A stretch of 64,000 nucleotides of DNA, taken from NCBI RefSeq assembly GCF_007970185.1, contig NZ_CP042431.1:1922001-1986000 (forward strand), given 5' to 3'. Shown one piece after another: positions 1-64,000 of this stretch. Every line of letters starts with the position of its first letter. Position 1 is the stretch's first letter. Made by a program: the position numbers and the translations under genes. The stretch is from Pseudobacter ginsenosidimutans. Its GTDB lineage: Bacteria; Bacteroidota; Bacteroidia; Chitinophagales; Chitinophagaceae. Under the pieces are notes generated by a model. The model had not been told where the DNA came from, did no database searches, and saw only the letters and a program-made list of their open reading frames with translations.

Positions 1-2512
1 CCTGATCATTGGCCAGGGTGGTAGCGGCTTCTATTTCATAAGTGGCTCCGGCTTCGGGAGTGAATGGTGTTTGAACGGTGTACACCACATCGCTTTCTGG
101 TTTTACTACTCCCGGGAAGCTGCCGGTGGTGTTGAGTACAGCAACCCCGCCTTTGGTGATCTTCAGTGTGAAAGGAACATTGCTTTGGTCCTGCGTGCCT
201 GTATTGCGGATGCGGATAGACACATGCTGCGGACCTGTTGCGCAGTCATCATCGAAAGGAGAAATGATCTCAGATACACCTACCTCTTTGGAAGGTGTAA
301 TCACTTTCAGAATGAAGTCGTGCGTTTCACCTTTTGTATAGCCTGTGCAGGCTGTGATACCGGCAGCATTGCTTGTTTCAGACAATACAATCCTGGTGAG
401 AATTGATTGGCCGGTTGTAATACCGGAAGGCAGGGGAAGACTGAAGTTGAATGTATGCGTAGGTGTACCGGGAGTAACGGCATTGCCTGTATATAATAAT
501 TCTGATGCATCGAAAGTGCCGTTGCTGTTCACATCGGCAAATACTTTGAAAGCGATTGCAGGGAGGTTCTCTCCGCCGCAGGTGCCTACAGTGAGGGTGG
601 TAGGATAGGTTGTACCTGTTTCCACCGATGCAATGGAAGAAGTATTGTTTACATACTGTGTACAGGCACTGGTGTTGCTGGCTGTGAAGTTCAGGTTACT
701 AATTTTGATGGCGTTGATGCGCGCTCCGTTGGCATCTGAGGGAGCGGAAGTAGCGCAGGCAGCAGTGCCGCCCACTCCGCTGACGATGAGTGAGAACGCC
801 TGTGAGCCTCTTTCCAGTGTGCCCTTGTGCGTTACCTTGATGGTATAGGTCTGGCCTGGAACCGGATTGGCGATCTCGATCTTCTCAACATTGTCCAGTT
901 TATTATCTCCGGTAGTTGCAGCAGCCGGCCTGTTGGTGGGATTGAGTATCCATGGGCTGAAGGTGTTGGTGGCTTGTGTTACGCGCAGGTCCAGGTCGTG
1001 CACCAGTTTGGGAGTTGCATCGTTCAGCGCATTGGCGCCCTGGATGCTGCCCTTGGGGTCTGTCCAGCTGATAGTCACCACCAGCGGTCCGCTGCCGGAG
1101 GCGATCACCGGAAACGTATAGGTATCTCCGTTATTGAGTGTTTCTTCCCTTATCACTTGTTTCTTTGGGATGCTGTTATCATCCTTTATTACGAGAGCGG
1201 CTTTGGCAACGTTCACAAGCCCCCATCCAAACATATAATCAGGGCCCGGATTGGGACCAGCTTCATCTGCTGTATGGATGGTGAGACCTTTCAGTGTGGC
1301 GGCGCGCATGAATGTGCCGGGATGCAGCTGAACGTAATATTCCTGCAACAGCAACAGGGAGCCGGTTACATTGGGAGTGGCCATGGAAGTGCCGCTATAG
1401 GTTGCATAAGCGTTGTTGGCAGCAGCAATGGATGAAGTGAGGCCAACACCATCAGCCACAACATCCGGTTTGATCCGGCCATCATCAGTAGGGCCCCAGC
1501 TGCTGAAGCTGCTCATCACTACATTGCTTGCGGATGAGTAACCAGTTGGAATAGGATTTACTGCGCCTACAGTGAGGATATTCTTCGCAGTGCCGTAAGA
1601 GGAAATGATATCGTAGCCGTTGTTGCTGCTGATCCCGGAAGGGCGTCCACCTGTGATCTTGGTCATGTCATTGCTTGAATTGTAGCGCCAGGCTTCTGCT
1701 CCAATAGCCGGACCATTTTCGTCCCTCTTATTCCCAGAAGATTTTACGATCAGGTAGTAAGGAGCATTGTAAGCGATGGAGTCCCACATCTGTGTTTCGT
1801 CTGTATACATGCCGAAGCGCGGATCTTCGTTCTGATTAAATGGTCCCCAGAACTCCCACCTGCTCTGCGTTTCATTATATTCCCATCCTGCTCTTTCTCC
1901 ATAGGAGTGGTTAGACACCAGCAGGGTGGTGGCGGCATTGAGCATTTCTGAAATATGGTTATTGAAGTCGTACGCATTCATGGATTGCATCTTGTAGGCC
2001 ATGCCTTTGGCTGCCGGGTTCTCACCTTTAGCCATCATGGTGCCGGCCACGTGAGTGGCATGGTCACTATTGGCAGTATTGTCGATATTGGTGATCCTTC
2101 CGGCGAGCTCTACGTGAGTGGCAAGTACCTTGCCGCCATCCCAAAGGCCCATTTTATTCTTCACTGCATTGGAGTTGCCGCTGAGGGTAAGACCGAGCGA
2201 ACCTCCTTCCCATAGTTTGTTGGTGCCGATAGTGGCGGCCGCTACCTGGTTGCTTTCTGTAGTGAGATAAACCGGATTACCATAGCGGTCAGTTCCTGTA
2301 AGCAAAGCAATACCTCCGTTCTTACGACTAACGCTGACGGGCCAGTTCTTTTGTGCGGCCAGTTTCTGGAGCCTGTCGTAGCCGCTTCGTTCCTTTGCGG
2401 CCTGCTGTTCTCCGGCTTTTTGCAGCAGGTCTGTTTGCGTTCTTGTTTGAGAAAATGCCTGGCCGCTGGTCAATAACACTATCACTAATAGAGTAAATTT
2501 GTTCCGGGGCAT
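1..2512 (-). CDS. Secreted S8 (subtilisin-like) serine peptidase, C-terminus outside window
   Basis: One uninterrupted minus-strand frame runs from an ATG at 2512 to the window edge (837 codons, no stop reached), so the gene is partial. It opens with a signal peptide (MPRNK, then a hydrophobic run ending at SGQAFSQ). The S8 triad is visible: Asp125 in LWDGG, His151 in DHATHVAGT (a variant of HGTHVAGT), Ser376 in SGTSMATP, plus the oxyanion Asn261 in SSGN. After the catalytic domain come a beta-sandwich region of the kind that follows Kp43-like proteases, a GEVED-like stretch (FKVFADVNSNGTFD) and a CARDB-like Ig domain (DDDCATGPQHVSIRIRNTG). A secreted or surface protease with adhesion-type C-terminal modules is inferred. 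Short frames on the plus strand here are shadows. Confidence 0.9.
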   Translation of the reverse strand, partial: MPRNKFTLLVIVLLTSGQAFSQTRTQTDLLQKAGEQQAAKERSGYDRLQKLAAQKNWPVSVSRKNGGIALLTGTDRYGNPVYLTTESNQVAAATIGTNKLWEGGSLGLTLSGNSNAVKNKMGLWDGGKVLATHVELAGRITNIDNTANSDHATHVAGTMMAKGENPAAKGMAYKMQSMNAYDFNNHISEMLNAATTLLVSNHSYGERAGWEYNETQSRWEFWGPFNQNEDPRFGMYTDETQMWDSIAYNAPYYLIVKSSGNKRDENGPAIGAEAWRYNSSNDMTKITGGRPSGISSNNGYDIISSYGTAKNILTVGAVNPIPTGYSSASNVVMSSFSSWGPTDDGRIKPDVVADGVGLTSSIAAANNAYATYSGTSMATPNVTGSLLLLQEYYVQLHPGTFMRAATLKGLTIHTADEAGPNPGPDYMFGWGLVNVAKAALVIKDDNSIPKKQVIREETLNNGDTYTFPVIASGSGPLVVTISWTDPKGSIQGANALNDATPKLVHDLDLRVTQATNTFSPWILNPTNRPAAATTGDNKLDNVEKIEIANPVPGQTYTIKVTHKGTLERGSQAFSLIVSGVGGTAACATSAPSDANGARINAIKISNLNFTASNTSACTQYVNNTSSIASVETGTTYPTTLTVGTCGGENLPAIAFKVFADVNSNGTFDASELLYTGNAVTPGTPTHTFNFSLPLPSGITTGQSILTRIVLSETSNAAGITACTGYTKGETHDFILKVITPSKEVGVSEIISPFDDDCATGPQHVSIRIRNTGTQDQSNVPFTLKITKGGVAVLNTTGSFPGVVKPESDVVYTVQTPFTPEAGATYEIEAATTLANDQ

Positions 2513-2593
2513 GTAAAGTTTTTAATATGTACTGAAAAAACGATAATTTGGTTGGCGATGAGCCGATGCTCTGCCTAAATTTAATAATAATAC

Positions 2594-3064
2594 ATGGCTA
2601 TGATGGGAAAAAAACTTGGGTTATCACTGCTGGCATTTTTAATGCTAACGGTCTTAAGTTCTTATACCAGCATCTTCTGCAAAAAAGGGGGGATAAAAGG
2701 CCTGATCTACCTGGTAAAAGGGAACCAGATGCCTTCACCCGGACAAATGCTTCCGCCTAAAAAGCCCTTGCAGACCACCCTGTATATTTACGAGCTGACC
2801 AATATTAACCAGGTGACCCGTGCAGAAGCCCATGCACCTTTCTACACGGCCATCAATACAAAACTGATCAAACAGGTAAATTCAGATACGAAGGGCGAAT
2901 TCAAAGTGAAACTACCGCCCGGCCAATATTCCCTTTTTATAAAAAAGGACGACCGCTTCTACGCAAACCTCTTCGATGAAAAAAACAATATCGCTCCTGT
3001 AACCGTTGTCAAAGGAAAATATACCGATGTAGAGGTCCGGGCTGATTACGATGCCGTTTACTGA
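2594..3064 (+). CDS. Exported carboxypeptidase-regulatory-like domain protein
   Basis: A 156-residue protein with an N-terminal hydrophobic export segment (KKLGLSLLAFLMLTVLSS) and then one beta-sandwich domain. The pattern is TKGEFKVKLPPGQYSLFIKKDDRFYAN, typical of carboxypeptidase-regulatory-like or CNA-B-like folds: a Gly turn, then PPGxYxLxI. It begins 81 bp from the divergent protease start and is followed by a DUF4421 gene on the same strand. Cys29 lies in a poor lipobox context (TSIFC), so whether it is a lipoprotein is unclear. No enzymatic residues are visible; a periplasmic or cell-surface accessory role is inference. Confidence 0.7.
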   Translation: MAMMGKKLGLSLLAFLMLTVLSSYTSIFCKKGGIKGLIYLVKGNQMPSPGQMLPPKKPLQTTLYIYELTNINQVTRAEAHAPFYTAINTKLIKQVNSDTKGEFKVKLPPGQYSLFIKKDDRFYANLFDEKNNIAPVTVVKGKYTDVEVRADYDAVY

Positions 3065-3174
3065 TACGCATCCGTCATCCATCCTGCAAAGGGTATGCAA
3101 TTTGCATGGCAGTTGTAAAGGATACAATTGTAAACACGTAAAGCGGATACAACGCAATGCGGCATAAGCTATTA

Positions 3175-4188
3175 ATGAAAAAAGGATGGACACTCATGGC
3201 GCTGCTGGCCAGCTGTATTGCCGCCACAGCGCAACGAACGGCAAAGTATGACTCCGATTATTATGAATCTTTTACAGACCATGTAACAGGTCGCGTGTTT
3301 TTCTCTCAGAAATACACCAATCTTATTCTGCTTTCAAAACGCCGGGAGGATGATCTGCGTTACCGGCCCAATACTACCCTCAATTTCGGTGTGGGCGCCA
3401 CTTATGGTTGGTTCACCCTCAACCTGGCCTACGGATTCGATTTCCTCAACAAGGGCGATGATTCCAAAGGCAAAACGCGTTACCTCGATCTGCAATCGCA
3501 TGTATATACCCGTAAGATGAGCATCGATCTCTTCGGGCAATTCTATAAAGGATTCTATCTCTATCCCGAAGGAACAGCCGCACCTGCAAAAAACTGGTAT
3601 ACCCGGCCGGATATCAAGGTCAGGCATATGGGAGTGGCAGCATATTACATCCTGGATTGGGATAAGCTGAGTATGCGCGCCGCCATGCTGCAAACCGAAT
3701 GGCAGAAGAAATCCGCCGGCAGTCTCCTGGTTGGAGGAGAAGTATATTATGGCGCCACCAAAGGCGACAGCGCCCTGGTGCCATCAGCCCTCGAAGCTAT
3801 GTACGACCAGCGGGGCGTAACCAAATTCCGCTATTTCGATATCGGCCCGGGAATCGGTTATGCCTATACGTTCGTATGGAAGGAAAATTGGTATGCAATG
3901 GGCGGTATTACCGGCAGCTTCCCCATCAATTTCCAGAAAGATATACGATACGGAAATGCAGAGAAAAAGACCACCATTAGCCCTGACCTCATGTACAGGG
4001 CTGGCCTGGGATACAATAATGAAAGAATGAATATCAGTGTTACCTGGGTGAACAATTCCTTCCAGACCAGGGGTGAGTCCGGGAAATACAGGATCAATAC
4101 CGGTAATGTAAGACTGAATGCCGCTTACCGGTTCATGCCTGGTCCAAGGCTGAAGAATAAGATCAAAATTTTCAGGTCGGATAGCTGA
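3175..4188 (+). CDS. DUF4421-like outer-membrane beta-barrel protein
   Basis: The chosen start (ATG at 3175) gives a clean signal peptide, MKKGWTLMALLASCIAATAQ; an in-frame ATG at 3157 would add six residues before it. The mature part of about 317 residues has alternating aromatic/polar beta strands throughout. It begins with the pattern YYESFTDHVTGRVFFSQKYTNL, which resembles the N-terminus of DUF4421 family proteins of Bacteroidota. Family assignment rests on this motif and on overall character. Function is unknown; an outer-membrane barrel is inferred. The gene ends just before a bidirectional terminator shared with adk. Confidence 0.7.
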   Translation: MKKGWTLMALLASCIAATAQRTAKYDSDYYESFTDHVTGRVFFSQKYTNLILLSKRREDDLRYRPNTTLNFGVGATYGWFTLNLAYGFDFLNKGDDSKGKTRYLDLQSHVYTRKMSIDLFGQFYKGFYLYPEGTAAPAKNWYTRPDIKVRHMGVAAYYILDWDKLSMRAAMLQTEWQKKSAGSLLVGGEVYYGATKGDSALVPSALEAMYDQRGVTKFRYFDIGPGIGYAYTFVWKENWYAMGGITGSFPINFQKDIRYGNAEKKTTISPDLMYRAGLGYNNERMNISVTWVNNSFQTRGESGKYRINTGNVRLNAAYRFMPGPRLKNKIKIFRSDS

Positions 4189-4229
4189 TGGCTGGAAACT
4201 GTTAGGGAAGATGGAAGCTGTAAAAGAAA

Positions 4230-4253
4230 TCACCCGTCAGATGTGACGGGTGA
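4230..4253. terminator. Bidirectional terminator between the DUF4421 gene and adk
   Basis: A perfect 10-bp stem (TCACCCGTCA / TGACGGGTGA) with a 4-nt loop. On the minus strand it is followed by a T-rich run (ATTTCTTTTA), so it best serves adk. It sits between convergent genes. Confidence 0.75.
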
Positions 4254-4267
4254 CAACAGAATAAAAC

Positions 4268-4849
4268 TTATGCAGATTGTTTTGCTTCGATCTCTCTGGT
4301 GAGTGAGTTGAAAATATCGTCGATACTTCCTTCTCCTTTCACACGTTTTACTTTTCCGAATTGGGCGTAATGGCCGGCAACAGGAGAAGTTTTGTTTTCA
4401 TATTCCACAATGCGGGCGCGGATCACATCTTCATTGGTGTCGTCGCTTCTGCCGGAGGTCTTACCACGGTTGAGCAGACGTTGCACCAGTTCCTCCTGGC
4501 CCACTTCCAGTGCCAGAACGATGGAGATCTCTTCATTCAGCTCAGCCAGCAGATTATCCAACGCTGCTGCCTGCGCCACTGTACGGGGGAAACCATCGAA
4601 CAGGAACCCTTTTGCATCGGGGTTGGACTTCAATGCGGAGCGGATCATACCGATCACTACCTCATCAGGGACCAGCTGGCCCTTATCCATAAAGCTCTTC
4701 GCTTCCAAACCCAGCCGGGTTTGATTGGCGATCTCTTCGCGAAGCAGGTTGCCTGTTGAAAGATGGATCAATCCATATTGGTCTATCAGCCTTTCTGACT
4801 GAGTGCCTTTTCCGCTACCGGGAGGTCCGAATAGAATCAAATTGAACAT
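4268..4849 (-). CDS. adk: Adenylate kinase
   Basis: This enzyme converts ATP + AMP to 2 ADP in the cytoplasm. The P-loop GPPGSGKGT is at residues 8-16, the AMP-binding part has HLSTGNLLREE, and DGFPRT is present at the expected place. The 193-residue length and the short segment RGKTSGRSDDTNEDVIRAR in place of a long zinc LID mark the short-LID form common in Bacteroidota. A minus-strand -7 element TATATTTG lies 27 bp upstream (4876-4883), and a hairpin terminator follows the stop. The gene is intact and single in its transcript. Confidence 0.96.
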   Translation of the reverse strand: MFNLILFGPPGSGKGTQSERLIDQYGLIHLSTGNLLREEIANQTRLGLEAKSFMDKGQLVPDEVVIGMIRSALKSNPDAKGFLFDGFPRTVAQAAALDNLLAELNEEISIVLALEVGQEELVQRLLNRGKTSGRSDDTNEDVIRARIVEYENKTSPVAGHYAQFGKVKRVKGEGSIDDIFNSLTREIEAKQSA

Positions 4850-4875
4850 GGTACTTGCTACACTTGGTGAAGGGA

Positions 4876-4883
4876 CAAATATA
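4876..4883 (-). promoter_or_regulatory. -7 promoter element for adk
   Basis: Minus-strand TATATTTG fits the Bacteroidota -7 consensus TAnnTTTG and lies 27 bp before the adk ATG. No convincing -33 TTTG is seen. Confidence 0.55.
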
Positions 4884-5001
4884 AACCATGATCGTTAGAA
4901 ATCCTTTAACATCCGGGGGTTTCTAATTAAAAAAGCATTAGACAATCCGCTAACATCTGTTAATTTTCAATGCGGAAACATCCCATCAAACTTACACCCC
5001 G

Positions 5002-5009
5002 TAAATTTG
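5002..5009 (+). promoter_or_regulatory. -7 promoter element for msrB
   Basis: TAAATTTG matches TAnnTTTG. It ends only 11 bp before the first ATG (5020), so the leader would be very short; the second in-frame ATG (5026) may be used instead. Confidence 0.5.
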
Positions 5010-5019
5010 TTATAAATAC

Positions 5020-5619
5020 ATGAACATGAAGCGAAACCTGCACAGGGCGCTGGTTCTGCCCCTTATACTCCTCATGCTGACTGCATTGCAGCAGTGCAGC
5101 TACTCTCAATCGTCACCACCCGAGAAGAAAAAAAACAATATGGATAGCACAAAAAAGAACAACCCGGCTTATTCCCGCACAGATTCCACCAAAGTGAACC
5201 TGACGGACGAAGAATGGAAAAAGATCCTGCCTTCCGAAGTGTATCACATCGCAAGACAGAAAGGAACGGAAAGACCCTGGAGCAGCAAATTCGAGCACTC
5301 CAAAGAGATCGGCACTTACTACTGTGCTGTATGCGGTAACCCGCTGTTCAAAAGCGATACAAAATTCGAAAGCGGTTGCGGCTGGCCGAGCTTCTATGAG
5401 CCTGTTACCAAGGGCAGCATCATTTATCAGCCAGACAATACCCACGGCATGAGTCGCACGGAAGTACTTTGCGGACGCTGCAAAAGCCACCTCGGTCACG
5501 TTTTCGATGACGGACCTCCTCCCACAGGCCTCCGTTATTGCATCAATGGCGTAGTACTCGATTTCGAAAAAGCCAAAGAAGCAGAGAAGAAATATAAGGA
5601 AGGACAGGAAGAGGAGTAG
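5020..5619 (+). CDS. msrB: Exported peptide-methionine (R)-S-oxide reductase
   Basis: This enzyme reduces methionine-R-sulfoxide in damaged proteins. The MsrB core covers residues about 60-185: zinc ligands C102, C105, C151 and C154 (CAVC, CGRC), the SGCGWPSF motif with Cys120 as probable resolving cysteine, HLGHVF, and catalytic Cys174 in RYCIN. Residues 1-30 form a hydrophobic export segment ending at Cys26 (TALQQC), a weak lipobox, so the protein is probably periplasmic or membrane-anchored. The linker (residues 31-58) is rich in Lys, Asn and Ser. It precedes rlmD by 15 bp, but rlmD has its own -7 element. An in-frame ATG at 5026 is an equally plausible start. Confidence 0.93.
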   Translation: MNMKRNLHRALVLPLILLMLTALQQCSYSQSSPPEKKKNNMDSTKKNNPAYSRTDSTKVNLTDEEWKKILPSEVYHIARQKGTERPWSSKFEHSKEIGTYYCAVCGNPLFKSDTKFESGCGWPSFYEPVTKGSIIYQPDNTHGMSRTEVLCGRCKSHLGHVFDDGPPPTGLRYCINGVVLDFEKAKEAEKKYKEGQEEE

Positions 5620-5622
5620 ACC

Positions 5623-5630
5623 TATCTTTG
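5623..5630 (+). promoter_or_regulatory. -7 promoter element for rlmD
   Basis: TATCTTTG is a perfect TAnnTTTG match ending 5 bp before the ATG at 5635. That implies an almost leaderless transcript or use of the ATG at 5650. Confidence 0.5.
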
Positions 5631-5634
5631 CACC

Positions 5635-7038
5635 ATGAGAAAGAAGAACATGGTATTGCAAAGCATTGCAGTTGAAGATTATGCGGCTGAAGGCAAGGCG
5701 TTATCGAGATTGGATGGAAAAGTGATCTTTATCGAAGGAGCCGTGCCCGGTGATGTGGTGGACGTGCGCCTGAGCAAAAATAAAAAAGAATGGGCCGAAG
5801 GTAAAGCGGTCCATTTTCAATCCCTTTCCAAAGACCGTGTGGATCCGTTCTGCCAGCACTTCGGCATATGCGGCGGCTGCAAATGGCAGATGCTTCCCTA
5901 TGAGAAACAACTTTTGTACAAACAACAGGAAGTTACCCAGAATCTGAAAAGGATCGGTAAAGTGGCCCTCCCCGAAATGGAGCCCATCCTGGGTTGTGAG
6001 CAAACCTCCCGCTATCGCAATAAACTCGAGTTCACTTTCAGCAATAAAAGATACCTCACTACTGAAGAGATCAGCGCAGGCGCTGAACTGAAGCAGGAAG
6101 ACGCACTCGGCTTCCATGTGCCACGCCTGTTCGACAAGATCATCGATATCGAAACCTGTCACCTGATGGAAGAACCGGCCAACGCCATCAAGAATACCAT
6201 CCGCGCATTTGCAAAAGAACAGGGCTATACTTTTTACGATATCCGCGAACACAAGGGATGGCTTCGCACCCTCATCATCCGCGTTGTTACAACAGGAGAA
6301 GTGATGGTGAATGTCTGTTTTGGTTATGAAGATGCCAAAGAGCGGAAGAAATTGTTCGACCACCTGCTGGAGCAGGTGCCTTCCATCACTACCCTGCTCT
6401 ATACCATCAACCCCAAGAAGAACGACACCATCTACGACCTGGAGCCCAAAGCGTATACTGGCAACGGTTATATCATGGAAAAACTGGAAGATCTTCGTTT
6501 CAAGATAGGCCCCAAGAGTTTTTTCCAGACCAATACCCGGCAGGGAGAAAGATTGTACCAGGTTACCCGCGAGTTTGCCGAACTAACCGGGAAGGAAACT
6601 GTTTATGACCTGTATTGCGGAACCGGCAGCATTGGATTGTTTGTGAGCAGGCTGGCCAAAAAGATCATTGGGGTGGAAGTGGTCAAAGAAGCGATTGATG
6701 ATGCCCGTGAGAATGCCGCGCTCAACGATATCGGCCATGCCGAATTCTTTGCAGGAGATGTGATAGATATTTGCGACGATGCCTTTTTCTCCCATCATGG
6801 CAAGCCCGATGTGATCATCACCGATCCGCCACGGGCAGGCATGCACGAAAAACTGGTGCAGAAGATTCTGGACATGGAAGCGCCGCTGGTTGTGTATGTG
6901 AGCTGCAATCCCGCCACCCAGGCCCGCGATCTCAGCAGGCTCGGCGAGAAATACGAAGTTACCAGGGTAAGGCCCGTGGATATGTTCCCCCAAACTCACC
7001 ATATCGAGAACGTGGTGCAATTGAAATTGAAAAAATAA
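5635..7038 (+). CDS. rlmD: 23S rRNA (uracil-C5)-methyltransferase, RlmD/TrmA family
   Basis: This enzyme transfers a methyl group from SAM to C5 of a uridine in rRNA (U1939 if a true RlmD). Domains in order: an N-terminal TRAM domain (about 8-65), a 4Fe-4S site (Cys73, Cys79, Cys82 and Cys175), and a C-terminal Rossmann methyltransferase with QTN, DLYCGTGSIGL, DPPRAG and the nucleophile Cys424 in YVSCNP. All key residues are present. The 467-residue length is normal. The start at 5635 keeps a basic N-terminus (MRKKN); the promoter position would also allow 5650. RlmCD-type double specificity cannot be excluded from sequence. Confidence 0.9.
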   Translation: MRKKNMVLQSIAVEDYAAEGKALSRLDGKVIFIEGAVPGDVVDVRLSKNKKEWAEGKAVHFQSLSKDRVDPFCQHFGICGGCKWQMLPYEKQLLYKQQEVTQNLKRIGKVALPEMEPILGCEQTSRYRNKLEFTFSNKRYLTTEEISAGAELKQEDALGFHVPRLFDKIIDIETCHLMEEPANAIKNTIRAFAKEQGYTFYDIREHKGWLRTLIIRVVTTGEVMVNVCFGYEDAKERKKLFDHLLEQVPSITTLLYTINPKKNDTIYDLEPKAYTGNGYIMEKLEDLRFKIGPKSFFQTNTRQGERLYQVTREFAELTGKETVYDLYCGTGSIGLFVSRLAKKIIGVEVVKEAIDDARENAALNDIGHAEFFAGDVIDICDDAFFSHHGKPDVIITDPPRAGMHEKLVQKILDMEAPLVVYVSCNPATQARDLSRLGEKYEVTRVRPVDMFPQTHHIENVVQLKLKK

Positions 7039-7124
7039 CCTTCATACAACAAGAAATCGATCCGGTTGTTAGCCCATTCAGGTAAACATGCCGATATTAG
7101 AGGAATCAAAAAGGAAACAGGAAT

Positions 7125-7826
7125 ATGGGAAATGTGAGATTTGGCGGCGGATTTCAACCATTACCGCCCGTTATCAAGAATCTGATCATTGTGAATGCAC
7201 TGATGTGGCTGGCCGAGCTTACATTCAAAGATGCGTTGATAACGCCGCTGGCGCTTCACTACCAGGGCTCACCTGATTTCGGTGTATGGCAGTTGGTTTC
7301 CTATATGTTCCTGCATGATGCATCCAATTTCTTCCATCTCTTTTTCAATATGCTTATCTTATGGATGTTTGGTACACAGCTGGAAAACCGCTGGGGCGCC
7401 AAACGATTCCTGATCTTCTACCTGATCTGCGGCATAGGTGCAGGGCTGATACAGCTTATCGCCAACCAGGTGGAACTGAATATCGTGATGAGCAAATACA
7501 ATAGCGGAGAGATGGCTGTCAATGTTGCGCAATACAGGGCCGCCATGATCCAGCTTATCCAGGTGGTAGGTGCATCAGGCGCCATCATGGGTGTAATGGC
7601 AGGTTTCACCTATCTCAACCCCAACCAGGAACTTTTTATTTTCCCCTTACCTTTTCCTATCAAAATGAAATATGCCATGGTAGCCTATGTGCTGATTGAT
7701 CTGTTTGGAGGCATTAATCCCCGCTTCGGTGGTGGGGTAGCGCATTTCGCTCACCTTGGCGGTGCACTTTTCGGTTTTATTCTGGTGATCATTATGAACC
7801 GGAATAACCGAAGAACATTTTATTAA
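7125..7826 (+). CDS. Rhomboid family intramembrane serine protease (first of two)
   Basis: A polytopic membrane protease that cleaves substrates within the lipid bilayer. The catalytic dyad is visible as Ser151 in GASGAIMG and His210 in AHFAHLGGALFGF; His71 and Asn75 in HLFFNML fit the oxyanion region. Six hydrophobic segments are seen between residues 15 and 225. An unusual hydrophilic insert (about 113-140) precedes the catalytic Ser helix. A second rhomboid gene follows 103 bp downstream and an EEP-family gene after that, all on the same strand. Substrates are unknown. Confidence 0.92.
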   Translation: MGNVRFGGGFQPLPPVIKNLIIVNALMWLAELTFKDALITPLALHYQGSPDFGVWQLVSYMFLHDASNFFHLFFNMLILWMFGTQLENRWGAKRFLIFYLICGIGAGLIQLIANQVELNIVMSKYNSGEMAVNVAQYRAAMIQLIQVVGASGAIMGVMAGFTYLNPNQELFIFPLPFPIKMKYAMVAYVLIDLFGGINPRFGGGVAHFAHLGGALFGFILVIIMNRNNRRTFY

Positions 7827-7929
7827 AAGCGGAAACATTACCAATTATCAAACGTTTAATACAATTAGCCGGCAGGTTCATGGTATTGATCTGACCGGCG
7901 TTTTGTAAATTCACGCAAAAATTAACTCC

Positions 7930-8856
7930 GTGCTGCGGGAAAACCGGTATAAGAAAAAGACGATTCTGGGTCAGGATGGGAATGCCCTGCTGATGTTGCT
8001 GGCGGTGATCGCCATTCTCTTCTGTATTTTCAAATTCCTCTTCCTGGTTTACAAGATGTCTGACTGGCAGGAGATTGAGTACTACACCAATATCCTGGAC
8101 TGGTTCAGAATGCCAGGCAACTTCGGGTCTTTCCTTAGCAGGCCATGGACATTGGTCACTTACATGTTTGTTCATGATGGTGTGTGGGATCTCATCGCAA
8201 ATGTTCTCTGGCTCTGGGCTTTTGGTTTCATTTTCCAGGACCTTACCGGAAATAACAAACTCGTGCCACTGTTCATTTACGGCGGACTTCTGGGAGGAGT
8301 GATCTTCCTCACTGTTGCCAATCTGATGCCGGCAATGGCTCCTGCACTTCCCGGGCTCAGACTCGAAGGCGCTTCCGCAGGACTGATGGCCATCGCCATC
8401 GCAACCACAATACTGGCGCCGAATTACAGGATCTTCCCCATGATCAATGGCGGCATACCGCTTTGGATACTCACACTCGTTTATATCGCACTTACATTTA
8501 GCCGCGGCATCAATATTCAGAATACACCCGTACTGTTCGCTCACCTCGGCGCAGCAGGAATGGGATGGCTCTTCGTTCACCAGCTTAAACGCGGGCACGA
8601 CTGGAGTCTTTGGTTAAATGAAGCCTACGACTGGGCAACCAACCTCTTCAATCCCGATAGAAAAAACTGGAAAAAAACAGCCAAAGACGATCTCTACTAC
8701 AATTCAAAAGGAACCCAACCTTACAAAAAGATCCCCAATATCACCCAAAAAAGGATCGACGAGATCCTCGATAAGATCAATCAGCAAGGTTACAGGTACC
8801 TCACTGAAGAAGAAAAAGAAATACTGAAAAGGGCTGCGGAAGATGAAGAGTTGTAA
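7930..8856 (+). CDS. Rhomboid family intramembrane serine protease (second of two)
   Basis: Paralogous to the preceding gene, with catalytic Ser149 in EGASAGLMA and His205 in FAHLGAAGMGW. Transmembrane segments lie between residues 18 and 218. The C-terminal tail of about 90 residues is soluble and charged, ending TEEEKEILKRAAEDEEL, a helix-turn motif common at the end of Bacteroidota rhomboids. The start is a GTG at 7930; no ATG lies in frame before the first membrane segment (the next is MLLAVIAI, which would cut into it). It ends 9 bp before the EEP gene, suggesting an operon. Confidence 0.88.
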   Translation: MLRENRYKKKTILGQDGNALLMLLAVIAILFCIFKFLFLVYKMSDWQEIEYYTNILDWFRMPGNFGSFLSRPWTLVTYMFVHDGVWDLIANVLWLWAFGFIFQDLTGNNKLVPLFIYGGLLGGVIFLTVANLMPAMAPALPGLRLEGASAGLMAIAIATTILAPNYRIFPMINGGIPLWILTLVYIALTFSRGINIQNTPVLFAHLGAAGMGWLFVHQLKRGHDWSLWLNEAYDWATNLFNPDRKNWKKTAKDDLYYNSKGTQPYKKIPNITQKRIDEILDKINQQGYRYLTEEEKEILKRAAEDEEL

Positions 8857-8865
8857 ATTTAAGTA

Positions 8866-9993
8866 ATGGCCATTCGAACCTTCGCGAGGCGTTTCTTCAT
8901 TGTTAGCAATGTAATAACCGTAGCTGTTTTTCTGATGGCTTGCGCCAACGTATTCCTCCATCCTGATAAATGGTGGTTCATTGCGATCCTCGGACTGACT
9001 TTTCCCTTTCTCTTGTTGTTGACACTGATATTCCTGGTAGGCTGGAGCCTCGTCAGGTCCCGGTGGATCTTCCTTTCACTCGGTGCACTGGTGTTGGGTT
9101 ATTCCAATATCCGCGCACTGGTAGGCTTTCATTTTGCTTCCGGCTTCCAGGAAGCGAAAAAGGAAAATACGATCCGCATCCTCACCTGGAATGTGAAATG
9201 GTTTGATGAACAAACCCGCGAAAATGGCCGTGAAAGCCACCGCAGGGAAATGCTTGAGTTCATCAGGAATGAAAATGCAGATGTACTCTGTTTTCAGGAA
9301 TATTTTGAACCAGGTCCTCTTGGCCCTTACAGTAATTACAAAGAGATCAGGAAAATGGGTTATCCTTATTTTTACAGGGTGATCGATTATGGGAAAGAAG
9401 GAGCAAAAACAGAAATGGGCAGCGCTATCTTTTCCAAATACCCAATCCTGGATTCAAGCCGTACAATTTTCAAAGGACCTCCCCGATTACGCGGCGCTGA
9501 AAGTTTGATCTCATGTGATCTGGATGTGAATGGACAAACTATCAGGGTCTTTACCACCCATCTGCAGTCAGTGCTGCTTCAAAAGAAAGATTACAGGGAT
9601 ATTTCCATCATCCGTAACGCGGAAGACAGCATAGTGGAAGCGTCCAGATCGCTGATCCGCAAATTGAGAATGGCCTATTCACAACGCGGTAACCAGGTAG
9701 ATATCGTTCGCAATAAACTTGACAGTTGCCCGCATCCTGAGATCATTTGTGGCGACTTCAACGACGTTCCCAACTCCTATACCTATTTCCGGATCAGGGG
9801 TAACCGCCGTGATGCCTTCATGGAAAAGGAAGGAGGTCTGGGCCGCACCTTCTCGAATATTTCACCCACCCTCCGCATCGATTATATAATGCCCGACAAG
9901 CAATTTGAAGTAGTGCAGTATAAACGAAAACTGCTTCCCTATTCGGATCATTACCCTGTAATTGCGGACCTCCGGCTGGGGTCCGGGAAATAA
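8866..9993 (+). CDS. Endonuclease/exonuclease/phosphatase (EEP) family protein with N-terminal membrane segments
   Basis: The N-terminal 95 residues carry three hydrophobic segments, followed by an EEP domain from about 105 to 370. Its signature blocks are ILTWNVKWFD, VLCFQEYFE (metal-binding Glu), FTTHLQS, ICGDFNDVPNS, RIDYIM and YSDHYPV (catalytic Asp-His). A membrane-anchored phosphodiesterase or phosphatase is inferred, with the active site probably on the periplasmic side. Similar genes follow rhomboids in other Bacteroidota, so the trio may be functionally linked. The substrate (DNA, phospholipid or phosphoinositide-like) cannot be told from sequence. Confidence 0.88.
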   Translation: MAIRTFARRFFIVSNVITVAVFLMACANVFLHPDKWWFIAILGLTFPFLLLLTLIFLVGWSLVRSRWIFLSLGALVLGYSNIRALVGFHFASGFQEAKKENTIRILTWNVKWFDEQTRENGRESHRREMLEFIRNENADVLCFQEYFEPGPLGPYSNYKEIRKMGYPYFYRVIDYGKEGAKTEMGSAIFSKYPILDSSRTIFKGPPRLRGAESLISCDLDVNGQTIRVFTTHLQSVLLQKKDYRDISIIRNAEDSIVEASRSLIRKLRMAYSQRGNQVDIVRNKLDSCPHPEIICGDFNDVPNSYTYFRIRGNRRDAFMEKEGGLGRTFSNISPTLRIDYIMPDKQFEVVQYKRKLLPYSDHYPVIADLRLGSGK

Positions 9994-9999
9994 AATCAT

Positions 10000-10007
10000 T
10001 ATATTTG
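10000..10007 (+). promoter_or_regulatory. -7 promoter element for cysS
   Basis: TATATTTG matches TAnnTTTG, 54 bp before the cysS ATG and just after the EEP stop codon. Confidence 0.55.
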
Positions 10008-10061
10008 CCCGAAGACATACCTGTTATTGAACCTCTGCTGTTTTCGTATCAATAATTTTTT

Positions 10062-11555
10062 ATGAGTGAGTTGAAAGTCCTTAATTCTTACACAAGGCAG
10101 AAAGAAGTGTTTACTCCCATCACGCCCGGTCATGTGGGCATGTATGTGTGTGGTCCTACCGTTAGTGGTGAGAGCCATCTGGGGCATGCCCGTCCGTTCA
10201 TCACCTTCGATGTGATCTACCGTTACCTCCTGCACCTTGGATACAAAGTGCGCTATGTACGGAACATCACTGATGCAGGTCACTTCGAGGAGGAAGGAAG
10301 AGCAGCAGAAGACAAGATCTCCAGCAAAGCCGTGCTTGAAAAACTGGAGCCGATGGAACTGGTGCAGAAATACACCAATCTTTTTCATTGGGCCATGCTG
10401 CAGTTCAATAACCTGGAGCCAAGCATCGAGCCTACTGCCACAGGTCATATCGTGGAACAGATCGAAATGATCAAAGCCATTATCGAAGCAGGTTACGCAT
10501 ATGAAGTGAATGGGTCCGTATACTTCGATGTAAAAAAATACGCTGAACATTATCCATACGGAAAACTCAGCGGTCGTGTGCTGGATGAACAACTGGAAAC
10601 CACCCGGGAGCTTGACGGACAGGATGAAAAGCGCGATAAAGCCGATTTCGCACTCTGGAAAGCGGCGCCGCCCGAACATATCATGCGTTGGGTAAGCCCC
10701 TGGGGAGAAGGATTCCCCGGCTGGCATATCGAATGCTCTGCCATGGCTACGAAATATCTTGGCGGTCAGTTCGATATTCACGGAGGTGGTATGGACCTTC
10801 AATTCCCTCACCACGAAAGTGAGATCGCTCAAAGCACCATCTGCAATAAGGAAGTGCCTGCACGTTACTGGCTGCATAATAATATGATCACGGTAAACGG
10901 CAAGAAGATGGGTAAGAGCTATAACAACCAGATCAAGCTCACCGAAATGTTCACCGGCACGCATCCCTTGCTGGAACAGGCTTACAGCCCAATGACCATC
11001 CGCTTCTTCATCCTGCAGACACATTATCGCAGTACACTCGACTTTGGCAATGAAGCCTTGCAGGCTGCTGAAAAAGGATTGAAGCGTCTCTGGGAAGCAT
11101 ATGAGAACCTCCAGAAGATTGAGATACCCGGCAATGATGCACAGCCTGATGTAGCACTCAATAAAAAAGTGAACGATCTCCTTTCCGAGATGGATGATAA
11201 TATGAACGATGATTTCAATACCGCCAAAGTTCTGGCGAATATTTTCGAGATCGTTCCTGTGGTCAATTCCATTAAAGACAAACATATTCCCGTAACTGCA
11301 CTCTCCATAGCTACACTCGAAAGACTGAAAAAATATTTACACGATTACCTGGAATCGATCTTTGGTCTGCGCAGTGAAAATGAAGCCGATAACGGCAAAC
11401 TCAGTGGAGTGCTGGATCTGCTCATAGACATCCGCAAAGATGCCCGCTCCCGCAAAGACTATGCAACATCCGATAAAATCCGGAACCAGTTGCAGGAGCT
11501 GGGGATCTTGTTGAAAGATGAGAAAGATGGAAGCGTCGGGTATACGTTCCAGTAA
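10062..11555 (+). CDS. cysS: Cysteinyl-tRNA synthetase
   Basis: Class I aminoacyl-tRNA synthetase that charges tRNA-Cys. Cys30 in MYVCGPTV is the first zinc ligand. The HIGH-type motif is HLGH (39-42), WHIECSAM supplies another zinc Cys, GGGMDLQFPHHE is the conserved cysteine-binding and zinc block, and the KMSKS loop appears as KMGKS (282-286). The C-terminal anticodon/DALR-type helical region completes a 497-residue protein, within the usual range. The long minus-strand open frame opposite it is a coding shadow. Confidence 0.97.
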   Translation: MSELKVLNSYTRQKEVFTPITPGHVGMYVCGPTVSGESHLGHARPFITFDVIYRYLLHLGYKVRYVRNITDAGHFEEEGRAAEDKISSKAVLEKLEPMELVQKYTNLFHWAMLQFNNLEPSIEPTATGHIVEQIEMIKAIIEAGYAYEVNGSVYFDVKKYAEHYPYGKLSGRVLDEQLETTRELDGQDEKRDKADFALWKAAPPEHIMRWVSPWGEGFPGWHIECSAMATKYLGGQFDIHGGGMDLQFPHHESEIAQSTICNKEVPARYWLHNNMITVNGKKMGKSYNNQIKLTEMFTGTHPLLEQAYSPMTIRFFILQTHYRSTLDFGNEALQAAEKGLKRLWEAYENLQKIEIPGNDAQPDVALNKKVNDLLSEMDDNMNDDFNTAKVLANIFEIVPVVNSIKDKHIPVTALSIATLERLKKYLHDYLESIFGLRSENEADNGKLSGVLDLLIDIRKDARSRKDYATSDKIRNQLQELGILLKDEKDGSVGYTFQ

Positions 11556-11597
11556 GATGCAAGAATACAGCCCTGTACGCTCATCTTAAATTACCCT

Positions 11598-12560
11598 ATG
11601 ATGATTTTCCGAAAAGCATGGCTGTATTACGCCTTTGCTGGAATAATTCTGATGTATGCCTGTTCCGATAAGGAAAATGACTCGGATCTTTTGAATCCAA
11701 AATCTCTTTTTGCCAAGGGGTGGGATTCTGTGCATATCGGAACCAGACCCATTTATGATATTCAATTCCCCGACCCTCTAATAGGTTTTTTTGTTGGAAA
11801 TGATGTTTACAAATCCATTGATGGAGGTAAAACATGGAATCAACTAAATGCTCAACCAACCTATTATGAAGGCTATCAATATGCAAGTTTTCCCAATGTT
11901 CTAAATGGCTGGGTTGTTGGTTACGATGGATCCATCATAAGAACCAATGATGGCGGAAAAAATTGGATGAAACTCCAGTTTTCCCCTAAGCTTTTGAAAA
12001 CAGGTAAGCCTTTTCAAATCAGATTTCTGGATCAATATACCGGGTTTATTATTTGCGACTCAGGCCTTCTCAAAAGTTCGGATGGCGGAACTACCTGGGC
12101 GAAAGTTTGTTCAACCCTTGCTGGATCTGCTTTATTTTTTATCGATGAGCAAAACGGTTGGATAGCTGAAAAAGATGGGATATTAAGAACGACAGATGGG
12201 ATCAACTTTACAAAAACAATTGTTGGCAAACGATTCCCTTCAATTTTTTTCCTGAACAAGTTGGACGGATTTGCTTTAGATAACAGTGGGACAGTGTTTG
12301 AAACGAACGATGGAGGTGTTACGTGGCGCCTAAAACACAAAGTAGATGTTGGGGAATTTGCTCAGGACATTCAATTCTTCGACAAGGATAATGGATATGT
12401 AAGTGGTACCGACGGAGTTGCGAAAATAAGTGGTATGAATGTAACTTCAGTTGTGCATGCTCCTGACCTTTGGCTGTATGAAATGTATTTCTTCAACCAG
12501 GACCGTGGATTTGTGGGGTCCGCCTTTAACACACTAATTCGCTTCAATGCACCCAAATAA
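11598..12560 (+). CDS. YCF48/BNR-repeat lipoprotein A
   Basis: A lipoprotein signal ends at Cys22 (GIILMYAC). The rest is a repeat protein of beta-propeller type, with recurrent NDGGKTW-like turns (SIDGGKTW, NDGGKNW, SDGGTTW, NDGGVTW) roughly every 40-45 residues and GF/GW loops between them, as in YCF48/Hcf136-like and BNR-repeat folds. It ends 2 bp before the convergent mnmD stop. A second protein of the same design (13302-14300) lies beyond mnmD. Function is unknown; in photosynthetic organisms the fold serves complex assembly, but here only an envelope-located scaffold or binding role can be inferred. Confidence 0.8.
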   Translation: MMIFRKAWLYYAFAGIILMYACSDKENDSDLLNPKSLFAKGWDSVHIGTRPIYDIQFPDPLIGFFVGNDVYKSIDGGKTWNQLNAQPTYYEGYQYASFPNVLNGWVVGYDGSIIRTNDGGKNWMKLQFSPKLLKTGKPFQIRFLDQYTGFIICDSGLLKSSDGGTTWAKVCSTLAGSALFFIDEQNGWIAEKDGILRTTDGINFTKTIVGKRFPSIFFLNKLDGFALDNSGTVFETNDGGVTWRLKHKVDVGEFAQDIQFFDKDNGYVSGTDGVAKISGMNVTSVVHAPDLWLYEMYFFNQDRGFVGSAFNTLIRFNAPK

Positions 12561-12562
12561 AC

Positions 12563-13240
12563 TCATGCTTTCCCCGCCCGCACCATTTCTCTTTTTCCCG
12601 GCGGGCCGGGAATTTTTTCAACTGTAAACCCTGCTGCCAGCATCGCCCTTCTTACATCTCCTTTGGAGCAATATGTGGTGAGAATACCGCCAGGATTTAA
12701 TAGATCAAATAATTTCCGGAATACATCTTCTGTCCAGAGCTCGGGTTGTGCGGACGGTGCAAAGGCGTCATAGAAAATGAGATCAAACAATCCGGGGCTA
12801 TTGAACTTTTCAAGGGTCGTATTTCTTTTTAGAAATGAAAACCTGTCTGTAACAGTATGTGTTATATCCCAGGCAGACTCATGTAACCGGAGAAACTGGG
12901 GTTGCAGCTCGGGCGCCTGCAGCTGATCGCAATAATTTAACCGGGTATAGACAACGTTTTCCAGCGGAAATGCCTCAATAGTTTCATAGTGGACAGATGA
13001 ACCTGTACGGATGCTTTCCTGCAGTACCAGCAATGCATTCAGTCCGGTTCCGAAGCCCATTTCCAATATCCTCAGTGGATTATGCGTTATACCTTTCGCA
13101 AGTATATAATGCAGTCCTGCCCCAATGAATACATGCATGGATTCCTGAATGGCACCATGTTTGGAATGATAAGTTATTCCGGAGGCCGGAATGGAGATGG
13201 TTACAGACCCATCGGCAGTAGGTATGATTTGTCTTTCCAT
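12563..13240 (-). CDS. mnmD: tRNA 5-methylaminomethyl-2-thiouridine methyltransferase, MnmD type
   Basis: The SAM-binding motif ILEMGFGTGLNALL and the family block FDLIFYDAFAPSAQPELWTE are present. The C-terminal half has TYCSKGDVRRAMLAAGF and PGPPGKREM, matching the methyltransferase part of MnmC (MnmD), which converts nm5s2U34 to mnm5s2U34 in tRNA. The FAD-dependent MnmC1 domain is absent, so this is the stand-alone form (225 residues). The start MERQIIPTADG at 13240 is chosen: the longer open frame to 13396 has low-quality sequence and would overlap the divergent lipoprotein gene. Confidence 0.9.
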   Translation of the reverse strand: MERQIIPTADGSVTISIPASGITYHSKHGAIQESMHVFIGAGLHYILAKGITHNPLRILEMGFGTGLNALLVLQESIRTGSSVHYETIEAFPLENVVYTRLNYCDQLQAPELQPQFLRLHESAWDITHTVTDRFSFLKRNTTLEKFNSPGLFDLIFYDAFAPSAQPELWTEDVFRKLFDLLNPGGILTTYCSKGDVRRAMLAAGFTVEKIPGPPGKREMVRAGKA

Positions 13241-13301
13241 TGAAGCCGTAAAACTAGCAAGCATGCAGCAATGCCAAAAAAATAATATCTTCAATCCCTT
13301 A

Positions 13302-14300
13302 ATGAATAATTGTATGGTGAATGGTTTTAAAGCCCTGCTTTTTGTAACAGTTACCGGAATTATGGCGGCGTCCTGCGTAAAAGGCGACAATCCCATTCAG
13401 CGGTATGAAGATCCCAGGAATCAGGGTCAGGGTGGCGTACCTGTTCTTGGTCCGGGCTGGTCTAAAGTGACCATCCCTTTGAACAGTTATGATGTTGTTT
13501 TCGTGAACGATACCCTCGGTTTCCTCGCATCATTCCGCGATGGTGTTTACAGATCCACCAATGGAGGTGAGACCTGGACCAGGACCAATGCACAGAAATC
13601 AGATTACGTTAATCTCTTCTTTCTGAACGAAAAATATGGATGGGCTGTTTCTGTCACAAAAGATATTGCCAAAACTACTGACAGTGGTAAAACCTGGGCT
13701 ACTACAAACACGTCTTACGAATTCCGGGATGTTTTCTTTCGTGATGAAAACAATGGTTATGCTTCCACATACCAGGGGCTTATAAAAACAACCGATGGCG
13801 GCGTCACGTGGGCGCTCGTGCCCAATGCCCCCAAAGATGTGACTTCCGTTTATTTTATTGACGAGCAGAATGGATTTTGTGGAACCGAAGCCAATGGATA
13901 TCGTCAAACAACCGATGGCGGAAGCAGTTTTACGCCTGTGAATGGCTTACCCAATGAAGTTTTTACCACGCAGTTCTTCAAGGGTACAGACGCCCAAAAA
14001 GGTGTTGTAGTTGGTAGTGACGGCTATGTAAATAAGACCACCAATAACGGCGCAACGTGGACGAAAGGGCCAAAAATAAAAGGAGATTATTTCGACTTTA
14101 ATTTTAAAGACATCGATAATGGTTTTGTGATGACCATTAACAATGTATTCAAAGTGGAAGGAAATACCGTTACAAATGTCTTGTTCAGACCCGCGGCAGA
14201 TAGAAATGTTCATTTCTGGGAATGTGATTTCAATGCCGATCTCACCCGAGGCTGGGTTGTTTATAACGGAGGAGAACTCTACCGCTACGTGAAACCATAA
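13302..14300 (+). CDS. YCF48/BNR-repeat lipoprotein B
   Basis: Lipoprotein signal with lipobox GIMAASC; ATG at 13302 or 13314 are both acceptable starts, and the open frame further upstream overlaps mnmD and is not protein-like. The mature protein carries recurring turns (TNGGETW, TDSGKTW, TDGGVTW, TDGGSSF, TNNGATW) spaced about 40 residues apart, the mark of YCF48/BNR propeller-like repeats. It resembles the lipoprotein at 11598-12560 in size, signal and repeat spacing, so the two are probably paralogs separated by mnmD. Its stop lies 3 bp before the AlkA-like gene, so the two may be co-transcribed. Function is unknown. Confidence 0.78.
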   Translation: MNNCMVNGFKALLFVTVTGIMAASCVKGDNPIQRYEDPRNQGQGGVPVLGPGWSKVTIPLNSYDVVFVNDTLGFLASFRDGVYRSTNGGETWTRTNAQKSDYVNLFFLNEKYGWAVSVTKDIAKTTDSGKTWATTNTSYEFRDVFFRDENNGYASTYQGLIKTTDGGVTWALVPNAPKDVTSVYFIDEQNGFCGTEANGYRQTTDGGSSFTPVNGLPNEVFTTQFFKGTDAQKGVVVGSDGYVNKTTNNGATWTKGPKIKGDYFDFNFKDIDNGFVMTINNVFKVEGNTVTNVLFRPAADRNVHFWECDFNADLTRGWVVYNGGELYRYVKP

Positions 14301-14303
14301 ACC

Positions 14304-14912
14304 ATGTCTTACACTATCCATCTCAGTAAAGACAAACGTTTCAAAAAACTCATGGATGGGCGGGAACCTTTTGTACTCAAAAAAAGAAAAGACATCCCTG
14401 TTTATCTCTGTGCCTCCATCATGAGCCAGCAACTGAGTACGAAAGTGGCGGATGTGATCTACAATCGATTTCTCGCTCTCTACGGAGGCAAAACTCCCAA
14501 CCCGCAACAGATTATCGATACAAAACCGGAAACTCTCAGAAGTATCGGCCTGTCAAACGCAAAAGTGACTTATGTGCAGAACGTAGCCCGCTTTGCCATC
14601 GAGCAGGGACTGGACCTCAAAACGCTCAATAAAATGAGCAATGAGGAAGTGGTCGCTTATCTCACCCAGATCAAAGGCGTTGGCAAATGGACAGCCGAAA
14701 TGCTGCTGATGTTCGCGCTCGGAAGAGAAGATGTATTTTCTCCCGATGATCTTGGATTGCAGAACGCAATGATCAGTATCTATAAACTCGACAGGGAAGA
14801 CAAAAAAGCATTCCGCGAAAAACTCCTGAGCATCTCCGCAAAATGGAGCCCTTACCGGACTTATGCTTGTCTGCATCTCTGGCACTGGAAAGACAATACT
14901 CCACTGAAATAA
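14304..14912 (+). CDS. DNA-3-methyladenine glycosylase II family (AlkA-like, HhH-GPD)
   Basis: A base-excision-repair glycosylase that removes alkylated purines. The helix-hairpin-helix motif is LTQIKGVGKWTAEM (about 120-133) and the catalytic Asp is in FSPDDLGLQ (Asp149). The family's early motif CASIMSQQLSTKVA is present. At 202 residues it lacks the N-terminal AlkA domain, as usual in the short DNA-3-methyladenine glycosylase 2 group. It follows lipoprotein B by 3 bp and is closed by a strong terminator. Confidence 0.9.
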   Translation: MSYTIHLSKDKRFKKLMDGREPFVLKKRKDIPVYLCASIMSQQLSTKVADVIYNRFLALYGGKTPNPQQIIDTKPETLRSIGLSNAKVTYVQNVARFAIEQGLDLKTLNKMSNEEVVAYLTQIKGVGKWTAEMLLMFALGREDVFSPDDLGLQNAMISIYKLDREDKKAFREKLLSISAKWSPYRTYACLHLWHWKDNTPLK

Positions 14913-14943
14913 AAAAACGGTACATTTTTGTACCGTTTTTTTT
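14911..14943. terminator. Bidirectional terminator between the AlkA-like gene and the RDD gene
   Basis: An 8-bp core stem ACGGTACA / TGTACCGT with a TTTT loop, flanked by A-runs on the left and T-runs on the right, so it works on both strands between convergent genes. Confidence 0.85.
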
Positions 14944-14962
14944 ATGCATCACTCCAGAAAAT

Positions 14963-15448
14963 TTATAATGTCTTCTTCACCACAACAGTGCCGGTGAGTG
15001 TATCATGCAAGGGTTCCATAAAGATGGCCAGGATGAATTCGAGTGGGATCAGGCGGCAAAGGCTACGAAGAATAACATTCTTCCAGGTAAGCAGACCACC
15101 GTCTTTCCTTACTGCCATCGTTCCTGAAACCAGTTTGCCAACTGTTCTTCCATTCATCATCTTCTCGAAAATAACATAATAACTCAGAAAGAGTCCAACC
15201 TGGATGACCCAGATAGCAATGGTCAGTCCTATCGGATATGTAAGATCGAAGTCGGATCCGGTTCTGATGTCGGAGATAAAAGCTGCGAAGATCATCATCT
15301 GGATCATGCCGCCTATAACGGAATTGATGATGGTCACAACGATCATATCGATGATGAAATTAACCAGTCGCATTCCTTTGGGAGCAGGCAAATAAGTGAT
15401 CTCGTCTTCAAGGTCGTGTAGCAGGTCGGTTGTAGTGGAAGTTTCCAT
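14963..15448 (-). CDS. RDD family membrane protein
   Basis: A 161-residue protein with three hydrophobic segments. It has the RDD signature: MRLVNFIIDMIVV near the start (Arg and Asp within the first helix), NGRTVGKLVSGTMAVRKDG in the loop, and the Arg-rich ILRSLCRLIPLE before the last helix. RDD proteins are small integral membrane proteins whose role is mostly unknown; some are linked to Na+/H+ antiport. It stands alone between two terminators. Confidence 0.85.
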   Translation of the reverse strand: METSTTTDLLHDLEDEITYLPAPKGMRLVNFIIDMIVVTIINSVIGGMIQMMIFAAFISDIRTGSDFDLTYPIGLTIAIWVIQVGLFLSYYVIFEKMMNGRTVGKLVSGTMAVRKDGGLLTWKNVILRSLCRLIPLEFILAIFMEPLHDTLTGTVVVKKTL

Positions 15449-15498
15449 TTGATAGCTTTAGATTCAGCAAAAAAGCGAAAAATAATCTGGTTGGCAAA

Positions 15499-15546
15499 TT
15501 AATAAAAAGAACAACCCCGTATGGCAGTATTGCTGACCATACGGGG
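15499..15546 (-). terminator. Terminator downstream of the S46 peptidase gene
   Basis: A 10-bp stem CCCCGTATGG / CCATACGGGG (15515-15524, 15537-15546) with a small inner CAG/CTG helix. On the minus strand it is followed by a T-rich stretch (TTGTTCTTTTTATT). Confidence 0.8.
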
Positions 15547-15572
15547 CTGGTATAATTTAAGCGAAGCGGTGA

Positions 15573-17735
15573 TTATCTCACCAGCTTCAGTTCTTTGATG
15601 ATATTGCTGGCGCCACCGAGTTTATCGATGCACCAGAGCACATAACGAACGTCTACACAGATGGTCCTGTTGAATACAGGATCAAACTGGATCTTGTGGC
15701 TGAGAGCTTCATAGTTGCCATCAAATGCAAGACCGATCAGGTTTCCGTTTGCGTCGATCACGGGAGAACCTGAGTTGCCACCAGTGATATCGTTGGTAGT
15801 GATGAAGCCAACTACCAGGTCTTTACGAACCGGATCTGCATACTGTCCATAATCTTTGTTCTTCGCCAGTTCCATCAGTTTGGCAGGCAGGTCGAACTCA
15901 TAATCGCCGGGTTTGTATTTTTCCAGCACACCTTTCATGGTGGTAACATAATCGTACTTCACTGCATCAGCGGGGCTGTAGCTTTTTACATTACCGAAGC
16001 TAACGCGCATGGTGAAAGTAGCATCGGGGTACATCTTTTTAGCTTTCACCGTATCCATTGCGAGTACACCTTTCAGGTAGAGACGGCCAAGTTCTGAATT
16101 CCTGGAATTGAACTGCATGAAAAGTGGAAGGTATTTTCCCTGCCAGTTCTTCATGAATGCGCTGGCCGTTGCATAAGCGGGATCGGCCTGCAATACGGTA
16201 GCGTCGGGATTGGATGTGAATGCATTCCATTTGCTGTCGTTCAGAAGCATGGTATTGTTGAACACATTGGCTGCATACTTTTTATAAGTGGCGTCGTCAT
16301 CCAGACTGCCGAAGCTGCCTTTGACGCCATCATAGAATCCAATGGGGTGCTGATTCTTATCGATATTAGTATAGAACATTTTTAGCGCGGCGCCCAGAAT
16401 GTTCTGATCAGATACCCGGTTTTCGCTTTTCAGGAATTCAGCCCTTGCTTCTTTTGCTGCTTCGATTGCTTTGGATATATCTGCAGAGCTTCCTTTTTTC
16501 ACGATGGCATTCTCTACCTGTTGCAGGCTGGCTGCAAATCCCATGAGAGGTGAGCCCATGATACCTTCGTTGAGATAGATCTGGTGTTTGCTGTAAGGAC
16601 GCCAGTTGTCGTACACTTTACTCCATTCGCTGAAGATGTTCGCGTATTCGCTTTTTCCATTTGCCCACTGCTGGAATTTTGCTTCAGCAGCTTTCTTTTG
16701 CCCATACACATCATATTTCAGCAATTGTTTGGCTTCACCGTCGAAGAATTTCCAATAGTTGGCGATGGATGCGTAGTCGCTGGCGAGAGCAAGGCGTGTG
16801 GCCGGGTCCTTCTTCATTTCTTCCAGCATATATTTCAGGCGCATATCGCGCAGGTTCACGATGGAAGGATTTGCGATATCTGTTTTTTGCTTTACACCCA
16901 TAGAAGACTCGTAACGGTTGGTGCTGCCGGGATAACCATAGATCATCGCGTAGTCTCCGTCCTTCACGCCTTTGAGGGAAACGGGCAGGAAATGTTTGGG
17001 TTTCAGGGGAACGTTCCCGGGAGAATATTCCCCAGAAGCGCCGTCTTTACCCATGTATACGCGGAACACAGAGAAGTCGCCGGTATGACGGGGCCATTCC
17101 CAGTTGTCTGTATCGCCGCCATACTTACCGATGCTCTCAGGGGGCGCGCCAACAAGCCTGATATCATTGTAGCGCTGGTACACGAACACGAGGAACTGGT
17201 TGCCTTTGAACATTGGGCTCACCTTTCCGATAATATTTTTGGAAGCATCCGAGTAACGTTTGTTGATCTCTGCGATCACGGCATTCTGTTTGGCAAGACG
17301 CTCTGCTCCACTCAGGTCGCTCAGTGCGGCATTCACTTCAGCAGTAACATCTTCGATCTTTGTGAGGAAGTCTGCATACAGGCCGGCAGAAGGGATTTCC
17401 TGTTGTTTTGTTTTTGCCCAGAAGCCTTCTTTGAGGTAATTGGCAGTAACAGTGCTGGCTGTTGCAATGGCATCGTAGCCGCAATGGTGGTTGGTGAAGA
17501 TCAATCCTTCATTGCTCACGATCTCTCCTGTACAAAATCCACCAAAGATGATGATGGCATCTTTCAGGGAAGCTTTGTTCACAGAATACAATTGTTCTTT
17601 CGTCAGTTTCAGGCCGCGTTTCACCATATCATTATAGACCTGCTGACCTAATAACATGGGCAGCCACATTCCTTCATCGGCCATACCGCGAAGTAACGAG
17701 CAACACAATACAATCGTTACCAGAAATTTTTTCAT
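15573..17735 (-). CDS. S46 family dipeptidyl-peptidase, DPP7-like
   Basis: A periplasmic serine dipeptidyl-peptidase that releases N-terminal dipeptides. The start MKKFLVTIVLCC at 17735 gives a signal peptide, and the -7 element TAGGTTTG at 17757-17764 rules out the longer frame starting at 17759. The catalytic His is in TNHHCGYDA (His84), and Ser655 is in ITGGNSGSPV. Residue 673 is Gly (AFDGNYEAL). In characterised P. gingivalis enzymes Gly673 marks DPP7 (hydrophobic/broad P1) and Arg673 marks DPP11 (acidic P1), so DPP7-type specificity is inferred. Length (720 residues) fits. A terminator follows. Confidence 0.93.
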   Translation of the reverse strand: MKKFLVTIVLCCSLLRGMADEGMWLPMLLGQQVYNDMVKRGLKLTKEQLYSVNKASLKDAIIIFGGFCTGEIVSNEGLIFTNHHCGYDAIATASTVTANYLKEGFWAKTKQQEIPSAGLYADFLTKIEDVTAEVNAALSDLSGAERLAKQNAVIAEINKRYSDASKNIIGKVSPMFKGNQFLVFVYQRYNDIRLVGAPPESIGKYGGDTDNWEWPRHTGDFSVFRVYMGKDGASGEYSPGNVPLKPKHFLPVSLKGVKDGDYAMIYGYPGSTNRYESSMGVKQKTDIANPSIVNLRDMRLKYMLEEMKKDPATRLALASDYASIANYWKFFDGEAKQLLKYDVYGQKKAAEAKFQQWANGKSEYANIFSEWSKVYDNWRPYSKHQIYLNEGIMGSPLMGFAASLQQVENAIVKKGSSADISKAIEAAKEARAEFLKSENRVSDQNILGAALKMFYTNIDKNQHPIGFYDGVKGSFGSLDDDATYKKYAANVFNNTMLLNDSKWNAFTSNPDATVLQADPAYATASAFMKNWQGKYLPLFMQFNSRNSELGRLYLKGVLAMDTVKAKKMYPDATFTMRVSFGNVKSYSPADAVKYDYVTTMKGVLEKYKPGDYEFDLPAKLMELAKNKDYGQYADPVRKDLVVGFITTNDITGGNSGSPVIDANGNLIGLAFDGNYEALSHKIQFDPVFNRTICVDVRYVLWCIDKLGGASNIIKELKLVR

Positions 17736-17756
17736 ATAAGAATCTATTTTAAAGCG

Positions 17757-17764
17757 CAAACCTA
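17757..17764 (-). promoter_or_regulatory. -7 promoter element for the S46 peptidase gene
   Basis: Minus-strand TAGGTTTG fits TAnnTTTG and ends 21 bp before the chosen ATG (17735). It supports that start over the upstream in-frame codon. Confidence 0.55.
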
Positions 17765-17864
17765 CTTAGAATTTTCTTATCCGGCTCTTAAAGACTGATT
17801 AATGCCGGGTTTCAGGGTACAGGCGGGAAACCAGGCCTGCAGGGGAATTTGTGTCCGGATTACG

Positions 17865-20279
17865 TTATTGCGTGCTGGTCAGTTCTTTGATCATTTTATT
17901 CAGGTTAGGTTGATTGGTGAGTCGATCGTCCATGCGGTTGAGGGTCATTTTAGAAATGAACCAGTTCATGGAATAAGGCGCTTCCTTCGATTTGTTTCCT
18001 TTCTTTCTATCTTCTCTTTTTTCCTCTGTGTCTTTGTACAGGTGGATAGGAATATATTTTGCTCCGGCACAGATCCCGTCATCACTGATATCGGTAAGAA
18101 AATTTTCCAGGCGTTTATCGTTCACCGTGGTCTGCATGTCATAAGCGCCCATGATGGTGAGCATGGGGCTGAGCAGATCGTTCCTGAGAGGAGGCACAGT
18201 GTTCAGGGCGGCAACGCCGGTAGGACTATTGGTGATGTGCAGGATAGTGAATTCGAGTTTCGCTACACGTTTTCTGAATGTACTGTCTTTGATGGTGGAA
18301 GATTGTAGGAGGATGGCGCGGATCATTTCCTGCACTACACCTGCTCCGGAGTTATCGAAATAACCGCCATCCACGAAATAATGGATCAGCATGCTGTCGT
18401 TCTGATTTACTCTTTGTTTACCGGGAATCACCTGATCAATCCTGCCTGCAGGACTGATATATGGAAAGCGGGCGCCGAGAATGGAAGCTGTGCTCAAACG
18501 CATGTCCAGCGTATCGTTCAGGGCTTCCAGTACATCCACGCGATTGTTGAAGATCTGTTTGCTCATTTTGATATTGGTAACAACACCCGGGTTGCCGTCC
18601 TGCATTCTGGTGGTGTTGATGCAAAGTACCGGTAATGGACAGGCGCTATCGCCGATGCTCAGCAATTCAGACATGGGTGTGGCCATGGATGGCTTCAGGG
18701 AGTCCGGTATATCATGCGAATCTTCTTCCAGTGTTTGTTCCAGCGCTCCTGCGCGATCAGGCAATGTGCGGTTGTTGATATGGAAGATGTATTTGAGATA
18801 ATCAGGTCCCAGCATATGTGAGAGCGTGAAAGTGAGAAAGTCTTTTTCCAGGAATGACCTTGCGGAGCGGAGGTAGGATACATTCAGGTTGCTGTCCAGT
18901 TTTTTTCTTTCGTGCAATAAAGAAAAGAAAGTGGCAACACCCACGCCTCCTCCTGAAGTACCGGACAAACAAAAAAGATGTTTCGAGAATTGCGAGGGCA
19001 ATCCTTCGGTAGTGTCTTCGAGCTTACCGAGTACTGATGCGGTCCAGTATCCTGATCGTGAAGCGCCTCCATTGGCGAGTACGAAATAGAGCGGGTATTT
19101 TCCTTTGGTGCTGTCGATTGCAGCGCCGCGGCTATTGACCCAGTTGGAGAAATACGTGAGAATGTCCTGCCGCTGGTGATAGATGCCTTTGTTGGCTGGG
19201 TTGTCGAATGATTTGGTGCGAACGAAATGCGTTTCCCGGGAGCCTACCAGCAATGCCACGAGGATCAGCAATACATGGAAATTGACACTGAGCTTTACAC
19301 TGAAAGCCGCTACGATATTACCAATGCCACCCAGCACTGCAAATGCCAGCAATACAAAGGGGAATGGTCCGATCATCTTGGCGGTATGCAGGCTTATGAA
19401 AGCTGCGCAATAGATGCCGAGTCCTATGATGCAGATCAGGTTGAACCACTGGAAATATCCGATCTCTTTCCTGGGGATGCGCACCCAGTCCATGATCCGG
19501 AACATGAAGCGATGGAACATGGAATCTTTTTCATCTTCTCCATTTTCTTTTTTCCTGCTACGCAGGTTGATATAAAAAAGATAAACTGCATGCAGGAAGA
19601 GCAGCGCCCAGAGCAGATAAAGAATATCTGAACTGGGGATGATGATCACCAGCGCGGAAGCAAGCAGGAAAGCGGCAAGCAGGCAGTTGAAGACCAGTCG
19701 TTGTTTGGGACTGTTCTTCAGCGCAAATTTTTCAACGATCCTGTCGAGGCCAATTGAAATACCGATCCCCGGAAGAAAGTACCAGAGGGCTTTTCCGGGA
19801 GAGATGGCATTACTGCCCAGGGCGGGTGATTGCAGTACGGCCACTTCGATGGCTAACAGTCCGGCATAGCCGATGAGTTTGGGCCAGAGGTTAAGCCAGT
19901 TAACAGGCAGTTCGAAGTAGGTAACATTCTCTATCTTTTTTTCGGTCTGTGCGGAAGGGTGTGTTTTGATCAGTTTAAGCAGGTGTTCCTGTTGCTTTCT
20001 CAGTTTGAGGGTGGCGATGATACGGCTGGAGAACCAGGTAACATAGATCCAGAAGCCAATGGCAATCAGGAAGAAGGCTTTTGCTTCGTGGTTTTCAGAG
20101 AAAGCGATGATCAGGTCTTTCCCTTGTCCCAGTATCCAGAAACACCAGATAGCAAGTATAACGAAGATGATGCCCGGGAAGAAGAGCCAGAAGGATTTCA
20201 GCAGATGCGAGAGGAAAACGAGGAATCGTAATCCGATGTATTGCAGTCCGCCGGCGATACGTTTGATACGGTTCAACAT
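17865..20279 (-). CDS. Patatin-like phospholipase with multi-pass membrane N-terminal half
   Basis: Residues 1-355 carry about eight hydrophobic segments with short loops. Residues about 390-800 form a patatin-type hydrolase domain. The Ser-Asp dyad is Ser442 in SGTSGGGVG and Asp637 in VDGGYFDNSG, and the oxyanion block is NGGASRSGYW. Patatins hydrolyse acyl esters of phospholipids or other lipids. The fusion of a lipase to a large membrane domain suggests action on membrane lipids, but the substrate is unknown. The gene sits downstream of obgE on the same strand, with a hairpin terminator between them. Confidence 0.85.
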   Translation of the reverse strand: MLNRIKRIAGGLQYIGLRFLVFLSHLLKSFWLFFPGIIFVILAIWCFWILGQGKDLIIAFSENHEAKAFFLIAIGFWIYVTWFSSRIIATLKLRKQQEHLLKLIKTHPSAQTEKKIENVTYFELPVNWLNLWPKLIGYAGLLAIEVAVLQSPALGSNAISPGKALWYFLPGIGISIGLDRIVEKFALKNSPKQRLVFNCLLAAFLLASALVIIIPSSDILYLLWALLFLHAVYLFYINLRSRKKENGEDEKDSMFHRFMFRIMDWVRIPRKEIGYFQWFNLICIIGLGIYCAAFISLHTAKMIGPFPFVLLAFAVLGGIGNIVAAFSVKLSVNFHVLLILVALLVGSRETHFVRTKSFDNPANKGIYHQRQDILTYFSNWVNSRGAAIDSTKGKYPLYFVLANGGASRSGYWTASVLGKLEDTTEGLPSQFSKHLFCLSGTSGGGVGVATFFSLLHERKKLDSNLNVSYLRSARSFLEKDFLTFTLSHMLGPDYLKYIFHINNRTLPDRAGALEQTLEEDSHDIPDSLKPSMATPMSELLSIGDSACPLPVLCINTTRMQDGNPGVVTNIKMSKQIFNNRVDVLEALNDTLDMRLSTASILGARFPYISPAGRIDQVIPGKQRVNQNDSMLIHYFVDGGYFDNSGAGVVQEMIRAILLQSSTIKDSTFRKRVAKLEFTILHITNSPTGVAALNTVPPLRNDLLSPMLTIMGAYDMQTTVNDKRLENFLTDISDDGICAGAKYIPIHLYKDTEEKREDRKKGNKSKEAPYSMNWFISKMTLNRMDDRLTNQPNLNKMIKELTSTQ

Positions 20280-20298
20280 GGAACAGGTTTTAATTCAC

Positions 20299-20327
20299 AA
20301 AAACGCCCGTACATAATGGTACGGGCG
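20299..20327 (-). terminator. Terminator downstream of obgE
   Basis: A perfect 9-bp stem CGCCCGTAC / GTACGGGCG (20304-20312, 20319-20327) with a 6-nt loop, followed by TTTTTG on the minus strand. Confidence 0.75.
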
Positions 20328-20363
20328 AATCTTTTTACAAGATATAAAAACGAATTGAATCTA

Positions 20364-21368
20364 CTAATTCTGCTGGGGTTCGTTGAGCGTTCTCCAGAGG
20401 AGGTCTTTGAGTTCCGACAATCCCTGATTGGTGGCGGCAGAGATGAACACATGCGGAACATTCTGCGGGAGCTCTTTGGATACGGCTTCTTTCAACTCAT
20501 CGTCCAGCAGGTCGCTTTTACTCACAGCGATCACGAACTGCTTGTGAAGGAGCTCGGGATTGTATTGCTCCAGTTCGTTCAGCAATACCTGGAATTCTTT
20601 CATGTGATCATTGCTGTCTGCAGGCAACACGAAAAGCAGGATGGAATTGCGTTCGATATGACGCAGGAAGCGATGGCCCAGTCCTTTGCCTTCTGCCGCT
20701 CCTTCGATGATACCGGGAAGGTCGGCCACACAGAAGCTCTGGCTGCCGCGGTATTCCACCATTCCGAGCTGCGGAGTGAGCGTGGTGAATGCGTAGTCAG
20801 CGATCTTGGGTTTGGCTGCAGAGATCACAGAGAGCAATGTTGATTTGCCGGCATTGGGAAATCCAACAAGCCCTACATCGGCGAGCACTTTCAGCTCCAG
20901 CACTTTCCAGGCTTCTATTCCCGGCTCGCCGGGTTGCGCATGTTCCGGAGCCTGGTTGGTAGGAGTAGCAAAACGGGCATTGCCCAAACCGCCGCGTCCA
21001 CCTCTGATCCAGACGATCTCCTGTCCGTCTTCGAGGATCTCAGCTTCCAGTTCATCGGTTTCTTCATCGCGGGCTACAGTGCCGAGCGGAACTTCGATAA
21101 TAATGTCTTTACCGCTACGGCCGGTGCAGTTATTGCCACTGCCGCCTTCGCCGTTCTCGGCGAGTACGTTCTTATAATAACGAAGGTGTAATAAGGTCCA
21201 GAGGTTCTTATTCCCACGCAGGATGATATGGCCGCCACGACCACCGTCGCCGCCATCCGGGCCAGCCTGTGGGTTGAATTTGGTACGCATGAAATGCTTG
21301 CTGCCTGCGCCTCCATGTCCTGACCGGCAAAAAATCCTGATCTGATCTACAAAGTTTGACTTTTCCAT
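20364..21368 (-). CDS. obgE: GTPase ObgE/CgtA
   Basis: A ribosome-associated GTPase acting in 50S assembly and stress control. The N-terminal Obg fold (1-158) is glycine-rich ([22 protein letters not shown]). The G domain follows with G1 [10 protein letters not shown]2 region [10 protein letters not shown]3 DLPGIIEGA and G4 SKSD. The 334-residue length lacks a C-terminal OCT domain, usual in this phylum. The start MEKSNFVDQ at 21368 matches the family. A near-consensus -7 element (TATCTTCG) precedes it. It is divergent from the AbiE-like pair. Confidence 0.96.
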
Positions 21369-21418
21369 TGAAGCCGCGAAGATACGATTATTGGGGTGGA
21401 GTGCGGCTTGTTATGGCC

Positions 21419-21551
21419 TTTGTTCATTTTTATAAAATGTTCACGAACCATGAATATTTTATAAAAATGAACATAAGATCTGAAATTGTCGTATCTTGTT
21501 CAAATAATACAAATGTTCATGGTTCGTGAACATTTTATAAAAATGAACAAA
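21419..21551. promoter_or_regulatory. Operator of the AbiE-like pair: 36-bp perfect inverted repeat plus a third half-element
   Basis: Positions 21419-21454 and 21516-21551 are exact reverse complements (36 bp, 61-bp spacer). Each arm carries the 18-mer TGTTCATTTTTATAAAAT or its complement, and a third copy of this 18-mer lies in the spacer at 21456-21473 (direct with the right arm). Inside, TTTTATAAAA is itself palindromic and GTTC..GAAC forms a second small dyad. A near-consensus -7 element (TATCTTGT, 21492-21499) lies in the spacer, so the arms bracket the probable promoter. The right arm runs up to the chosen start codon. AbiEi-family antitoxins are known to repress their own promoter by binding inverted repeats; that this is such a site is inference. 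Confidence 0.75.
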
Positions 21552-22574
21552 ATGCGACCCGAAAGCATCCAGGCATCTAAAACTCTTGACACCGCCATTG
21601 CGGAATTGAAAAACATATCCGGCGCCGGTATAAGAAAAATTGCATCATCCAAAAACATGCATGGGAATCCGGATGCAGTCATAGAAATCAAACTGCGCAA
21701 GATCCATCAGGAATTTTTAGTTGAAATAAAGAATGAGATTCGTGAGCACATGATTGAACGATTGATAGAAAATATCGGAACAGAAAAAAATAAGTGGTTG
21801 ATAGTAGCGAAATATATCCCGGGGCCAATAAAAGATTTCCTGAAAAAGCATGGTTATAATTATCTCGAAATGACGGGTAATTGTTTTATCAGCACGGATC
21901 ATTTATTCATAAGTGTAAATGACAAGGGAGTAAAGAATGTATTAAAAACAGCGGAAGGGAAACTTTGGAAGGCAACAGGGCTAAAGTTCCTCTTCGTGAT
22001 CCTGGAGGACCCTAATATGCTGACATATACTCAACGTGATATTGCCAGTGCGGCAGGAATTGCATTGGGGAACATCAGTAACCTGCTGGAAGAATTAAGG
22101 GATGGCGGTTATATCATTAATGAGGAAGGAGAAGAGAAACTACAACAAAGAGAAAAACTAATTGACCGTTGGGTTGAAGCATTCCATGTTACATTAAGAC
22201 CAAAATTGCAAAGAGGGATGTTTCGATTCGCAAGACCTGATCAACAAAAAACATGGCGTGAGCAGAAGGTAAAAGATATCTACTGGACAGGTGAACCGGG
22301 AGCGGATTTGTACACTGATTTTCTGAATCCGGAAAATTTCGAGCTGTATTCTTCAAGAACTATAGCAGACCTGATGGTGAACATGAAAATGATTGTTGAC
22401 AAGAATGGCAACATTCTTGTGCTGGATAAATTCTGGAATGACTGGAAAGCGAAAAATGACATTCCGGGGGCCGCCCCTTTATTGCTTGTATATGCTGATT
22501 TGAAAAACAGTCTGGATAGCAGGAACTGGGAAGCTGCAGAGAAAATAAAAAAACTGCTGTTGAATGCAAACTAG
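21543..22574 (+). CDS. AbiEi-like type IV antitoxin/regulator with PD-(D/E)XK-like N-terminal half
   Basis: A 343-residue protein from ATG 21543 (MNKMRPESIQ). ATG 21513 and 21519 lie inside the operator arm, and the open frame to 21486 begins with TTG. The N-terminal half has a restriction-endonuclease-like pattern, Asp44 (PDAVIEI) followed by EFLVEIK with Glu61 and Lys63, and then KYIPGPIKDFLKKHGYNYL and MTGNCFI, typical of AbiEi-like proteins. A winged helix follows at about 160-195 (TQRDIASAAGIALGNISNL), and the C-terminal domain contains GEPGADLYTDFLNP. The gene overlaps the downstream nucleotidyltransferase by 11 bp. Regulator/antitoxin function is inferred from family and context. Confidence 0.78.
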   Translation: MNKMRPESIQASKTLDTAIAELKNISGAGIRKIASSKNMHGNPDAVIEIKLRKIHQEFLVEIKNEIREHMIERLIENIGTEKNKWLIVAKYIPGPIKDFLKKHGYNYLEMTGNCFISTDHLFISVNDKGVKNVLKTAEGKLWKATGLKFLFVILEDPNMLTYTQRDIASAAGIALGNISNLLEELRDGGYIINEEGEEKLQQREKLIDRWVEAFHVTLRPKLQRGMFRFARPDQQKTWREQKVKDIYWTGEPGADLYTDFLNPENFELYSSRTIADLMVNMKMIVDKNGNILVLDKFWNDWKAKNDIPGAAPLLLVYADLKNSLDSRNWEAAEKIKKLLLNAN

Positions 22575-23343
22575 TATAATAGCCACGCCAGTACTTGATA
22601 TGCTCAATGCATTTCAGAAAATAGTACAAAAGTTGGAGATCGATTTTTATATAGTTGGCGCAATTGCCAGGGATATCAGGCTGTCTGCTAATCAGGGGAT
22701 GATGCCAAAGAGACAAACGAAGGATGTTGACATTGCCTTGTTTATTTCCAGTGAATCGCAATTCAATCAGTTAAAAGAAGAGCTACTGGCAACCGGAGAA
22801 TTTACAGCTCATCCTACAGAAGCAATTAAACTATTTTTCAAACAATCCATAGAAGTGGACTTGCTTCCTTTTGGCGAAATCGAGAACAAAGCACGTGAAG
22901 CAAAGCTTGAAAAGCCGAGACTCTTTGTAATGGATGTTCCTGGCTTTTGGGAAATCTTGCCTTATGCTGAAGCATTTGATATCAATGGTGTAGAGGGGCT
23001 GAAGGTATGTACCCTGGAGGGGCTTGTGCTTCTTAAACTAATTGCCAATGACGATACTCCTTCGCGAATCAAAGATATCACAGACATTGAACATATTGTT
23101 TCCGTCTATTTTGAATTATGCATGGAGGATATTTTTTCTCACCACGCAGATGCGGCGGAGCTCTATCCTACCACGGCCAACAACTATATGGAACTTGCAG
23201 CATCAAGAATCATTGGCAGGAAGATCAGGGGTATTCTTGATCAGTCAGAAGATTTGCAGAAACGCATCTTGTCAATTCTTAATAAGAGAACAACAGGTGA
23301 ATTGTGGCAGGCAATGGCTAATGGAATGCAGGATATAGAGTAG
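22564..23343 (+). CDS. AbiEii-like nucleotidyltransferase (candidate toxin)
   Basis: A 259-residue pol-beta-type nucleotidyltransferase. The first motif is YIVGAIARDI (31-38, GA where GG or GS is usual), the metal site is KDVDIAL (Asp54, Asp56), and the third acid is Asp99 in IEVDLLPFG. Further on, VLLKLIANDDTPSRIKDITDIEHIV (Lys158, Arg168, Lys170, Asp171, Asp174) matches the conserved helix of AbiEii/MNT-type proteins. Its ATG lies inside the last codons of the AbiEi-like gene (11-bp overlap), so translation is probably coupled; Met13 (22600) is an alternative start. AbiEii-type toxins modify tRNA or nucleotides; here the toxic role is inference. It ends 2 bp before the convergent paaY. Confidence 0.78.
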   Translation: MQTSIIATPVLDMLNAFQKIVQKLEIDFYIVGAIARDIRLSANQGMMPKRQTKDVDIALFISSESQFNQLKEELLATGEFTAHPTEAIKLFFKQSIEVDLLPFGEIENKAREAKLEKPRLFVMDVPGFWEILPYAEAFDINGVEGLKVCTLEGLVLLKLIANDDTPSRIKDITDIEHIVSVYFELCMEDIFSHHADAAELYPTTANNYMELAASRIIGRKIRGILDQSEDLQKRILSILNKRTTGELWQAMANGMQDIE

Positions 23344-23345
23344 GT

Positions 23346-23939
23346 TTATTTCTTCAACTCATTCCAGGTCTTGTATAAACTCTCCTGCGAAGGTCTGTTG
23401 GCTGGTATTTCTCTCAACGGCTCCACTGCTTCCCAGCTTTCTCTCATTTCTCCCGGGAGGGCCTGATATAATGCGGTGCCAGTAGTTTTCCAACTGATCA
23501 TTTCGTCACTCACTTCTTTGATCACTTTACCGGGATTGCCCACAATAAGACTACGGGCCGGAAATTTTTCGTTGGCTTTGATCATGGTCAGTGCGCCTAC
23601 AATGCATTCGTCGCCCAGTTCTACATCGTCCATGATCACACTGTTCATTCCGATCAGGCAATTCTTTCCGATGCTGGCTCCGTGAATAATTGCACCATGA
23701 CCAATATGCGCATTCTCTTTCAATAATACCGTTACTCCCGGGAACATATGGATGGTACAGTTCTCCTGCACATTGCAGCCATCCTCGATCACGATGCCGC
23801 CCCAGTCCCCGCGGATAGCGGCTCCCGGGCCAACATATACATTCTTTCCAATGATCACATTACCAGTAACGGCGGCCTGCGGATGAATAAAAGCTGATTC
23901 ATGGATCACGGGGATGAAACCTTTGAATGCGTAGATCAT
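23346..23939 (-). CDS. paaY: PaaY-like hexapeptide-repeat (gamma-carbonic-anhydrase fold) thioesterase
   Basis: A left-handed beta-helix protein with hexapeptide repeats (VTGNVIIGKNVYVGPGAAIRGD, ENAHIGHGAIIHGASIGKNC). The gamma-carbonic-anhydrase metal-site pattern is visible (IHMFP, HIGHGAIIHG). Its place at the end of the paa run and its C-terminal extension (EMISWKTTGTALYQ) fit PaaY, which clears dead-end CoA esters from the phenylacetate pathway. The 197-residue length is typical. It is the last gene of the leftward paa run and is convergent with the AbiE-like pair, 2 bp apart. Confidence 0.88.
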   Translation of the reverse strand: MIYAFKGFIPVIHESAFIHPQAAVTGNVIIGKNVYVGPGAAIRGDWGGIVIEDGCNVQENCTIHMFPGVTVLLKENAHIGHGAIIHGASIGKNCLIGMNSVIMDDVELGDECIVGALTMIKANEKFPARSLIVGNPGKVIKEVSDEMISWKTTGTALYQALPGEMRESWEAVEPLREIPANRPSQESLYKTWNELKK

Positions 23940-23967
23940 GGTAAATGAATTATGGATGAAGAGGCTG

Positions 23968-24396
23968 CTACATTCCTTCGAACAAAACTTTGCCCGTTCT
24001 GAAGCAGGTTCCTTTGAACAAGGCGACCTGTTCTCCCTGTTGATTATGGATCGTGATCAGGTAAAGTCCTGTACTGCGGCCATTGTGTAATTCTTTGGCC
24101 TCTGCAATCAGTACATCACCTGCTTTGCTGGGCTTGAAGAAATTGATACTGTTGTCCTGGGCCAGTGAAAGATTGTTCCGGTTATTGCAGGAAAAAGCCA
24201 GTGCACTGTCTGCAAACGAAAAAACAATACCGCCATGAGTGATGCCGAATCCATTCAGCATTTCGGCACGAAGGGTCATTTGAAGTTTGCAGTATCCTTC
24301 TTTCACATCGATGATCTGAATACCGAGCCATTGGCTGAAGGGATCATTCTCCAATAATTTTTCTGCTATCTGTCTTGCCCTGATATCGTTGTTCAT
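23968..24396 (-). CDS. paaI: PaaI-type hotdog acyl-CoA thioesterase
   Basis: A 142-residue hotdog-fold thioesterase. The family motif NGFGITHGGIVFSFADSALAF contains the catalytic-helix region (Asn, HGG and Asp). PaaI hydrolyses ring-hydroxylated phenylacetyl-CoA and related dead-end CoA esters, freeing CoA when the pathway stalls. It lies between paaY (28 bp) and paaG (32 bp) on the same strand, supporting a single paa transcript. Confidence 0.92.
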   Translation of the reverse strand: MNNDIRARQIAEKLLENDPFSQWLGIQIIDVKEGYCKLQMTLRAEMLNGFGITHGGIVFSFADSALAFSCNNRNNLSLAQDNSINFFKPSKAGDVLIAEAKELHNGRSTGLYLITIHNQQGEQVALFKGTCFRTGKVLFEGM

Positions 24397-24428
24397 ATTC
24401 GGATAGGCGCTTTGAAAGAATGAATGTC

Positions 24429-25205
24429 TTATTTCCCTTTGAAAACAGGAGGACGTTTTTCGATAAATGCGTTTACACCTTCGCGGTAGTCGTCTGTGTC
24501 ACCGGCTTCCTGCTGGAGTTTGTCTTCCAGTTCCAGTTGCTGGCTGTAATTATTAGCGAAGCTCTGGTTGAGCGCCTGTTTGGTGAGTGCGAGTCCTCTG
24601 GTTGGCATTTGAGCCAGTGTGGTGGCCAGCTGCAGAGTGGCTGAGCCGAAGCCTTCGTCGGGGATCACTTTGTAGATCATGCCCATTTGTTCTGCTTCGG
24701 TGGCCTGGATCTTATCGCCCAGCATCGACAGTGCAGATGCTTTTTGCCAGCCGATGAGGCGTGGCAGGAAGAAAGTGCCACCGCTGTCTGGGATCAGGCC
24801 GATCTTGGAGAAGGCCTGGATAAAGGAAGCGGATTGTGCAGCCACAACGATATCGCAGCAAAGTGCAATATTGGCGCCTGCTCCGGCGGCAACGCCATTC
24901 ACAGCGGCCACTACTGGTTTGGGGAGCTGGCGGATACGTTCCACTATCGGGTTGAAATGTTCGCTGAGGATCTGTTTCATGCTGAGTGCTGAAGCCCCAA
25001 CGATCTCGGAGAGGTCCTGACCTGCACTGAATCCTTTACCGGCGCCGGTGATGTACACAGCGCGGATAGCGGGATTGTCTGCGCATTCGTCCAGCGTGTC
25101 CTGGAGGGCGAGACTCATTTCACGGTTGAAAGAATTAAGCTTGTCTGGCCTGTGGAGCGTTATAACACCTACTCCTTCATTGATAGTGAAAAGTATTGTG
25201 GACAT
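24429..25205 (-). CDS. paaG: 2-(1,2-epoxy-1,2-dihydrophenyl)acetyl-CoA isomerase
   Basis: A crotonase-fold enzyme of 258 residues. The oxyanion-hole blocks are FSAGQDLSE and AVNGVAAGAGANIALCCD, and SKIGLIPDSGGTFFLPRL is the active-site segment with the Asp expected in PaaG. PaaG converts the epoxide made by PaaABCE to the oxepin. Its position just after paaD supports this over a generic enoyl-CoA hydratase. The ATG at 25205 follows the paaD stop by 19 bp. Confidence 0.93.
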   Translation of the reverse strand: MSTILFTINEGVGVITLHRPDKLNSFNREMSLALQDTLDECADNPAIRAVYITGAGKGFSAGQDLSEIVGASALSMKQILSEHFNPIVERIRQLPKPVVAAVNGVAAGAGANIALCCDIVVAAQSASFIQAFSKIGLIPDSGGTFFLPRLIGWQKASALSMLGDKIQATEAEQMGMIYKVIPDEGFGSATLQLATTLAQMPTRGLALTKQALNQSFANNYSQQLELEDKLQQEAGDTDDYREGVNAFIEKRPPVFKGK

Positions 25206-25224
25206 GCGGATGATTTATGATGGA

Positions 25225-25728
25225 TCAATGACACTTGAAATAGTCAAATGGTTCATGGCAGTCGTTACACTGGAAAAGACTTTTGCAGGCCGTAGAACCG
25301 AATTCGCTGATGCGGCGGGTATTCCAGGAACTGCAGTGCGGGCATTGAACGGCTTCGTCGTCGGCAAAGAGTTCCATGCTGCAAACGGATTGAGTAGGAT
25401 TGGGCGGTGCTATGCCATACGCGCGCAGTTTTTCTTTTCCTGCTTCCGACATCCAGTCTGTAGTCCAGGCGGGAGAAAGAACCTGTGAGATATTCACTTG
25501 TTTGTATCCGTGAGATAACAATTGCATGCGTATACTCATGCTGATCACGTCCATGGCAGGGCAGCCGGAATAAGTGGGGGTGATCACTACGGTTACCGTA
25601 CCGTTTTCCACTTTTACATCGCGAACGATGCCCAGGTCCAGGATAGTCAGTACCGGAACTTCGGGATCAGTCACTGCTTCCAGCAGCTCCCATACCTGAC
25701 GGGTTGATATGTCGGTTACGTTAGACAT
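25225..25728 (-). CDS. paaD: PaaD, maturation subunit of phenylacetyl-CoA epoxidase
   Basis: A MIP18/DUF59-type protein of 167 residues. The N-terminal domain has AVTDPEVPVLTILDLGIVRDV and TPTYSGCPAMD (conserved Cys). The C-terminal zinc-ribbon-like part carries CPHC and CNDC. PaaD is needed for epoxidase activity, probably in Fe/S or diiron assembly. It is 6 bp from paaC. Confidence 0.93.
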   Translation of the reverse strand: MSNVTDISTRQVWELLEAVTDPEVPVLTILDLGIVRDVKVENGTVTVVITPTYSGCPAMDVISMSIRMQLLSHGYKQVNISQVLSPAWTTDWMSEAGKEKLRAYGIAPPNPTQSVCSMELFADDEAVQCPHCSSWNTRRISEFGSTACKSLFQCNDCHEPFDYFKCH

Positions 25729-25734
25729 GTTATA

Positions 25735-26505
25735 TTACCAGGTTGCATTGGGATAGGCGCGCTGGAGGAATTGCATTTCCGCCAGCACAAATCCAAGATG
25801 CTCTGAGTGTTTTCCTTCTTTGCCACCTGTTTGCATCCAGCGTGGAGCCGGCACCGTGAGGGTGGCTTCCTGCAGGATCTCAGTAACTTTCTGCATCCAG
25901 GCATCTTTGAGGCTTACCGGATCGATGCCGAAACCTGCTTCTACAGCGGCTTTCTCAAATGGAGCCGGTTCAAAGATTTCGCCGGTAAAACTCCAGAGCT
26001 CTTCCAGGGCTTTGGTCATCTTGTTGTGACTTTCTTCCGTGCCATCACCTAAACGGATCACCCATTCGCTGCTCCAGCGCAGATGGTAAGTTACTTCTTT
26101 CAATGATTTTTCAGCAATAGCTGCGAGTGTTTGATCAGAGCTGAGCTTCATTTGCTGATACAGCAAAAATTGCCAGGAGCTGAAAAAGAACTGGCGGAGG
26201 ATTGTTTGGCCCCAGTCCCCATTCGGCAGTTCAGTGATCAGGCAATTCCTGAAGTTGTACACATCGCGGAGATACGCGAGTGAATCTTCAGATGCCGGTG
26301 TAGCAGATGGATTGTCTGTGTTGATCAGTTGGGCTGCGTATTGATAGAAGCTCCTCGCCTGCCCCAGGAGATCAAGGGAAATATTTGTTAAGGCGATATC
26401 CTGTTCCAGTATAGGTCCATGTCCGCACCATTCTGCATTGCGTTGTGCGAGGATCAGGGAATTGTCTGCCAGGTACAGGCTATAGTTGATGAGTGTTTGT
26501 TGCAA
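25735..26505 (-). CDS. paaC: PaaC, structural subunit of phenylacetyl-CoA epoxidase
   Basis: A ferritin-like helical protein of 256 residues that pairs with PaaA. Recognised by NYSLYLADNSLILAQRNAEWCGHGP near the start and LGQARSFYQYAAQL. The frame begins with a TTG at 26505; no ATG or GTG lies in frame between the paaB stop and this codon, and the conserved family N-terminus starts right there, so a TTG start is likely. The next gene, paaD, begins 6 bp on. Confidence 0.93.
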   Translation of the reverse strand: MQQTLINYSLYLADNSLILAQRNAEWCGHGPILEQDIALTNISLDLLGQARSFYQYAAQLINTDNPSATPASEDSLAYLRDVYNFRNCLITELPNGDWGQTILRQFFFSSWQFLLYQQMKLSSDQTLAAIAEKSLKEVTYHLRWSSEWVIRLGDGTEESHNKMTKALEELWSFTGEIFEPAPFEKAAVEAGFGIDPVSLKDAWMQKVTEILQEATLTVPAPRWMQTGGKEGKHSEHLGFVLAEMQFLQRAYPNATW

Positions 26506-26527
26506 GATGTGATCGGTTAATAGTGGC

Positions 26528-26890
26528 TTACATATGTTTCACTTCATCCGGCAGATCGTAGAACGTTGGATGGCGGTATACTTTATCATTGGCCGGTTCG
26601 TAGAATGCTTCCGCATCATCGGGATTGGAAGCGTGGATGTACTTGCTTTCCACCACCCAGATGCTGATGCCTTCCATACGGCGGGTGTATACGTCGCGGG
26701 CGTTTTCGATGGCCATCTGTGCGTCGGTGGCGTGCAGGCTGCCTACATGTTTATGATCGAGGCCCTGTTTGCTGCGGATGAACACTTCCCATAAAGGCCA
26801 GTTGGCAGAGCTTTCGGTTTGAGCAGCATTGCCGCCTCCCTTTTCCTCAGGGATATCGCCGTAATAATATTTTGTGATATTGATATTCAT
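26528..26890 (-). CDS. paaB: PaaB, phenylacetyl-CoA epoxidase subunit
   Basis: A small (120-residue) subunit of the epoxidase complex. Typical blocks are WPLWEVFIRSKQGLDHKHVGSLHA, MAIENARDVYTRR and SIWVVES. The first 28 residues, with a Gly-rich stretch, are less conserved. It sits between paaA and paaC, 27 and 22 bp away. Confidence 0.95.
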   Translation of the reverse strand: MNINITKYYYGDIPEEKGGGNAAQTESSANWPLWEVFIRSKQGLDHKHVGSLHATDAQMAIENARDVYTRRMEGISIWVVESKYIHASNPDDAEAFYEPANDKVYRHPTFYDLPDEVKHM

Positions 26891-26917
26891 GATTGTTGAT
26901 GCGTTTGATTGGAGTGA

Positions 26918-27868
26918 TTAGGCTACCTGCTGTTGTTGTTTGCGTGCCGCGCGCTTTGCAGCATGTGCCTCAGCGGCTGCTCTGACCCAGGCGCCATTCT
27001 CATGCGCTTTACGACGCGTATCGAGCCTTTGCTTGTTGCAGGGACCATTCCCTTTTACCACATTCCAGAATTCGTTCCAGTCGATCTCTCCAAAATCATA
27101 ATTCTTTGTTGCTTCATTGTATTTAAGATCAGGATCGGGTAAGGTCATACCGAGGATCTTCACCTGCTCTGCGATCATGTTCACGAACTGCTGACGCAGT
27201 TCATCATTGCTCTTGCGTTTGATCTTCCAGATAGTGCTCTGCTCCGAGTGAGTGGATTCACCATCTTTCGGACCGAACATCATCAGAGATGGCCACCACC
27301 AGCGGTTGATGGCATCCTGGCAAATGGCTTTCTGTTCGGGTGTTCCCTGGCTGAGCACCAGCAGAATCTCGAAACCCTGACGCTGGTGAAAACTCTCTTC
27401 TTTACAGATGCGGATATTGGCGCGAGAATACGGACCGTAACTCGTGCGACATAACATTACCTGGTTCAAAATAGCGGCTCCATCAACGAGCCAGCCGACG
27501 GCGCCGATATCGCCCCAGGTCAATGTAGGATAGTTGAAAATAGAAGAATACTTGGCCTTCCCGGAAATAAGGTCGTCCATCGTCTGTTCACGGCTGGTGC
27601 CAAGTGTTTCAGTGGCGGCATAGAGATAAAGACCATGACCGGCTTCGTCCTGCACCTTGGCCAGCAAAATTGCTTTGCGCTTCAGGCTTGGGGCGCGCGT
27701 GATCCAGTTGCCTTCCGGCAACATGCCGATGATCTCGCTGTGAGCGTGCTGACTGATCTGGCGTACCAGCGTTTTGCGATAAGCATCCGGCATCCAGTCC
27801 TTAGGCTCAATCTTGATCTCCTGATCGATCTTCTGCTGGAAGATTTTCTCCAGTTCCTGAACAGACAT
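26918..27868 (-). CDS. paaA: PaaA, catalytic diiron subunit of phenylacetyl-CoA epoxidase
   Basis: The oxygenase subunit that epoxidises the phenylacetyl-CoA ring. Diiron ligand motifs EXXH are visible as Glu75-His78 (VQDEAGHG) and Glu158-His161 (KEESFHQR). [13 protein letters not shown] is a family signature. The start [10 protein letters not shown] at 27868 is chosen because the -7 element TACCTTTG lies at 27893-27900; the longer frame to 28048 would run through the promoter and operator. The C-terminus ends in a basic, Gln-rich tail. This is the first gene of the paaABCDGIY run. Confidence 0.96.
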
Positions 27869-27892
27869 AATGATACATTTTAGATGAGAACC

Positions 27893-27900
27893 CAAAGGTA
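27893..27900 (-). promoter_or_regulatory. -7 promoter element for the paaABCDGIY run
   Basis: Minus-strand TACCTTTG, a TAnnTTTG match, 24 bp before the paaA ATG. Confidence 0.6.
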
Positions 27901-27920
27901 ACAAAATTTCTCCACGAATG

Positions 27921-27934
27921 CTAACAATCGTTAG
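27921..27934. promoter_or_regulatory. Putative PaaR operator upstream of paaA
   Basis: CTAACAATCGTTAG is a 14-bp near-palindrome (arms CTAAC/GTTAG) identical to the one upstream of paaR (31422-31435). It lies 20 bp upstream of the -7 element, where the -33 box is expected, so bound repressor would block transcription. The PaaR site reported in Thermus (CNAACGNNCGTTNG) agrees at all but one fixed position. Confidence 0.75.
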
Positions 27935-28024
27935 TGGTATTTCGAGGAAAAATGGCATACGCTGAATTTCACGAATTCTTAATACTTTTAGGGTACCCAA
28001 AAATGAGCTACGCGCTATTAATGC

Positions 28025-28040
28025 CTGCCTGTACAGGCAG
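28025..28040. repeat. 16-bp perfect palindrome upstream of the GH30 gene
   Basis: CTGCCTGTACAGGCAG is its own reverse complement. It lies about 70 bp before the GH30 start and has no T-run, so it looks like a protein-binding site rather than a terminator. The binding protein is unknown. Confidence 0.5.
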
Positions 28041-28110
28041 TTCCCCACTGTAATGCAAACCGATGGGGCTCCTTCCGGTTCTATTTATCATCTTAAACAA
28101 AATGCACACA

Positions 28111-29583
28111 ATGAAATTTTGCATTCTGACAGTCGTAGTATTGGGTATGGCTTCCTGCCAACAGAACAGTCAGCCCCAGGAAAAAAAGACCGGCGGAGAT
28201 TCCAGCACTATCAACATGGAAGGTGTACGGGCTACTGTGTTCACCACGGCAGACAGCTCAAATTTTCGCTTGTCCGTAACTGATACCATTGCCTTCAAAG
28301 CTTTCGGACAGCCGTTGGAATCACAGCCCTGCGTGTTTGTGGATCCGTCTACTTCGTTTCAAACCATGGTGGGCATCGGCGGTGCGCTCACAGACGCTTC
28401 TGCTGAAACATTCGCCAAACTGCCGAAAGACAAACAACAACAGTTCCTCACTGCTTACTTCAGCGATAAAGATGGAATCGGTTATACCATGGCCAGAACC
28501 AATATCCATAGCTGTGATTTTTCTTCCGCTCCATATACTTATGTGAAAGAAAAAGACAGCAGCCTGTCTTCTTTCAGCATCGCACATGATCTGCAATTCC
28601 GGGTACCATTCATTCAGCAGGCCATTGCGGCTGCCGGGGGCAATCTCCCATTGTTCGCAAGCCCCTGGAGCCCTCCCGCCTGGATGAAGGATAATAATGA
28701 TCTGCTTCACGGAGGCAAATTATTACCTGCCTACTATCAGTCATGGGCAAACTATTATGTGAAATTCATCCAGGCATATGAAAAGGAAAAGATACCCATC
28801 TGGGGATTGAGCATTCAGAACGAACCAATGGCAAGGCAGCGCTGGGAAAGCTGTATCTACACTGCAGAAGAGGAAAGAGACTTTCTGAAAAACTATCTCG
28901 GGCCCACACTTGAAAAAGCAGGAATGAATGATAAGAAGATCATCGCCTGGGACCATAACCGGGATCTCCTCTATCAACGCGCCAGCACTGTGCTCAATGA
29001 TCCCGATGCTGCGAAATACTTATGGGGTATCGGTTTCCACTGGTACGAAACCTGGACTGGTGGCGATCCGCAGTTCCTCAACCTGCAACGCGTACACGAA
29101 CAATATCCTTCCACCAATCTCATTTTCACTGAAGGCTGCAACGGCCCATTCAACAGAAATCAGATCAACCAATGGCAATGGGGCGAGATCTATGGCAGGA
29201 ACATGATCAATGATTTCAACAACGGTACCTGCGCCTGGACCGACTGGAATATCCTGCTGGATGAAACAGGCGGCCCCAACCATGTACAGAATTTCTGTTT
29301 CGCTCCTGTTCATGCGGATACAAAAACTGGAGAACTGATTTTCATGAACGCTTATTACTATATCGGGCATTTTTCCAAATTCGTGAAGCCCGGCGCCAAA
29401 CGCATTATCAGCTCCAGCAGCAGAAGTGAATTGCTGACCACAGCATTCAAAAATGCTGATGGAAAAATGGTGGTAGTAGTGATGAACGATAGCGGAAAGA
29501 GAATTCCCTATCACCTGTGGATAGGGGGCAAAGCGGCAGAGCTGGTGAGTTTGCCGCATTCGATCGTAACGATCCAATGGTAA
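28111..29583 (+). CDS. GH30 family glycoside hydrolase, lipoprotein
   Basis: A secreted lipoprotein (MKFCILTVVVLGMASC, lipobox GMASC) with a (beta/alpha)8 GH30 catalytic domain and a C-terminal beta domain. The acid/base Glu238 is in SIQNEPMARQRW and the nucleophile Glu341 is in IFTEGCNG. FASPWSPPAWMKDN and ARTNIHSCDFS are family blocks. GH30 enzymes include beta-glucosylceramidases and beta-1,6-glucanases; the PWSPPAWMK and WESC pattern fits GH30 subfamilies 1 or 3, but the substrate is not settled. An in-frame ATG at 28102 is an alternative start. It lies on the plus strand between the two halves of the paa genes. Confidence 0.9.
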   Translation: MKFCILTVVVLGMASCQQNSQPQEKKTGGDSSTINMEGVRATVFTTADSSNFRLSVTDTIAFKAFGQPLESQPCVFVDPSTSFQTMVGIGGALTDASAETFAKLPKDKQQQFLTAYFSDKDGIGYTMARTNIHSCDFSSAPYTYVKEKDSSLSSFSIAHDLQFRVPFIQQAIAAAGGNLPLFASPWSPPAWMKDNNDLLHGGKLLPAYYQSWANYYVKFIQAYEKEKIPIWGLSIQNEPMARQRWESCIYTAEEERDFLKNYLGPTLEKAGMNDKKIIAWDHNRDLLYQRASTVLNDPDAAKYLWGIGFHWYETWTGGDPQFLNLQRVHEQYPSTNLIFTEGCNGPFNRNQINQWQWGEIYGRNMINDFNNGTCAWTDWNILLDETGGPNHVQNFCFAPVHADTKTGELIFMNAYYYIGHFSKFVKPGAKRIISSSSRSELLTTAFKNADGKMVVVVMNDSGKRIPYHLWIGGKAAELVSLPHSIVTIQW

Positions 29584-29633
29584 AGAACTTCGTCTCTAAC
29601 ATTCGTGGCTAATGCCGCGTAGCAATCATAAAA

Positions 29634-29659
29634 CAGCCGGCATGTTCTCATGCCGGCTG
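29634..29659 (-). terminator. Terminator between the GH30 gene and paaE
   Basis: A perfect 11-bp stem CAGCCGGCATG / CATGCCGGCTG with a TTCT loop. TTTTATGATT follows on the minus strand, so it mainly ends the paaR-paaE transcript. Confidence 0.8.
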
Positions 29660-29679
29660 AGCTATTTCAGAAGAAAATT

Positions 29680-30762
29680 TTATCTGGCGTCGAAATCTAC
29701 GATCACTTTCTCTGAACGAGGATGACTTTGACAAGTAAGAACGAATCCGCCTTCCAGCTCATCGGGTTCCAGTGCATAGTTATTGTCCATGCTCACGGCG
29801 CCTTCCACTACTTTGGCGCGGCAGGTGGCGCATACGCCGCCTTTACAGGCGAAAGGCAGATCAGCGCCCTGTTTCAGAGCTGCGTCCAGCAGCGGATCTC
29901 CGTCATAGGGAAGATCGAAATCGAAAGCGATACCATCCACTTTAACGGTCACTTTGCTCACTTTGCCGGTGAAGGCTGCTTTCTCTTCTGCTGATTTTTG
30001 TGTGCCTGCTTTTTGTCCGGGTGTAGTGAACAATTCGAAATGCACTTTCTTTTTATCGATGCCTTCCTGTTCCAGCCAGTCCTTCATTTCGAAGATCATT
30101 TCTTCCGGACCGCAGAGGAAGAAATCATCGATCGCATGTATATCGATCAGTTTTGCTGCCAGCTGCTTTCCTTTTTCTGCGTTTATACGGCCATAGTTGA
30201 TAGCGGCATCTGTTTTTTCACGGCTGAGGATATGATGCACTACAAAGCGGCTCATGAATACATTCTTCAGGGCTTCGAGTTGTTCCTTGAAGATGATGCT
30301 GCCACGGTTGCGATTGCCATACACCAGAGTAAAGCTGCTGTTGGGCTCGATGGCCAGCGTTGTTTTGATGATGCTGAGAATAGGCGTGATGCCGCTTCCG
30401 GCAGCAAAAGCGAGGTAATGCTTTTTATGCGCGGGATCCAGCTCAGTATAGAACTTCCCGGTTGGTGGCAACACTTCCAGGATATCTCCTTTTTTCAATG
30501 TAGCATTGGCCCATGTGGAGAAGCGGCCGTCCTGCATTTTCTTGATGGCGATGCGAAGCTCTTTATCGCCGGGACTGCTGCAGATGGAATACGAGCGGCG
30601 AAGCTCTTCTCCATCCACCACCGATTTCAGGGTGATGTTCTGTCCATGCCGGAAACTATAGGCTTCCTTCAGGCTTTCGGGAATATCAAATACTACAGAG
30701 ATACATTCGGGGGTTTCTTTTCGTATGTCTGCAATCGTCAGGGAGTGAAAATGTGTAGCCAC
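29680..30762 (-). CDS. paaE: PaaE, reductase subunit of phenylacetyl-CoA epoxidase
   Basis: Feeds electrons from NADPH to PaaA. Domains in order: an FAD-binding domain (RRSYSICSSP, about 55-63), an NAD(P)-binding domain (AAGSGITPILSI, about 119-130; FFLCGPEEM), and a C-terminal plant-type [2Fe-2S] ferredoxin with ACKGGVCATC and VLTCQ. Length is 360 residues. The start is a GTG at 30762; no ATG is close. It lies 36 bp after paaR on the same strand and is separated from paaABCD by the GH30 gene. Confidence 0.94.
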   Translation of the reverse strand: MATHFHSLTIADIRKETPECISVVFDIPESLKEAYSFRHGQNITLKSVVDGEELRRSYSICSSPGDKELRIAIKKMQDGRFSTWANATLKKGDILEVLPPTGKFYTELDPAHKKHYLAFAAGSGITPILSIIKTTLAIEPNSSFTLVYGNRNRGSIIFKEQLEALKNVFMSRFVVHHILSREKTDAAINYGRINAEKGKQLAAKLIDIHAIDDFFLCGPEEMIFEMKDWLEQEGIDKKKVHFELFTTPGQKAGTQKSAEEKAAFTGKVSKVTVKVDGIAFDFDLPYDGDPLLDAALKQGADLPFACKGGVCATCRAKVVEGAVSMDNNYALEPDELEGGFVLTCQSHPRSEKVIVDFDAR

Positions 30763-30798
30763 TTATTATCTTTCTTTTGATTGGTTCAATTGTGAAGG

Positions 30799-31392
30799 CT
30801 AAGGTTTCTGCAAGCCGCCTACCAGGATCTCCACCATGGAGTTCTCCAGCTGGTCGCCCTCGATCTTCCTTTTGCTTCTGTGCCAGCTTTCGATCCCGCT
30901 CACTGCGTGGAGCATGATCAGTACGGCAGTTGGCGCATCGATCTTTTTAAATTCTCCTTTGGCAATGCCATCTTCGATGATCTTGCCGATACGCTGGCGG
31001 TAAGCGCGGCGCTGCCCCTGCATATTGGAGAGATAAGGATCGGTGAGGTGTTTCCATTCGCGGTCGCTCACGTAAACTTCTTCATAACGCTCTACCATCA
31101 TTTTGATATGGTAGCGGAGGATGGCTTCGATCTTTTCGATCTCAGTCTTTTTACTTTGCTCCACCTCTTCGATATGCGACATGAAATTGGTAGCTACGCG
31201 GAAACAGATCTCCTGGAGGATCTCGGCTTTGGAGCTGATGTGATTGTACAGGCTGGCTGCTTCTACGCCTACATGCTCGGCCAGGTCGCGCATGGAAGTG
31301 GCGCTGTATCCTTTTTCGCGGAAGAGGATGGCTGCCTTGGAAATAATCACGTCTTTACGTGTGCTGGTGCGGTTGCTTTTAATTTTTGCCAT
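30799..31392 (-). CDS. paaR: TetR/AcrR family regulator, PaaR
   Basis: A 197-residue repressor. The N-terminal HTH (about 10-58) reads AAILFREKGYSATSMRDLAEHVGVEAASLYNHISSKAEIL with segments typical of TetR recognition helices. The C-terminal part resembles the TetR_C_33-like ligand domain. It is divergent from pfkB and heads a transcript with paaE. A 14-bp palindrome identical to that of paaA overlaps its own promoter, so autoregulation and control of the paa genes are inferred. The known inducer of TetR-type PaaR is phenylacetyl-CoA. Confidence 0.9.
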   Translation of the reverse strand: MAKIKSNRTSTRKDVIISKAAILFREKGYSATSMRDLAEHVGVEAASLYNHISSKAEILQEICFRVATNFMSHIEEVEQSKKTEIEKIEAILRYHIKMMVERYEEVYVSDREWKHLTDPYLSNMQGQRRAYRQRIGKIIEDGIAKGEFKKIDAPTAVLIMLHAVSGIESWHRSKRKIEGDQLENSMVEILVGGLQKP

Positions 31393-31405
31393 GTGTTATT
31401 AAAGT

Positions 31406-31413
31406 CAAAGATA
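31406..31413 (-). promoter_or_regulatory. -7 promoter element for paaR-paaE
   Basis: Minus-strand TATCTTTG, a TAnnTTTG match, 13 bp before the paaR ATG. Confidence 0.6.
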
Positions 31414-31421
31414 AATAAAAG

Positions 31422-31435
31422 CTAACAATCGTTAG
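31422..31435. promoter_or_regulatory. Putative PaaR operator upstream of paaR
   Basis: CTAACAATCGTTAG, identical over 14 bp (15 with the leading G read in context) to the site before paaA. It starts 8 bp upstream of the -7 element, inside the promoter spacer. Confidence 0.75.
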
Positions 31436-31556
31436 GAGGAAATCTGTAGGAAGTTACAAAAAGTATCAGGAAATCCACTAACAACATTATTTGCATATAT
31501 GGTGGGCCCGGAGATGTGGCGGGCGATTCAGGTTTCTGATGATGCGAAAATTCCTG

Positions 31557-31564
31557 TACGTTTG
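31557..31564 (+). promoter_or_regulatory. -7 promoter element for the PfkB-family kinase
   Basis: TACGTTTG fits TAnnTTTG, 41 bp before the ATG at 31606. Confidence 0.5.
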
Positions 31565-31605
31565 CGAAATTTTTTGTTCTAATTCATTAATAGTAAATCC
31601 AAATT

Positions 31606-32529
31606 ATGTCATTGATCGCAGTAGGCACCATGGCCTTTGACGCTATAGAAACTCCCTTCGGTAAAGTGAACCAGATTGTGGGTGGTTCCGCCACCTATGT
31701 GGCTTATGCCGCCAGCAATTTCGTTCAGCCGATTCAGCAGGTTTCCATCGTGGGATTCGATTTCCCTCAGGAAGAAATGGACAGCCTCACCAAAAGAGGA
31801 GTTCAGCTCGATGGCGTGGTAGTTGTGCCGGATAAGAAATCTTTCTTCTGGAGCGGACGTTACCATATGGACATGAATTCGCGCGATACCCTGGTAACCG
31901 ATCTCAACGTACTGGCTGATTTCGATCCCGTACTGCCTGAGAGCTACCGCGATGCAGAATTCGTTATGCTGGGAAACCTTCATCCGATCATCCAGAAAAA
32001 AGTGATCGAACAAATGAAAGTTCGTCCAAAGCTCATTGCCATGGACACCATGAACTTCTGGATGGAATCAGCCATGCCTGAACTGGAAGAAGTGCTCAAA
32101 ATGGTGGATGTACTTATGATCAACGACAGTGAAGCACGTCAGCTCAGCGGACAATTCTCTTTGGTGAAAGCAGCCAAGACCATCATGAACATGGGCCCGA
32201 AATATCTGATCATCAAGAAAGGTGAGCATGGCGCTCTTCTCTTCCATGAAGACAAGGTCTTCTTCGCACCTGCACTGCCGCTGGAAGATGTTTTCGATCC
32301 CACAGGCGCCGGTGATACTTTCGCCGGAGGTTTCATGGGACATATCGCCCGCACAAAAGACATTTCTTTCGAGAATATGAAAACCGCTATCATTGTAGGT
32401 TCTGCTATGGCTTCCTACTGTGTGGAGAAATTCGGCCCCGAGCGTCTGAAAGAGATCACAGCTGAAGATATCCATACCAGGATCGAGCAGTTTGTGAACC
32501 TGGTGAACTTTGATATCGAGCTGGTATAA
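31606..32529 (+). CDS. PfkB/ribokinase-family kinase
   Basis: A ribokinase-fold kinase of 307 residues. The C-terminal signature DPTGAGDTFAGGF contains the catalytic base Asp237 and the anion hole; an N-terminal glycine pair (VGGSATYVA) lies in the substrate site. Phosphorylates a sugar, nucleoside or similar alcohol; the substrate cannot be assigned. The sequence MDTMNFWMES in the middle, in place of the usual sugar-kinase segment, suggests a distinct subgroup conserved in Bacteroidota. A strong bidirectional terminator follows. Confidence 0.88.
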   Translation: MSLIAVGTMAFDAIETPFGKVNQIVGGSATYVAYAASNFVQPIQQVSIVGFDFPQEEMDSLTKRGVQLDGVVVVPDKKSFFWSGRYHMDMNSRDTLVTDLNVLADFDPVLPESYRDAEFVMLGNLHPIIQKKVIEQMKVRPKLIAMDTMNFWMESAMPELEEVLKMVDVLMINDSEARQLSGQFSLVKAAKTIMNMGPKYLIIKKGEHGALLFHEDKVFFAPALPLEDVFDPTGAGDTFAGGFMGHIARTKDISFENMKTAIIVGSAMASYCVEKFGPERLKEITAEDIHTRIEQFVNLVNFDIELV

Positions 32530-32545
32530 CCAGTATCAATATACG

Positions 32546-32587
32546 AATGCAGAAGGGCTGGCCCGTGGTCAGCCCTTCTGCATTTTC
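32546..32587. terminator. Bidirectional terminator after the PfkB-family kinase
   Basis: A perfect 15-bp stem (32546-32560 with 32570-32584; core AGAAGGGCTG / CAGCCCTTCT) and a 9-nt loop, followed by TTTT on the plus strand and shared with the convergent lamin-tail gene. Confidence 0.8.
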
Positions 32588-32598
32588 GGGGCTCTCCA

Positions 32599-34413
32599 CT
32601 ATTGCCTCATCAGTGCTACTGCCTTCTTCCACCTCCCTGTTCCTCCCTCCTGATTGAACCATTGCACCTGTATGATATAGATCCCTGAAGGAAGCGGTTG
32701 TTTCGTTTCGCTTAATCCATCCCAGGCCCAGTGGCCGCTGGCGCCCATCAGCGCATTGGCCGTCAGTTGGCGTACCGGTTTCCCATCCAGGTCAAAAATG
32801 CGTACAGAGCCTGCTGTGCCTGGTGCAGTGTTTTGATAGCGGATCAGCAACAGATCATTGCGGCCAGGGGAAAAAATGGATGAAGACAATTGAAACTTTT
32901 CATTTCCGGGCGAAGCAGGTTTGAATTGCGAGTTGATATATCCGGGCGTACCGCCACCCGATGTACCGGATGCGGAAAGCCAGTTGTGTTTGTCTTGCGC
33001 CGGCAGCAGAGGATCGATGCGTTCCAGGGAAACAGCCTCCGGCGATGACAACAAGGGAAAATGCCAATCAGCAGAATAATGCAATTCGTCCAAAACAACA
33101 TTCGTGATATCGCTTAGAACATAACTTCCCTTTTCGTTGGGAAGTGAAGGCAGTGGGCTTGTTCTGATAGCCTGTTTATCAATTATTGTATAATGATTTT
33201 GCACCCAATCAGGGTTTTCTGTGAGCAAAATATATTCACCTGGAAAAAGCAGGTAGGGTGTGGAGCTGATACGTTTTGTGTTGATCAGCTGGCCGGCATC
33301 ATTTCGGTTACTGCTGTATAAGTTTTGCAGGTTGATGATCCTGCTGCTCCGGTTGAAGAGCTCCACGTAATCTGCACCTTCCGGTGGCGGATCAAAAAGG
33401 ATCTCATTGATGATGATGTCACCAGGAGACGCAGCAGATGCCATTCCGGCTTTTGCTGTGTGCATTGTTCCGATATTGTTGCCGGCACAATCTTTCACCT
33501 GTTGTACGGTCAGCAGCTGGACTGCGTTTGTTTCCAATGGCTGCCGGAATTGTAACCGGACCATGTTGAATGCAGGAGGCAAAGTCTGACAGGAGGCTGG
33601 TGTCAGATTCAAATTGCCCAACCGGTAGTTCTTCGGTTGTACGGCGCTGTTACTATCCAGTGGCTCGTCGAATACAGCTACCAGTTTGGTATTATCGACA
33701 GCATAAATGTGTAACAGGGAAGGCGGGTGATGGTCTGCTTCCCCGGGAAGCTGGCTGTTGGCATGGCCCGGCGTGCCTCCGGTGGGAGAAAGACTCGCGG
33801 CCCAGTTGGATCCTCCCGCACAGGGCGTGGAAGTATTGATCATTTCCAGACTCCAGCCGCCTTCAGCTTTACTATTGCTGCGATACCAGCCAGCCTGGTA
33901 TTGAATGGCATGAATGATATTGTTCTCAGGAGAGATCAGTTGCACCATATCGCTCTCATTAGCGAGGGAAGGGAAATTGGAAAGCCCGATGCAGGCGCCG
34001 AATGCTTTGAGCTGTGCAGCTGCAGTATTGGAGCAGCAGATCAGGAAACTGTCGGGTTGAATGATGATACTGTTGTTGAAACTGGCAGCGCTGCTTTCAT
34101 CTCCCAATTTGAATCCTTTGAGGTCGATAGGTTTGGATGAAACATTTTTCAGCTCGATGTATTCATATTCGGGTAATCCTGCAGGCGGCGATGGATCCGC
34201 CATGATCTCAGTGATGATTATCTGGTATCGGCTGATAAGTGATTGAAGCTTTACCGGTGCAGGTTTTGAAAGAGGGAGGCTATGGTCAGTTTTGCTCCAT
34301 TGAATATCGTTCAAAGGATATGGAGTTGGGCTTCGGAACAGCCGGTAACAGGGAAGAAAATAAATGAACGGAATGCAAATGAGAAGAGGAGTGATGAAAA
34401 GAAGGAATCGCAT
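32599..34413 (-). CDS. Lamin-tail domain protein with C-terminal FlgD-like/sorting-type domain
   Basis: A 604-residue exported or membrane-anchored protein. The start MRFLLFITPLLICIPFIYFLP at 34413 gives a strong hydrophobic N-terminus. Two lamin-tail domains (LTD) are visible: one starts at IIITEIMADP (about 67) with YEYIELKNVSSKPIDLKGFKL, the other at IIINEILFDPPPEGADYVEL (about 335). A Big/Ig-like domain (YAVDNTKLVAVFDEPLDS) lies between them. The C-terminus (GSVRIFDLDGKPV... GHWAWDGL... LPSGIYIIQV) is a FlgD-Ig-like fold often found at the end of T9SS substrates. Function is unknown; adhesion or nuclease-associated roles occur for LTD proteins elsewhere. Confidence 0.82.
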   Translation of the reverse strand: MRFLLFITPLLICIPFIYFLPCYRLFRSPTPYPLNDIQWSKTDHSLPLSKPAPVKLQSLISRYQIIITEIMADPSPPAGLPEYEYIELKNVSSKPIDLKGFKLGDESSAASFNNSIIIQPDSFLICCSNTAAAQLKAFGACIGLSNFPSLANESDMVQLISPENNIIHAIQYQAGWYRSNSKAEGGWSLEMINTSTPCAGGSNWAASLSPTGGTPGHANSQLPGEADHHPPSLLHIYAVDNTKLVAVFDEPLDSNSAVQPKNYRLGNLNLTPASCQTLPPAFNMVRLQFRQPLETNAVQLLTVQQVKDCAGNNIGTMHTAKAGMASAASPGDIIINEILFDPPPEGADYVELFNRSSRIINLQNLYSSNRNDAGQLINTKRISSTPYLLFPGEYILLTENPDWVQNHYTIIDKQAIRTSPLPSLPNEKGSYVLSDITNVVLDELHYSADWHFPLLSSPEAVSLERIDPLLPAQDKHNWLSASGTSGGGTPGYINSQFKPASPGNEKFQLSSSIFSPGRNDLLLIRYQNTAPGTAGSVRIFDLDGKPVRQLTANALMGASGHWAWDGLSETKQPLPSGIYIIQVQWFNQEGGTGRWKKAVALMRQ

Positions 34414-34735
34414 GAGGAACTTTTTTACATGGACAAAATATCCGGGTGAGAGAATATGGTTTATTCTTTCGGTTGTCCATGTACGTTGCAAAGTGCCTAT
34501 TGAAAGATACGGGGAGGAGGAATGATTGGATTTGCGATGTCAATAGTTTTTGATGGGAAAAACAAACGAGCGTTAATGGAAAGCAGGCCTGGCACCCGGC
34601 TTACCGGTTTCAGGGTCTTCAAAAAAAATATTTGCTACAACAACAATTGCGAACTATTTTTGGCTCCTCATGCAAAACATTATGAAGTATACAAAGCGTA
34701 CGAAGAAGCGTCCCAATAACGGGAAGGTTTCAGGA

Positions 34736-34743
34736 TAGTTTTG
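34736..34743 (+). promoter_or_regulatory. -7 promoter element upstream of asd
   Basis: TAGTTTTG matches TAnnTTTG. Transcription from it would begin near 34749, before the hairpin at 34768. Confidence 0.45.
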
Positions 34744-34767
34744 TGTGCAAACTAAAAATATCAAAAG

Positions 34768-34793
34768 GCCTTCCCCCCGGGAAGGCTTTTTTT
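34768..34793 (+). terminator. Terminator-like hairpin in the asd leader
   Basis: A perfect 8-bp stem GCCTTCCC / GGGAAGGC with a CCC loop followed by seven T residues. It points toward asd but ends 50 bp before its start codon. It may be an attenuator, or the end of an unrecognised short transcript. Confidence 0.7.
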
Positions 34794-34842
34794 ATTACAA
34801 ATTCTTATAAACAGTCATCACCAAAAACAATCAGAAATAACA

Positions 34843-35850
34843 ATGAAAGTTGCAGTTGTAGGCGCCACTGGCCTGGTAGGCACCAAAATGTTACAAATCC
34901 TCGCAGAAAGGAATTTCCCCGTTACTGAGCTCCTTCCCGTAGCCTCTGAAAGGTCAGTAGGCAAAGAAGTTACCTATAAGGGAAAGGCATATAAGGTGGT
35001 AAGCATGACAGACGCCATTGCTGCAAAGCCTGATGTGGCCTTGTTTTCAGCCGGCGGCAGCACTTCCCTGGAATGGGCGCCCAAATTTGCCGAAGCCGGT
35101 ATTACTGTGATCGATAACTCTTCCGCATGGCGTATGGACCCCTCCAAAAAACTGGTGGTTCCTGAGATCAATGCTGATGCACTGGGTAAAGACGATAAGA
35201 TCATCGCCAACCCCAACTGCTCTACCATCCAGATGGTAGTAGCACTCAATCCCCTCCACAAGAAATACCAGGTGAAACGCGTGGTAGTGTCCACTTACCA
35301 GAGCGTAACCGGTACAGGTAAGAAAGCAGTTGATCAGTTGATGGGTGAGCGCGACAAAGCCGTTAAAGGCAGCAATGGCGAATATCCCATGGCTTATAAA
35401 TACCCCATCGATCTCAACGTGATCCCGCAGATCGATGTATTCCTCGACAATGGCTACACCAAGGAAGAAATGAAGATGGTGCTCGAAACCAAGAAGATCA
35501 TGCGAGATGACAGCATCCGCGTTACTTCCACCACCGTTCGTATCCCTGTTATGGGTGGCCACAGCGAAAGCGTGAACGTTGAATTCGCAAACGACTTCGA
35601 TCTGAATGAAGTGAAAGAGCTGCTGAAATCTGCTCCCGGCGTGATTTTGGTGGATGACCCTGCTACAGCACAATACCCTATGCCCAAAGATGCGCATGAG
35701 CGTGATGAAGTATTTGTTGGAAGATTGCGCAGAGATGAAACGCAGCCCAATACACTCAACCTGTGGATTGTGAGCGATAATCTCCGCAAAGGCGCCGCTA
35801 CCAACGCTGTGCAGATTGCAGAGTACCTGGTGAGCAAACAATTGTTGTAA
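34843..35850 (+). CDS. asd: Aspartate-semialdehyde dehydrogenase
   Basis: NADPH-dependent reduction of aspartyl phosphate to aspartate semialdehyde, feeding lysine/diaminopimelate, threonine and methionine synthesis. The nucleotide-binding motif VVGATGLVGTKM is at 5-16, catalytic Cys126 is in NPNCST, and the active-site His is in GGHSESVNVEF. Length is 335 residues, normal for the short bacterial group. The leader carries a terminator-like hairpin and the gene is followed by an exceptionally long hairpin. Confidence 0.96.
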   Translation: MKVAVVGATGLVGTKMLQILAERNFPVTELLPVASERSVGKEVTYKGKAYKVVSMTDAIAAKPDVALFSAGGSTSLEWAPKFAEAGITVIDNSSAWRMDPSKKLVVPEINADALGKDDKIIANPNCSTIQMVVALNPLHKKYQVKRVVVSTYQSVTGTGKKAVDQLMGERDKAVKGSNGEYPMAYKYPIDLNVIPQIDVFLDNGYTKEEMKMVLETKKIMRDDSIRVTSTTVRIPVMGGHSESVNVEFANDFDLNEVKELLKSAPGVILVDDPATAQYPMPKDAHERDEVFVGRLRRDETQPNTLNLWIVSDNLRKGAATNAVQIAEYLVSKQLL

Positions 35851-35858
35851 TCAGCAAT

Positions 35859-35917
35859 GCATTCATAAAATGAAAGATCCCGGTCATTTGAACCGGGATC
35901 TTTCATTTTATGAATGC
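35859..35917. terminator. Long bidirectional hairpin between asd and the DUF2461 gene
   Basis: Positions 35859-35884 and 35892-35917 are exact reverse complements (26-bp perfect stem, 7-nt loop). The core AGATCCCGGT / ACCGGGATCT is followed by TTTCATTTTAT on the plus strand and the mirror on the minus strand. It lies between convergent genes. Confidence 0.8.
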
Positions 35918-35929
35918 TTAAGCGGTTGA

Positions 35930-36604
35930 TCAGTCATGCTCCAATGGCCTGTTGAGGAATTGAAGGAATGGCTGCATCGTTTCAAAAGCATCAGTCACCT
36001 TTTTCAGGAAATCTTTCGATGTAACATCTGCATCACTGAACTCACGGCTGGCTAGCCAGCTTTTGAACTTCAGGTATTCGGCAGCGGGATTGTCTTTCTC
36101 AAATCCCTGTGGCACTTTCACGAGGCTCACATCTTCTCCGCGGTATAATCCTCCGAACTGGTTGACGAATTTTTTAGCAGTGACGATCTTGTTGAATTCA
36201 TCGTAGCAGTAATCGATCTCCTGTCTTATTTTTTTGAGATTTGCTGCTTCAGGCATCCAGATGCCACCTGCCACCATCGTTTTGCCATCAGGCTCTATAT
36301 GCACGTAATAGCCTGCGAGCGGAGACTTCTTTCCGCCTTTGGTGATGCCTGCGGCCTGGTGTGTCTTGTACGGTGTTTTATCTTTTGAAAAACGAATATC
36401 CCTGTTGATGCGATAGAGACAGCTTTTGGCGGTGAGCCCTGCTATATCAGGATCCTTCTTCCCATGTTTATCGATCACTGCCTGCAGGAAATCCTCTATG
36501 TTTTTCCGCGCTGCCTCATACTGTGCACGATGTGCATCAAACCAGGTCTTGTGATTGTTCTTCCGCAACTGGCGAAAGAAAGTGAGGGTAGATGATTGTA
36601 TCAT
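35930..36604 (-). CDS. DUF2461 family protein
   Basis: A 224-residue soluble protein of the DUF2461/TIGR02453 family, recognised by TLTFFRQLRKNNHKTWFDAHR near the N-terminus, RINRDIRFSKDKTPYKTH, and YYVHIEPDGKTMVAGGIW. The start MIQSSTLTFF at 36604 is chosen over 36673, which would read through the terminator of the next gene. The family's biochemical role is unknown. Confidence 0.92.
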   Translation of the reverse strand: MIQSSTLTFFRQLRKNNHKTWFDAHRAQYEAARKNIEDFLQAVIDKHGKKDPDIAGLTAKSCLYRINRDIRFSKDKTPYKTHQAAGITKGGKKSPLAGYYVHIEPDGKTMVAGGIWMPEAANLKKIRQEIDYCYDEFNKIVTAKKFVNQFGGLYRGEDVSLVKVPQGFEKDNPAAEYLKFKSWLASREFSDADVTSKDFLKKVTDAFETMQPFLQFLNRPLEHD

Positions 36605-36611
36605 AGAGTGC

Positions 36612-36640
36612 AAAAATAAAACCCGCTCGCGAGCGGGCAT
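36612..36640 (-). terminator. Terminator downstream of the NUMOD4/HNH gene
   Basis: Compact palindrome CCCGCTCGCGAGCGGG (36622-36637) followed on the minus strand by TTTTATTTTTG. It overlaps the upstream part of the longest possible DUF2461 frame. Confidence 0.75.
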
Positions 36641-36702
36641 AAAAAAAGTGGTGTGACAGAGCGCCGTCTCCATTCACACCACTGTAATGCAGTTGGACCT
36701 GG

Positions 36703-37269
36703 TTAGTTTTTAATGCGTCCCCAATTTTCACCGCTCTTGATACGATACATCGTCATTTCACTGACGCCGTATTTCTCAGCGAGCTTTTTGATGGTGAGTT
36801 TCCGGTTCTTGTCGGTAAGGGTTTTCTTAATAGCTTTCACCTGGCCGGCATTCAGTTTCAGTCCTTCTGTGCGGTTTGCCTGCACTTTCTTGTAGGCAAT
36901 TTTCGCCGGACTGTTTTGCTGATGCTCGATCATTTGCTCAAGTGTAGCCCATCTCAGATTCTTCACATTGTTGTCGAGCTTGTTGTGATTGTCGTGAATC
37001 ACATACTTCGCTTTCAGTGAAGCTTTTTTTAAGAAGAGCCGTGCAATTTCACGATGTATGTACAACGTGCCATTGTTGCCTGGACGGTGCAGATTGAGCG
37101 TTCTGTAACCAGTGGTCAGAGAACCCTGCAATAATTTTCCGTCTTCAACCACGTCTTCTGTATAGCTGGCTATGCGACCGTGAGATGACAGCGCATACTT
37201 TTTACGGAGGTGTTTCCAGCCCGGAAACTGAAGTGGTTTCCACACCTCGTTTGGAAGTTTTTTTATCAT
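36703..37269 (-). CDS. NUMOD4/HNH-type protein with C-terminal helix-turn-helix
   Basis: A 188-residue protein. The N-terminal NUMOD4-like block is EVWKPLQFPGWKHLRKKYALSSHGRI (8-33). An HNH-like region follows (YIHREIARLF, VIHDNHNKLDNNVKNLRWAT), as in free-standing homing-type endonucleases. The C-terminal HTH reads LTIKKLAEKYGVSEMTMYRIKSG (about 158-180). The HNH core has Asp-Asn-His-Asn in place of the usual H-x-DG, so nuclease activity is uncertain. A DNA-binding or DNA-cutting role is inferred; no intron or intein is seen around it. Confidence 0.8.
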   Translation of the reverse strand: MIKKLPNEVWKPLQFPGWKHLRKKYALSSHGRIASYTEDVVEDGKLLQGSLTTGYRTLNLHRPGNNGTLYIHREIARLFLKKASLKAKYVIHDNHNKLDNNVKNLRWATLEQMIEHQQNSPAKIAYKKVQANRTEGLKLNAGQVKAIKKTLTDKNRKLTIKKLAEKYGVSEMTMYRIKSGENWGRIKN

Positions 37270-37338
37270 CGCCTTTTCCTTTTGGCTAAAGTTACAAAAA
37301 AAGAGCTGCGAATATCAAAAAACAATAATAAGATTCGA

Positions 37339-39438
37339 TCAGCGGTTAACCATTTGCAGGAATTCCGCCTCTGTGATAATCTTAACAGTTGCTATCTTTT
37401 TGGCCTTTTCCAGCTTGGATCCTGCGTCTTCCCCCACTACCAGGTAACTGAGCTTGGAGCTAACGGACCCCAGTATCTTACCACCGTTAGTTTCCACCAT
37501 CTCCTCAGCCTCACTGCGTTTCAGCGTTGGCAAGGTTCCCGTGAACAAGAACGTTAGTCCCGTCAGGTTGCCCTCCGCCGTTAGATTGCTCCTGTCATTT
37601 TTCAATTGCAATCCGAGACTTTCGAGCTTTTTCAGCATTTCCAAATTGTCCCAATTGTGGAAAAACTGGTACACGCTTCCGGCCACTTTCGGACCAATAT
37701 CTTCCAAAGCCTGGAGGTCTTCCATTGAGAGGTCCGCCATCTCCGGCAGGTATTTGACGGCGTTAGCAAGTGTTTTTGCCGTTGTTTCCCCCACATGCCG
37801 GATACCCAGTGCATAGATCAGACGATGCAATGGCTGTGCCCTGGAGGCCTCGATAGCGGCTTGTAAATTGGAGATACTCTTCTCGCCAAACCCTTCCCTG
37901 GCGCTGATTTGAGCAAATGGCAGTTCATAAATGCCGGGAACATCGTGCAGGAATTTCAGTTCATAGAATTTACGGATAATGGCATCTCCAAGTCCCCTGA
38001 TATCCATGGCATCCTTACTGGTGAAGTGAATGATGCGTTCCACCACTTGTGCCTCACAGTTAATATTGTTGCAGCGCCATACAGCTTCATCCACGGGCTT
38101 TACTAACGGGTCCCCGCATACGGGGCAATTGGTAGGGAACTCGATCCTCTTTTCCGATCCCGTTCTCAGTTCTGCCAGAGGTTTCACGATATAAGGGATC
38201 ACATCTCCGGCCCTTTCCACCAGCACAGTATCTCCCAGCATGATGTCTTTCTCACGGATCACATCTTCATTGTGCAAAGACACGGAACTAACGGTAACAC
38301 CACCAATTGCTACGGGATCGATCTTGGCCACAGGCGTGATACTGCCGGTGCGGCCTACCTGGTATTCAACGGAACGCAGCTTGCTGGTAGCCTGGCGCGC
38401 TTTGAATTTGAAGGCGATGGCCCAGCGCGGGTGGTGCGTGGTCATACCCAGCTGGTCCTGCATATCGATACTGTTCACTTTGATCACCATTCCATCGATC
38501 TCATAAGGGAGATCATCACGGTGAGCCTCATACTCGCGGCAATATGCTATCACATCTTCGATCCCCTTAAATACTTTTTTCTCTTTCATGGGACTGCGGA
38601 AACCCAGGTTCCACAGCATATTGAGGTTGCCGCTATGAGTGTGCAAAGATTCATCGAGCGTTTTACCAGGCAGCGTAGTGTAATAGCTGACGTGGTAGAG
38701 GAAGGCTTCGAGATTTCGTTTACCTACTTCCTTCGGGTCTTTGATGCGAAGTGTACCGGCAGCCGCGTTGCGGGGATTGGCCAGTGGCGGCAGGTTCTGC
38801 TCTATCAGTTGTTCATTGTATTTTTTGAAATTGTTCTTATTGATCAGCACTTCACCCCTGATCTCGATCTGCTGGATACCGTAATCCGAAAACTTTGCGG
38901 AGAGCGGCACAGAGCGGATCTGTTTGATATTGGTAGTGATGTCGTCACCAGCAACGCCATTGCCACGGGTGGCGCCGCGTTGCAGCAGATCATTCTCGTA
39001 GATCAGTGAAATGCTGGCCCCGTCGAACTTTGGCTCGATACAGTATTCAATGTTCTCCGATTTGGCCAGTTCGCGTACGCGGCGATCCCAGTCGCGCAGG
39101 TCTTCTTCATTATATGAATTGTCCAGGGAAAGCATCGGCACCAGGTGCGGTGCAGGCGGGAAGTCTTTGGTGAGGCCCTTGCTCACGCGTTGTGTGGGAG
39201 AATCTGAAGTGATCAGCTCCGGATGCGCCTGTTCCAGTTTTTCCAGCGATTTGAAAAGCTTATCGTATTCCTGGTCTGCCACCAGCGGGTCATTCAAAAT
39301 ATAGTACCGGTGCTCATGGAACTTTAGAACATCACGGAGATTGTCGATCTCTTTGGTGGTCACAGGATGCTTGTCGTCCTTCTTCAGCAGGCTCTCTGTC
39401 AACTGCTGCAATGCTTTTGTTTGATCTGGGGAGTACAT
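37339..39438 (-). CDS. ligA: NAD-dependent DNA ligase LigA
   Basis: Seals nicks in replication and repair using NAD+. Domain Ia motif HEHRYYILND is at 41-50. The adenylation-site Lys137 is in EPKFDGAS. An OB fold, a Cys4 zinc finger (CPVCGDPL, CNNINCEA), HhH repeats (LIYALGIRHVGETTAKTLA) and a C-terminal BRCT domain (GLTFLFTGTLPTLKRSEAEEM) complete a 699-residue protein. A minus-strand -7 element TAATTTTG is at 39456-39463. Confidence 0.97.
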   Translation of the reverse strand: MYSPDQTKALQQLTESLLKKDDKHPVTTKEIDNLRDVLKFHEHRYYILNDPLVADQEYDKLFKSLEKLEQAHPELITSDSPTQRVSKGLTKDFPPAPHLVPMLSLDNSYNEEDLRDWDRRVRELAKSENIEYCIEPKFDGASISLIYENDLLQRGATRGNGVAGDDITTNIKQIRSVPLSAKFSDYGIQQIEIRGEVLINKNNFKKYNEQLIEQNLPPLANPRNAAAGTLRIKDPKEVGKRNLEAFLYHVSYYTTLPGKTLDESLHTHSGNLNMLWNLGFRSPMKEKKVFKGIEDVIAYCREYEAHRDDLPYEIDGMVIKVNSIDMQDQLGMTTHHPRWAIAFKFKARQATSKLRSVEYQVGRTGSITPVAKIDPVAIGGVTVSSVSLHNEDVIREKDIMLGDTVLVERAGDVIPYIVKPLAELRTGSEKRIEFPTNCPVCGDPLVKPVDEAVWRCNNINCEAQVVERIIHFTSKDAMDIRGLGDAIIRKFYELKFLHDVPGIYELPFAQISAREGFGEKSISNLQAAIEASRAQPLHRLIYALGIRHVGETTAKTLANAVKYLPEMADLSMEDLQALEDIGPKVAGSVYQFFHNWDNLEMLKKLESLGLQLKNDRSNLTAEGNLTGLTFLFTGTLPTLKRSEAEEMVETNGGKILGSVSSKLSYLVVGEDAGSKLEKAKKIATVKIITEAEFLQMVNR

Positions 39439-39455
39439 ATAAAATATAAGGTAAA

Positions 39456-39463
39456 CAAAATTA
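39456..39463 (-). promoter_or_regulatory. -7 promoter element for ligA
   Basis: Minus-strand TAATTTTG fits TAnnTTTG, 17 bp before the ligA ATG. Confidence 0.5.
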
Positions 39464-39619
39464 GTTCAACAGCTTCGGATACAATCAGTCAACATAAAAT
39501 TCAGTAACTTGGAAGTACTTCAGTAGTATCATAATTGGTTTACAAACCTTAACGGCGTTGGTTCAGCACTGATTTTCAGCTACAAGATTTTTTTGGAAGA
39601 ATAAGAAATTAAACTAAAT

Positions 39620-39650
39620 TGTGTACAATTTACACATTTTGTATTGTGTA
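39620..39650. promoter_or_regulatory. Triple TGTGTA/TACACA repeat upstream of susC-like gene
   Basis: Three 6-bp elements: TGTGTA (39620-39625), its inverse TACACA (39631-39636) and TGTGTA again (39645-39650). They form two overlapping inverted pairs with 5- and 8-bp spacers, 43-73 bp before the SusC-like start. A transcription-factor site for the locus is plausible; the binder is unknown. Confidence 0.45.
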
Positions 39651-39692
39651 GATTGTACGCAATTTCAACAAAAACTAAAAGAACGATTGTTT

Positions 39693-42600
39693 ATGCCACA
39701 TCGACTGCTTGTGGGGATCCTATCTCTGCTTCTGGCGCTACCCTCTGCTACATGGGCGCAAAACAAAACAATTACCGGTAAGGTTACGAATGAAAAAGAC
39801 GGTGCCCCGCTTCCGGGCATTTCGGTTACACCCAAGGGTGGGTCCGGCGGAACCTCCACCTCTTCCGAGGGAACATTTTCCATTACAATTCCGGCTAATA
39901 CCAACATCCTGGTGTTCAGTGGTGTGGGGTATGAGAGTGCGGATGTGAACATTGCTGATCAGCTGGTGGTGAATGTAAGTCTGAAACCATCTTCTGTGAA
40001 CATGAATGAAGTGGTGGTGATCGGCTATGGTACGCAACGCCGCAGGGAAGTAACAGGCGCTATTGCCAAGGTCACATCGGATAAGATAACGGCATTGCCT
40101 ACACCGAGTTTTGAAGCTTCCCTGCAGGGAAGGGCTCCGGGTGTACAGGTGGTGCAGGGAAGCGGCCTGGCAGGTTCGGGATCGGTTGTGCGTATCCGTG
40201 GTATCGGATCCATAAGTGCGGGTGGTGATCCATTGTATGTGATCGATGGAGTGCCCATCATTGCCGATCCCTTTCAGCGCGGCAACAGCGGTGGGCAGAA
40301 TCAGAACCCTCTTGCCACCATCAACCCCAATGATATCGAGTCCATAGAGATCCTCAAAGATGCAGGCGCAGCAGGCATCTACGGCAGTCGTGGCGCCAAC
40401 GGTGTGGTGCTCATTACTACCAAAAAAGGAAAGGGCGGTAAACCTCTCTTCAATTATAATAACCGCTTAGGTGCCACTACCTGGGCGCTGCGTCCCAAAT
40501 TCCTCAATGGTCCTGAATGGCTGCAGATGCGCCAGGAAGCCTGGGAGAATGATGGCAATATGGGCAAAGCCCCGTTACCTGGTGGTCTAACCTGGGAGCA
40601 GGCCGAAAAGAATAATACTGACTGGTGGAAAGAATTGACCACTACAGGTTTCATCAATCAGCACAATGCCAGTATGACTGCCGGCAACAAATGGCTGAAA
40701 AGCTATGTAGGCGCCAGTTATGCAAAGGATGAAAGCTATATCAAAGGCAATGCCTATGAGCGTTTGGGAGCGCGCGCCAATCTCGATTTCCAGGCGCTGA
40801 AGAATCTTAAGTTCAACCTCAATCTTTCCTGGAACAATGGTAACAACCATCGCGTTCCTGCTGCCTGGGCAGGAGGTTTAGGAGATGCTATGTCTGCTGC
40901 ATTACCGATCTATCCAATCTACAACGATGATAAAACGTATTACCGGCTTGGTGCAAATCCGGTCTTGCGCCGTGATCAAACCAAATGGCGTAACACAGAG
41001 AACAAGTACTGGGGTAGTGCAGGAGCAGAATGGCAACCCATCAGGGATCTTACTATCAAAGCTGTTGGAAGTATCGATTACCTCACTTCCTTCGACGACC
41101 AGTTTGAGTCTGCCATTTATTTGAATAATGACAGACCGGGTATTGCTAAGCGTTATGTGTTCCATAATACGAACATGAGCGGTACAATTACTGCAAGCTA
41201 CAACTGGAATCCGCTTGATGACCATCGCTTCAGTTTCCTGGCAGGTTCAGAGATCCAGGAGTTCACAAAGGAAAGCTTTAAGGATGATATATACTTTTAT
41301 ACAGACAAACCCTTCTGGGAAAACAAATCGCTCTACAAACATGTAAGGGACTCCATGGTCTCCAACGGTATCAAGAAAATGGAAGAAAGCGATGCATTCA
41401 CTTTTGTATCCTTTTTCGGCAGAGTGAATTACACTTTCAAAGACCGTTACGTATTGCAACTCTTAGGGCGTATTGATGGCTCTTCCAAATTCGGTCCCAA
41501 TAACAGGTATGGTTTCTTCCCCGCAGCATCTGCCGCCTGGATCATCTCCGAAGAGGATTTCGTAAAAGATATCGACTGGATCCGTTTCCTGAAAGTCCGC
41601 GCCAGCTATGGTATTGTGGGTAATTCGGATATCCCTTCAGGAGCATACTACTCCAAGATCTCCAGGGGAGGTCAACCATTTGCGTTTAATCCCACCTTGT
41701 TCCCTGATAATATCGGCAATCCCGATCTTAAATGGGAAACCATGCGCAACTTCGATCTGGCGCTGGAATTTTCTCTTAAGAACAATCGCATCAGTGGAGA
41801 GATCGCTTATTATAATAAGACTACTGTTGATCAACTGGTGGAAGGTGCCATCCAACCCAATTCCGGATTCTCAAATGCCTGGAGAAATCTGGATGGTGGC
41901 AAGATAGTCAACCGCGGTATCGAATTAAGTCTTACAGCCAAAGTGATCGAAACAAAAGATCTCAGCTGGACTGTTGGTGGAAACATCAGCAGAAACTACA
42001 ATGAAGTGATCAGCCTCGGTAAGCTGGGTGCTGATGCATTGAGCGGAGGTTCCAACGATACGCGTATCATTCCCGGTTACCCGGTGGGAACCAATTACCT
42101 TGTACGTTTTGCTGGCGTTGATCCGAATGATGGCCTTCCCATCTGGTTAGATCTCAACGGTAAAAAAACCAAGACATTCTCTCTTGATTATCGTATGCCT
42201 GTTGGTAGTGTGATCCCCGATTATGTTGGAGGCATCAACAGTAATCTTTCCTACAAAGGTTTTGATCTTGGCGTGCTCTTCACTTATGCGATCGGTGGCA
42301 ATCTTTATGATGGTTCTGCAAAACGCCAGGATGGTGTGATAACAGATTGGGTGATCCGTGAAGATCTGAAAGACCGCTGGCGCAAACCAGGAGATATTGC
42401 AAAGTATCCAAGGTTGACAATGAATACATCAACCTATAACGGTCTTTCAAGTGAATGGCAATACAACTCAACCTTATTCTTGTACGATGCAGATTTCCTG
42501 CGTCTTCGTGAACTAACGCTTAGCTATACACTGCCATCAGATCTTTTCAAATCTGGAAGGATCCGCGGTGTGAAAGTGTTTGCAACAGGTATGAACCTGC

Positions 42601-42746
42601 TCACCTTTACAAAATATCCGGGAGGAGATCCTGAAATTGCCAGGGATTTTGATAAAGCGCAGGACAGGAATATGAGTCCGAATGTAACTTATCTCACACC
42701 GCCACAACAAAAGGCATTCACATTCGGCGTAAACGTGAACTTCTAA
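39693..42746 (+). CDS. SusC/RagA-type TonB-dependent outer-membrane transporter
   Basis: Imports oligosaccharides across the outer membrane with SusD as lid. From the start MPHRLLVGIL at 39693: signal peptide to about 23 (ATWAQ), a CarboxypepD-regulatory-like domain (ITGKVTNEKDGAPLPGISV), the TonB-box/plug region MNEVVVIGYGTQRRREVTGAIA, a plug with ILKDAGAAGIYGSRGANGVVLITTKKG, and a 22-strand barrel to the C-terminus. The upstream frame to 39621 would run through the repeat region and lacks a signal peptide. There is no STN domain, so anti-sigma signalling is unlikely. First gene of the Sus-like locus. Confidence 0.96.
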   Translation: MPHRLLVGILSLLLALPSATWAQNKTITGKVTNEKDGAPLPGISVTPKGGSGGTSTSSEGTFSITIPANTNILVFSGVGYESADVNIADQLVVNVSLKPSSVNMNEVVVIGYGTQRRREVTGAIAKVTSDKITALPTPSFEASLQGRAPGVQVVQGSGLAGSGSVVRIRGIGSISAGGDPLYVIDGVPIIADPFQRGNSGGQNQNPLATINPNDIESIEILKDAGAAGIYGSRGANGVVLITTKKGKGGKPLFNYNNRLGATTWALRPKFLNGPEWLQMRQEAWENDGNMGKAPLPGGLTWEQAEKNNTDWWKELTTTGFINQHNASMTAGNKWLKSYVGASYAKDESYIKGNAYERLGARANLDFQALKNLKFNLNLSWNNGNNHRVPAAWAGGLGDAMSAALPIYPIYNDDKTYYRLGANPVLRRDQTKWRNTENKYWGSAGAEWQPIRDLTIKAVGSIDYLTSFDDQFESAIYLNNDRPGIAKRYVFHNTNMSGTITASYNWNPLDDHRFSFLAGSEIQEFTKESFKDDIYFYTDKPFWENKSLYKHVRDSMVSNGIKKMEESDAFTFVSFFGRVNYTFKDRYVLQLLGRIDGSSKFGPNNRYGFFPAASAAWIISEEDFVKDIDWIRFLKVRASYGIVGNSDIPSGAYYSKISRGGQPFAFNPTLFPDNIGNPDLKWETMRNFDLALEFSLKNNRISGEIAYYNKTTVDQLVEGAIQPNSGFSNAWRNLDGGKIVNRGIELSLTAKVIETKDLSWTVGGNISRNYNEVISLGKLGADALSGGSNDTRIIPGYPVGTNYLVRFAGVDPNDGLPIWLDLNGKKTKTFSLDYRMPVGSVIPDYVGGINSNLSYKGFDLGVLFTYAIGGNLYDGSAKRQDGVITDWVIREDLKDRWRKPGDIAKYPRLTMNTSTYNGLSSEWQYNSTLFLYDADFLRLRELTLSYTLPSDLFKSGRIRGVKVFATGMNLLTFTKYPGGDPEIARDFDKAQDRNMSPNVTYLTPPQQKAFTFGVNVNF

Positions 42747-42766
42747 TCCATAAAGTATTGTCAGTT

Positions 42767-44155
42767 ATGAACCATATCAAAAAATATATCGTAATACTGA
42801 TCGCCATCGCTGGTTTGGGCGTTACGGGTTGCAAGAAATTCCTGGAAAGGCCACCTGCCGGTAAACTGGAAGAAGGCACAACCTTAACCCAGAGCGATAG
42901 TCTGATGTCTTTCCTGAACGGATGCTACACAACCATTGGCGGAGATGTGCTCTACGGAGGAAGGATGTGGGTGATCAAAGAATTGCTCGCTGATCATTTG
43001 TATGGCACGCTGCTTACAGAGGATAATGGCGAGATCTGGCGGCGGAAGACGGCCATCTTTGGTGCTTACAAAAATGATTTTTACAAGGAGTGCTATCAGA
43101 TAATGTACAGGGCCAATAAAGTATTGGAATACCTGCAATATGCAGATGAAAATAAAAAAGCGAGAGCTGAAGGAGAAGCCAAATTCCTGCGTGGACTGAT
43201 GTTATTCGAAGTAGTGCGTTTGTGGGCGCAGCCTTACGGAAGTACAGCAGACAATGCTCAGGCTGGTGTTCCGGTTCGTCTTGTTGCAGATATCAGCCTG
43301 CTCGGAAGAAGTTCAGTGAAAGATGTCTACTCGCAGATACTGGCTGACCTCAATGATGCAGCCAATCTCCTTCCTCCGCAAAATGGCGAATACCCTTCAC
43401 AATACACGGCCATGGCCATTCTTGCGAAAGTGTATTTCCAGATGAACGATTTTGCCAAAGCATATGAATTCTCCAACAAGGTGATGGAGCAGGCTGAAAC
43501 CGGAACTGCATTCAGCTTTGATGAAGATGTGATGGACCGATGGACCCTGGGTGGAAGCCATGAAGGCATTTTTTCCATCAAGAGCAGGCCCGGAAATATA
43601 GAGCCTGGCGGAGAGATCAGGGGCAGGTTCCGCAGCGACAATAATGCTAACCCTGTAATGAAGTACACGCCGCAAACAAGATCGCTTTTCAGCAGGCCGG
43701 GTGATGTAAGAGCTGCCTGGCTCACCACCGCTACAAGCCCCGACTTTTTCCTGCTCACCAAATACAATCTCACCAGTTTCGATCTGCAGATCGTTTCCGT
43801 TACGGAGATCAAACTGATCCGTGCAGAATCCGCCGCCGAATTAGGAACAAGTGATGAACTGGATGTGGCAAGAAAGGACCTGGATGATATTCTTGACCGT
43901 GCAGGACTTTCGCAGGATCTGACCAGCGCTACAGCCGCCCTCCTTATCAGTATTGCACGCAGAGAGCGTGAACTGGAACTGATCGGCGAAGGAAACCGCC
44001 TCGATGAGATCAAACGAATCGGTGTAAGGAACAATCAGAATATCGACCGGCGAGGTTCTCCCTACAATTGCAACGGTTTCATCCTTCAGTTCCCGGATAT
44101 TGAAAAAGCGGGGAATTCAAGTTTCATCAACAATCCTGAAGGAGGATGTTTCTAA
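42767..44155 (+). CDS. SusD/RagB-type surface glycan-binding lipoprotein
   Basis: The start MNHIKKYIVIL at 42767 is an ATG; the open frame from 42758 begins with TTG. Lipobox GVTGC places Cys22 at the mature N-terminus, followed by KKFLERPP, the usual SusD opening. The helical TPR-type body contains YRANKVLEYLQYA, EAKFLRGLMLFEVVRLWAQPYG and the C-terminal RRERELELIGEGNRLDEIKR, a SusD signature. At 462 residues it is somewhat short for the family. It binds glycan at the surface and caps the SusC channel. Confidence 0.94.
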   Translation: MNHIKKYIVILIAIAGLGVTGCKKFLERPPAGKLEEGTTLTQSDSLMSFLNGCYTTIGGDVLYGGRMWVIKELLADHLYGTLLTEDNGEIWRRKTAIFGAYKNDFYKECYQIMYRANKVLEYLQYADENKKARAEGEAKFLRGLMLFEVVRLWAQPYGSTADNAQAGVPVRLVADISLLGRSSVKDVYSQILADLNDAANLLPPQNGEYPSQYTAMAILAKVYFQMNDFAKAYEFSNKVMEQAETGTAFSFDEDVMDRWTLGGSHEGIFSIKSRPGNIEPGGEIRGRFRSDNNANPVMKYTPQTRSLFSRPGDVRAAWLTTATSPDFFLLTKYNLTSFDLQIVSVTEIKLIRAESAAELGTSDELDVARKDLDDILDRAGLSQDLTSATAALLISIARRERELELIGEGNRLDEIKRIGVRNNQNIDRRGSPYNCNGFILQFPDIEKAGNSSFINNPEGGCF

Positions 44156-44178
44156 TCAACGATGTAAAAATGCTAAAT

Positions 44179-44670
44179 ATGAAAACAAAATTCATCATAT
44201 TATTCGCTCTTATTGCAACCATCGTTGGTTGCAAACCAGAGTCGCTTCCTGATATCGGCGAACCATTGAATAAGGTTCAGCTCATTCAGGGTAACTGGCA
44301 ATTGGATAAAGTAGTGCAGTCTGATCTCAATGCAGTGAAATACAATTTTCCTTACAAAGAACTGGATGTAACGTCTGTTGCTCCGTTCACGCAGTTTAAG
44401 CTGAATCTGAATCTGAATGGAGATCAGCCAGGGGCTTTCACTACCACACCCGGCTCATCACCTGTGATCATTCCGCTTGCGGATGGAAAATGGGAATTGG
44501 ATGATGCCAATATCCCAAAGCAATTCAACCTCATCAAGGGAACCGATACAGTGAAAATGATGATGGGGTCTTACAATACTTTGAATGCCGGAAAGCTGCA
44601 CCTGCGCCTGGTGAAAGGTGATGGTTCAAAACAATTGCTGCAGTACGATTATTATTTCAAAAAGATCTAA
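44179..44670 (+). CDS. DUF5004-like lipoprotein of the Sus-like locus
   Basis: A 163-residue lipoprotein (MKTKFIILFALIATIVGC, Cys18). The block KVQLIQGNWQLDKVVQ near the mature N-terminus is like lipocalin-type DUF5004 domains found in Bacteroidota glycan loci. ATG 44170 is an alternative start. It lies 23 bp after SusD and 10 bp before the next gene, clearly within the operon. The role is unknown; small glycan-binding or assembly factor is inference. Confidence 0.7.
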   Translation: MKTKFIILFALIATIVGCKPESLPDIGEPLNKVQLIQGNWQLDKVVQSDLNAVKYNFPYKELDVTSVAPFTQFKLNLNLNGDQPGAFTTTPGSSPVIIPLADGKWELDDANIPKQFNLIKGTDTVKMMMGSYNTLNAGKLHLRLVKGDGSKQLLQYDYYFKKI

Positions 44671-44680
44671 ACGAATTGCA

Positions 44681-45472
44681 ATGAGAAAAATATTCATTCT
44701 AACAGTAAGCTTGCTTTGCGCAAACTGGTTGCAGGCGCAATTCAATACAGTGCAATTTCAACCGAAGACTTACACTGCCGAAGATCAGATTACATTTACG
44801 ATAGATGTGAGTACTGTAGCGTCGTTGGCCGGAAAAACTGATCTGTACATCTGGTTATGGGCAAATGATAACGCCCCGGGATATACGAAAGTGGACGGTG
44901 TTACCAATGGTGGCGTGTGGGGCTCTTCCAAACCCGAAGCCAAAATGACCAACAAGGGCAACAATATATTTGAATTCAAATTCCTGCCAACTTCCATGTT
45001 CGGTTTTGAACCGGGAAAACTCCTGCACTGGCAGTTCCTGGTTAAGAACCAGGATGGCACTGCACAATCAGGAAATTCTCCCAACTATGTTTTCGAGCCC
45101 ATCGTTTTCATACCTGTCCCGTTCCGCGTTTTTCCCAACAAGCTCAGCCCTTCAGATGTAGCTACAGTTTATTTTCATCAGGATCTGGCAACTTCGGTGG
45201 CAGAGCAACGCATGACACCTAAAACGGTTGTAGTGTCTTTGTACGATGAAGGCGGCACACAGATCGGAACTGCAAAAACATGGAACCTGAAGGCCGAAGG
45301 CAACCAGGTTTGGTCATATTCTTTCATTCCGAATATTGCCTGGACCATCCCTGCCGGAAAAACCGCATCCAAATTCACTTTCAGATTTGATGGAACAGGA
45401 AAGGATGTGAATGGGAATAATGTAAATATAACCGGAACAACTACTGAAAAAAATATTGATGCTTTACAATAA
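44681..45472 (+). CDS. Secreted protein of unknown function in the Sus-like locus
   Basis: A 263-residue protein with a signal peptide (MRKIFILTVSLLCANWLQAQ) and no lipobox. Two beta-rich halves are apparent: 22-140 with aromatic-rich strands (DLYIWLWANDNAPGYTKVDG, LLHWQFLVKNQDG) and about 145-263. The first half resembles in layout the N-terminal domain of the amylase at 47399 (DIYIHIGL..., then a Trp-rich loop, GNN.Y/F), so a shared carbohydrate-binding-type fold is possible. The start at 44681 is preferred over 44618, which overlaps the previous gene. I do not recognise a family. Confidence 0.7.
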   Translation: MRKIFILTVSLLCANWLQAQFNTVQFQPKTYTAEDQITFTIDVSTVASLAGKTDLYIWLWANDNAPGYTKVDGVTNGGVWGSSKPEAKMTNKGNNIFEFKFLPTSMFGFEPGKLLHWQFLVKNQDGTAQSGNSPNYVFEPIVFIPVPFRVFPNKLSPSDVATVYFHQDLATSVAEQRMTPKTVVVSLYDEGGTQIGTAKTWNLKAEGNQVWSYSFIPNIAWTIPAGKTASKFTFRFDGTGKDVNGNNVNITGTTTEKNIDALQ

Positions 45473-45499
45473 GCATCTCACTTCAATAACTGACGTGTC

Positions 45500-47287
45500 A
45501 TGAGATCAATACAAATTGCCTGCCGTTTGATCGTTTTCAGCTTGCTGCTGGCTGCTTGCCAGAAAGTAGATTATGACAATACCGTAACAGGGGAAGGGAT
45601 TGAAACGGGAACCTTTCGTATTCAGTCGCCCACCACGGCCTCTACTATCGCACTGAATGCAGCAACTCCTTCAGCTCCGCTGATAATCAGGTGGACAGCC
45701 GCCAGGCCCGGTGTTGACAAACCGATCACTTACAAATGGATTGCCGTAAAGAAAGGAGAGGATATCAGCAAATACACTTATGAACTTCCTGCAGACAATA
45801 ACGGTACTGCCACCACGCTTACCATCACACAGGAAAAACTGGATCTGTATCTTTTTTCAAAAGGTGTTCCCAACAAAGGTTCCGTAGAGCTTATCTGGTC
45901 CATTCAGGCTTCTAACGGTGAAACACAGGTGCTTTCACAGGACCAGTTCCAGCTTACACTGACCAGGTTCACGGATGGAGCAACTCCTTTCACACTTTAT
46001 GGACCTGAGCCTATCATCACTACGGCTACTGTAGATCCCACTTCCACTACGGACTTCTATCAGTTCAAATGGCAAAAGTCTGTACCTGCTACTGGCGGTC
46101 CGGCAGTGAAATACCGTGTGGTATTCGCTTTGGAAGATGGTGATTTTTCCGACCCGCTTTTCAGCGTCGCTTCTGATAACAATGGATCTGATTCCGCGCT
46201 CAAGATGACCTACAAGCAACTCAGCGATTCCCTCGACGACAATGAACAGGACGATCTCTCCAAAGAGAACCGCCTGAAATGGGCCGTACAGGCCATCTCC
46301 GGAGATTGGGTGCAGTGGTCCAACGTAAATAATACTATGAATATCCTGCGCCAGGTCCGCTTTTATGTTGTAGGAAAGATAGATGGATGGTCAGAATGGA
46401 AAATCGACGACCCCATGCAGATCATTCCCGACAAAGCCGCCGGACGTTACGCAAAAGTGTTCTACGCTTATCTGAAATTGAAAGCCGGTAACGAATTCAA
46501 ATTCTTCAAAACAAAAGGAGATTGGAACAGTGGATACGGACCCATCAGCGGATCCAACGGAGAATATGAAACAGGCTTCAACCAGGGATCAGGAAACTTC
46601 AGTGTTGCTGCCGATGGCGTATATCGTGTTACCATCGATCTTTCAAAGAACAAAGTATATATCCAGAACAATCAGCCAGGAGTAATTGGTGAAGTTCAAC
46701 AACCAACATGGGACGTGAATAATATCCTGAGAGGATACCCGGTTGCTCATAACAAATTCATGTTCCTGGTGAACTCCGATGGCACCAAAAAATTCAAGTT
46801 CAATGATGGCAATAACTGGAATGATGCAGAACCAAATCAAACCAGGATCTTCGGAATGGATGGAGAGAAACCGGGAATGCTGGTGAGCCCGGGAGGGGAT
46901 ATCACTGCAGCCGGATCGCCAGTATCCAGGCTGGTTTGGGATGGCAGCGATCCGCAATCGCTCAAATACACTACGGAAGCTGCTCATATGTATCTCATCG
47001 GAGATGCAACTGCAGGTGGTTGGGATAACGCAAACGCCAATCTTCCGGAACTTACCTACCAGGGCAATGGCATCTGGAAAGGAACAAATATTCCGCTCAC
47101 AGGTACCAAACAGTTTAAATTCCTGCTGAAAAAAGGAACCTGGGATTTCAACTATGGTAGTACTGCTGGTGAACCCGCTCCGCTCACCGGTGATATCAAA
47201 GAAGGTGGAGCCAATATCGGTGTGGCCACCACCGGCAATTACACCGTTGAGATAGACGAATACAAACGGACTTATAAAGTATACTAA
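45500..47287 (+). CDS. SusE/SusF-type starch-binding lipoprotein
   Basis: A surface lipoprotein (lipobox LLLAAC, Cys20) of 595 residues. The N-terminal SusE-type Ig domain (RIQSPTTASTIALNAATPSAPLIIRWTAA, about 34-62) is followed by a second Ig-like domain. Three repeated modules of SusE/F starch-binding type come next, with aromatic residues in FYVVGKIDGWSEWKI, KFMFLVNSDGTKKFKFNDGNNW and MYLIGDATAGGWDNA, each ending in KFKF or FKFL strands. Binds alpha-glucan outside the cell to feed the SusCD pair. A strong terminator follows. Confidence 0.9.
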   Translation: MRSIQIACRLIVFSLLLAACQKVDYDNTVTGEGIETGTFRIQSPTTASTIALNAATPSAPLIIRWTAARPGVDKPITYKWIAVKKGEDISKYTYELPADNNGTATTLTITQEKLDLYLFSKGVPNKGSVELIWSIQASNGETQVLSQDQFQLTLTRFTDGATPFTLYGPEPIITTATVDPTSTTDFYQFKWQKSVPATGGPAVKYRVVFALEDGDFSDPLFSVASDNNGSDSALKMTYKQLSDSLDDNEQDDLSKENRLKWAVQAISGDWVQWSNVNNTMNILRQVRFYVVGKIDGWSEWKIDDPMQIIPDKAAGRYAKVFYAYLKLKAGNEFKFFKTKGDWNSGYGPISGSNGEYETGFNQGSGNFSVAADGVYRVTIDLSKNKVYIQNNQPGVIGEVQQPTWDVNNILRGYPVAHNKFMFLVNSDGTKKFKFNDGNNWNDAEPNQTRIFGMDGEKPGMLVSPGGDITAAGSPVSRLVWDGSDPQSLKYTTEAAHMYLIGDATAGGWDNANANLPELTYQGNGIWKGTNIPLTGTKQFKFLLKKGTWDFNYGSTAGEPAPLTGDIKEGGANIGVATTGNYTVEIDEYKRTYKVY

Positions 47288-47311
47288 AAGTCAACAGGAA
47301 TCGCTATACTA

Positions 47312-47351
47312 AAAACAGGGGTGTATCATAACGGGGATACACCCCTGTTTT
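47312..47351 (+). terminator. Terminator between the SusE/F gene and the amylase gene
   Basis: A perfect 16-bp stem (47312-47327 with 47336-47351; core CAGGGGTGTATC / GATACACCCCTG) and an 8-nt loop, ending in a T-run. It splits the locus into two possible transcripts. Confidence 0.8.
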
Positions 47352-47398
47352 CCTTCCCTCTTTGAAATAATTATCCTTACCGGAACAAATGGCTTGCT

Positions 47399-50299
47399 AT
47401 GATCAGGAAAAAATTGTTGTTGTTTATCTTTCTGCTGCCTGTATTGCCTGCATTGGCGCAATTGATCTCTGTTGCTCCTGCATTTCCGAAAGAAACAGGA
47501 CAAATAGAAATCACACTTGATTGCACACAGGGCAATAAGGGCCTGATGGATTATGCCAACCCGGATGATATTTACATTCATATCGGCCTCATCACCAGCG
47601 CCAGCACCAATAACGGCGACTGGAAACATTCAAAATTCGACTGGGCCACAACCCCACCCGAAGGGAAACTGACCTCACTCGGCAATAACAGGTACCGCTA
47701 TACGATCAATAACCTGCGCACCTGGATGGGCGTTCCCGCAGGCGAAACCATCTCCCATATCGTTTTCCTGTTCCGCAACGGAACTGGAAGCATGAAGCAA
47801 TGCAATGCCAATACCTCTGTCAACGGAGGCGATATGTACCTGAAGGTCTATGACAACAATCAATATGCTTCCTTCATTCAGCCTTCATACGAGCCTTACT
47901 TTACACCTTCGCTGGCTCCCATTCAAAAGCAGACAGGCGATAATCTGCCTGTGAAATTTGCCGTGAACCAGACCAGCGCACTGGAGTTGCTCTTCAACGG
48001 AAACAGTATCGCAACAGTTGCCTCGGGCATGGAGATCACTGCCAGCCCTGCTATCACTGCTTCCGGCAACCAGGAGTTGGTAGGGAAATATGTTGAAGGC
48101 GGCGTTACAAAAACACAAACCATCAATTTCTTTGTATCACCTCCTGTTACCGAACAACCTTTACCTGCAGGTGTTCGCGATGGCGTCAACTACGATCCCG
48201 CTGATCCTGCATCCGTTACGCTGGTGCTTTTCGCCCCCAACAAAACAAAAGCCACGGTACTCGGAGATTTCAATAACTGGACGGAGAACGCTGCCGCGCA
48301 GATGTACAAAACGCCTGATGGACAAAGGTTCTGGAAGAAGATCACAGGCCTTGCATCCGGCACGGAATACGCGTATCAATTCGAAATAGATAATACGCTT
48401 CGCATTGCCGATCCTTACACGGAAAAAGTACTTGACCCCAATAACGATCAATACATCTCTGCTACCACCTATCCCAATCTCAAACCTTATCCAACGGGCA
48501 AAACGAATGGGATCGTGAGTGTGCTGCAAACCAATGCCCCTGCATACAACTGGCAAAACAATAATTTCACCCGACCGGATAAGCGAAATCTCATCGTATA
48601 TGAATTGCTGCTGCGCGATTTCGTGGCCGCGCACGACTGGACCACATTGAAGGACACTATCAGCTATCTCAAACGCTTAGGAATAAACGCTATTGAATTA
48701 TTGCCCTTCAATGAATTTGAAGGTAATCTCAGCTGGGGTTACAATCCATCTTTCTATTTCGCCCCCGACAAATATTATGGAACGAAGAATGCGTTGAAAG
48801 CATTTATTGATGAGTGTCACAAACAAGGCATTGCCGTGATCATGGACATGGTGCTGAACCACTCATTCGGCCAGAGCCCAATGGTGCAGCTCTACTGGGA
48901 TGCCGCTAATAGCAGTCCATCTGCCAATAGCCCCTGGTTCAACCCATCCGCGAAACATCCTTACAATGTTGGCTACGATATGAACCACGAATCTTCCGCC
49001 ACACATTATTTTGTGAGCCGCGTTACAGAGTTCTGGTTGAAAGAATACAAGCTGGATGGTTTTCGCTTCGATCTGAGTAAAGGATTTACACAGAAGAATT
49101 CCTGCACAACAGGCGGCTGCAGCTCACAGCAGGAAGTAGACAACTGGAGTAAATACGATGCTTCGCGCGTGGCTATCTGGAAAGGATATTACGATACCAT
49201 CATGAAGCATAACGCTGGAGCCTACGTGATCCTGGAACATCTTTCAGAAAACAGCGAAGAGAAGGAACTGGCCAGTTACGGAATGTTGTTTTGGGGAAAT
49301 CTGAATTACAACTTCAACGAAGCTACCATGGGCTGGATGCAGAATTCCGATTTCAGCTGGGGCCTCAGCACAGCGCGCGGCTGGGACAAGCAGCATCTGG
49401 TGATGTACATGGAAAGTCACGATGAAGAAAGACTGATGTACAAGAATATCAACTTTGGAAGAACCAGTGGCACTTACAATATCAAGGATCCCAACACAGC
49501 TTTGAAGCGAAACGAGCTCGGTGCTGCATTTGGAATGTTGATGCCCGGACCGAAAATGATCTGGCAGTTCGGGGAACTGGGATATGATTTCAGTATCAAC
49601 CGTTGCGGCGATGGAACTGTGAAAGATGAATGCCGTACTGACTCCAAGCCCATCAGATGGGATTACCAGACAGTACCCGCCAGGAAAAACCTGTATGATG
49701 TGTATGCGAGACTACTTGGTCTGCGGCAACATTTCCTGTATAAGGATATTTTTGCGGGAGGCTTGCTGGATAAGGATTTCAGCGCAGGCTTCAAATGGAT
49801 GAAAATCACCACAGACACGAGTTCCCTGGTAGTGGTGGGGAATTTTGAAGTGAGCCAGCAAACCACCGGTGTTTCCTTTCCGCGCACGGGTACCTGGTAT
49901 GAATATTTTGGCGGACAGCCATTAATTGTTTCCGGAAACGTACAAAGTATTACCTTGCAGCCCGGCGAGTACCGGGTTTACATCAACCGGAATATTGCCT
50001 CTAATCCTACCCCAGTTCCGGAGATACCTACTATTAATCAAAATTTCCGTTTGGTTGTATATCCCAATCCTGTCAGCAGGTCAGGCCAGATCGAGTTCGA
50101 ATTACCGGCCGGATCTTCAGTGTCATTGAGTCTGACGAATATGTATGGGCAAAGAATCGCGGACCTGTATAGCGGTGTAAGAGCTAAAGGTGTACACCGT
50201 ATTCCATTAGGTACTACAGGATTTGAATGGGGAAAGCTTCCAAAAGGAATGTATTTTTTACAGCTTTTAATGGGTGATAAAAATTGGTTCGTCCTTTGA
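47399..50299 (+). CDS. GH13 alpha-amylase family protein with T9SS sorting domain
   Basis: A secreted glucanase of 966 residues. Signal peptide to about 20 (LPALA), an N-terminal beta domain, a CBM48-like module (LVLFAPNKTKATVLGDFNNWTE, about 275-296), then a GH13 (beta/alpha)8 barrel. The catalytic set is Asp558 (FRFDLSK), Glu613 (ILEHLS) and Asp675 (SHDEE), with region I as DMVLNH. The last 90 residues (LVVYPNPVSRSG ... LPKGMYFLQLL) form a T9SS type A sorting domain. Extracellular hydrolysis of starch or pullulan-like glucan is inferred. Confidence 0.94.
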   Translation: MIRKKLLLFIFLLPVLPALAQLISVAPAFPKETGQIEITLDCTQGNKGLMDYANPDDIYIHIGLITSASTNNGDWKHSKFDWATTPPEGKLTSLGNNRYRYTINNLRTWMGVPAGETISHIVFLFRNGTGSMKQCNANTSVNGGDMYLKVYDNNQYASFIQPSYEPYFTPSLAPIQKQTGDNLPVKFAVNQTSALELLFNGNSIATVASGMEITASPAITASGNQELVGKYVEGGVTKTQTINFFVSPPVTEQPLPAGVRDGVNYDPADPASVTLVLFAPNKTKATVLGDFNNWTENAAAQMYKTPDGQRFWKKITGLASGTEYAYQFEIDNTLRIADPYTEKVLDPNNDQYISATTYPNLKPYPTGKTNGIVSVLQTNAPAYNWQNNNFTRPDKRNLIVYELLLRDFVAAHDWTTLKDTISYLKRLGINAIELLPFNEFEGNLSWGYNPSFYFAPDKYYGTKNALKAFIDECHKQGIAVIMDMVLNHSFGQSPMVQLYWDAANSSPSANSPWFNPSAKHPYNVGYDMNHESSATHYFVSRVTEFWLKEYKLDGFRFDLSKGFTQKNSCTTGGCSSQQEVDNWSKYDASRVAIWKGYYDTIMKHNAGAYVILEHLSENSEEKELASYGMLFWGNLNYNFNEATMGWMQNSDFSWGLSTARGWDKQHLVMYMESHDEERLMYKNINFGRTSGTYNIKDPNTALKRNELGAAFGMLMPGPKMIWQFGELGYDFSINRCGDGTVKDECRTDSKPIRWDYQTVPARKNLYDVYARLLGLRQHFLYKDIFAGGLLDKDFSAGFKWMKITTDTSSLVVVGNFEVSQQTTGVSFPRTGTWYEYFGGQPLIVSGNVQSITLQPGEYRVYINRNIASNPTPVPEIPTINQNFRLVVYPNPVSRSGQIEFELPAGSSVSLSLTNMYGQRIADLYSGVRAKGVHRIPLGTTGFEWGKLPKGMYFLQLLMGDKNWFVL

Positions 50300-50369
50300 T
50301 GGTTGAATGATTCAGTCCATCCAGGGCCAATGGTAGTATATTCAAAACCACAATCATAATTCTGAAATA

Positions 50370-51095
50370 ATGGGAACCGCTTTGCAGAAAACGATTCAGC
50401 AATTAAGATCCGAAAACAGGGAATATTTCCAGATAGCCATTTCCGTGGACTGTGTGATCTTTGGATTCGACAACAACGAATTGAAAGTGTTGTTGATCAA
50501 ATCTGACCTCGAAGAATTCCAGGACCAGTGGTCATTACTGGGAGACCTGGTGAAGCCGGATGAAAATCTCGACAATGCATCTTACCGCGTACTGAAAGAG
50601 CGCACCGGTCTGGATGATGTATATCTGGAACAGGTGTATACTTTCGGAGAAGTGAACCGCCACCCTGCGGGAAGGGTAATCACCACCGCTTATTATTCTC
50701 TCATCAATATCAAGGACCACCAGTTGAAGCTGGCCCATAACGAACTGCACTGGCACCCCATCCGGGAGATCTCTACACTGGCCTTCGACCACCAGCAGAT
50801 CCTTGACACCTGTCTGAAGCAGTTACAGAGCAAGATCAATGAACACCCCATCGTGTTCAACCTCCTGCCGGAAAAATTTTCGCTTCGCGAATTGCAATCC
50901 CTGTATGAAGCCATTCTCGGTGTAAAAATGGACAGAAGGAATTTCCGCAAGAAATTCTTCCTGATGGGATGGCTCGAGGATGTAAACGAACTGGAACAGG
51001 ATGTGCCGCACAGACCAGGCAAGCTCTATCGCTTCGATCCTGACTGGGCAAGCAAACCCAAAAGCGACAACAAACTCACAGAAGTAGAGCAGTAA
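50370..51095 (+). CDS. NrtR-like regulator: degenerate Nudix domain plus winged helix
   Basis: A 241-residue protein with a Nudix fold (about 20-150) and a C-terminal winged helix (FSLRELQSLYEAILGVKMDRRNFRKKF, about 170-200). The Nudix box is degraded: the segment around residues 55-80 ends RVLKERTG, missing the central REUXEE glutamates, so catalysis is unlikely and ligand sensing is more plausible. Proteins of this type regulate sugar catabolism or NAD genes in Bacteroidota. Its place just after the amylase suggests it controls the Sus-like locus; that is inference. Confidence 0.85.
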   Translation: MGTALQKTIQQLRSENREYFQIAISVDCVIFGFDNNELKVLLIKSDLEEFQDQWSLLGDLVKPDENLDNASYRVLKERTGLDDVYLEQVYTFGEVNRHPAGRVITTAYYSLINIKDHQLKLAHNELHWHPIREISTLAFDHQQILDTCLKQLQSKINEHPIVFNLLPEKFSLRELQSLYEAILGVKMDRRNFRKKFFLMGWLEDVNELEQDVPHRPGKLYRFDPDWASKPKSDNKLTEVEQ

Positions 51096-51146
51096 ATCAA
51101 AAGATCAGAACATGATCCGGGAAGCCCCGCATCATGAGCCTCATAC

Positions 51147-51200
51147 AAAACAGACCGGACAGCAAGCGCAACCATGCGTTCACTGACCGGTCTGTTTTTT
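51147..51200. terminator. Bidirectional terminator between the NrtR-like and HD genes
   Basis: A perfect 12-bp outer stem (AAAACAGACCGG, 51147-51158 / CCGGTCTGTTTT, 51187-51198), with a weaker inner helix, ending in T6 on the plus strand and TTTT on the minus strand. Confidence 0.75.
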
Positions 51201-51801
51201 ACGATACATTCCTTTGATTATCGATAATGAACTGTATTATCTCTTCCAGCGGGATATCGATACGCGAAAGCGCATCGGCAATATCATCCCTGTTCACCTG
51301 CGCGGCAAAGGAAGCTGTTTTCAATTTCTTCATTACGCTCTTCACGTCCATCCCTTCATAACGGGTGGGACGGACCAATGCGCTTGCATGAATAAAGCCC
51401 GAGAGCTCATCAAACACATAGATCATCCTGTCCATTTTGTTATTGGGCTCCACACCAAAATAACGTGGTCCATGTGACGCGATGCAATGGATCACTTCAG
51501 GATCAACATTCCTTTTTTCCAGTTCTTCGATAATAACACGGCAATGATCATTGGGATATTTTTCCCAGTCGGCATCATGCAGCAGGCCCGCCTGCTCCCA
51601 TTTGCGTGCAGTTGCATCGTCTGCGCCTTCACGTTGGATAGCCCATGCCTTCATTACGGCGGCCACCTGTTTCATATGGAGTTGCAGCCGTTCATTCGGC
51701 ACCCATTCTTCCAGTAACTGATTGGCTTCTTCGTTTGTCAGGAGATGGCCTGCATTTGCGGGATCTCCGAATTCAGAGCGGTTGAGTAGTAGCAATGACA
51801 T
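51199..51801 (-). CDS. HD-domain phosphohydrolase-like protein
   Basis: A 200-residue protein. His42, the His75-Asp76 pair in AGLLHDADW, and later His residues (IASHGPRYF) match the HD metal-dependent phosphohydrolase pattern. The segment YVFDELSGFIHASALVRPTRYEGM is typical of a Bacteroidota/Clostridia HD subgroup with unknown substrate. The stop codon abuts the terminator. Confidence 0.85.
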   Translation of the reverse strand: MSLLLLNRSEFGDPANAGHLLTNEEANQLLEEWVPNERLQLHMKQVAAVMKAWAIQREGADDATARKWEQAGLLHDADWEKYPNDHCRVIIEELEKRNVDPEVIHCIASHGPRYFGVEPNNKMDRMIYVFDELSGFIHASALVRPTRYEGMDVKSVMKKLKTASFAAQVNRDDIADALSRIDIPLEEIIQFIIDNQRNVS

Positions 51802-52566
51802 CCTTCAAGTTACGCCAGACTCGGGATATGAAAAATACGGCTGCTGAAACAAACCGGCGCGGGAGGATATTTTGTGGGCTTTGGTAGGGAGAGATTTGGC
51901 TATTGTAGGTCTACGGAGCTGTATCGCTTATGTTTCAGAGGCCGTTTTTTCATACCCCTCGCCGGCAATGTGGCCGCGGGTGCATTAGTCCTGATGGAAA
52001 TGAATACAGAGGATTCTGAGTTGGCTTGATGCTTTAAATGGGAAATAATGCTGTGAGAATATTTGCTATGATAAATGAGAATATACCAGATTGCAATTGA
52101 GAAAAATGGAATGAACGGCTTTTGAAATGAGTTACTAACATGAAATGAAAGTGTCAAAGGATGTTTTGTGATAAATAAAAATTGTGATAGCGTGGAAAAT
52201 ACAAGGTTTTTATTTGAGAATTGCTTTGGAAAAATGTATGCCGGAAAAATATCGGGCGAAACTGCTGCACTATCGGGGAAGTAAGGCAAAGGTATGTGCA
52301 TAAGCGGTCTTCGAAATATAAGCGAAGCAGTCCGGAACATATTCCCAAGCTCCATCTCTCCCTGCAAAAGCTCAAAAAACATCCTCCCGCGCCGGTATAT
52401 TTCACAACCGCGTTGCACATCCTTTGCCGAACCGCAGCCTTTATCCTGTCTGTTTTGCCCGGGATTCTCCCGCACCTGCAGCAGCTCTTACAAAAACACG
52501 TCAAAATTTTTATTGAAAATCAATTAATTACAAAACATCCTTCCAAAATATCTTCTTCATTTCTTG
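51802..52566. other. Long intergenic stretch upstream of the rplM promoter
   Basis: About 765 bp with no convincing gene. Open frames on both strands here have poor composition and no recognisable motif. The stretch is more AT-rich than its surroundings. It may hold regulatory sequence for the ribosomal operon or a decayed gene; I see no clear RNA. Confidence 0.5.
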
Positions 52567-52595
52567 TTTGTTCGAAGAGGATTTTGGTACCTTTG
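52567..52595 (+). promoter_or_regulatory. Promoter of the rplM-rpsI-rpsB-tsf operon
   Basis: TTTG (52567-52570) and TACCTTTG (52588-52595), spaced 17 bp, form a good Bacteroidota -33/-7 pair 75 bp before rplM. Confidence 0.75.
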
Positions 52596-52669
52596 CGACC
52601 CTGTTTCCATTTTCCCCAGGTTGGTGGAGGAAAGAAGCAGGATAGTTTTCACAATTAACATTTTTACAA

Positions 52670-53113
52670 ATGAGCAAACTTCATTTCACTACAAAACATG
52701 CGAATGCGGCTACCGTACAACGCAACTGGTTTGTTGTTGACGGTACCAATCAAACCGTGGGACGCATGTGTGCCAAAATTGCTTCTGTTCTTCGTGGTAA
52801 GAACAAGGCATATTATACGCCACATGTTGACACCGGAGATTATATTATCGTGATCAATGCAGACAAGGTTAAATTCACTGGCACCAAGATTGACGACAAG
52901 GAATACCTGACTTTCTCCGGATATCCTGGTGGTCAGAAAGCGGAAACTGCAAGGGAACTGCTGAAACGCAGACCTGAGCAGGTGGTTGAGCGCGCTGTAA
53001 GAGGCATGCTTCCCAAGAACCGCCTCGGCCGCAAGATGATCAAGAAATTATTTGTGTATGCCGGCGCTGAGCATCAGCATGGAGCACAACAACCCAAAGA
53101 ATTGAAATTTTAA
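52670..53113 (+). CDS. rplM: 50S ribosomal protein L13
   Basis: A 147-residue L13, recognised by [26 protein letters not shown] near the N-terminus and [22 protein letters not shown] near the C-terminus. First gene of a translation operon with rpsI 64 bp downstream, the usual bacterial L13-S9 pairing. Confidence 0.98.
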
Positions 53114-53177
53114 GTAACGGATCTGAAAGTGTGAATCCATTCAGATTTTCAACTTTTCAAATCGTCAAATTGAATTC

Positions 53178-53567
53178 ATGGAAAAGCAAAAAAATGCAAT
53201 TGGTCGTCGTAAAGAAGCTGTGACAAGGGTTTTCCTGAGCAAAGGAACCGGTAAGATCACAGTGAACGACAAGGACTATAAAGAATATTTCGCTCTCGCT
53301 TACCTGCAAAACCAGGTGGAGCTTCCTTTAAAAGCCACTCAAACTGCTGATAAGTATGATGTGAAGATCAATGCTGCCGGTGGTGGAATGAAAGGTCAGG
53401 CTGAAGCTGCAAAGCTCGGTATCGGCCGTGCGCTGCTGGAACTGAATGCTGAATTCCGTCCTGCCCTCAAGGCTGCCGGTGTTCTGAAACGTGATCCCCG
53501 TTCTGTTGAGCGTAAGAAATTCGGTCACAAGAAAGCACGTCGTAGCTACCAGTTCAGCAAACGTTAA
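53178..53567 (+). CDS. rpsI: 30S ribosomal protein S9
   Basis: A 129-residue S9 with the N-terminal IGRRKEAVTRVFL and the conserved C-terminal basic tail RKKFGHKKARRSYQFSKR, which reaches the decoding region of the 30S subunit. It follows rplM and precedes rpsB on the same strand. Confidence 0.98.
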   Translation: MEKQKNAIGRRKEAVTRVFLSKGTGKITVNDKDYKEYFALAYLQNQVELPLKATQTADKYDVKINAAGGGMKGQAEAAKLGIGRALLELNAEFRPALKAAGVLKRDPRSVERKKFGHKKARRSYQFSKR

Positions 53568-53640
53568 CAGTAGCCTAAACAACATTTTTCAAATCATAAG
53601 GCTAATGGCCGCGGCCTGATAGCTAAAAGACAAATAAAAA

Positions 53641-54546
53641 ATGGAAAATAACACTTCATTACAACAGCAATTACTTGATGCAGGTGTACACTTCGGTCAC
53701 TTGCGTAAGAAGTGGAATCCCAAGATGCTGCCTTATATCTTCGCTGAGAAGAAAGGTATTCACATCATCGACCTGAATAAAACCACTGAACATCTGCAGG
53801 AAGCTGCAGCTGCTCTGAAGCAGATCGCACGCAGCGGTAAAAAGATCATGTTCGTTGGTACTAAGAAACAAGCGAAAGAGATCGTTACTGAATGCGCACG
53901 CAGAGTGAACATGCCTTACGTTACTGAACGCTGGCTGGGTGGTATGCTCACTAACTTCAACACCGTTCGCAAGAGCGTGAAGAAGATGCAGAGCATCGAC
54001 AAAATGCTGGGAGATGGCAGCGCAGAAAGCCTCACCAAAAAAGAGCGCCTCACTTTAGGCCGTGACCGCGATAAAATGGACAAAGTACTGGGTGGTATCG
54101 CTCAGCTGGGCCGTGTACCAACTGCCCTGTTCATCATCGACATCGGTCATGAGCATATCGCGCTGGCTGAAGCAAAACGTCTTGGCATCACTACCTTCGG
54201 AATGGTTGACACCAACTGCGATCCAAACAAAGTTGATTTCGCTATCCCTTCCAATGACGACGCTACAAAGTCTATCGCAATCATCACTCAATACATCACT
54301 GCTGCTATCGCAGAAGGTCTGGCTGAGCGTCAGGCTGCCAAAGACGAAGACGTTGAAGAAGTAGCAGATGATGAAAAAGAAAAGAAAGCAGCACGTATCC
54401 AGGCTGAGGCTGAAGCTGAAGCAGGACGTGGTGGTGCTGGTCGCAGGCCAGGTGGTAACAGCGGCGGTCATGGCGGCGGTCAGAAACGCCGTGTAGGTGG
54501 CCCCGGTGGTGGTGGCGCTAACCGCAGACCAGGTGGTGGCAGATAA
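53641..54546 (+). CDS. rpsB: 30S ribosomal protein S2 with Gly/Arg-rich C-terminal extension
   Basis: A canonical S2 body (residues 1-230), with LLDAGVHFGHLRKKWNPKM at the start and ERWLGGMLTNFNTVRKS and DTNCDP further on. After a charged helix (KDEDVEEVADDEKEKKAARIQ), residues 262-301 form a Gly/Arg-rich tail with RGG, RRPGG and GGHGGGQKRR elements, like eukaryotic RGG boxes. The extension makes the protein 301 residues, longer than the roughly 240 of E. coli. The tail probably binds RNA; that is inference. Followed by tsf 51 bp on. Confidence 0.97.
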   Translation: MENNTSLQQQLLDAGVHFGHLRKKWNPKMLPYIFAEKKGIHIIDLNKTTEHLQEAAAALKQIARSGKKIMFVGTKKQAKEIVTECARRVNMPYVTERWLGGMLTNFNTVRKSVKKMQSIDKMLGDGSAESLTKKERLTLGRDRDKMDKVLGGIAQLGRVPTALFIIDIGHEHIALAEAKRLGITTFGMVDTNCDPNKVDFAIPSNDDATKSIAIITQYITAAIAEGLAERQAAKDEDVEEVADDEKEKKAARIQAEAEAEAGRGGAGRRPGGNSGGHGGGQKRRVGGPGGGGANRRPGGGR

Positions 54547-54597
54547 TTATGTCTGACACAGTGAGGATCTCATTTTTTCAACTATCAATCTAATTAT

Positions 54598-55437
54598 ATG
54601 TCAACTGTTGCTATTACAGCCGCTGATATCAATAAGCTCCGCCAAATGACAGGCGCTGGTATGATGGACTGCCGCAAAGCCCTCACCGAAACCAACGGTG
54701 ACTTTGAAGCAGCTATCGACTGGCTCCGCAAGAAAGGCGCTAAAGTGGCCGCTCTCCGTGGCGACCGTGAAGCAAAAGAAGGTGTGGTGATCGCTCAAAC
54801 AACTGCCGACAACAAAACCGGTATTGCTGTTTGCGTGAGCTGCGAAACTGACTTCGTGAGCAAGAATGCCGACTTCGTTGCCTTCGCTCAATCCATCGCT
54901 GACGCTGCCATTGCCAACAACGTAAAAAGTGCAGACGAACTGAACAATGTTACGATCAATGGCGCCAGGATTTCTGACCTGGTTAACGATAAGCTCGCTT
55001 CTATCGGCGAGAAGATCGGTATCACCAAGTTCGAACGCGTAGACGCTGATTATGTTGCTTCTTACATCCACGGTGCAAACCGTATCGGTGTACTGGTAGG
55101 AATGAATCAACCTGCTCCTGATGCAGGCAGAGACGTGGCTATGCAGATCGCTGCCATGAACCCTGTAGCAGTAGACGCTTCTTCTGTTCCCCAGTCTACT
55201 ATCGATCGCGAAAGAGATATCGTGATGGAGCAGATGAAAGCTGATCCCAAAATGGCCGGCAAACCTGAAGAAATGATCGCCAAGATCGCTGAAGGTAAAC
55301 TGAACGCCTTCTTCAAAGAAAGCACCCTGCTCAACCAGGCTTTCGTGAAAGACAACGGTAAATCCGTTGCTGACTTCCTGAAGAGCGTGAACGCTGACCT
55401 GAAGATCATAGAATTCAAACGCGTTGCTTTAGGATAA
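54598..55437 (+). CDS. tsf: Elongation factor Ts
   Basis: The GDP-exchange factor of EF-Tu, 279 residues. The N-terminal UBA-like domain has LRQMTGAGMMDCRKAL, the core has CVSCETDFVSKN (TDFV contact with EF-Tu) and the C-terminal part is normal. The usual rpsB-tsf pairing holds, and a strong terminator closes the operon. Confidence 0.98.
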   Translation: MSTVAITAADINKLRQMTGAGMMDCRKALTETNGDFEAAIDWLRKKGAKVAALRGDREAKEGVVIAQTTADNKTGIAVCVSCETDFVSKNADFVAFAQSIADAAIANNVKSADELNNVTINGARISDLVNDKLASIGEKIGITKFERVDADYVASYIHGANRIGVLVGMNQPAPDAGRDVAMQIAAMNPVAVDASSVPQSTIDRERDIVMEQMKADPKMAGKPEEMIAKIAEGKLNAFFKESTLLNQAFVKDNGKSVADFLKSVNADLKIIEFKRVALG

Positions 55438-55455
55438 GCTCCGCTAATGAAATAG

Positions 55456-55485
55456 AAAAAGGGAATCGAAAGATTCCCTTTTTTA
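55456..55485 (+). terminator. Terminator of the rplM-tsf operon
   Basis: A 12-bp stem (AAAAAGGGAATC / GATTCCCTTTTT) with a GAAA tetraloop, ending in a T-run. Confidence 0.9.
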
Positions 55486-55513
55486 TTGCCCGGAATTTTG
55501 CTAACCTTGACAA

Positions 55514-56680
55514 ATGCAACTACTTACCAGGGCCTCGAAAAAATTGACTGCCATGCCTGTACGGCCCGTCATTTTTTTTCTGCCATTCCTTTTCCTGTAT
55601 GCTGCCATCGTAATTGTAATGGCCAATGATGAGCTCACTGTGGATGAACCAAGCTATCTGCAGCTTGCCACCAATCTTCTGAATGGCTCCTATTCTCCGC
55701 CTCCTCCTGATATCGATCTCTGGCATGCACCCGGCTATGCATTGACGTTAGTGCCATTCCTGGCAATGAAAATGCCCTTGCTGGTACTGCGTTTACTCAA
55801 TGCCGTTTGGCTCTACGCTGCTGTTTGTATCTTTTATGATTTGCTGCGAAAACTGGTGAGCCCGTCAAATGCCCTGGCTGGAGCGCTGCTCCTGGGCTGT
55901 TACTGGCTTGCCTGGAAAGGTTTGCCTGTGATCATGACGGAAACCTTCGTTTTCTTTTTGTTCACTGCTACCCTTTGGGCGGCACATAACTATTTTACAA
56001 CACCCGGCAAAGCTGTAGGGCCATTACTCTTACTGGCTTTTCTGCTTGGGTATGTCTGTATTTCCAAACTGCTGTTCAGTTACGTGTTGCTGGCGCTCAC
56101 CCTCATCTCCGCTTTCTTTGCATTGCGCGGGAAACCTCAGTACATAAAGGCTTTGACTGCCGTGCTGCTGGCATGGATCGTTGTAATACCTTATCTCGTA
56201 TACACCTATTCTTTGACCGGTCGTGTTTTCTATGTAGGGAACTCAGGCGGGACCACTCTTTACTGGATGAGTAACCCTGTTAAGGGAGAATATGGAGATT
56301 GGTTCAATGAAAACCTGGAACCGAATTGGTCCGTAGATGGTGTTCAACCGGGAGCGGAAGCGGCCCTGAAGCGAAATCATGAACAGGAAATTAGTAGCAT
56401 CAGGTCTTTGACCAGCGTGGAAAAGGATGATGCCTTTAAACGAATGGCGCTCGAAAATATCAAGGCCCATCCCGGCGCTTATTTTAAGAACTGGCTGGCT
56501 AATATCTGCAGGTTGCTTTTCAATTTTCCCTATTCCTACAGGAAAATCGGACCCGGACTTTTGTTCAACGGATTGCCTCATCTTTTGATGATCATCTTTG
56601 CTATACATTATTGCTGTTCGTCCGGAAAAATCGCATACAGCCCCCGTTCTTTATCCGGTTCCTGCTGCTGTTTGTATTGA
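55514..56680 (+). CDS. GT39-like multi-pass membrane glycosyltransferase, 3' end frameshifted
   Basis: A 388-residue polytopic protein with about nine hydrophobic segments. The early extracytoplasmic motif [19 protein letters not shown] contains the acidic Asp-Glu expected of GT39/ArnT-type (lipid-linked sugar) transferases, and WHAPGYAL follows. The last 25 residues of the frame (from about [13 protein letters not shown]) are unlike a membrane protein. In another frame the expected C-terminal membrane segments continue at 56611-56796, so the gene looks frameshifted near 56600-56611. One extra T within the TTATTG at about 56607-56612 would join the frames. Substrate is unknown. Confidence 0.7.
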
Positions 56681-56796
56681 TATATTTCCTGGGGAACACT
56701 CTGCTGAGTGCGCATATAAGGATGTTGTACGTGGTTTTCCCTGTGATAATCCTGGCCCTCGTCTGGATTTGGGACCAGCGCAGCCGGAAAGTTTAA
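56611..56796 (+). pseudogene. Out-of-frame C-terminal part of the GT39-like gene
   Basis: The frame reads [12 protein letters not shown], then two strong hydrophobic segments ([31 protein letters not shown]) and a basic end, as expected for the missing tail of the upstream transferase. The [11 protein letters not shown] pattern is like the last-helix motif of GT39 proteins. A real one-base deletion, programmed slip or sequence error would all explain it. Confidence 0.6.
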
Positions 56797-56906
56797 AAAA
56801 AAATCTTTTCTTTGCACGAACATTGATACCGGGATGGTATCCTTTACCATCTTCCGCCGGTAGTGCAGAAACGAATTTTTTTATTCAGAAATCTACAATT
56901 TATTAC

Positions 56907-57620
56907 ATGCTGCCAAAGTACAAACGTGTTCTGGTGAAGTTATCGGGCGAATCATTAATGGGAGATAAAAATTTTGGCATGGACCCGGTGATCATAGAAC
57001 AATATGCGCGGGACATCAAAGAAATTGTAGAGCTGGGCGTGCAGGTAGCTATTGTGATCGGGGGAGGTAATATCTACCGTGGAATGAATGAAGCAGAAAC
57101 CGGCATCGAGAGAGCTCATGGAGATTATATGGGAATGCTGGCAACCGTGATCAATGGAATGGCTATGCAGGCCATGCTGGAAAAGATCGGTGTGTATACA
57201 CGTCTTCAGAGCGCCATCAAGATGGAACAGATCGCAGAGCCTTACATTCGCAGGAGAGCTATCCGTCACGTGGAGAAAGGAAGAGTGGTGATCTTCGGAG
57301 CAGGAACCGGTAATCCTTATTTCACCACCGATACAGCAGGTTCGCTCAGGGCCATCGAAATTCAGGCCGATGTGATCCTCAAGGGAACAAGGGTTGATGG
57401 TATCTATACAGCAGATCCCGAAAAAGATCCCAAGGCTAAAAAGTATGAAACCATCACTTTCCAGGAATGTATCTCACAAAATCTGAAGGTAATGGACATG
57501 ACCGCTTTCACACTTTGCATGGAGAACAATCTTCCCATCATCGTGTTTGACATGAACAAACCCGGGAACCTTCGTAAAGTGATCTGCGGAGAGAAAGTTG
57601 GAACACTGGTAAAGGGCTGA
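56907..57620 (+). CDS. pyrH: Uridylate (UMP) kinase
   Basis: ATP-dependent UMP phosphorylation, 237 residues. The amino-acid-kinase fold shows [14 protein letters not shown] (8-20), [12 protein letters not shown], and the uridine-site segment [14 protein letters not shown]. The start MLPKYKRVL at 56907 is chosen; the open frame extends upstream to 56598 but that part is not protein-like. Its own hairpin terminator follows at 57692-57716. Confidence 0.96.
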
Positions 57621-57691
57621 GGGTCAACGGATGAAAAATATTAAGTCAGCTATTTGCATATCTGAACTGATCGCACTAATTTAGGCAGATG

Positions 57692-57716
57692 AAAAACCAC
57701 CATATTGGTGGTTTTT
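57692..57716 (+). terminator. Terminator after pyrH
   Basis: An 11-bp stem AAAAACCACCA / TGGTGGTTTTT with a TAT loop and T-run, 72 bp after the pyrH stop. Confidence 0.85.
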
Positions 57717-57807
57717 TCATTCTTCCCCATCCGTTCAAGTCCATTGAAAGACGTAAGTCTGCTCCGAAAAAAACCAACCCGGCCTCCTGGCCCTCTGAAC
57801 CATTATT

Positions 57808-58797
57808 ATGAATGAATTGATTGTCATCCTGGGATATCAGATCTCTGTGGGCATATGGGAAATCCTCATATTCCAACTGGGCGCCATGGTGCTGGGATTC
57901 TTCATTCATTTCTTTATCATCAGCCGCAAATCTGTAACTCCTTCCGCATCGGAACCTTCTGTACTGGCAGATACCGCCATCGATCCCGGTGAATGGAAAC
58001 TCAAATACCTGGAAGATCAGGACGTTCAGAAAAAAATCTTGGACGAGCTCAAAAGAGAACTGGCAGCCGCACAGGAAAACGAAGAGCTCCTCAATATAGA
58101 ACTGGAAGAACTTAAAAAGACCATCGAAGAATTGCAGAACAGGCCTGTGCCCGCAAAGCCTGCCACCACTGCGGTTCCGGACTATCTGCTTCCCGAGCAG
58201 CATCAACGCATCGCACGTATGCAGGAACAACTCGATGCAGCCCGGGAGAATGAAAGGAAATATGCAGAGATACAGTCCATGAATGATCAACTATCTGCAC
58301 AACTTCGTGAATGGCGCAAGATCAATATCGAACAGGAAGCACTGATCAAACAACTTCGCCAGGAACAGATGTTGGTGGGTGAATTGAAAGATAGACTCTC
58401 ACATACGCAGGAAGAGTTCATGAATATGCAGGAGAAGCTGAAGAAAATGGAAACCTGGCTTGCCCAACCCCATTACAGGAATTTCGAGTATGAAGATCTG
58501 CAGCAAAATTACCTGCGCCTCACCAAAGACCACGATGAGCTCCGCTTCAAACAAATGACCATCCTGGAAGAGAACCAGCGCCTCACCAGGTTGATGGCCG
58601 ATACGGAAGACAAACTCCGTGAAGCCAATTTCCAACGTCAGGGACTCCTGAAAAAGATCACATACCTGGAAGAGCTGACCTTTGATCTGCAGCAAATCAG
58701 CGGACACAATAAAAAACTCGAAATGCAGTTGAAGCGCCTCAGCGAAATCGAGAGCCTTATCAGCAAATCCACTACAGGCCGCAAATCTGAAGGATAA
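57808..58797 (+). CDS. Membrane-anchored coiled-coil protein
   Basis: A 329-residue protein with one N-terminal transmembrane segment (about 17-38, ILIFQLGAMVLGFFIHFFII), then a cytoplasmic-type region made almost wholly of coiled coil from about 70 to 325. Heptads of Leu, Gln and Glu dominate, with breaks around 105-125 (RPVPAKPATTAVPDYLLPEQ) and 215-230 (MEKLEKMETWLAQPHYRNFE type linker). No catalytic motif is seen. A structural or scaffolding role is inference; the family is not recognised. Confidence 0.75.
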   Translation: MNELIVILGYQISVGIWEILIFQLGAMVLGFFIHFFIISRKSVTPSASEPSVLADTAIDPGEWKLKYLEDQDVQKKILDELKRELAAAQENEELLNIELEELKKTIEELQNRPVPAKPATTAVPDYLLPEQHQRIARMQEQLDAARENERKYAEIQSMNDQLSAQLREWRKINIEQEALIKQLRQEQMLVGELKDRLSHTQEEFMNMQEKLKKMETWLAQPHYRNFEYEDLQQNYLRLTKDHDELRFKQMTILEENQRLTRLMADTEDKLREANFQRQGLLKKITYLEELTFDLQQISGHNKKLEMQLKRLSEIESLISKSTTGRKSEG

Positions 58798-58914
58798 TTT
58801 CTCTGCAACTGAGGCGGTATATTCCCATGTTTACACAAAGTTTATCCCCATCCCCTGAATCGGGTATTGTTTACATATGTGGATATATGTACATTTATTG
58901 AAACAATTATCACT

Positions 58915-59508
58915 ATGAACCTAATTCAACGCGCCAAAAACATACTGCTCACTCCTAAAACAGAATGGAATGTAGTGACAGGTGAAACGGCAACATTGGG
59001 ATCCCTGCTCACAGGTTATGTACTCCCTTTATCATTGATTCCTGCAGTTTGTTCTTTCCTGGGCATGATGCTTTTCGGTGGAATGATCCTGGGAATCACG
59101 GCAGGCATTGTAATGGCTGTAGTGTCTGTTGTAGCAACCATCCTGGCCTATGTGATCGGCACTTACATTATCGATGCACTGGCTCCAAGTTTCAAATCAG
59201 AGAAGAACCTTGGCAGGTCTGCTCAACTGATGGCGTATTCCGCTACAGCAGTTTGGGTAGCCGGAGTTCTGAGTCTGGTGCCATTATTGGGATGGCTGGC
59301 CATCATCGCAGGCGCAGCTTATTCGATCTACCTGATGTATCTCGGTCTGGGCCCTGTTAAGAAAACACCCGAAGATCAGCGTGTATTGTATGTGATCATC
59401 GCCATTGTGGTGTACTGGGTAGTGAACCTCGTGATCTCTACACTTATCGGCGGCATCATCATTACCAGCATCTTTGCTGCAGGTGTGGGTATGATGGGAG
59501 GCTTCTGA
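58915..59508 (+). CDS. YIP1-like integral membrane protein
   Basis: A 197-residue protein with five hydrophobic segments. The N-terminal NLIQRAKNILLTPKTEWNVVTGE is the typical opening of bacterial YIP1-domain proteins, and YIIDALAPSFKSEKN and YLMYLGLGPVKKTPEDQ are the expected loop motifs. The start at 58915 is preferred to 58867. Function is unknown in bacteria. A terminator follows. Confidence 0.88.
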   Translation: MNLIQRAKNILLTPKTEWNVVTGETATLGSLLTGYVLPLSLIPAVCSFLGMMLFGGMILGITAGIVMAVVSVVATILAYVIGTYIIDALAPSFKSEKNLGRSAQLMAYSATAVWVAGVLSLVPLLGWLAIIAGAAYSIYLMYLGLGPVKKTPEDQRVLYVIIAIVVYWVVNLVISTLIGGIIITSIFAAGVGMMGGF

Positions 59509-59531
59509 TCTTACAGCATATAATTTTGATC

Positions 59532-59560
59532 AGCACCGTTTATGATAACGGTGCTTTTTT
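59532..59560 (+). terminator. Terminator after the YIP1-like gene
   Basis: A 9-bp stem AGCACCGTT / AACGGTGCT with a 6-nt loop and T6 run. Confidence 0.85.
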
Positions 59561-59602
59561 ATTTGTACGAATTGAAGGAGTTTTGCTGAATAAACTATTC
59601 CG

Positions 59603-60244
59603 ATGAGTACCATTGCAGCAATCAGAACAGAGTACCGTCAACGTTCCCTCTCAGAAAAAGATGTACAGGCAGATCCCATTGCTCAGTTTGGTAAATGGTG
59701 GGAAGAAGCTGTATCCGCGCAGATCGAAGAAGTGAATGCCATGACGCTGGCCACAGCTTCCGTGGATGGACTGCCGGCAGCGCGTATCGTTTTGCTGAAA
59801 GAGTTCGATACACGTGGCTTTGTGTTCTTCACCAATTATGAAAGTTTCAAAGGACAACAGTTGCTGGAAAATCCACGAGCCTGCCTGGTTTTCTTCTGGA
59901 AAGAACTGGAAAGACAGGTGCGTATTACAGGATTGGTAGAGAAAGTACCTGCTGCAGAAAGCGATGCCTATTTCAATAGCCGTCCTGAGGGAAGCCGCCT
60001 TGGCGCCTGGGTTTCACCACAAAGCCAGGTGATCGAGAACAGGGAATGGCTGGATATCGAAGAAGCAAAGAAGAAAGATGAGTTCAGCGGAAAAACGATT
60101 GTACGTCCTGCAAATTGGGGTGGTTACCTGGTAAAGCCCGTGATCATTGAATTCTGGCAGGGACGCCCGAGCAGGTTACACGACAGGATCCAGTATAGTT
60201 TGAATGAAAAAGGAGCCTGGCAGATCGAGCGTCTGGCTCCATAG
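59603..60244 (+). CDS. pdxH: Pyridoxamine 5'-phosphate oxidase
   Basis: FMN-dependent oxidation of PNP/PMP to pyridoxal 5'-phosphate. FMN-site blocks include ARIVLLKEFDTRGFVFFTNYESFKG, with RVRITG-type QVRITGLVEK, and SRPEGSRLGAWVSPQS. The C-terminal EFWQGRPSRLHDRI with Arg-x-His contacts the substrate. The length of 213 residues is normal. It reads alone after a terminator. Confidence 0.96.
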   Translation: MSTIAAIRTEYRQRSLSEKDVQADPIAQFGKWWEEAVSAQIEEVNAMTLATASVDGLPAARIVLLKEFDTRGFVFFTNYESFKGQQLLENPRACLVFFWKELERQVRITGLVEKVPAAESDAYFNSRPEGSRLGAWVSPQSQVIENREWLDIEEAKKKDEFSGKTIVRPANWGGYLVKPVIIEFWQGRPSRLHDRIQYSLNEKGAWQIERLAP

Positions 60245-60265
60245 GAAGAAGAAATAAAAAGATGG

Positions 60266-60327
60266 GATAAGTTGAAAAGTTAACGGCTGGATACCTGATC
60301 CTGCTGATAACTTTTCAACCTCTTATC
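60266..60327. repeat. Long imperfect hairpin between pdxH and the THX gene
   Basis: A perfect 12-bp stem (GTTGAAAAGTTA, 60271-60282 / TAACTTTTCAAC, 60308-60319), extended by GATAA / TTATC outside a small bulge. No T-run follows, so it is a weak terminator candidate between convergent genes. Confidence 0.5.
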
Positions 60328-60333
60328 GCAAGC

Positions 60334-60444
60334 CTATTTGCTGTCGCCTTTAGCGGCAACTTTTTTTGTTCTTGCTGGTCTGCTTTTTCCGTAAGATCCT
60401 TTGAAGATCTTTCCTTTCTTGGTTTTTTTATCACCTCTACCCAT
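60334..60444 (-). CDS. 30S ribosomal protein THX family mini-protein
   Basis: A 36-residue, very basic protein: it starts MGRGDKKTKKGKIFKGSYGK and ends RTKKVAAKGDSK. The GRGDKKTKKGKI and FKGSYGKSRP blocks are those of the THX (S31-like) protein found in Thermus and Bacteroidota 30S subunits. A normal ATG (60442-60444) and TAG frame it. It is too small for routine gene finders and lies alone between pdxH and the HU gene. Confidence 0.9.
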   Translation of the reverse strand: MGRGDKKTKKGKIFKGSYGKSRPARTKKVAAKGDSK

Positions 60445-60491
60445 GTTGAAAAGAATTTGTAAATGAATAAATGTCGAACAGCAAAAATACC

Positions 60492-60528
60492 AAAAAAAAA
60501 GTCCCGATACCAAGAGTATCGGAACTTT
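60492..60528 (-). terminator. Terminator downstream of the HU gene
   Basis: A stem with 7-bp core CCGATAC / GTATCGG, extended by AAAGT / ACTTT, and followed by nine T residues on the minus strand. Confidence 0.8.
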
Positions 60529-60548
60529 CCGTGCAGTTGATGCAGCTT

Positions 60549-60818
60549 TTATAATTTAGCTTGCAGCTCTTTACCTGCTTTGAAACGGGCAACTTTCTTC
60601 GCCTTGATCTTAATCACAGCGCCAGTTTGGGGATTGCGACCGTTGCGGGCAGCTCTTTTGGAAACGGAGAAAGTTCCGAAACCTACCAGAGTTACTTTAC
60701 CACCACCTTTCAGGGTTTTGGTAACTGCTTCTACGAAAGAATCCAAAGTAGCGTTAGCTTGTGTTTTAGTGATACCTGCATCATCAGCAAGCTTGGCAAT
60801 TAATTCAGCTTTGTTCAT
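60549..60818 (-). CDS. hup: HU family DNA-binding protein
   Basis: An 89-residue nucleoid protein. The full HU/IHF signature is present, GFGTFSVSKRAARNGRNPQTG (about 46-66), with the Pro of the DNA-intercalating arm in RNPQTGAVIKI. The C-terminal KKVARFKAGKELQAKL is normal. A -33/-7 promoter lies upstream at 60845-60874 and a terminator follows. Confidence 0.97.
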   Translation of the reverse strand: MNKAELIAKLADDAGITKTQANATLDSFVEAVTKTLKGGGKVTLVGFGTFSVSKRAARNGRNPQTGAVIKIKAKKVARFKAGKELQAKL

Positions 60819-60844
60819 AGTGTAATGTTTTAAATATGCAGGAA

Positions 60845-60874
60845 CAAATTTAGCCGCTTTTTGTTTCCAACAAA
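60845..60874 (-). promoter_or_regulatory. Promoter of the HU gene
   Basis: On the minus strand TTTG (60871-60874) and TAAATTTG (60845-60852) are spaced 18 bp, a good Bacteroidota -33/-7 pair 26 bp before the ATG. Confidence 0.7.
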
Positions 60875-61106
60875 ATTTTTCTCTGCTAAAATTATCAAAT
60901 GAAAAATTGGCTGCAAACCGCTTGGGACAAGGATTATAGGAAAAGTACTATTCCCGGGGTAACCCTTTTTCACAAGATTTATCCTTTGAAATCCGCCACC
61001 AGACTGTGTTTCACGGCGTCCGGCTGAAATGCGGTACAGCAGCGGGTTTGAAAGGAATATACAATAAATTTTTACTCTTCGCTGATTAAAATAATCTTAT
61101 CCACAC

Positions 61107-61412
61107 TCAGTTCACAATCTCCATTACACTACGAAATGCAATGAAATTATTCCCCCATTTATTGTATCCATCATCACGCAAAGTCTGTGAGTGCTGGTTG
61201 ATATAGCGTTCATAATCGGAGAACTCATTTGCGTAATATTGAGCTGCATAGGTTGGTCCTTCTTCTTCATCCAACTCCAGTACTTTTACCAGTTGGTTCT
61301 TTGTAAAGCAGCCGGTTGCCATCACATCCGGCATATGTGTTTTGATCATCCACTCCACCCACGCGTCGTGAATGGCCCAGCTTACTTTGATTGTTACATT
61401 ATAAATGATCAT
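61107..61412 (-). CDS. DUF4286 family protein
   Basis: A 101-residue soluble protein of the DUF4286 family: it begins MIIYNVTIKVSWAIHDAWVEWM and has EGPTYAAQYYANEFSDYERYI. A ferredoxin-like (ABM-type) fold is likely. Function unknown. It lies 11 bp after xth on the same strand, so the two may be co-transcribed. Confidence 0.88.
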   Translation of the reverse strand: MIIYNVTIKVSWAIHDAWVEWMIKTHMPDVMATGCFTKNQLVKVLELDEEEGPTYAAQYYANEFSDYERYINQHSQTLRDDGYNKWGNNFIAFRSVMEIVN

Positions 61413-61423
61413 GAACTATTGAT

Positions 61424-62188
61424 TTATGCGAGTTCGAGGAAAACCGGACAATGATCGCTTTGCTTCACATCAGGATAGATAGCAGCAGCTTTCACGAGCG
61501 GGGCGAGGCTTTCAGTAACGTTGATATAATCGATCCTCCAGCCTTTGTTCTGCGCGCGAACCGTTGGGAAACGCTGGCTCCACCAGGTGTACCAGTGAGG
61601 ATCCGGATTGAGCTTGCGGAATGTATCTATCCAACCGGTTCCATAGAATTTATCCAGCCACAACCTTTCTTCGGGCAGGAACCCGGAAGATTTTTTGTTG
61701 CCCTTCGGATCATGGATATCTATTTCTGTATGTGCAATATTGTAATCGCCACAGAGTATCAGGTTGGGTTTGGTCTGTCTCAGTTCAGACACATATTCAA
61801 AAATCTCATCTAACCAGGAGTATTTGTAGGCCTGTCTTTCATCGCCGGAAGTACCGGAAGGGAAATAGGCGTTGATGATCCGGATATCGCCGAGATCGAT
61901 CTGCAAAACCCTTCCTTCATCATCACTTACCTGGTGGCCTGTTCCATAAACTACATTATCTGCTTTCTGTTTGGAGAAGATGGCCACGCCACTGTATCCT
62001 TTTTTTTGAGCGCTGAACCAATAGTCGTGAAACCCAAGATCTGTGAACTGCTTGTAGTCCACATTATCGCGATGGGCCTTGGTTTCCTGCAGGCAGATCA
62101 CATCGGCGGGATCGGTTTTCAACCAATCCATCAGTCCCTTATTCATTGCAGCCCGGAGGCCGTTCACATTATAACTGATGATGCGCAT
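61424..62188 (-). CDS. xth: Exodeoxyribonuclease III (AP endonuclease family)
   Basis: Repairs abasic sites in DNA. The start MRIISYNVNGLRAAMNKG at 62188 matches the family, while the frame to 62248 adds unrelated residues. Metal and active-site blocks are VICLQETKAH (Glu), LILCGDYNIAHTEID (Asp and Asn), YTWWSQR and the final KQSDHCPVFLEL (Asp-His). The length of 254 residues is normal for the ExoA/Xth group. It is divergent from the LOG-family gene. Confidence 0.95.
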   Translation of the reverse strand: MRIISYNVNGLRAAMNKGLMDWLKTDPADVICLQETKAHRDNVDYKQFTDLGFHDYWFSAQKKGYSGVAIFSKQKADNVVYGTGHQVSDDEGRVLQIDLGDIRIINAYFPSGTSGDERQAYKYSWLDEIFEYVSELRQTKPNLILCGDYNIAHTEIDIHDPKGNKKSSGFLPEERLWLDKFYGTGWIDTFRKLNPDPHWYTWWSQRFPTVRAQNKGWRIDYINVTESLAPLVKAAAIYPDVKQSDHCPVFLELA

Positions 62189-62229
62189 GGGAATATTCTT
62201 TAATTTGGCCGGCAATTTACACCTTTGGT

Positions 62230-62982
62230 ATGGAAGCAGCATCAGCAAAAAAACGACAGGTAGTACCCATCATCCCTCCAAAAGAGCATGTGTACCTCGA
62301 CGGGCCGAAGAGCCGCGGATATGAGCTCAAATTCATCTGGAAAGTGGCGATGCAGTTCCTGAAATCCTTCAGGACCCTGCACTTTGTGGGACCCTGTATC
62401 ACAGTATTCGGATCAGCCAGATTCAAGGAAGATCATCCTTATTATAAAGTGGCGAGGGATTTCGGGCAGCGTATCGGCGAACTGGGATTTACCACTATGA
62501 CCGGTGGCGGACCTGGCATCATGGAGGCCGCCAATCGCGGAGCATTCGAGCATGGATACCAGTCTGTGGGTTGTAATATCATGTTGCCTTTCGAACAACA
62601 TGCCAATCCCTACCTGCATAAATCCCTGATGTTTGAACATTTCTTTGTGCGCAAGGTGGTGATGGTGAAATACTCCTACGCCTTTATCATCCTTCCCGGA
62701 GGATTCGGCACCATGGACGAATTCTTTGAAACCCTCACATTGGTACAGACCCAAACCATTACACAGTTCCCCATCGTATTATTTGGAAAAGTGTACCACC
62801 AGGAACTCTGGGATTACCTGGAATTCATGGCGGAACAGGGAACCATTGCAAAGGAAGATCTCAACCTGGTACTGCTTACAGACGATATGGACGAAGCCAT
62901 GCATCATATCCGGTCCTATATCACATCCAATTTCAAAGTAAAACCACGGAAACGTCAATGGTGGCTTCTTGAGAAAAAGTAA
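62230..62982 (+). CDS. LOG-family Rossmann-fold protein (TIGR00730-like)
   Basis: A 250-residue protein with both LOG signature motifs, GGGPGIMEAANRGA and PGGFGTMDEFFE. LOG proteins split ribose 5-phosphate from cytokinin or purine nucleotide monophosphates. The N-terminal 55 residues are an extension ahead of the core (TVFGSARFKEDHPYY). Whether it makes cytokinin or acts as an AMP/PpnN-type nucleosidase cannot be decided from sequence. Confidence 0.9.
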   Translation: MEAASAKKRQVVPIIPPKEHVYLDGPKSRGYELKFIWKVAMQFLKSFRTLHFVGPCITVFGSARFKEDHPYYKVARDFGQRIGELGFTTMTGGGPGIMEAANRGAFEHGYQSVGCNIMLPFEQHANPYLHKSLMFEHFFVRKVVMVKYSYAFIILPGGFGTMDEFFETLTLVQTQTITQFPIVLFGKVYHQELWDYLEFMAEQGTIAKEDLNLVLLTDDMDEAMHHIRSYITSNFKVKPRKRQWWLLEKK

Positions 62983-63126
62983 GCGTCTCACCGTCACCAA
63001 TAACCTACATCCTGACCGGCTACATTGATCCAATTTTGTGTTAACTTCGGAACGACCTTCACTCGTACCCGCAGTTTACTTCTACTTTTGCTGCCTTTTA
63101 ATTTTAAATAACTCCAACTCACCGTT

Positions 63127-64000
63127 ATGCGTAAGTGGCTGTTGAAGCGCTTGATGATTGCAGGATGTACGTTACTGGGATTAATTCTGATCACTTTCCT
63201 CCTGCCTTATTTTTTCCCTGAGTTCGTGGCTAAAAAGATCAAGATCTGGTCAAACAAGGCATTGGCCACTGAAGTGAATTTCTCTAAAGCCAGGTTAAGT
63301 TTCTTTAACCATTTTCCATCGCTCACACTCACCCTGCACGATTTTACCCTGAAAGGTTCCGCGCCATTCAGTAATGCCAATCTCGTAGCAGCCGATGAAG
63401 TGGCGCTGGGCATCGATCTCCGCTCTGTTTTTGCCAGCCAGATCAATATCAACCAGATCTTTCTCGACAAAGGCAAGATCGATATCCAGATTTCTGAAGA
63501 TGGACAACCTAACTACAATGTATATAAGGCGGAGCCCGATACTGCTACGGTTACTACCAATGTAGATTCTGCGGGCGCCTCCCTCAAGCTCGAAAATATC
63601 CACCTGGATGAAACAGAGCTGGTGTACAATGATCGCTCCCTGCCACTAACGGTAACGGCCAAGGGATTCCATTATACCGGTTCCGGCGATCTCAGCAAGG
63701 CCATCTTCGATCTCCATTCCGAAATCAAGGCCGATAGCTTCAAACTCAGCTACGGTGGAGAAACTTATATCACAGACAAAAAACTACAGGCCGATCTGAT
63801 CACCAAGATCAATACCAACTCGCTGACCTTGTTGTTTGAGAAGAACGATCTGCTGATCAATCGCCTCCCCGTTCAATTACATGGAATTTTCGAATTCCTG
63901 AAAGATGGATACAATATGGACTTCAACCTCCGTTCCAAAGAAACGGACCTCCATGATCTGATCACCGCCCTACCACAGGAATACCTTAAATACTTCGACA
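63127..64000 (+). CDS. AsmA-like membrane protein, truncated by window end
   Basis: An ATG at 63127 opens a frame that runs past the window end (291 codons visible). One N-terminal transmembrane segment (about 8-29, LMIAGCTLLGLILITFLLPYFF) is followed by the AsmA N-terminal pattern INFSKARLSFFNHFPSLTLTLHDFTLKG. Then come regular beta strands with DLRSVFASQINI and FLDKGKIDIQI. AsmA/TamB-like proteins span the periplasm and are thought to move phospholipid to the outer membrane. The C-terminus is not visible. Confidence 0.88.
   Translation, partial: MRKWLLKRLMIAGCTLLGLILITFLLPYFFPEFVAKKIKIWSNKALATEVNFSKARLSFFNHFPSLTLTLHDFTLKGSAPFSNANLVAADEVALGIDLRSVFASQININQIFLDKGKIDIQISEDGQPNYNVYKAEPDTATVTTNVDSAGASLKLENIHLDETELVYNDRSLPLTVTAKGFHYTGSGDLSKAIFDLHSEIKADSFKLSYGGETYITDKKLQADLITKINTNSLTLLFEKNDLLINRLPVQLHGIFEFLKDGYNMDFNLRSKETDLHDLITALPQEYLKYFD

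Follow-up and report, generated by a model that had tools for sequence, protein, structure and literature searches.

The window analysed here, a stretch of 64,000 nucleotides from Pseudobacter ginsenosidimutans, holds a Sus-like gene series that is read on the forward strand from start to end. The gene of a SusC-like TonB-dependent transporter (39621..42746; TIGR04056, 782.2 bits) is followed by those of a SusD-like lipoprotein (42758..44155; SusD-like_3 and SusD_RagB), a DUF5004 lipoprotein (44146..44670), the protein of interest, here called protein X (44681..45472), a SusE/F-like lipoprotein (45500..47287; Pfam SusE and SusF_SusE), a GH13 amylase (47399..50299) and an NrtR-like Nudix/winged-helix regulator (50370..51095; Pfam/NCBIfam). 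The position between a DUF5004-like and a SusE/F gene, which an earlier note on this DNA had given for X, is borne out by both family assignments, the DUF5004 match scoring 25.3 bits vs a Pfam cut-off of 21.6. The amylase combines a CBM98-like N-terminal domain with CBM48, the GH13 domain and a probable T9SS tail (Por_Secre_tail at 20.9 bits, below the cut-off of 27), and it has solved relatives in 8xx9 and BoGH13A-Sus (8dge). Ten nucleotides separate the DUF5004 stop (44670) from the start of X, and 27 nucleotides its end from the next gene (45500). The SusD and DUF5004 genes share 10 overlapping bases, which suggests translational coupling.

Protein X, encoded by an open reading frame with its ATG start at 44681, comprises 263 amino acids and is predicted to be exported. 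Direct reading of its N-terminus, MRKIFILTVSLLCANWLQAQ up to the cleavage site and F immediately after it, together with the N-termini of 44 relatives, indicates a type I-like signal peptide (residues 1-20; 44681..44740) that ends in LQAQ, has no Cys near the cleavage site and is devoid of a lipobox, just as the earlier note had described the export of the protein. The mature part divides into two tandem CBM98-like domains, domain 1 (residues 21-141; 44741..45103), delimited by structure and profile comparison, and domain 2 (residues 142-263; 45104..45469), delimited by profiles and a low-confidence model. Compared with its closest relative, which is 94% identical, X shows purifying selection (dN 0.035, dS 0.394). 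Scanned by itself against Pfam and NCBIfam, X gave nothing above cut-off; matches to DUF6882 (0.017) and FxLYD (0.018) were taken as chance, and neither the SusE nor the SusF_SusE Pfam domain was matched at E 1. CBM26 matches in two of 34 members of the X family, at best 2.8e-4, lend weak support at most.

The similarity between the first half of X and the amylase's N-terminal domain, likewise noted earlier, is weak in pairwise alignment (BLASTP, E 1e-4 with 29% identity across 112 columns) and becomes strong when profiles freed of signal peptides are compared in hhalign (3.8e-14). The profile of X domain 1 was made from 34 of the 45 X proteins (the window's own and 44 relatives; alignment A4) and that of the amylase domain from 31 of 33 amylase N-termini (alignment A3; L106 and L109, for which a wrong start had been chosen, were omitted). 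Five controls with reversed profiles gave 0.1 or worse, with 0.14-0.15 for the comparison of domain 1 and amylase, and of the seven segments of DUF5004, SusE/F and SusD used as controls, six gave 0.034 or worse against domain 1. By these profile comparisons, domain 1 and the amylase N-terminal domain are homologous. The last SusE/F segment matched domain 1 at 6.9e-4, and across the X domains and four SusE/F segments no comparison was better than this value. A weak profile similarity (6.5e-5) was seen also between the N-terminal domain of the amylase (47399-50299) and that last segment of the SusE/F protein (45500-47287), and the two may be remotely related.

Searching the PDB with the amylase N-terminal profile retrieved BoGH13A-Sus from Bacteroides ovatus (7.8e-10), all other matches being at 0.8 or above, and any sequence link from X to CBM98 is indirect, via the amylase N-terminal domains, in steps of 7.8e-10 and 3.8e-14. 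Neither X alone nor X profiles found a CBM98 chain in the PDB by sequence: the three matches of X alone were all 0.78 or worse, a BoGH3B stretch at 0.047 as the sole match of the X profile was rejected, and the wider X profile had no matches. The AlphaFold model of X, made with 8 sequences in the alignment, is of mediocre quality (mean pLDDT 69.0). Foldseek with this model listed BoGH13A-Sus at all ranks from 1 to 10, with TM-scores of ~0.35 over the whole query, and VIA-align superposed residues 21-141 of the model onto residues 47-161 of BoGH13A-Sus with Z 13.1 and an rmsd of 2.1 for 110 residues, the next unrelated row having a Z of 7.3. The portion of BoGH13A-Sus that aligns with CBM48 and the catalytic domain begins at chain position 145, and because the matched residues 47-161 come before CBM48 in the chain, they presumably represent CBM98. 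Domain 1 as modelled would therefore have the CBM98 fold, and the comparison with starch-binding modules proposed in the earlier note favours its suspicion of a glucan-binding protein. CBM98 is reported to bind maltooligosaccharides (PMC11633381).

Among the 34 aligned X sequences, domain 1 retains W58 and K122 throughout (34/34 each), W80 in 33 and Y56, which forms a Y56-x-W58 motif, in 32. The aligned positions of the amylase domains (n = 31) are Y59 (29), H61 (31), W82 (29) and R126 (31). Common to both are hence a Tyr, one (later) Trp and one basic residue; the invariant H61 of the amylases is replaced by Trp in X, and their invariant W75 has no clear counterpart there.

The earlier note had recognised a protein of two domains and missed that its second half is related to the first. 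When compared by wide profiles in hhalign, domain 2 matches the amylase domain at 2.2e-11 and domain 1 at 1.1e-9; profiles from the family only give weaker values (0.015 and 7.6e-4, respectively). Modelled alone (residues 140-263), domain 2 reached a mean pLDDT of 63.3, and its best structural matches (Z 7.5) were to unrelated domains of the Ig/FnIII-like type in receptors and GH2 enzymes, with no CBM98 among the matches listed. With a poor model that finds generic beta sandwiches only, the kinship of domain 2 depends entirely on the sequence profiles, by which it is a diverged second copy of the domain 1 module. No Trp of domain 2 aligns with W58 or W80.

The genomic distribution of X was surveyed by single-sequence searches, which can miss diverged copies, in 294 genomes of the window's family. 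At 1e-3, X was matched in 24 of them; G210 and G260, in which the matches lay only inside long frames (872 and 973 aa), were subtracted to leave 22 genomes with X. DUF5004, searched at 1e-8, occurs in the identical set of 22. With E 1e-150 as the limit, the amylase was detected in 167 genomes, of which just 21 also encode X; genome G102 has X and no amylase at 1e-150. The shared set of 22 genomes for X and DUF5004, set against 167 for the amylase, implies that X belongs with the SusC-SusD-DUF5004 module and not with the amylase as such. The earlier note had envisaged a soluble protein or a partner of the amylase, and whereas the soluble, exported protein is retained, an amylase-specific partnership is unlikely. 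The idea that X is devoted to the locus amylase, as its partner or regulator, might seem to follow from their common domain and their shared locus in 32 of 44 cases, but it is difficult to reconcile with these genome counts and with an amylase that already has its own copy of the domain, and we give it very little credence. In the locus of G102 (L037), the amylase is gone from an otherwise intact arrangement, with 589 bases between the SusE/F and NrtR-like genes.

A profile search of 395 genomes from the class and 395 from the phylum gave matches in 80 and 87, respectively, mostly in the first ~127 profile positions and within long frames, which are taken as amylases, those fetched having been checked. 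One long protein that matches the X profile, an 841-aa open reading frame at 4842 of L057 (G210:C47), is distinct from the amylase of that genome. Two further long proteins (L132:784-5865 and 6004-8211; 1693 and 736 aa) contain three clear CBM98-like modules each.

Besides the window, we read 44 loci with X, namely 26 from the window's family and Pedobacter/Nubsella and 18 from elsewhere in the class, the latter picked from among 32 matches in stand-alone frames 174 to 367 aa long, the other 14 not being included. L035 (contig of L028) and L029 (contig of L036) were not recounted, and L057 and L056 were dropped for having no X of this type. DUF5004 is the constant neighbour, immediately upstream of X in 44/44 loci, with an overlap of up to 98 or a gap of up to 87 bases. 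In 42 loci, DUF5004 is itself preceded by SusD, and also by SusC except in L050, which starts inside SusD; in the two loci of one genus (L108, L117), SusC/SusD are downstream of X. These two harbour an X variant of 360-367 aa (L108:8895-9977, L117:9581-10684) in the order DUF5004-X-SusC-SusD, and the 360-aa variant in L108 neighbours GH97 and a GH99/WbsX-like gene. A full-type amylase is nearby in 32/44 loci, with one partial at a contig end. L030, a Pedobacter locus lacking the full-type amylase, has genes for GH31, a cyclomaltodextrinase-type GH13 and GH65, and in seven amylase-less loci (L033, L037, L050, L105, L107, L117, L121) no evidence of alpha-glucan enzymes was found. By its conserved placement, X is a component of the SusC-SusD-DUF5004 uptake module.

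The strict association with DUF5004 would suit also a protein that acts in assembly or docking, its shared domain binding protein (SusD, DUF5004 or the amylase) instead of sugar. Such a function would be compatible with a domain 2 that lacks the two Trp residues and with the repetition of the module in long proteins of unknown role; it is, however, at odds with the sugar-binding nature of the solved relative of domain 1 and with the finding that domain 1 keeps its aromatic residues and its Lys in 32 to 34 of the 34 sequences compared, and we consider it unlikely for X as a whole.

Regarding the cellular location of X, reading by eye found no lipobox at the mature end of X and its 44 relatives. 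A lipobox pattern was flagged in one of the 44, placed inside the hydrophobic core, and Cys follows immediately after Gln in L040, L041, L042 and L052, an arrangement that is not a canonical lipobox. NCBIfam/Pfam matches of 34 X members at E 0.1 included no T9SS sorting family, and YPNP near the C-terminus was found in 0/44 relatives. In the same loci, YPNP tails are present in 20 of 31 amylases, and lipobox patterns in 35/44 DUF5004, 33/39 SusD and 22/26 SusE/F proteins. Acidic residues after the lipid Cys, considered as a surface-export signal of DUF5004, number 1.31 on average in DUF5004, 1.15 in SusD and 0.86 in SusE/F. DUF5004 may be exposed at the surface. Earlier work is stated to have placed PUL glycoside hydrolases that carry type I signals mainly in the periplasm (PMC10316084). 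A type I-like signal with neither a lipobox nor a recognised T9SS tail makes the periplasm the simplest location, and judged from these sequence features X is more probably periplasmic than not.

SusE/F directly follows X in 26/26 loci of the window's family and Pedobacter/Nubsella. In the 18 wider loci, a SusE/F profile that may miss diverged proteins detected none beside X (0/18); near the amylase of L110 and L119 lies a protein that has domains of the X25/CBM48 type and matches SusF weakly. This arrangement is what one might expect if X were a starch-binding protein of the cell surface or outside the cell, working beside SusD, SusE/F and the amylase, and having arrived by an unrecognised export route or being held by DUF5004: X would stand next to SusE/F in the former loci and fill its place in the latter, and the CBM98 of B. 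ovatus is part of a surface-anchored amylase (PMC11633381). Against it count the want of a lipobox and of a T9SS family in X, when the amylase, DUF5004, SusD and SusE/F proteins of the same loci mostly do show YPNP tails or lipoboxes. A surface location of X is thus possible and, in our judgement, doubtful.

In the reading we prefer, X binds alpha-glucans as a subunit of the uptake module and probably sits on its periplasmic side; we put the probability of this reading at roughly 45%. A tandem of CBM98-related domains that accompanies an operon for sugar uptake in many Bacteroidota is probably a sugar-binding part not described before, and a glucan-binding role of X appears likely. From the observed homology, tandem architecture, synteny, co-occurrence and lack of a lipobox or recognised T9SS tail, we infer ligand, location and role as follows. 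The uptake module would consist of SusC, SusD, the DUF5004 lipoprotein and X, the last being a maltooligosaccharide-binding protein made up solely of two CBM98-like beta-sandwich domains in tandem. Domain 1, with its conserved aromatic and basic patch, would be the likely binding domain, and domain 2 a probable spacer or docking domain. Most likely located in the periplasm, X would retain maltooligosaccharides arriving through SusC near the outer membrane before their cleavage by periplasmic glucosidases. More generally, and quite tentatively, Sus-like alpha-glucan systems of many Bacteroidota might include a soluble protein in the periplasm that is dedicated to glycan binding, shares ancestry with the starch-binding module of the amylase and receives oligosaccharides from the channel of SusC. 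To our knowledge, the Sus model has no periplasmic binding step after SusC, and X falls outside the classical SusA-G set, as the earlier note had also suggested. The findings suggest that Bacteroidota use a conserved and as yet unnamed component in alpha-glucan uptake: even in loci without a detected SusE/F neighbour, DUF5004 and X come as a pair after SusC/SusD. Were X periplasmic, it would add a binding step after SusC, and the handling of large oligosaccharides after import would become testable by one knockout.

Literature searches on DUF4961, DUF5004/SusD, BoGH13ASus, CBM98, GH13_47 and broader topics gave no account of protein X among the matches listed; none was found on DUF4961, and DUF5004 appears with SusD in a table line of PMC10434189. 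Among the closest known systems, the CBM98 of BoGH13A-Sus (PDB 8dge, 8dl1, 8dl2) resembles domain 1 in its modelled fold and, through the amylase domains, in the Tyr, later Trp and basic residue. It differs in that X, a stand-alone protein of 263 aa and not a module of a GH13 amylase, is free of an enzyme, has two copies, lacks a lipid anchor and carries Trp for His. The surface glycan-binding lipoproteins SusE/SusF are similar as accessory genes downstream of SusC/SusD that encode tandem beta-sandwich domains, but X has neither their Pfam domains nor a lipobox, and a separate SusE/F gene adjoins it in the window and in 26 of the 44 relatives' loci.

A further related entry is the Pfam family DUF4961 (PF16328), whose last ~100 positions match relatives of X. 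Profile positions ~180-281 match domain 1 in L044 and L118, and domain 2 scores 32.9 bits in L043, 31.9 in L106, 31.4 in L111 and 38.7 in L114 vs a cut-off of 27.1; scores are above cut-off in 4 of 10 relatives scanned singly, and with E 0.1 as the limit, matches are seen in 27 of the 34 members aligned. The window's X, by contrast, has no match to DUF4961 at E 1, and the full protein of that family exceeds X in length and resembles a lipoprotein. The window's genome itself contains a full-length DUF4961 gene (L131:10047-11498; G000:C1, ~2,496 kb; 375.7 bits), probably encoding a lipoprotein, in another SusC/SusD-rich locus. It too comes directly after a DUF5004-like gene (8.6e-7), and DUF5004 and DUF4961-type genes may generally be paired in this order.
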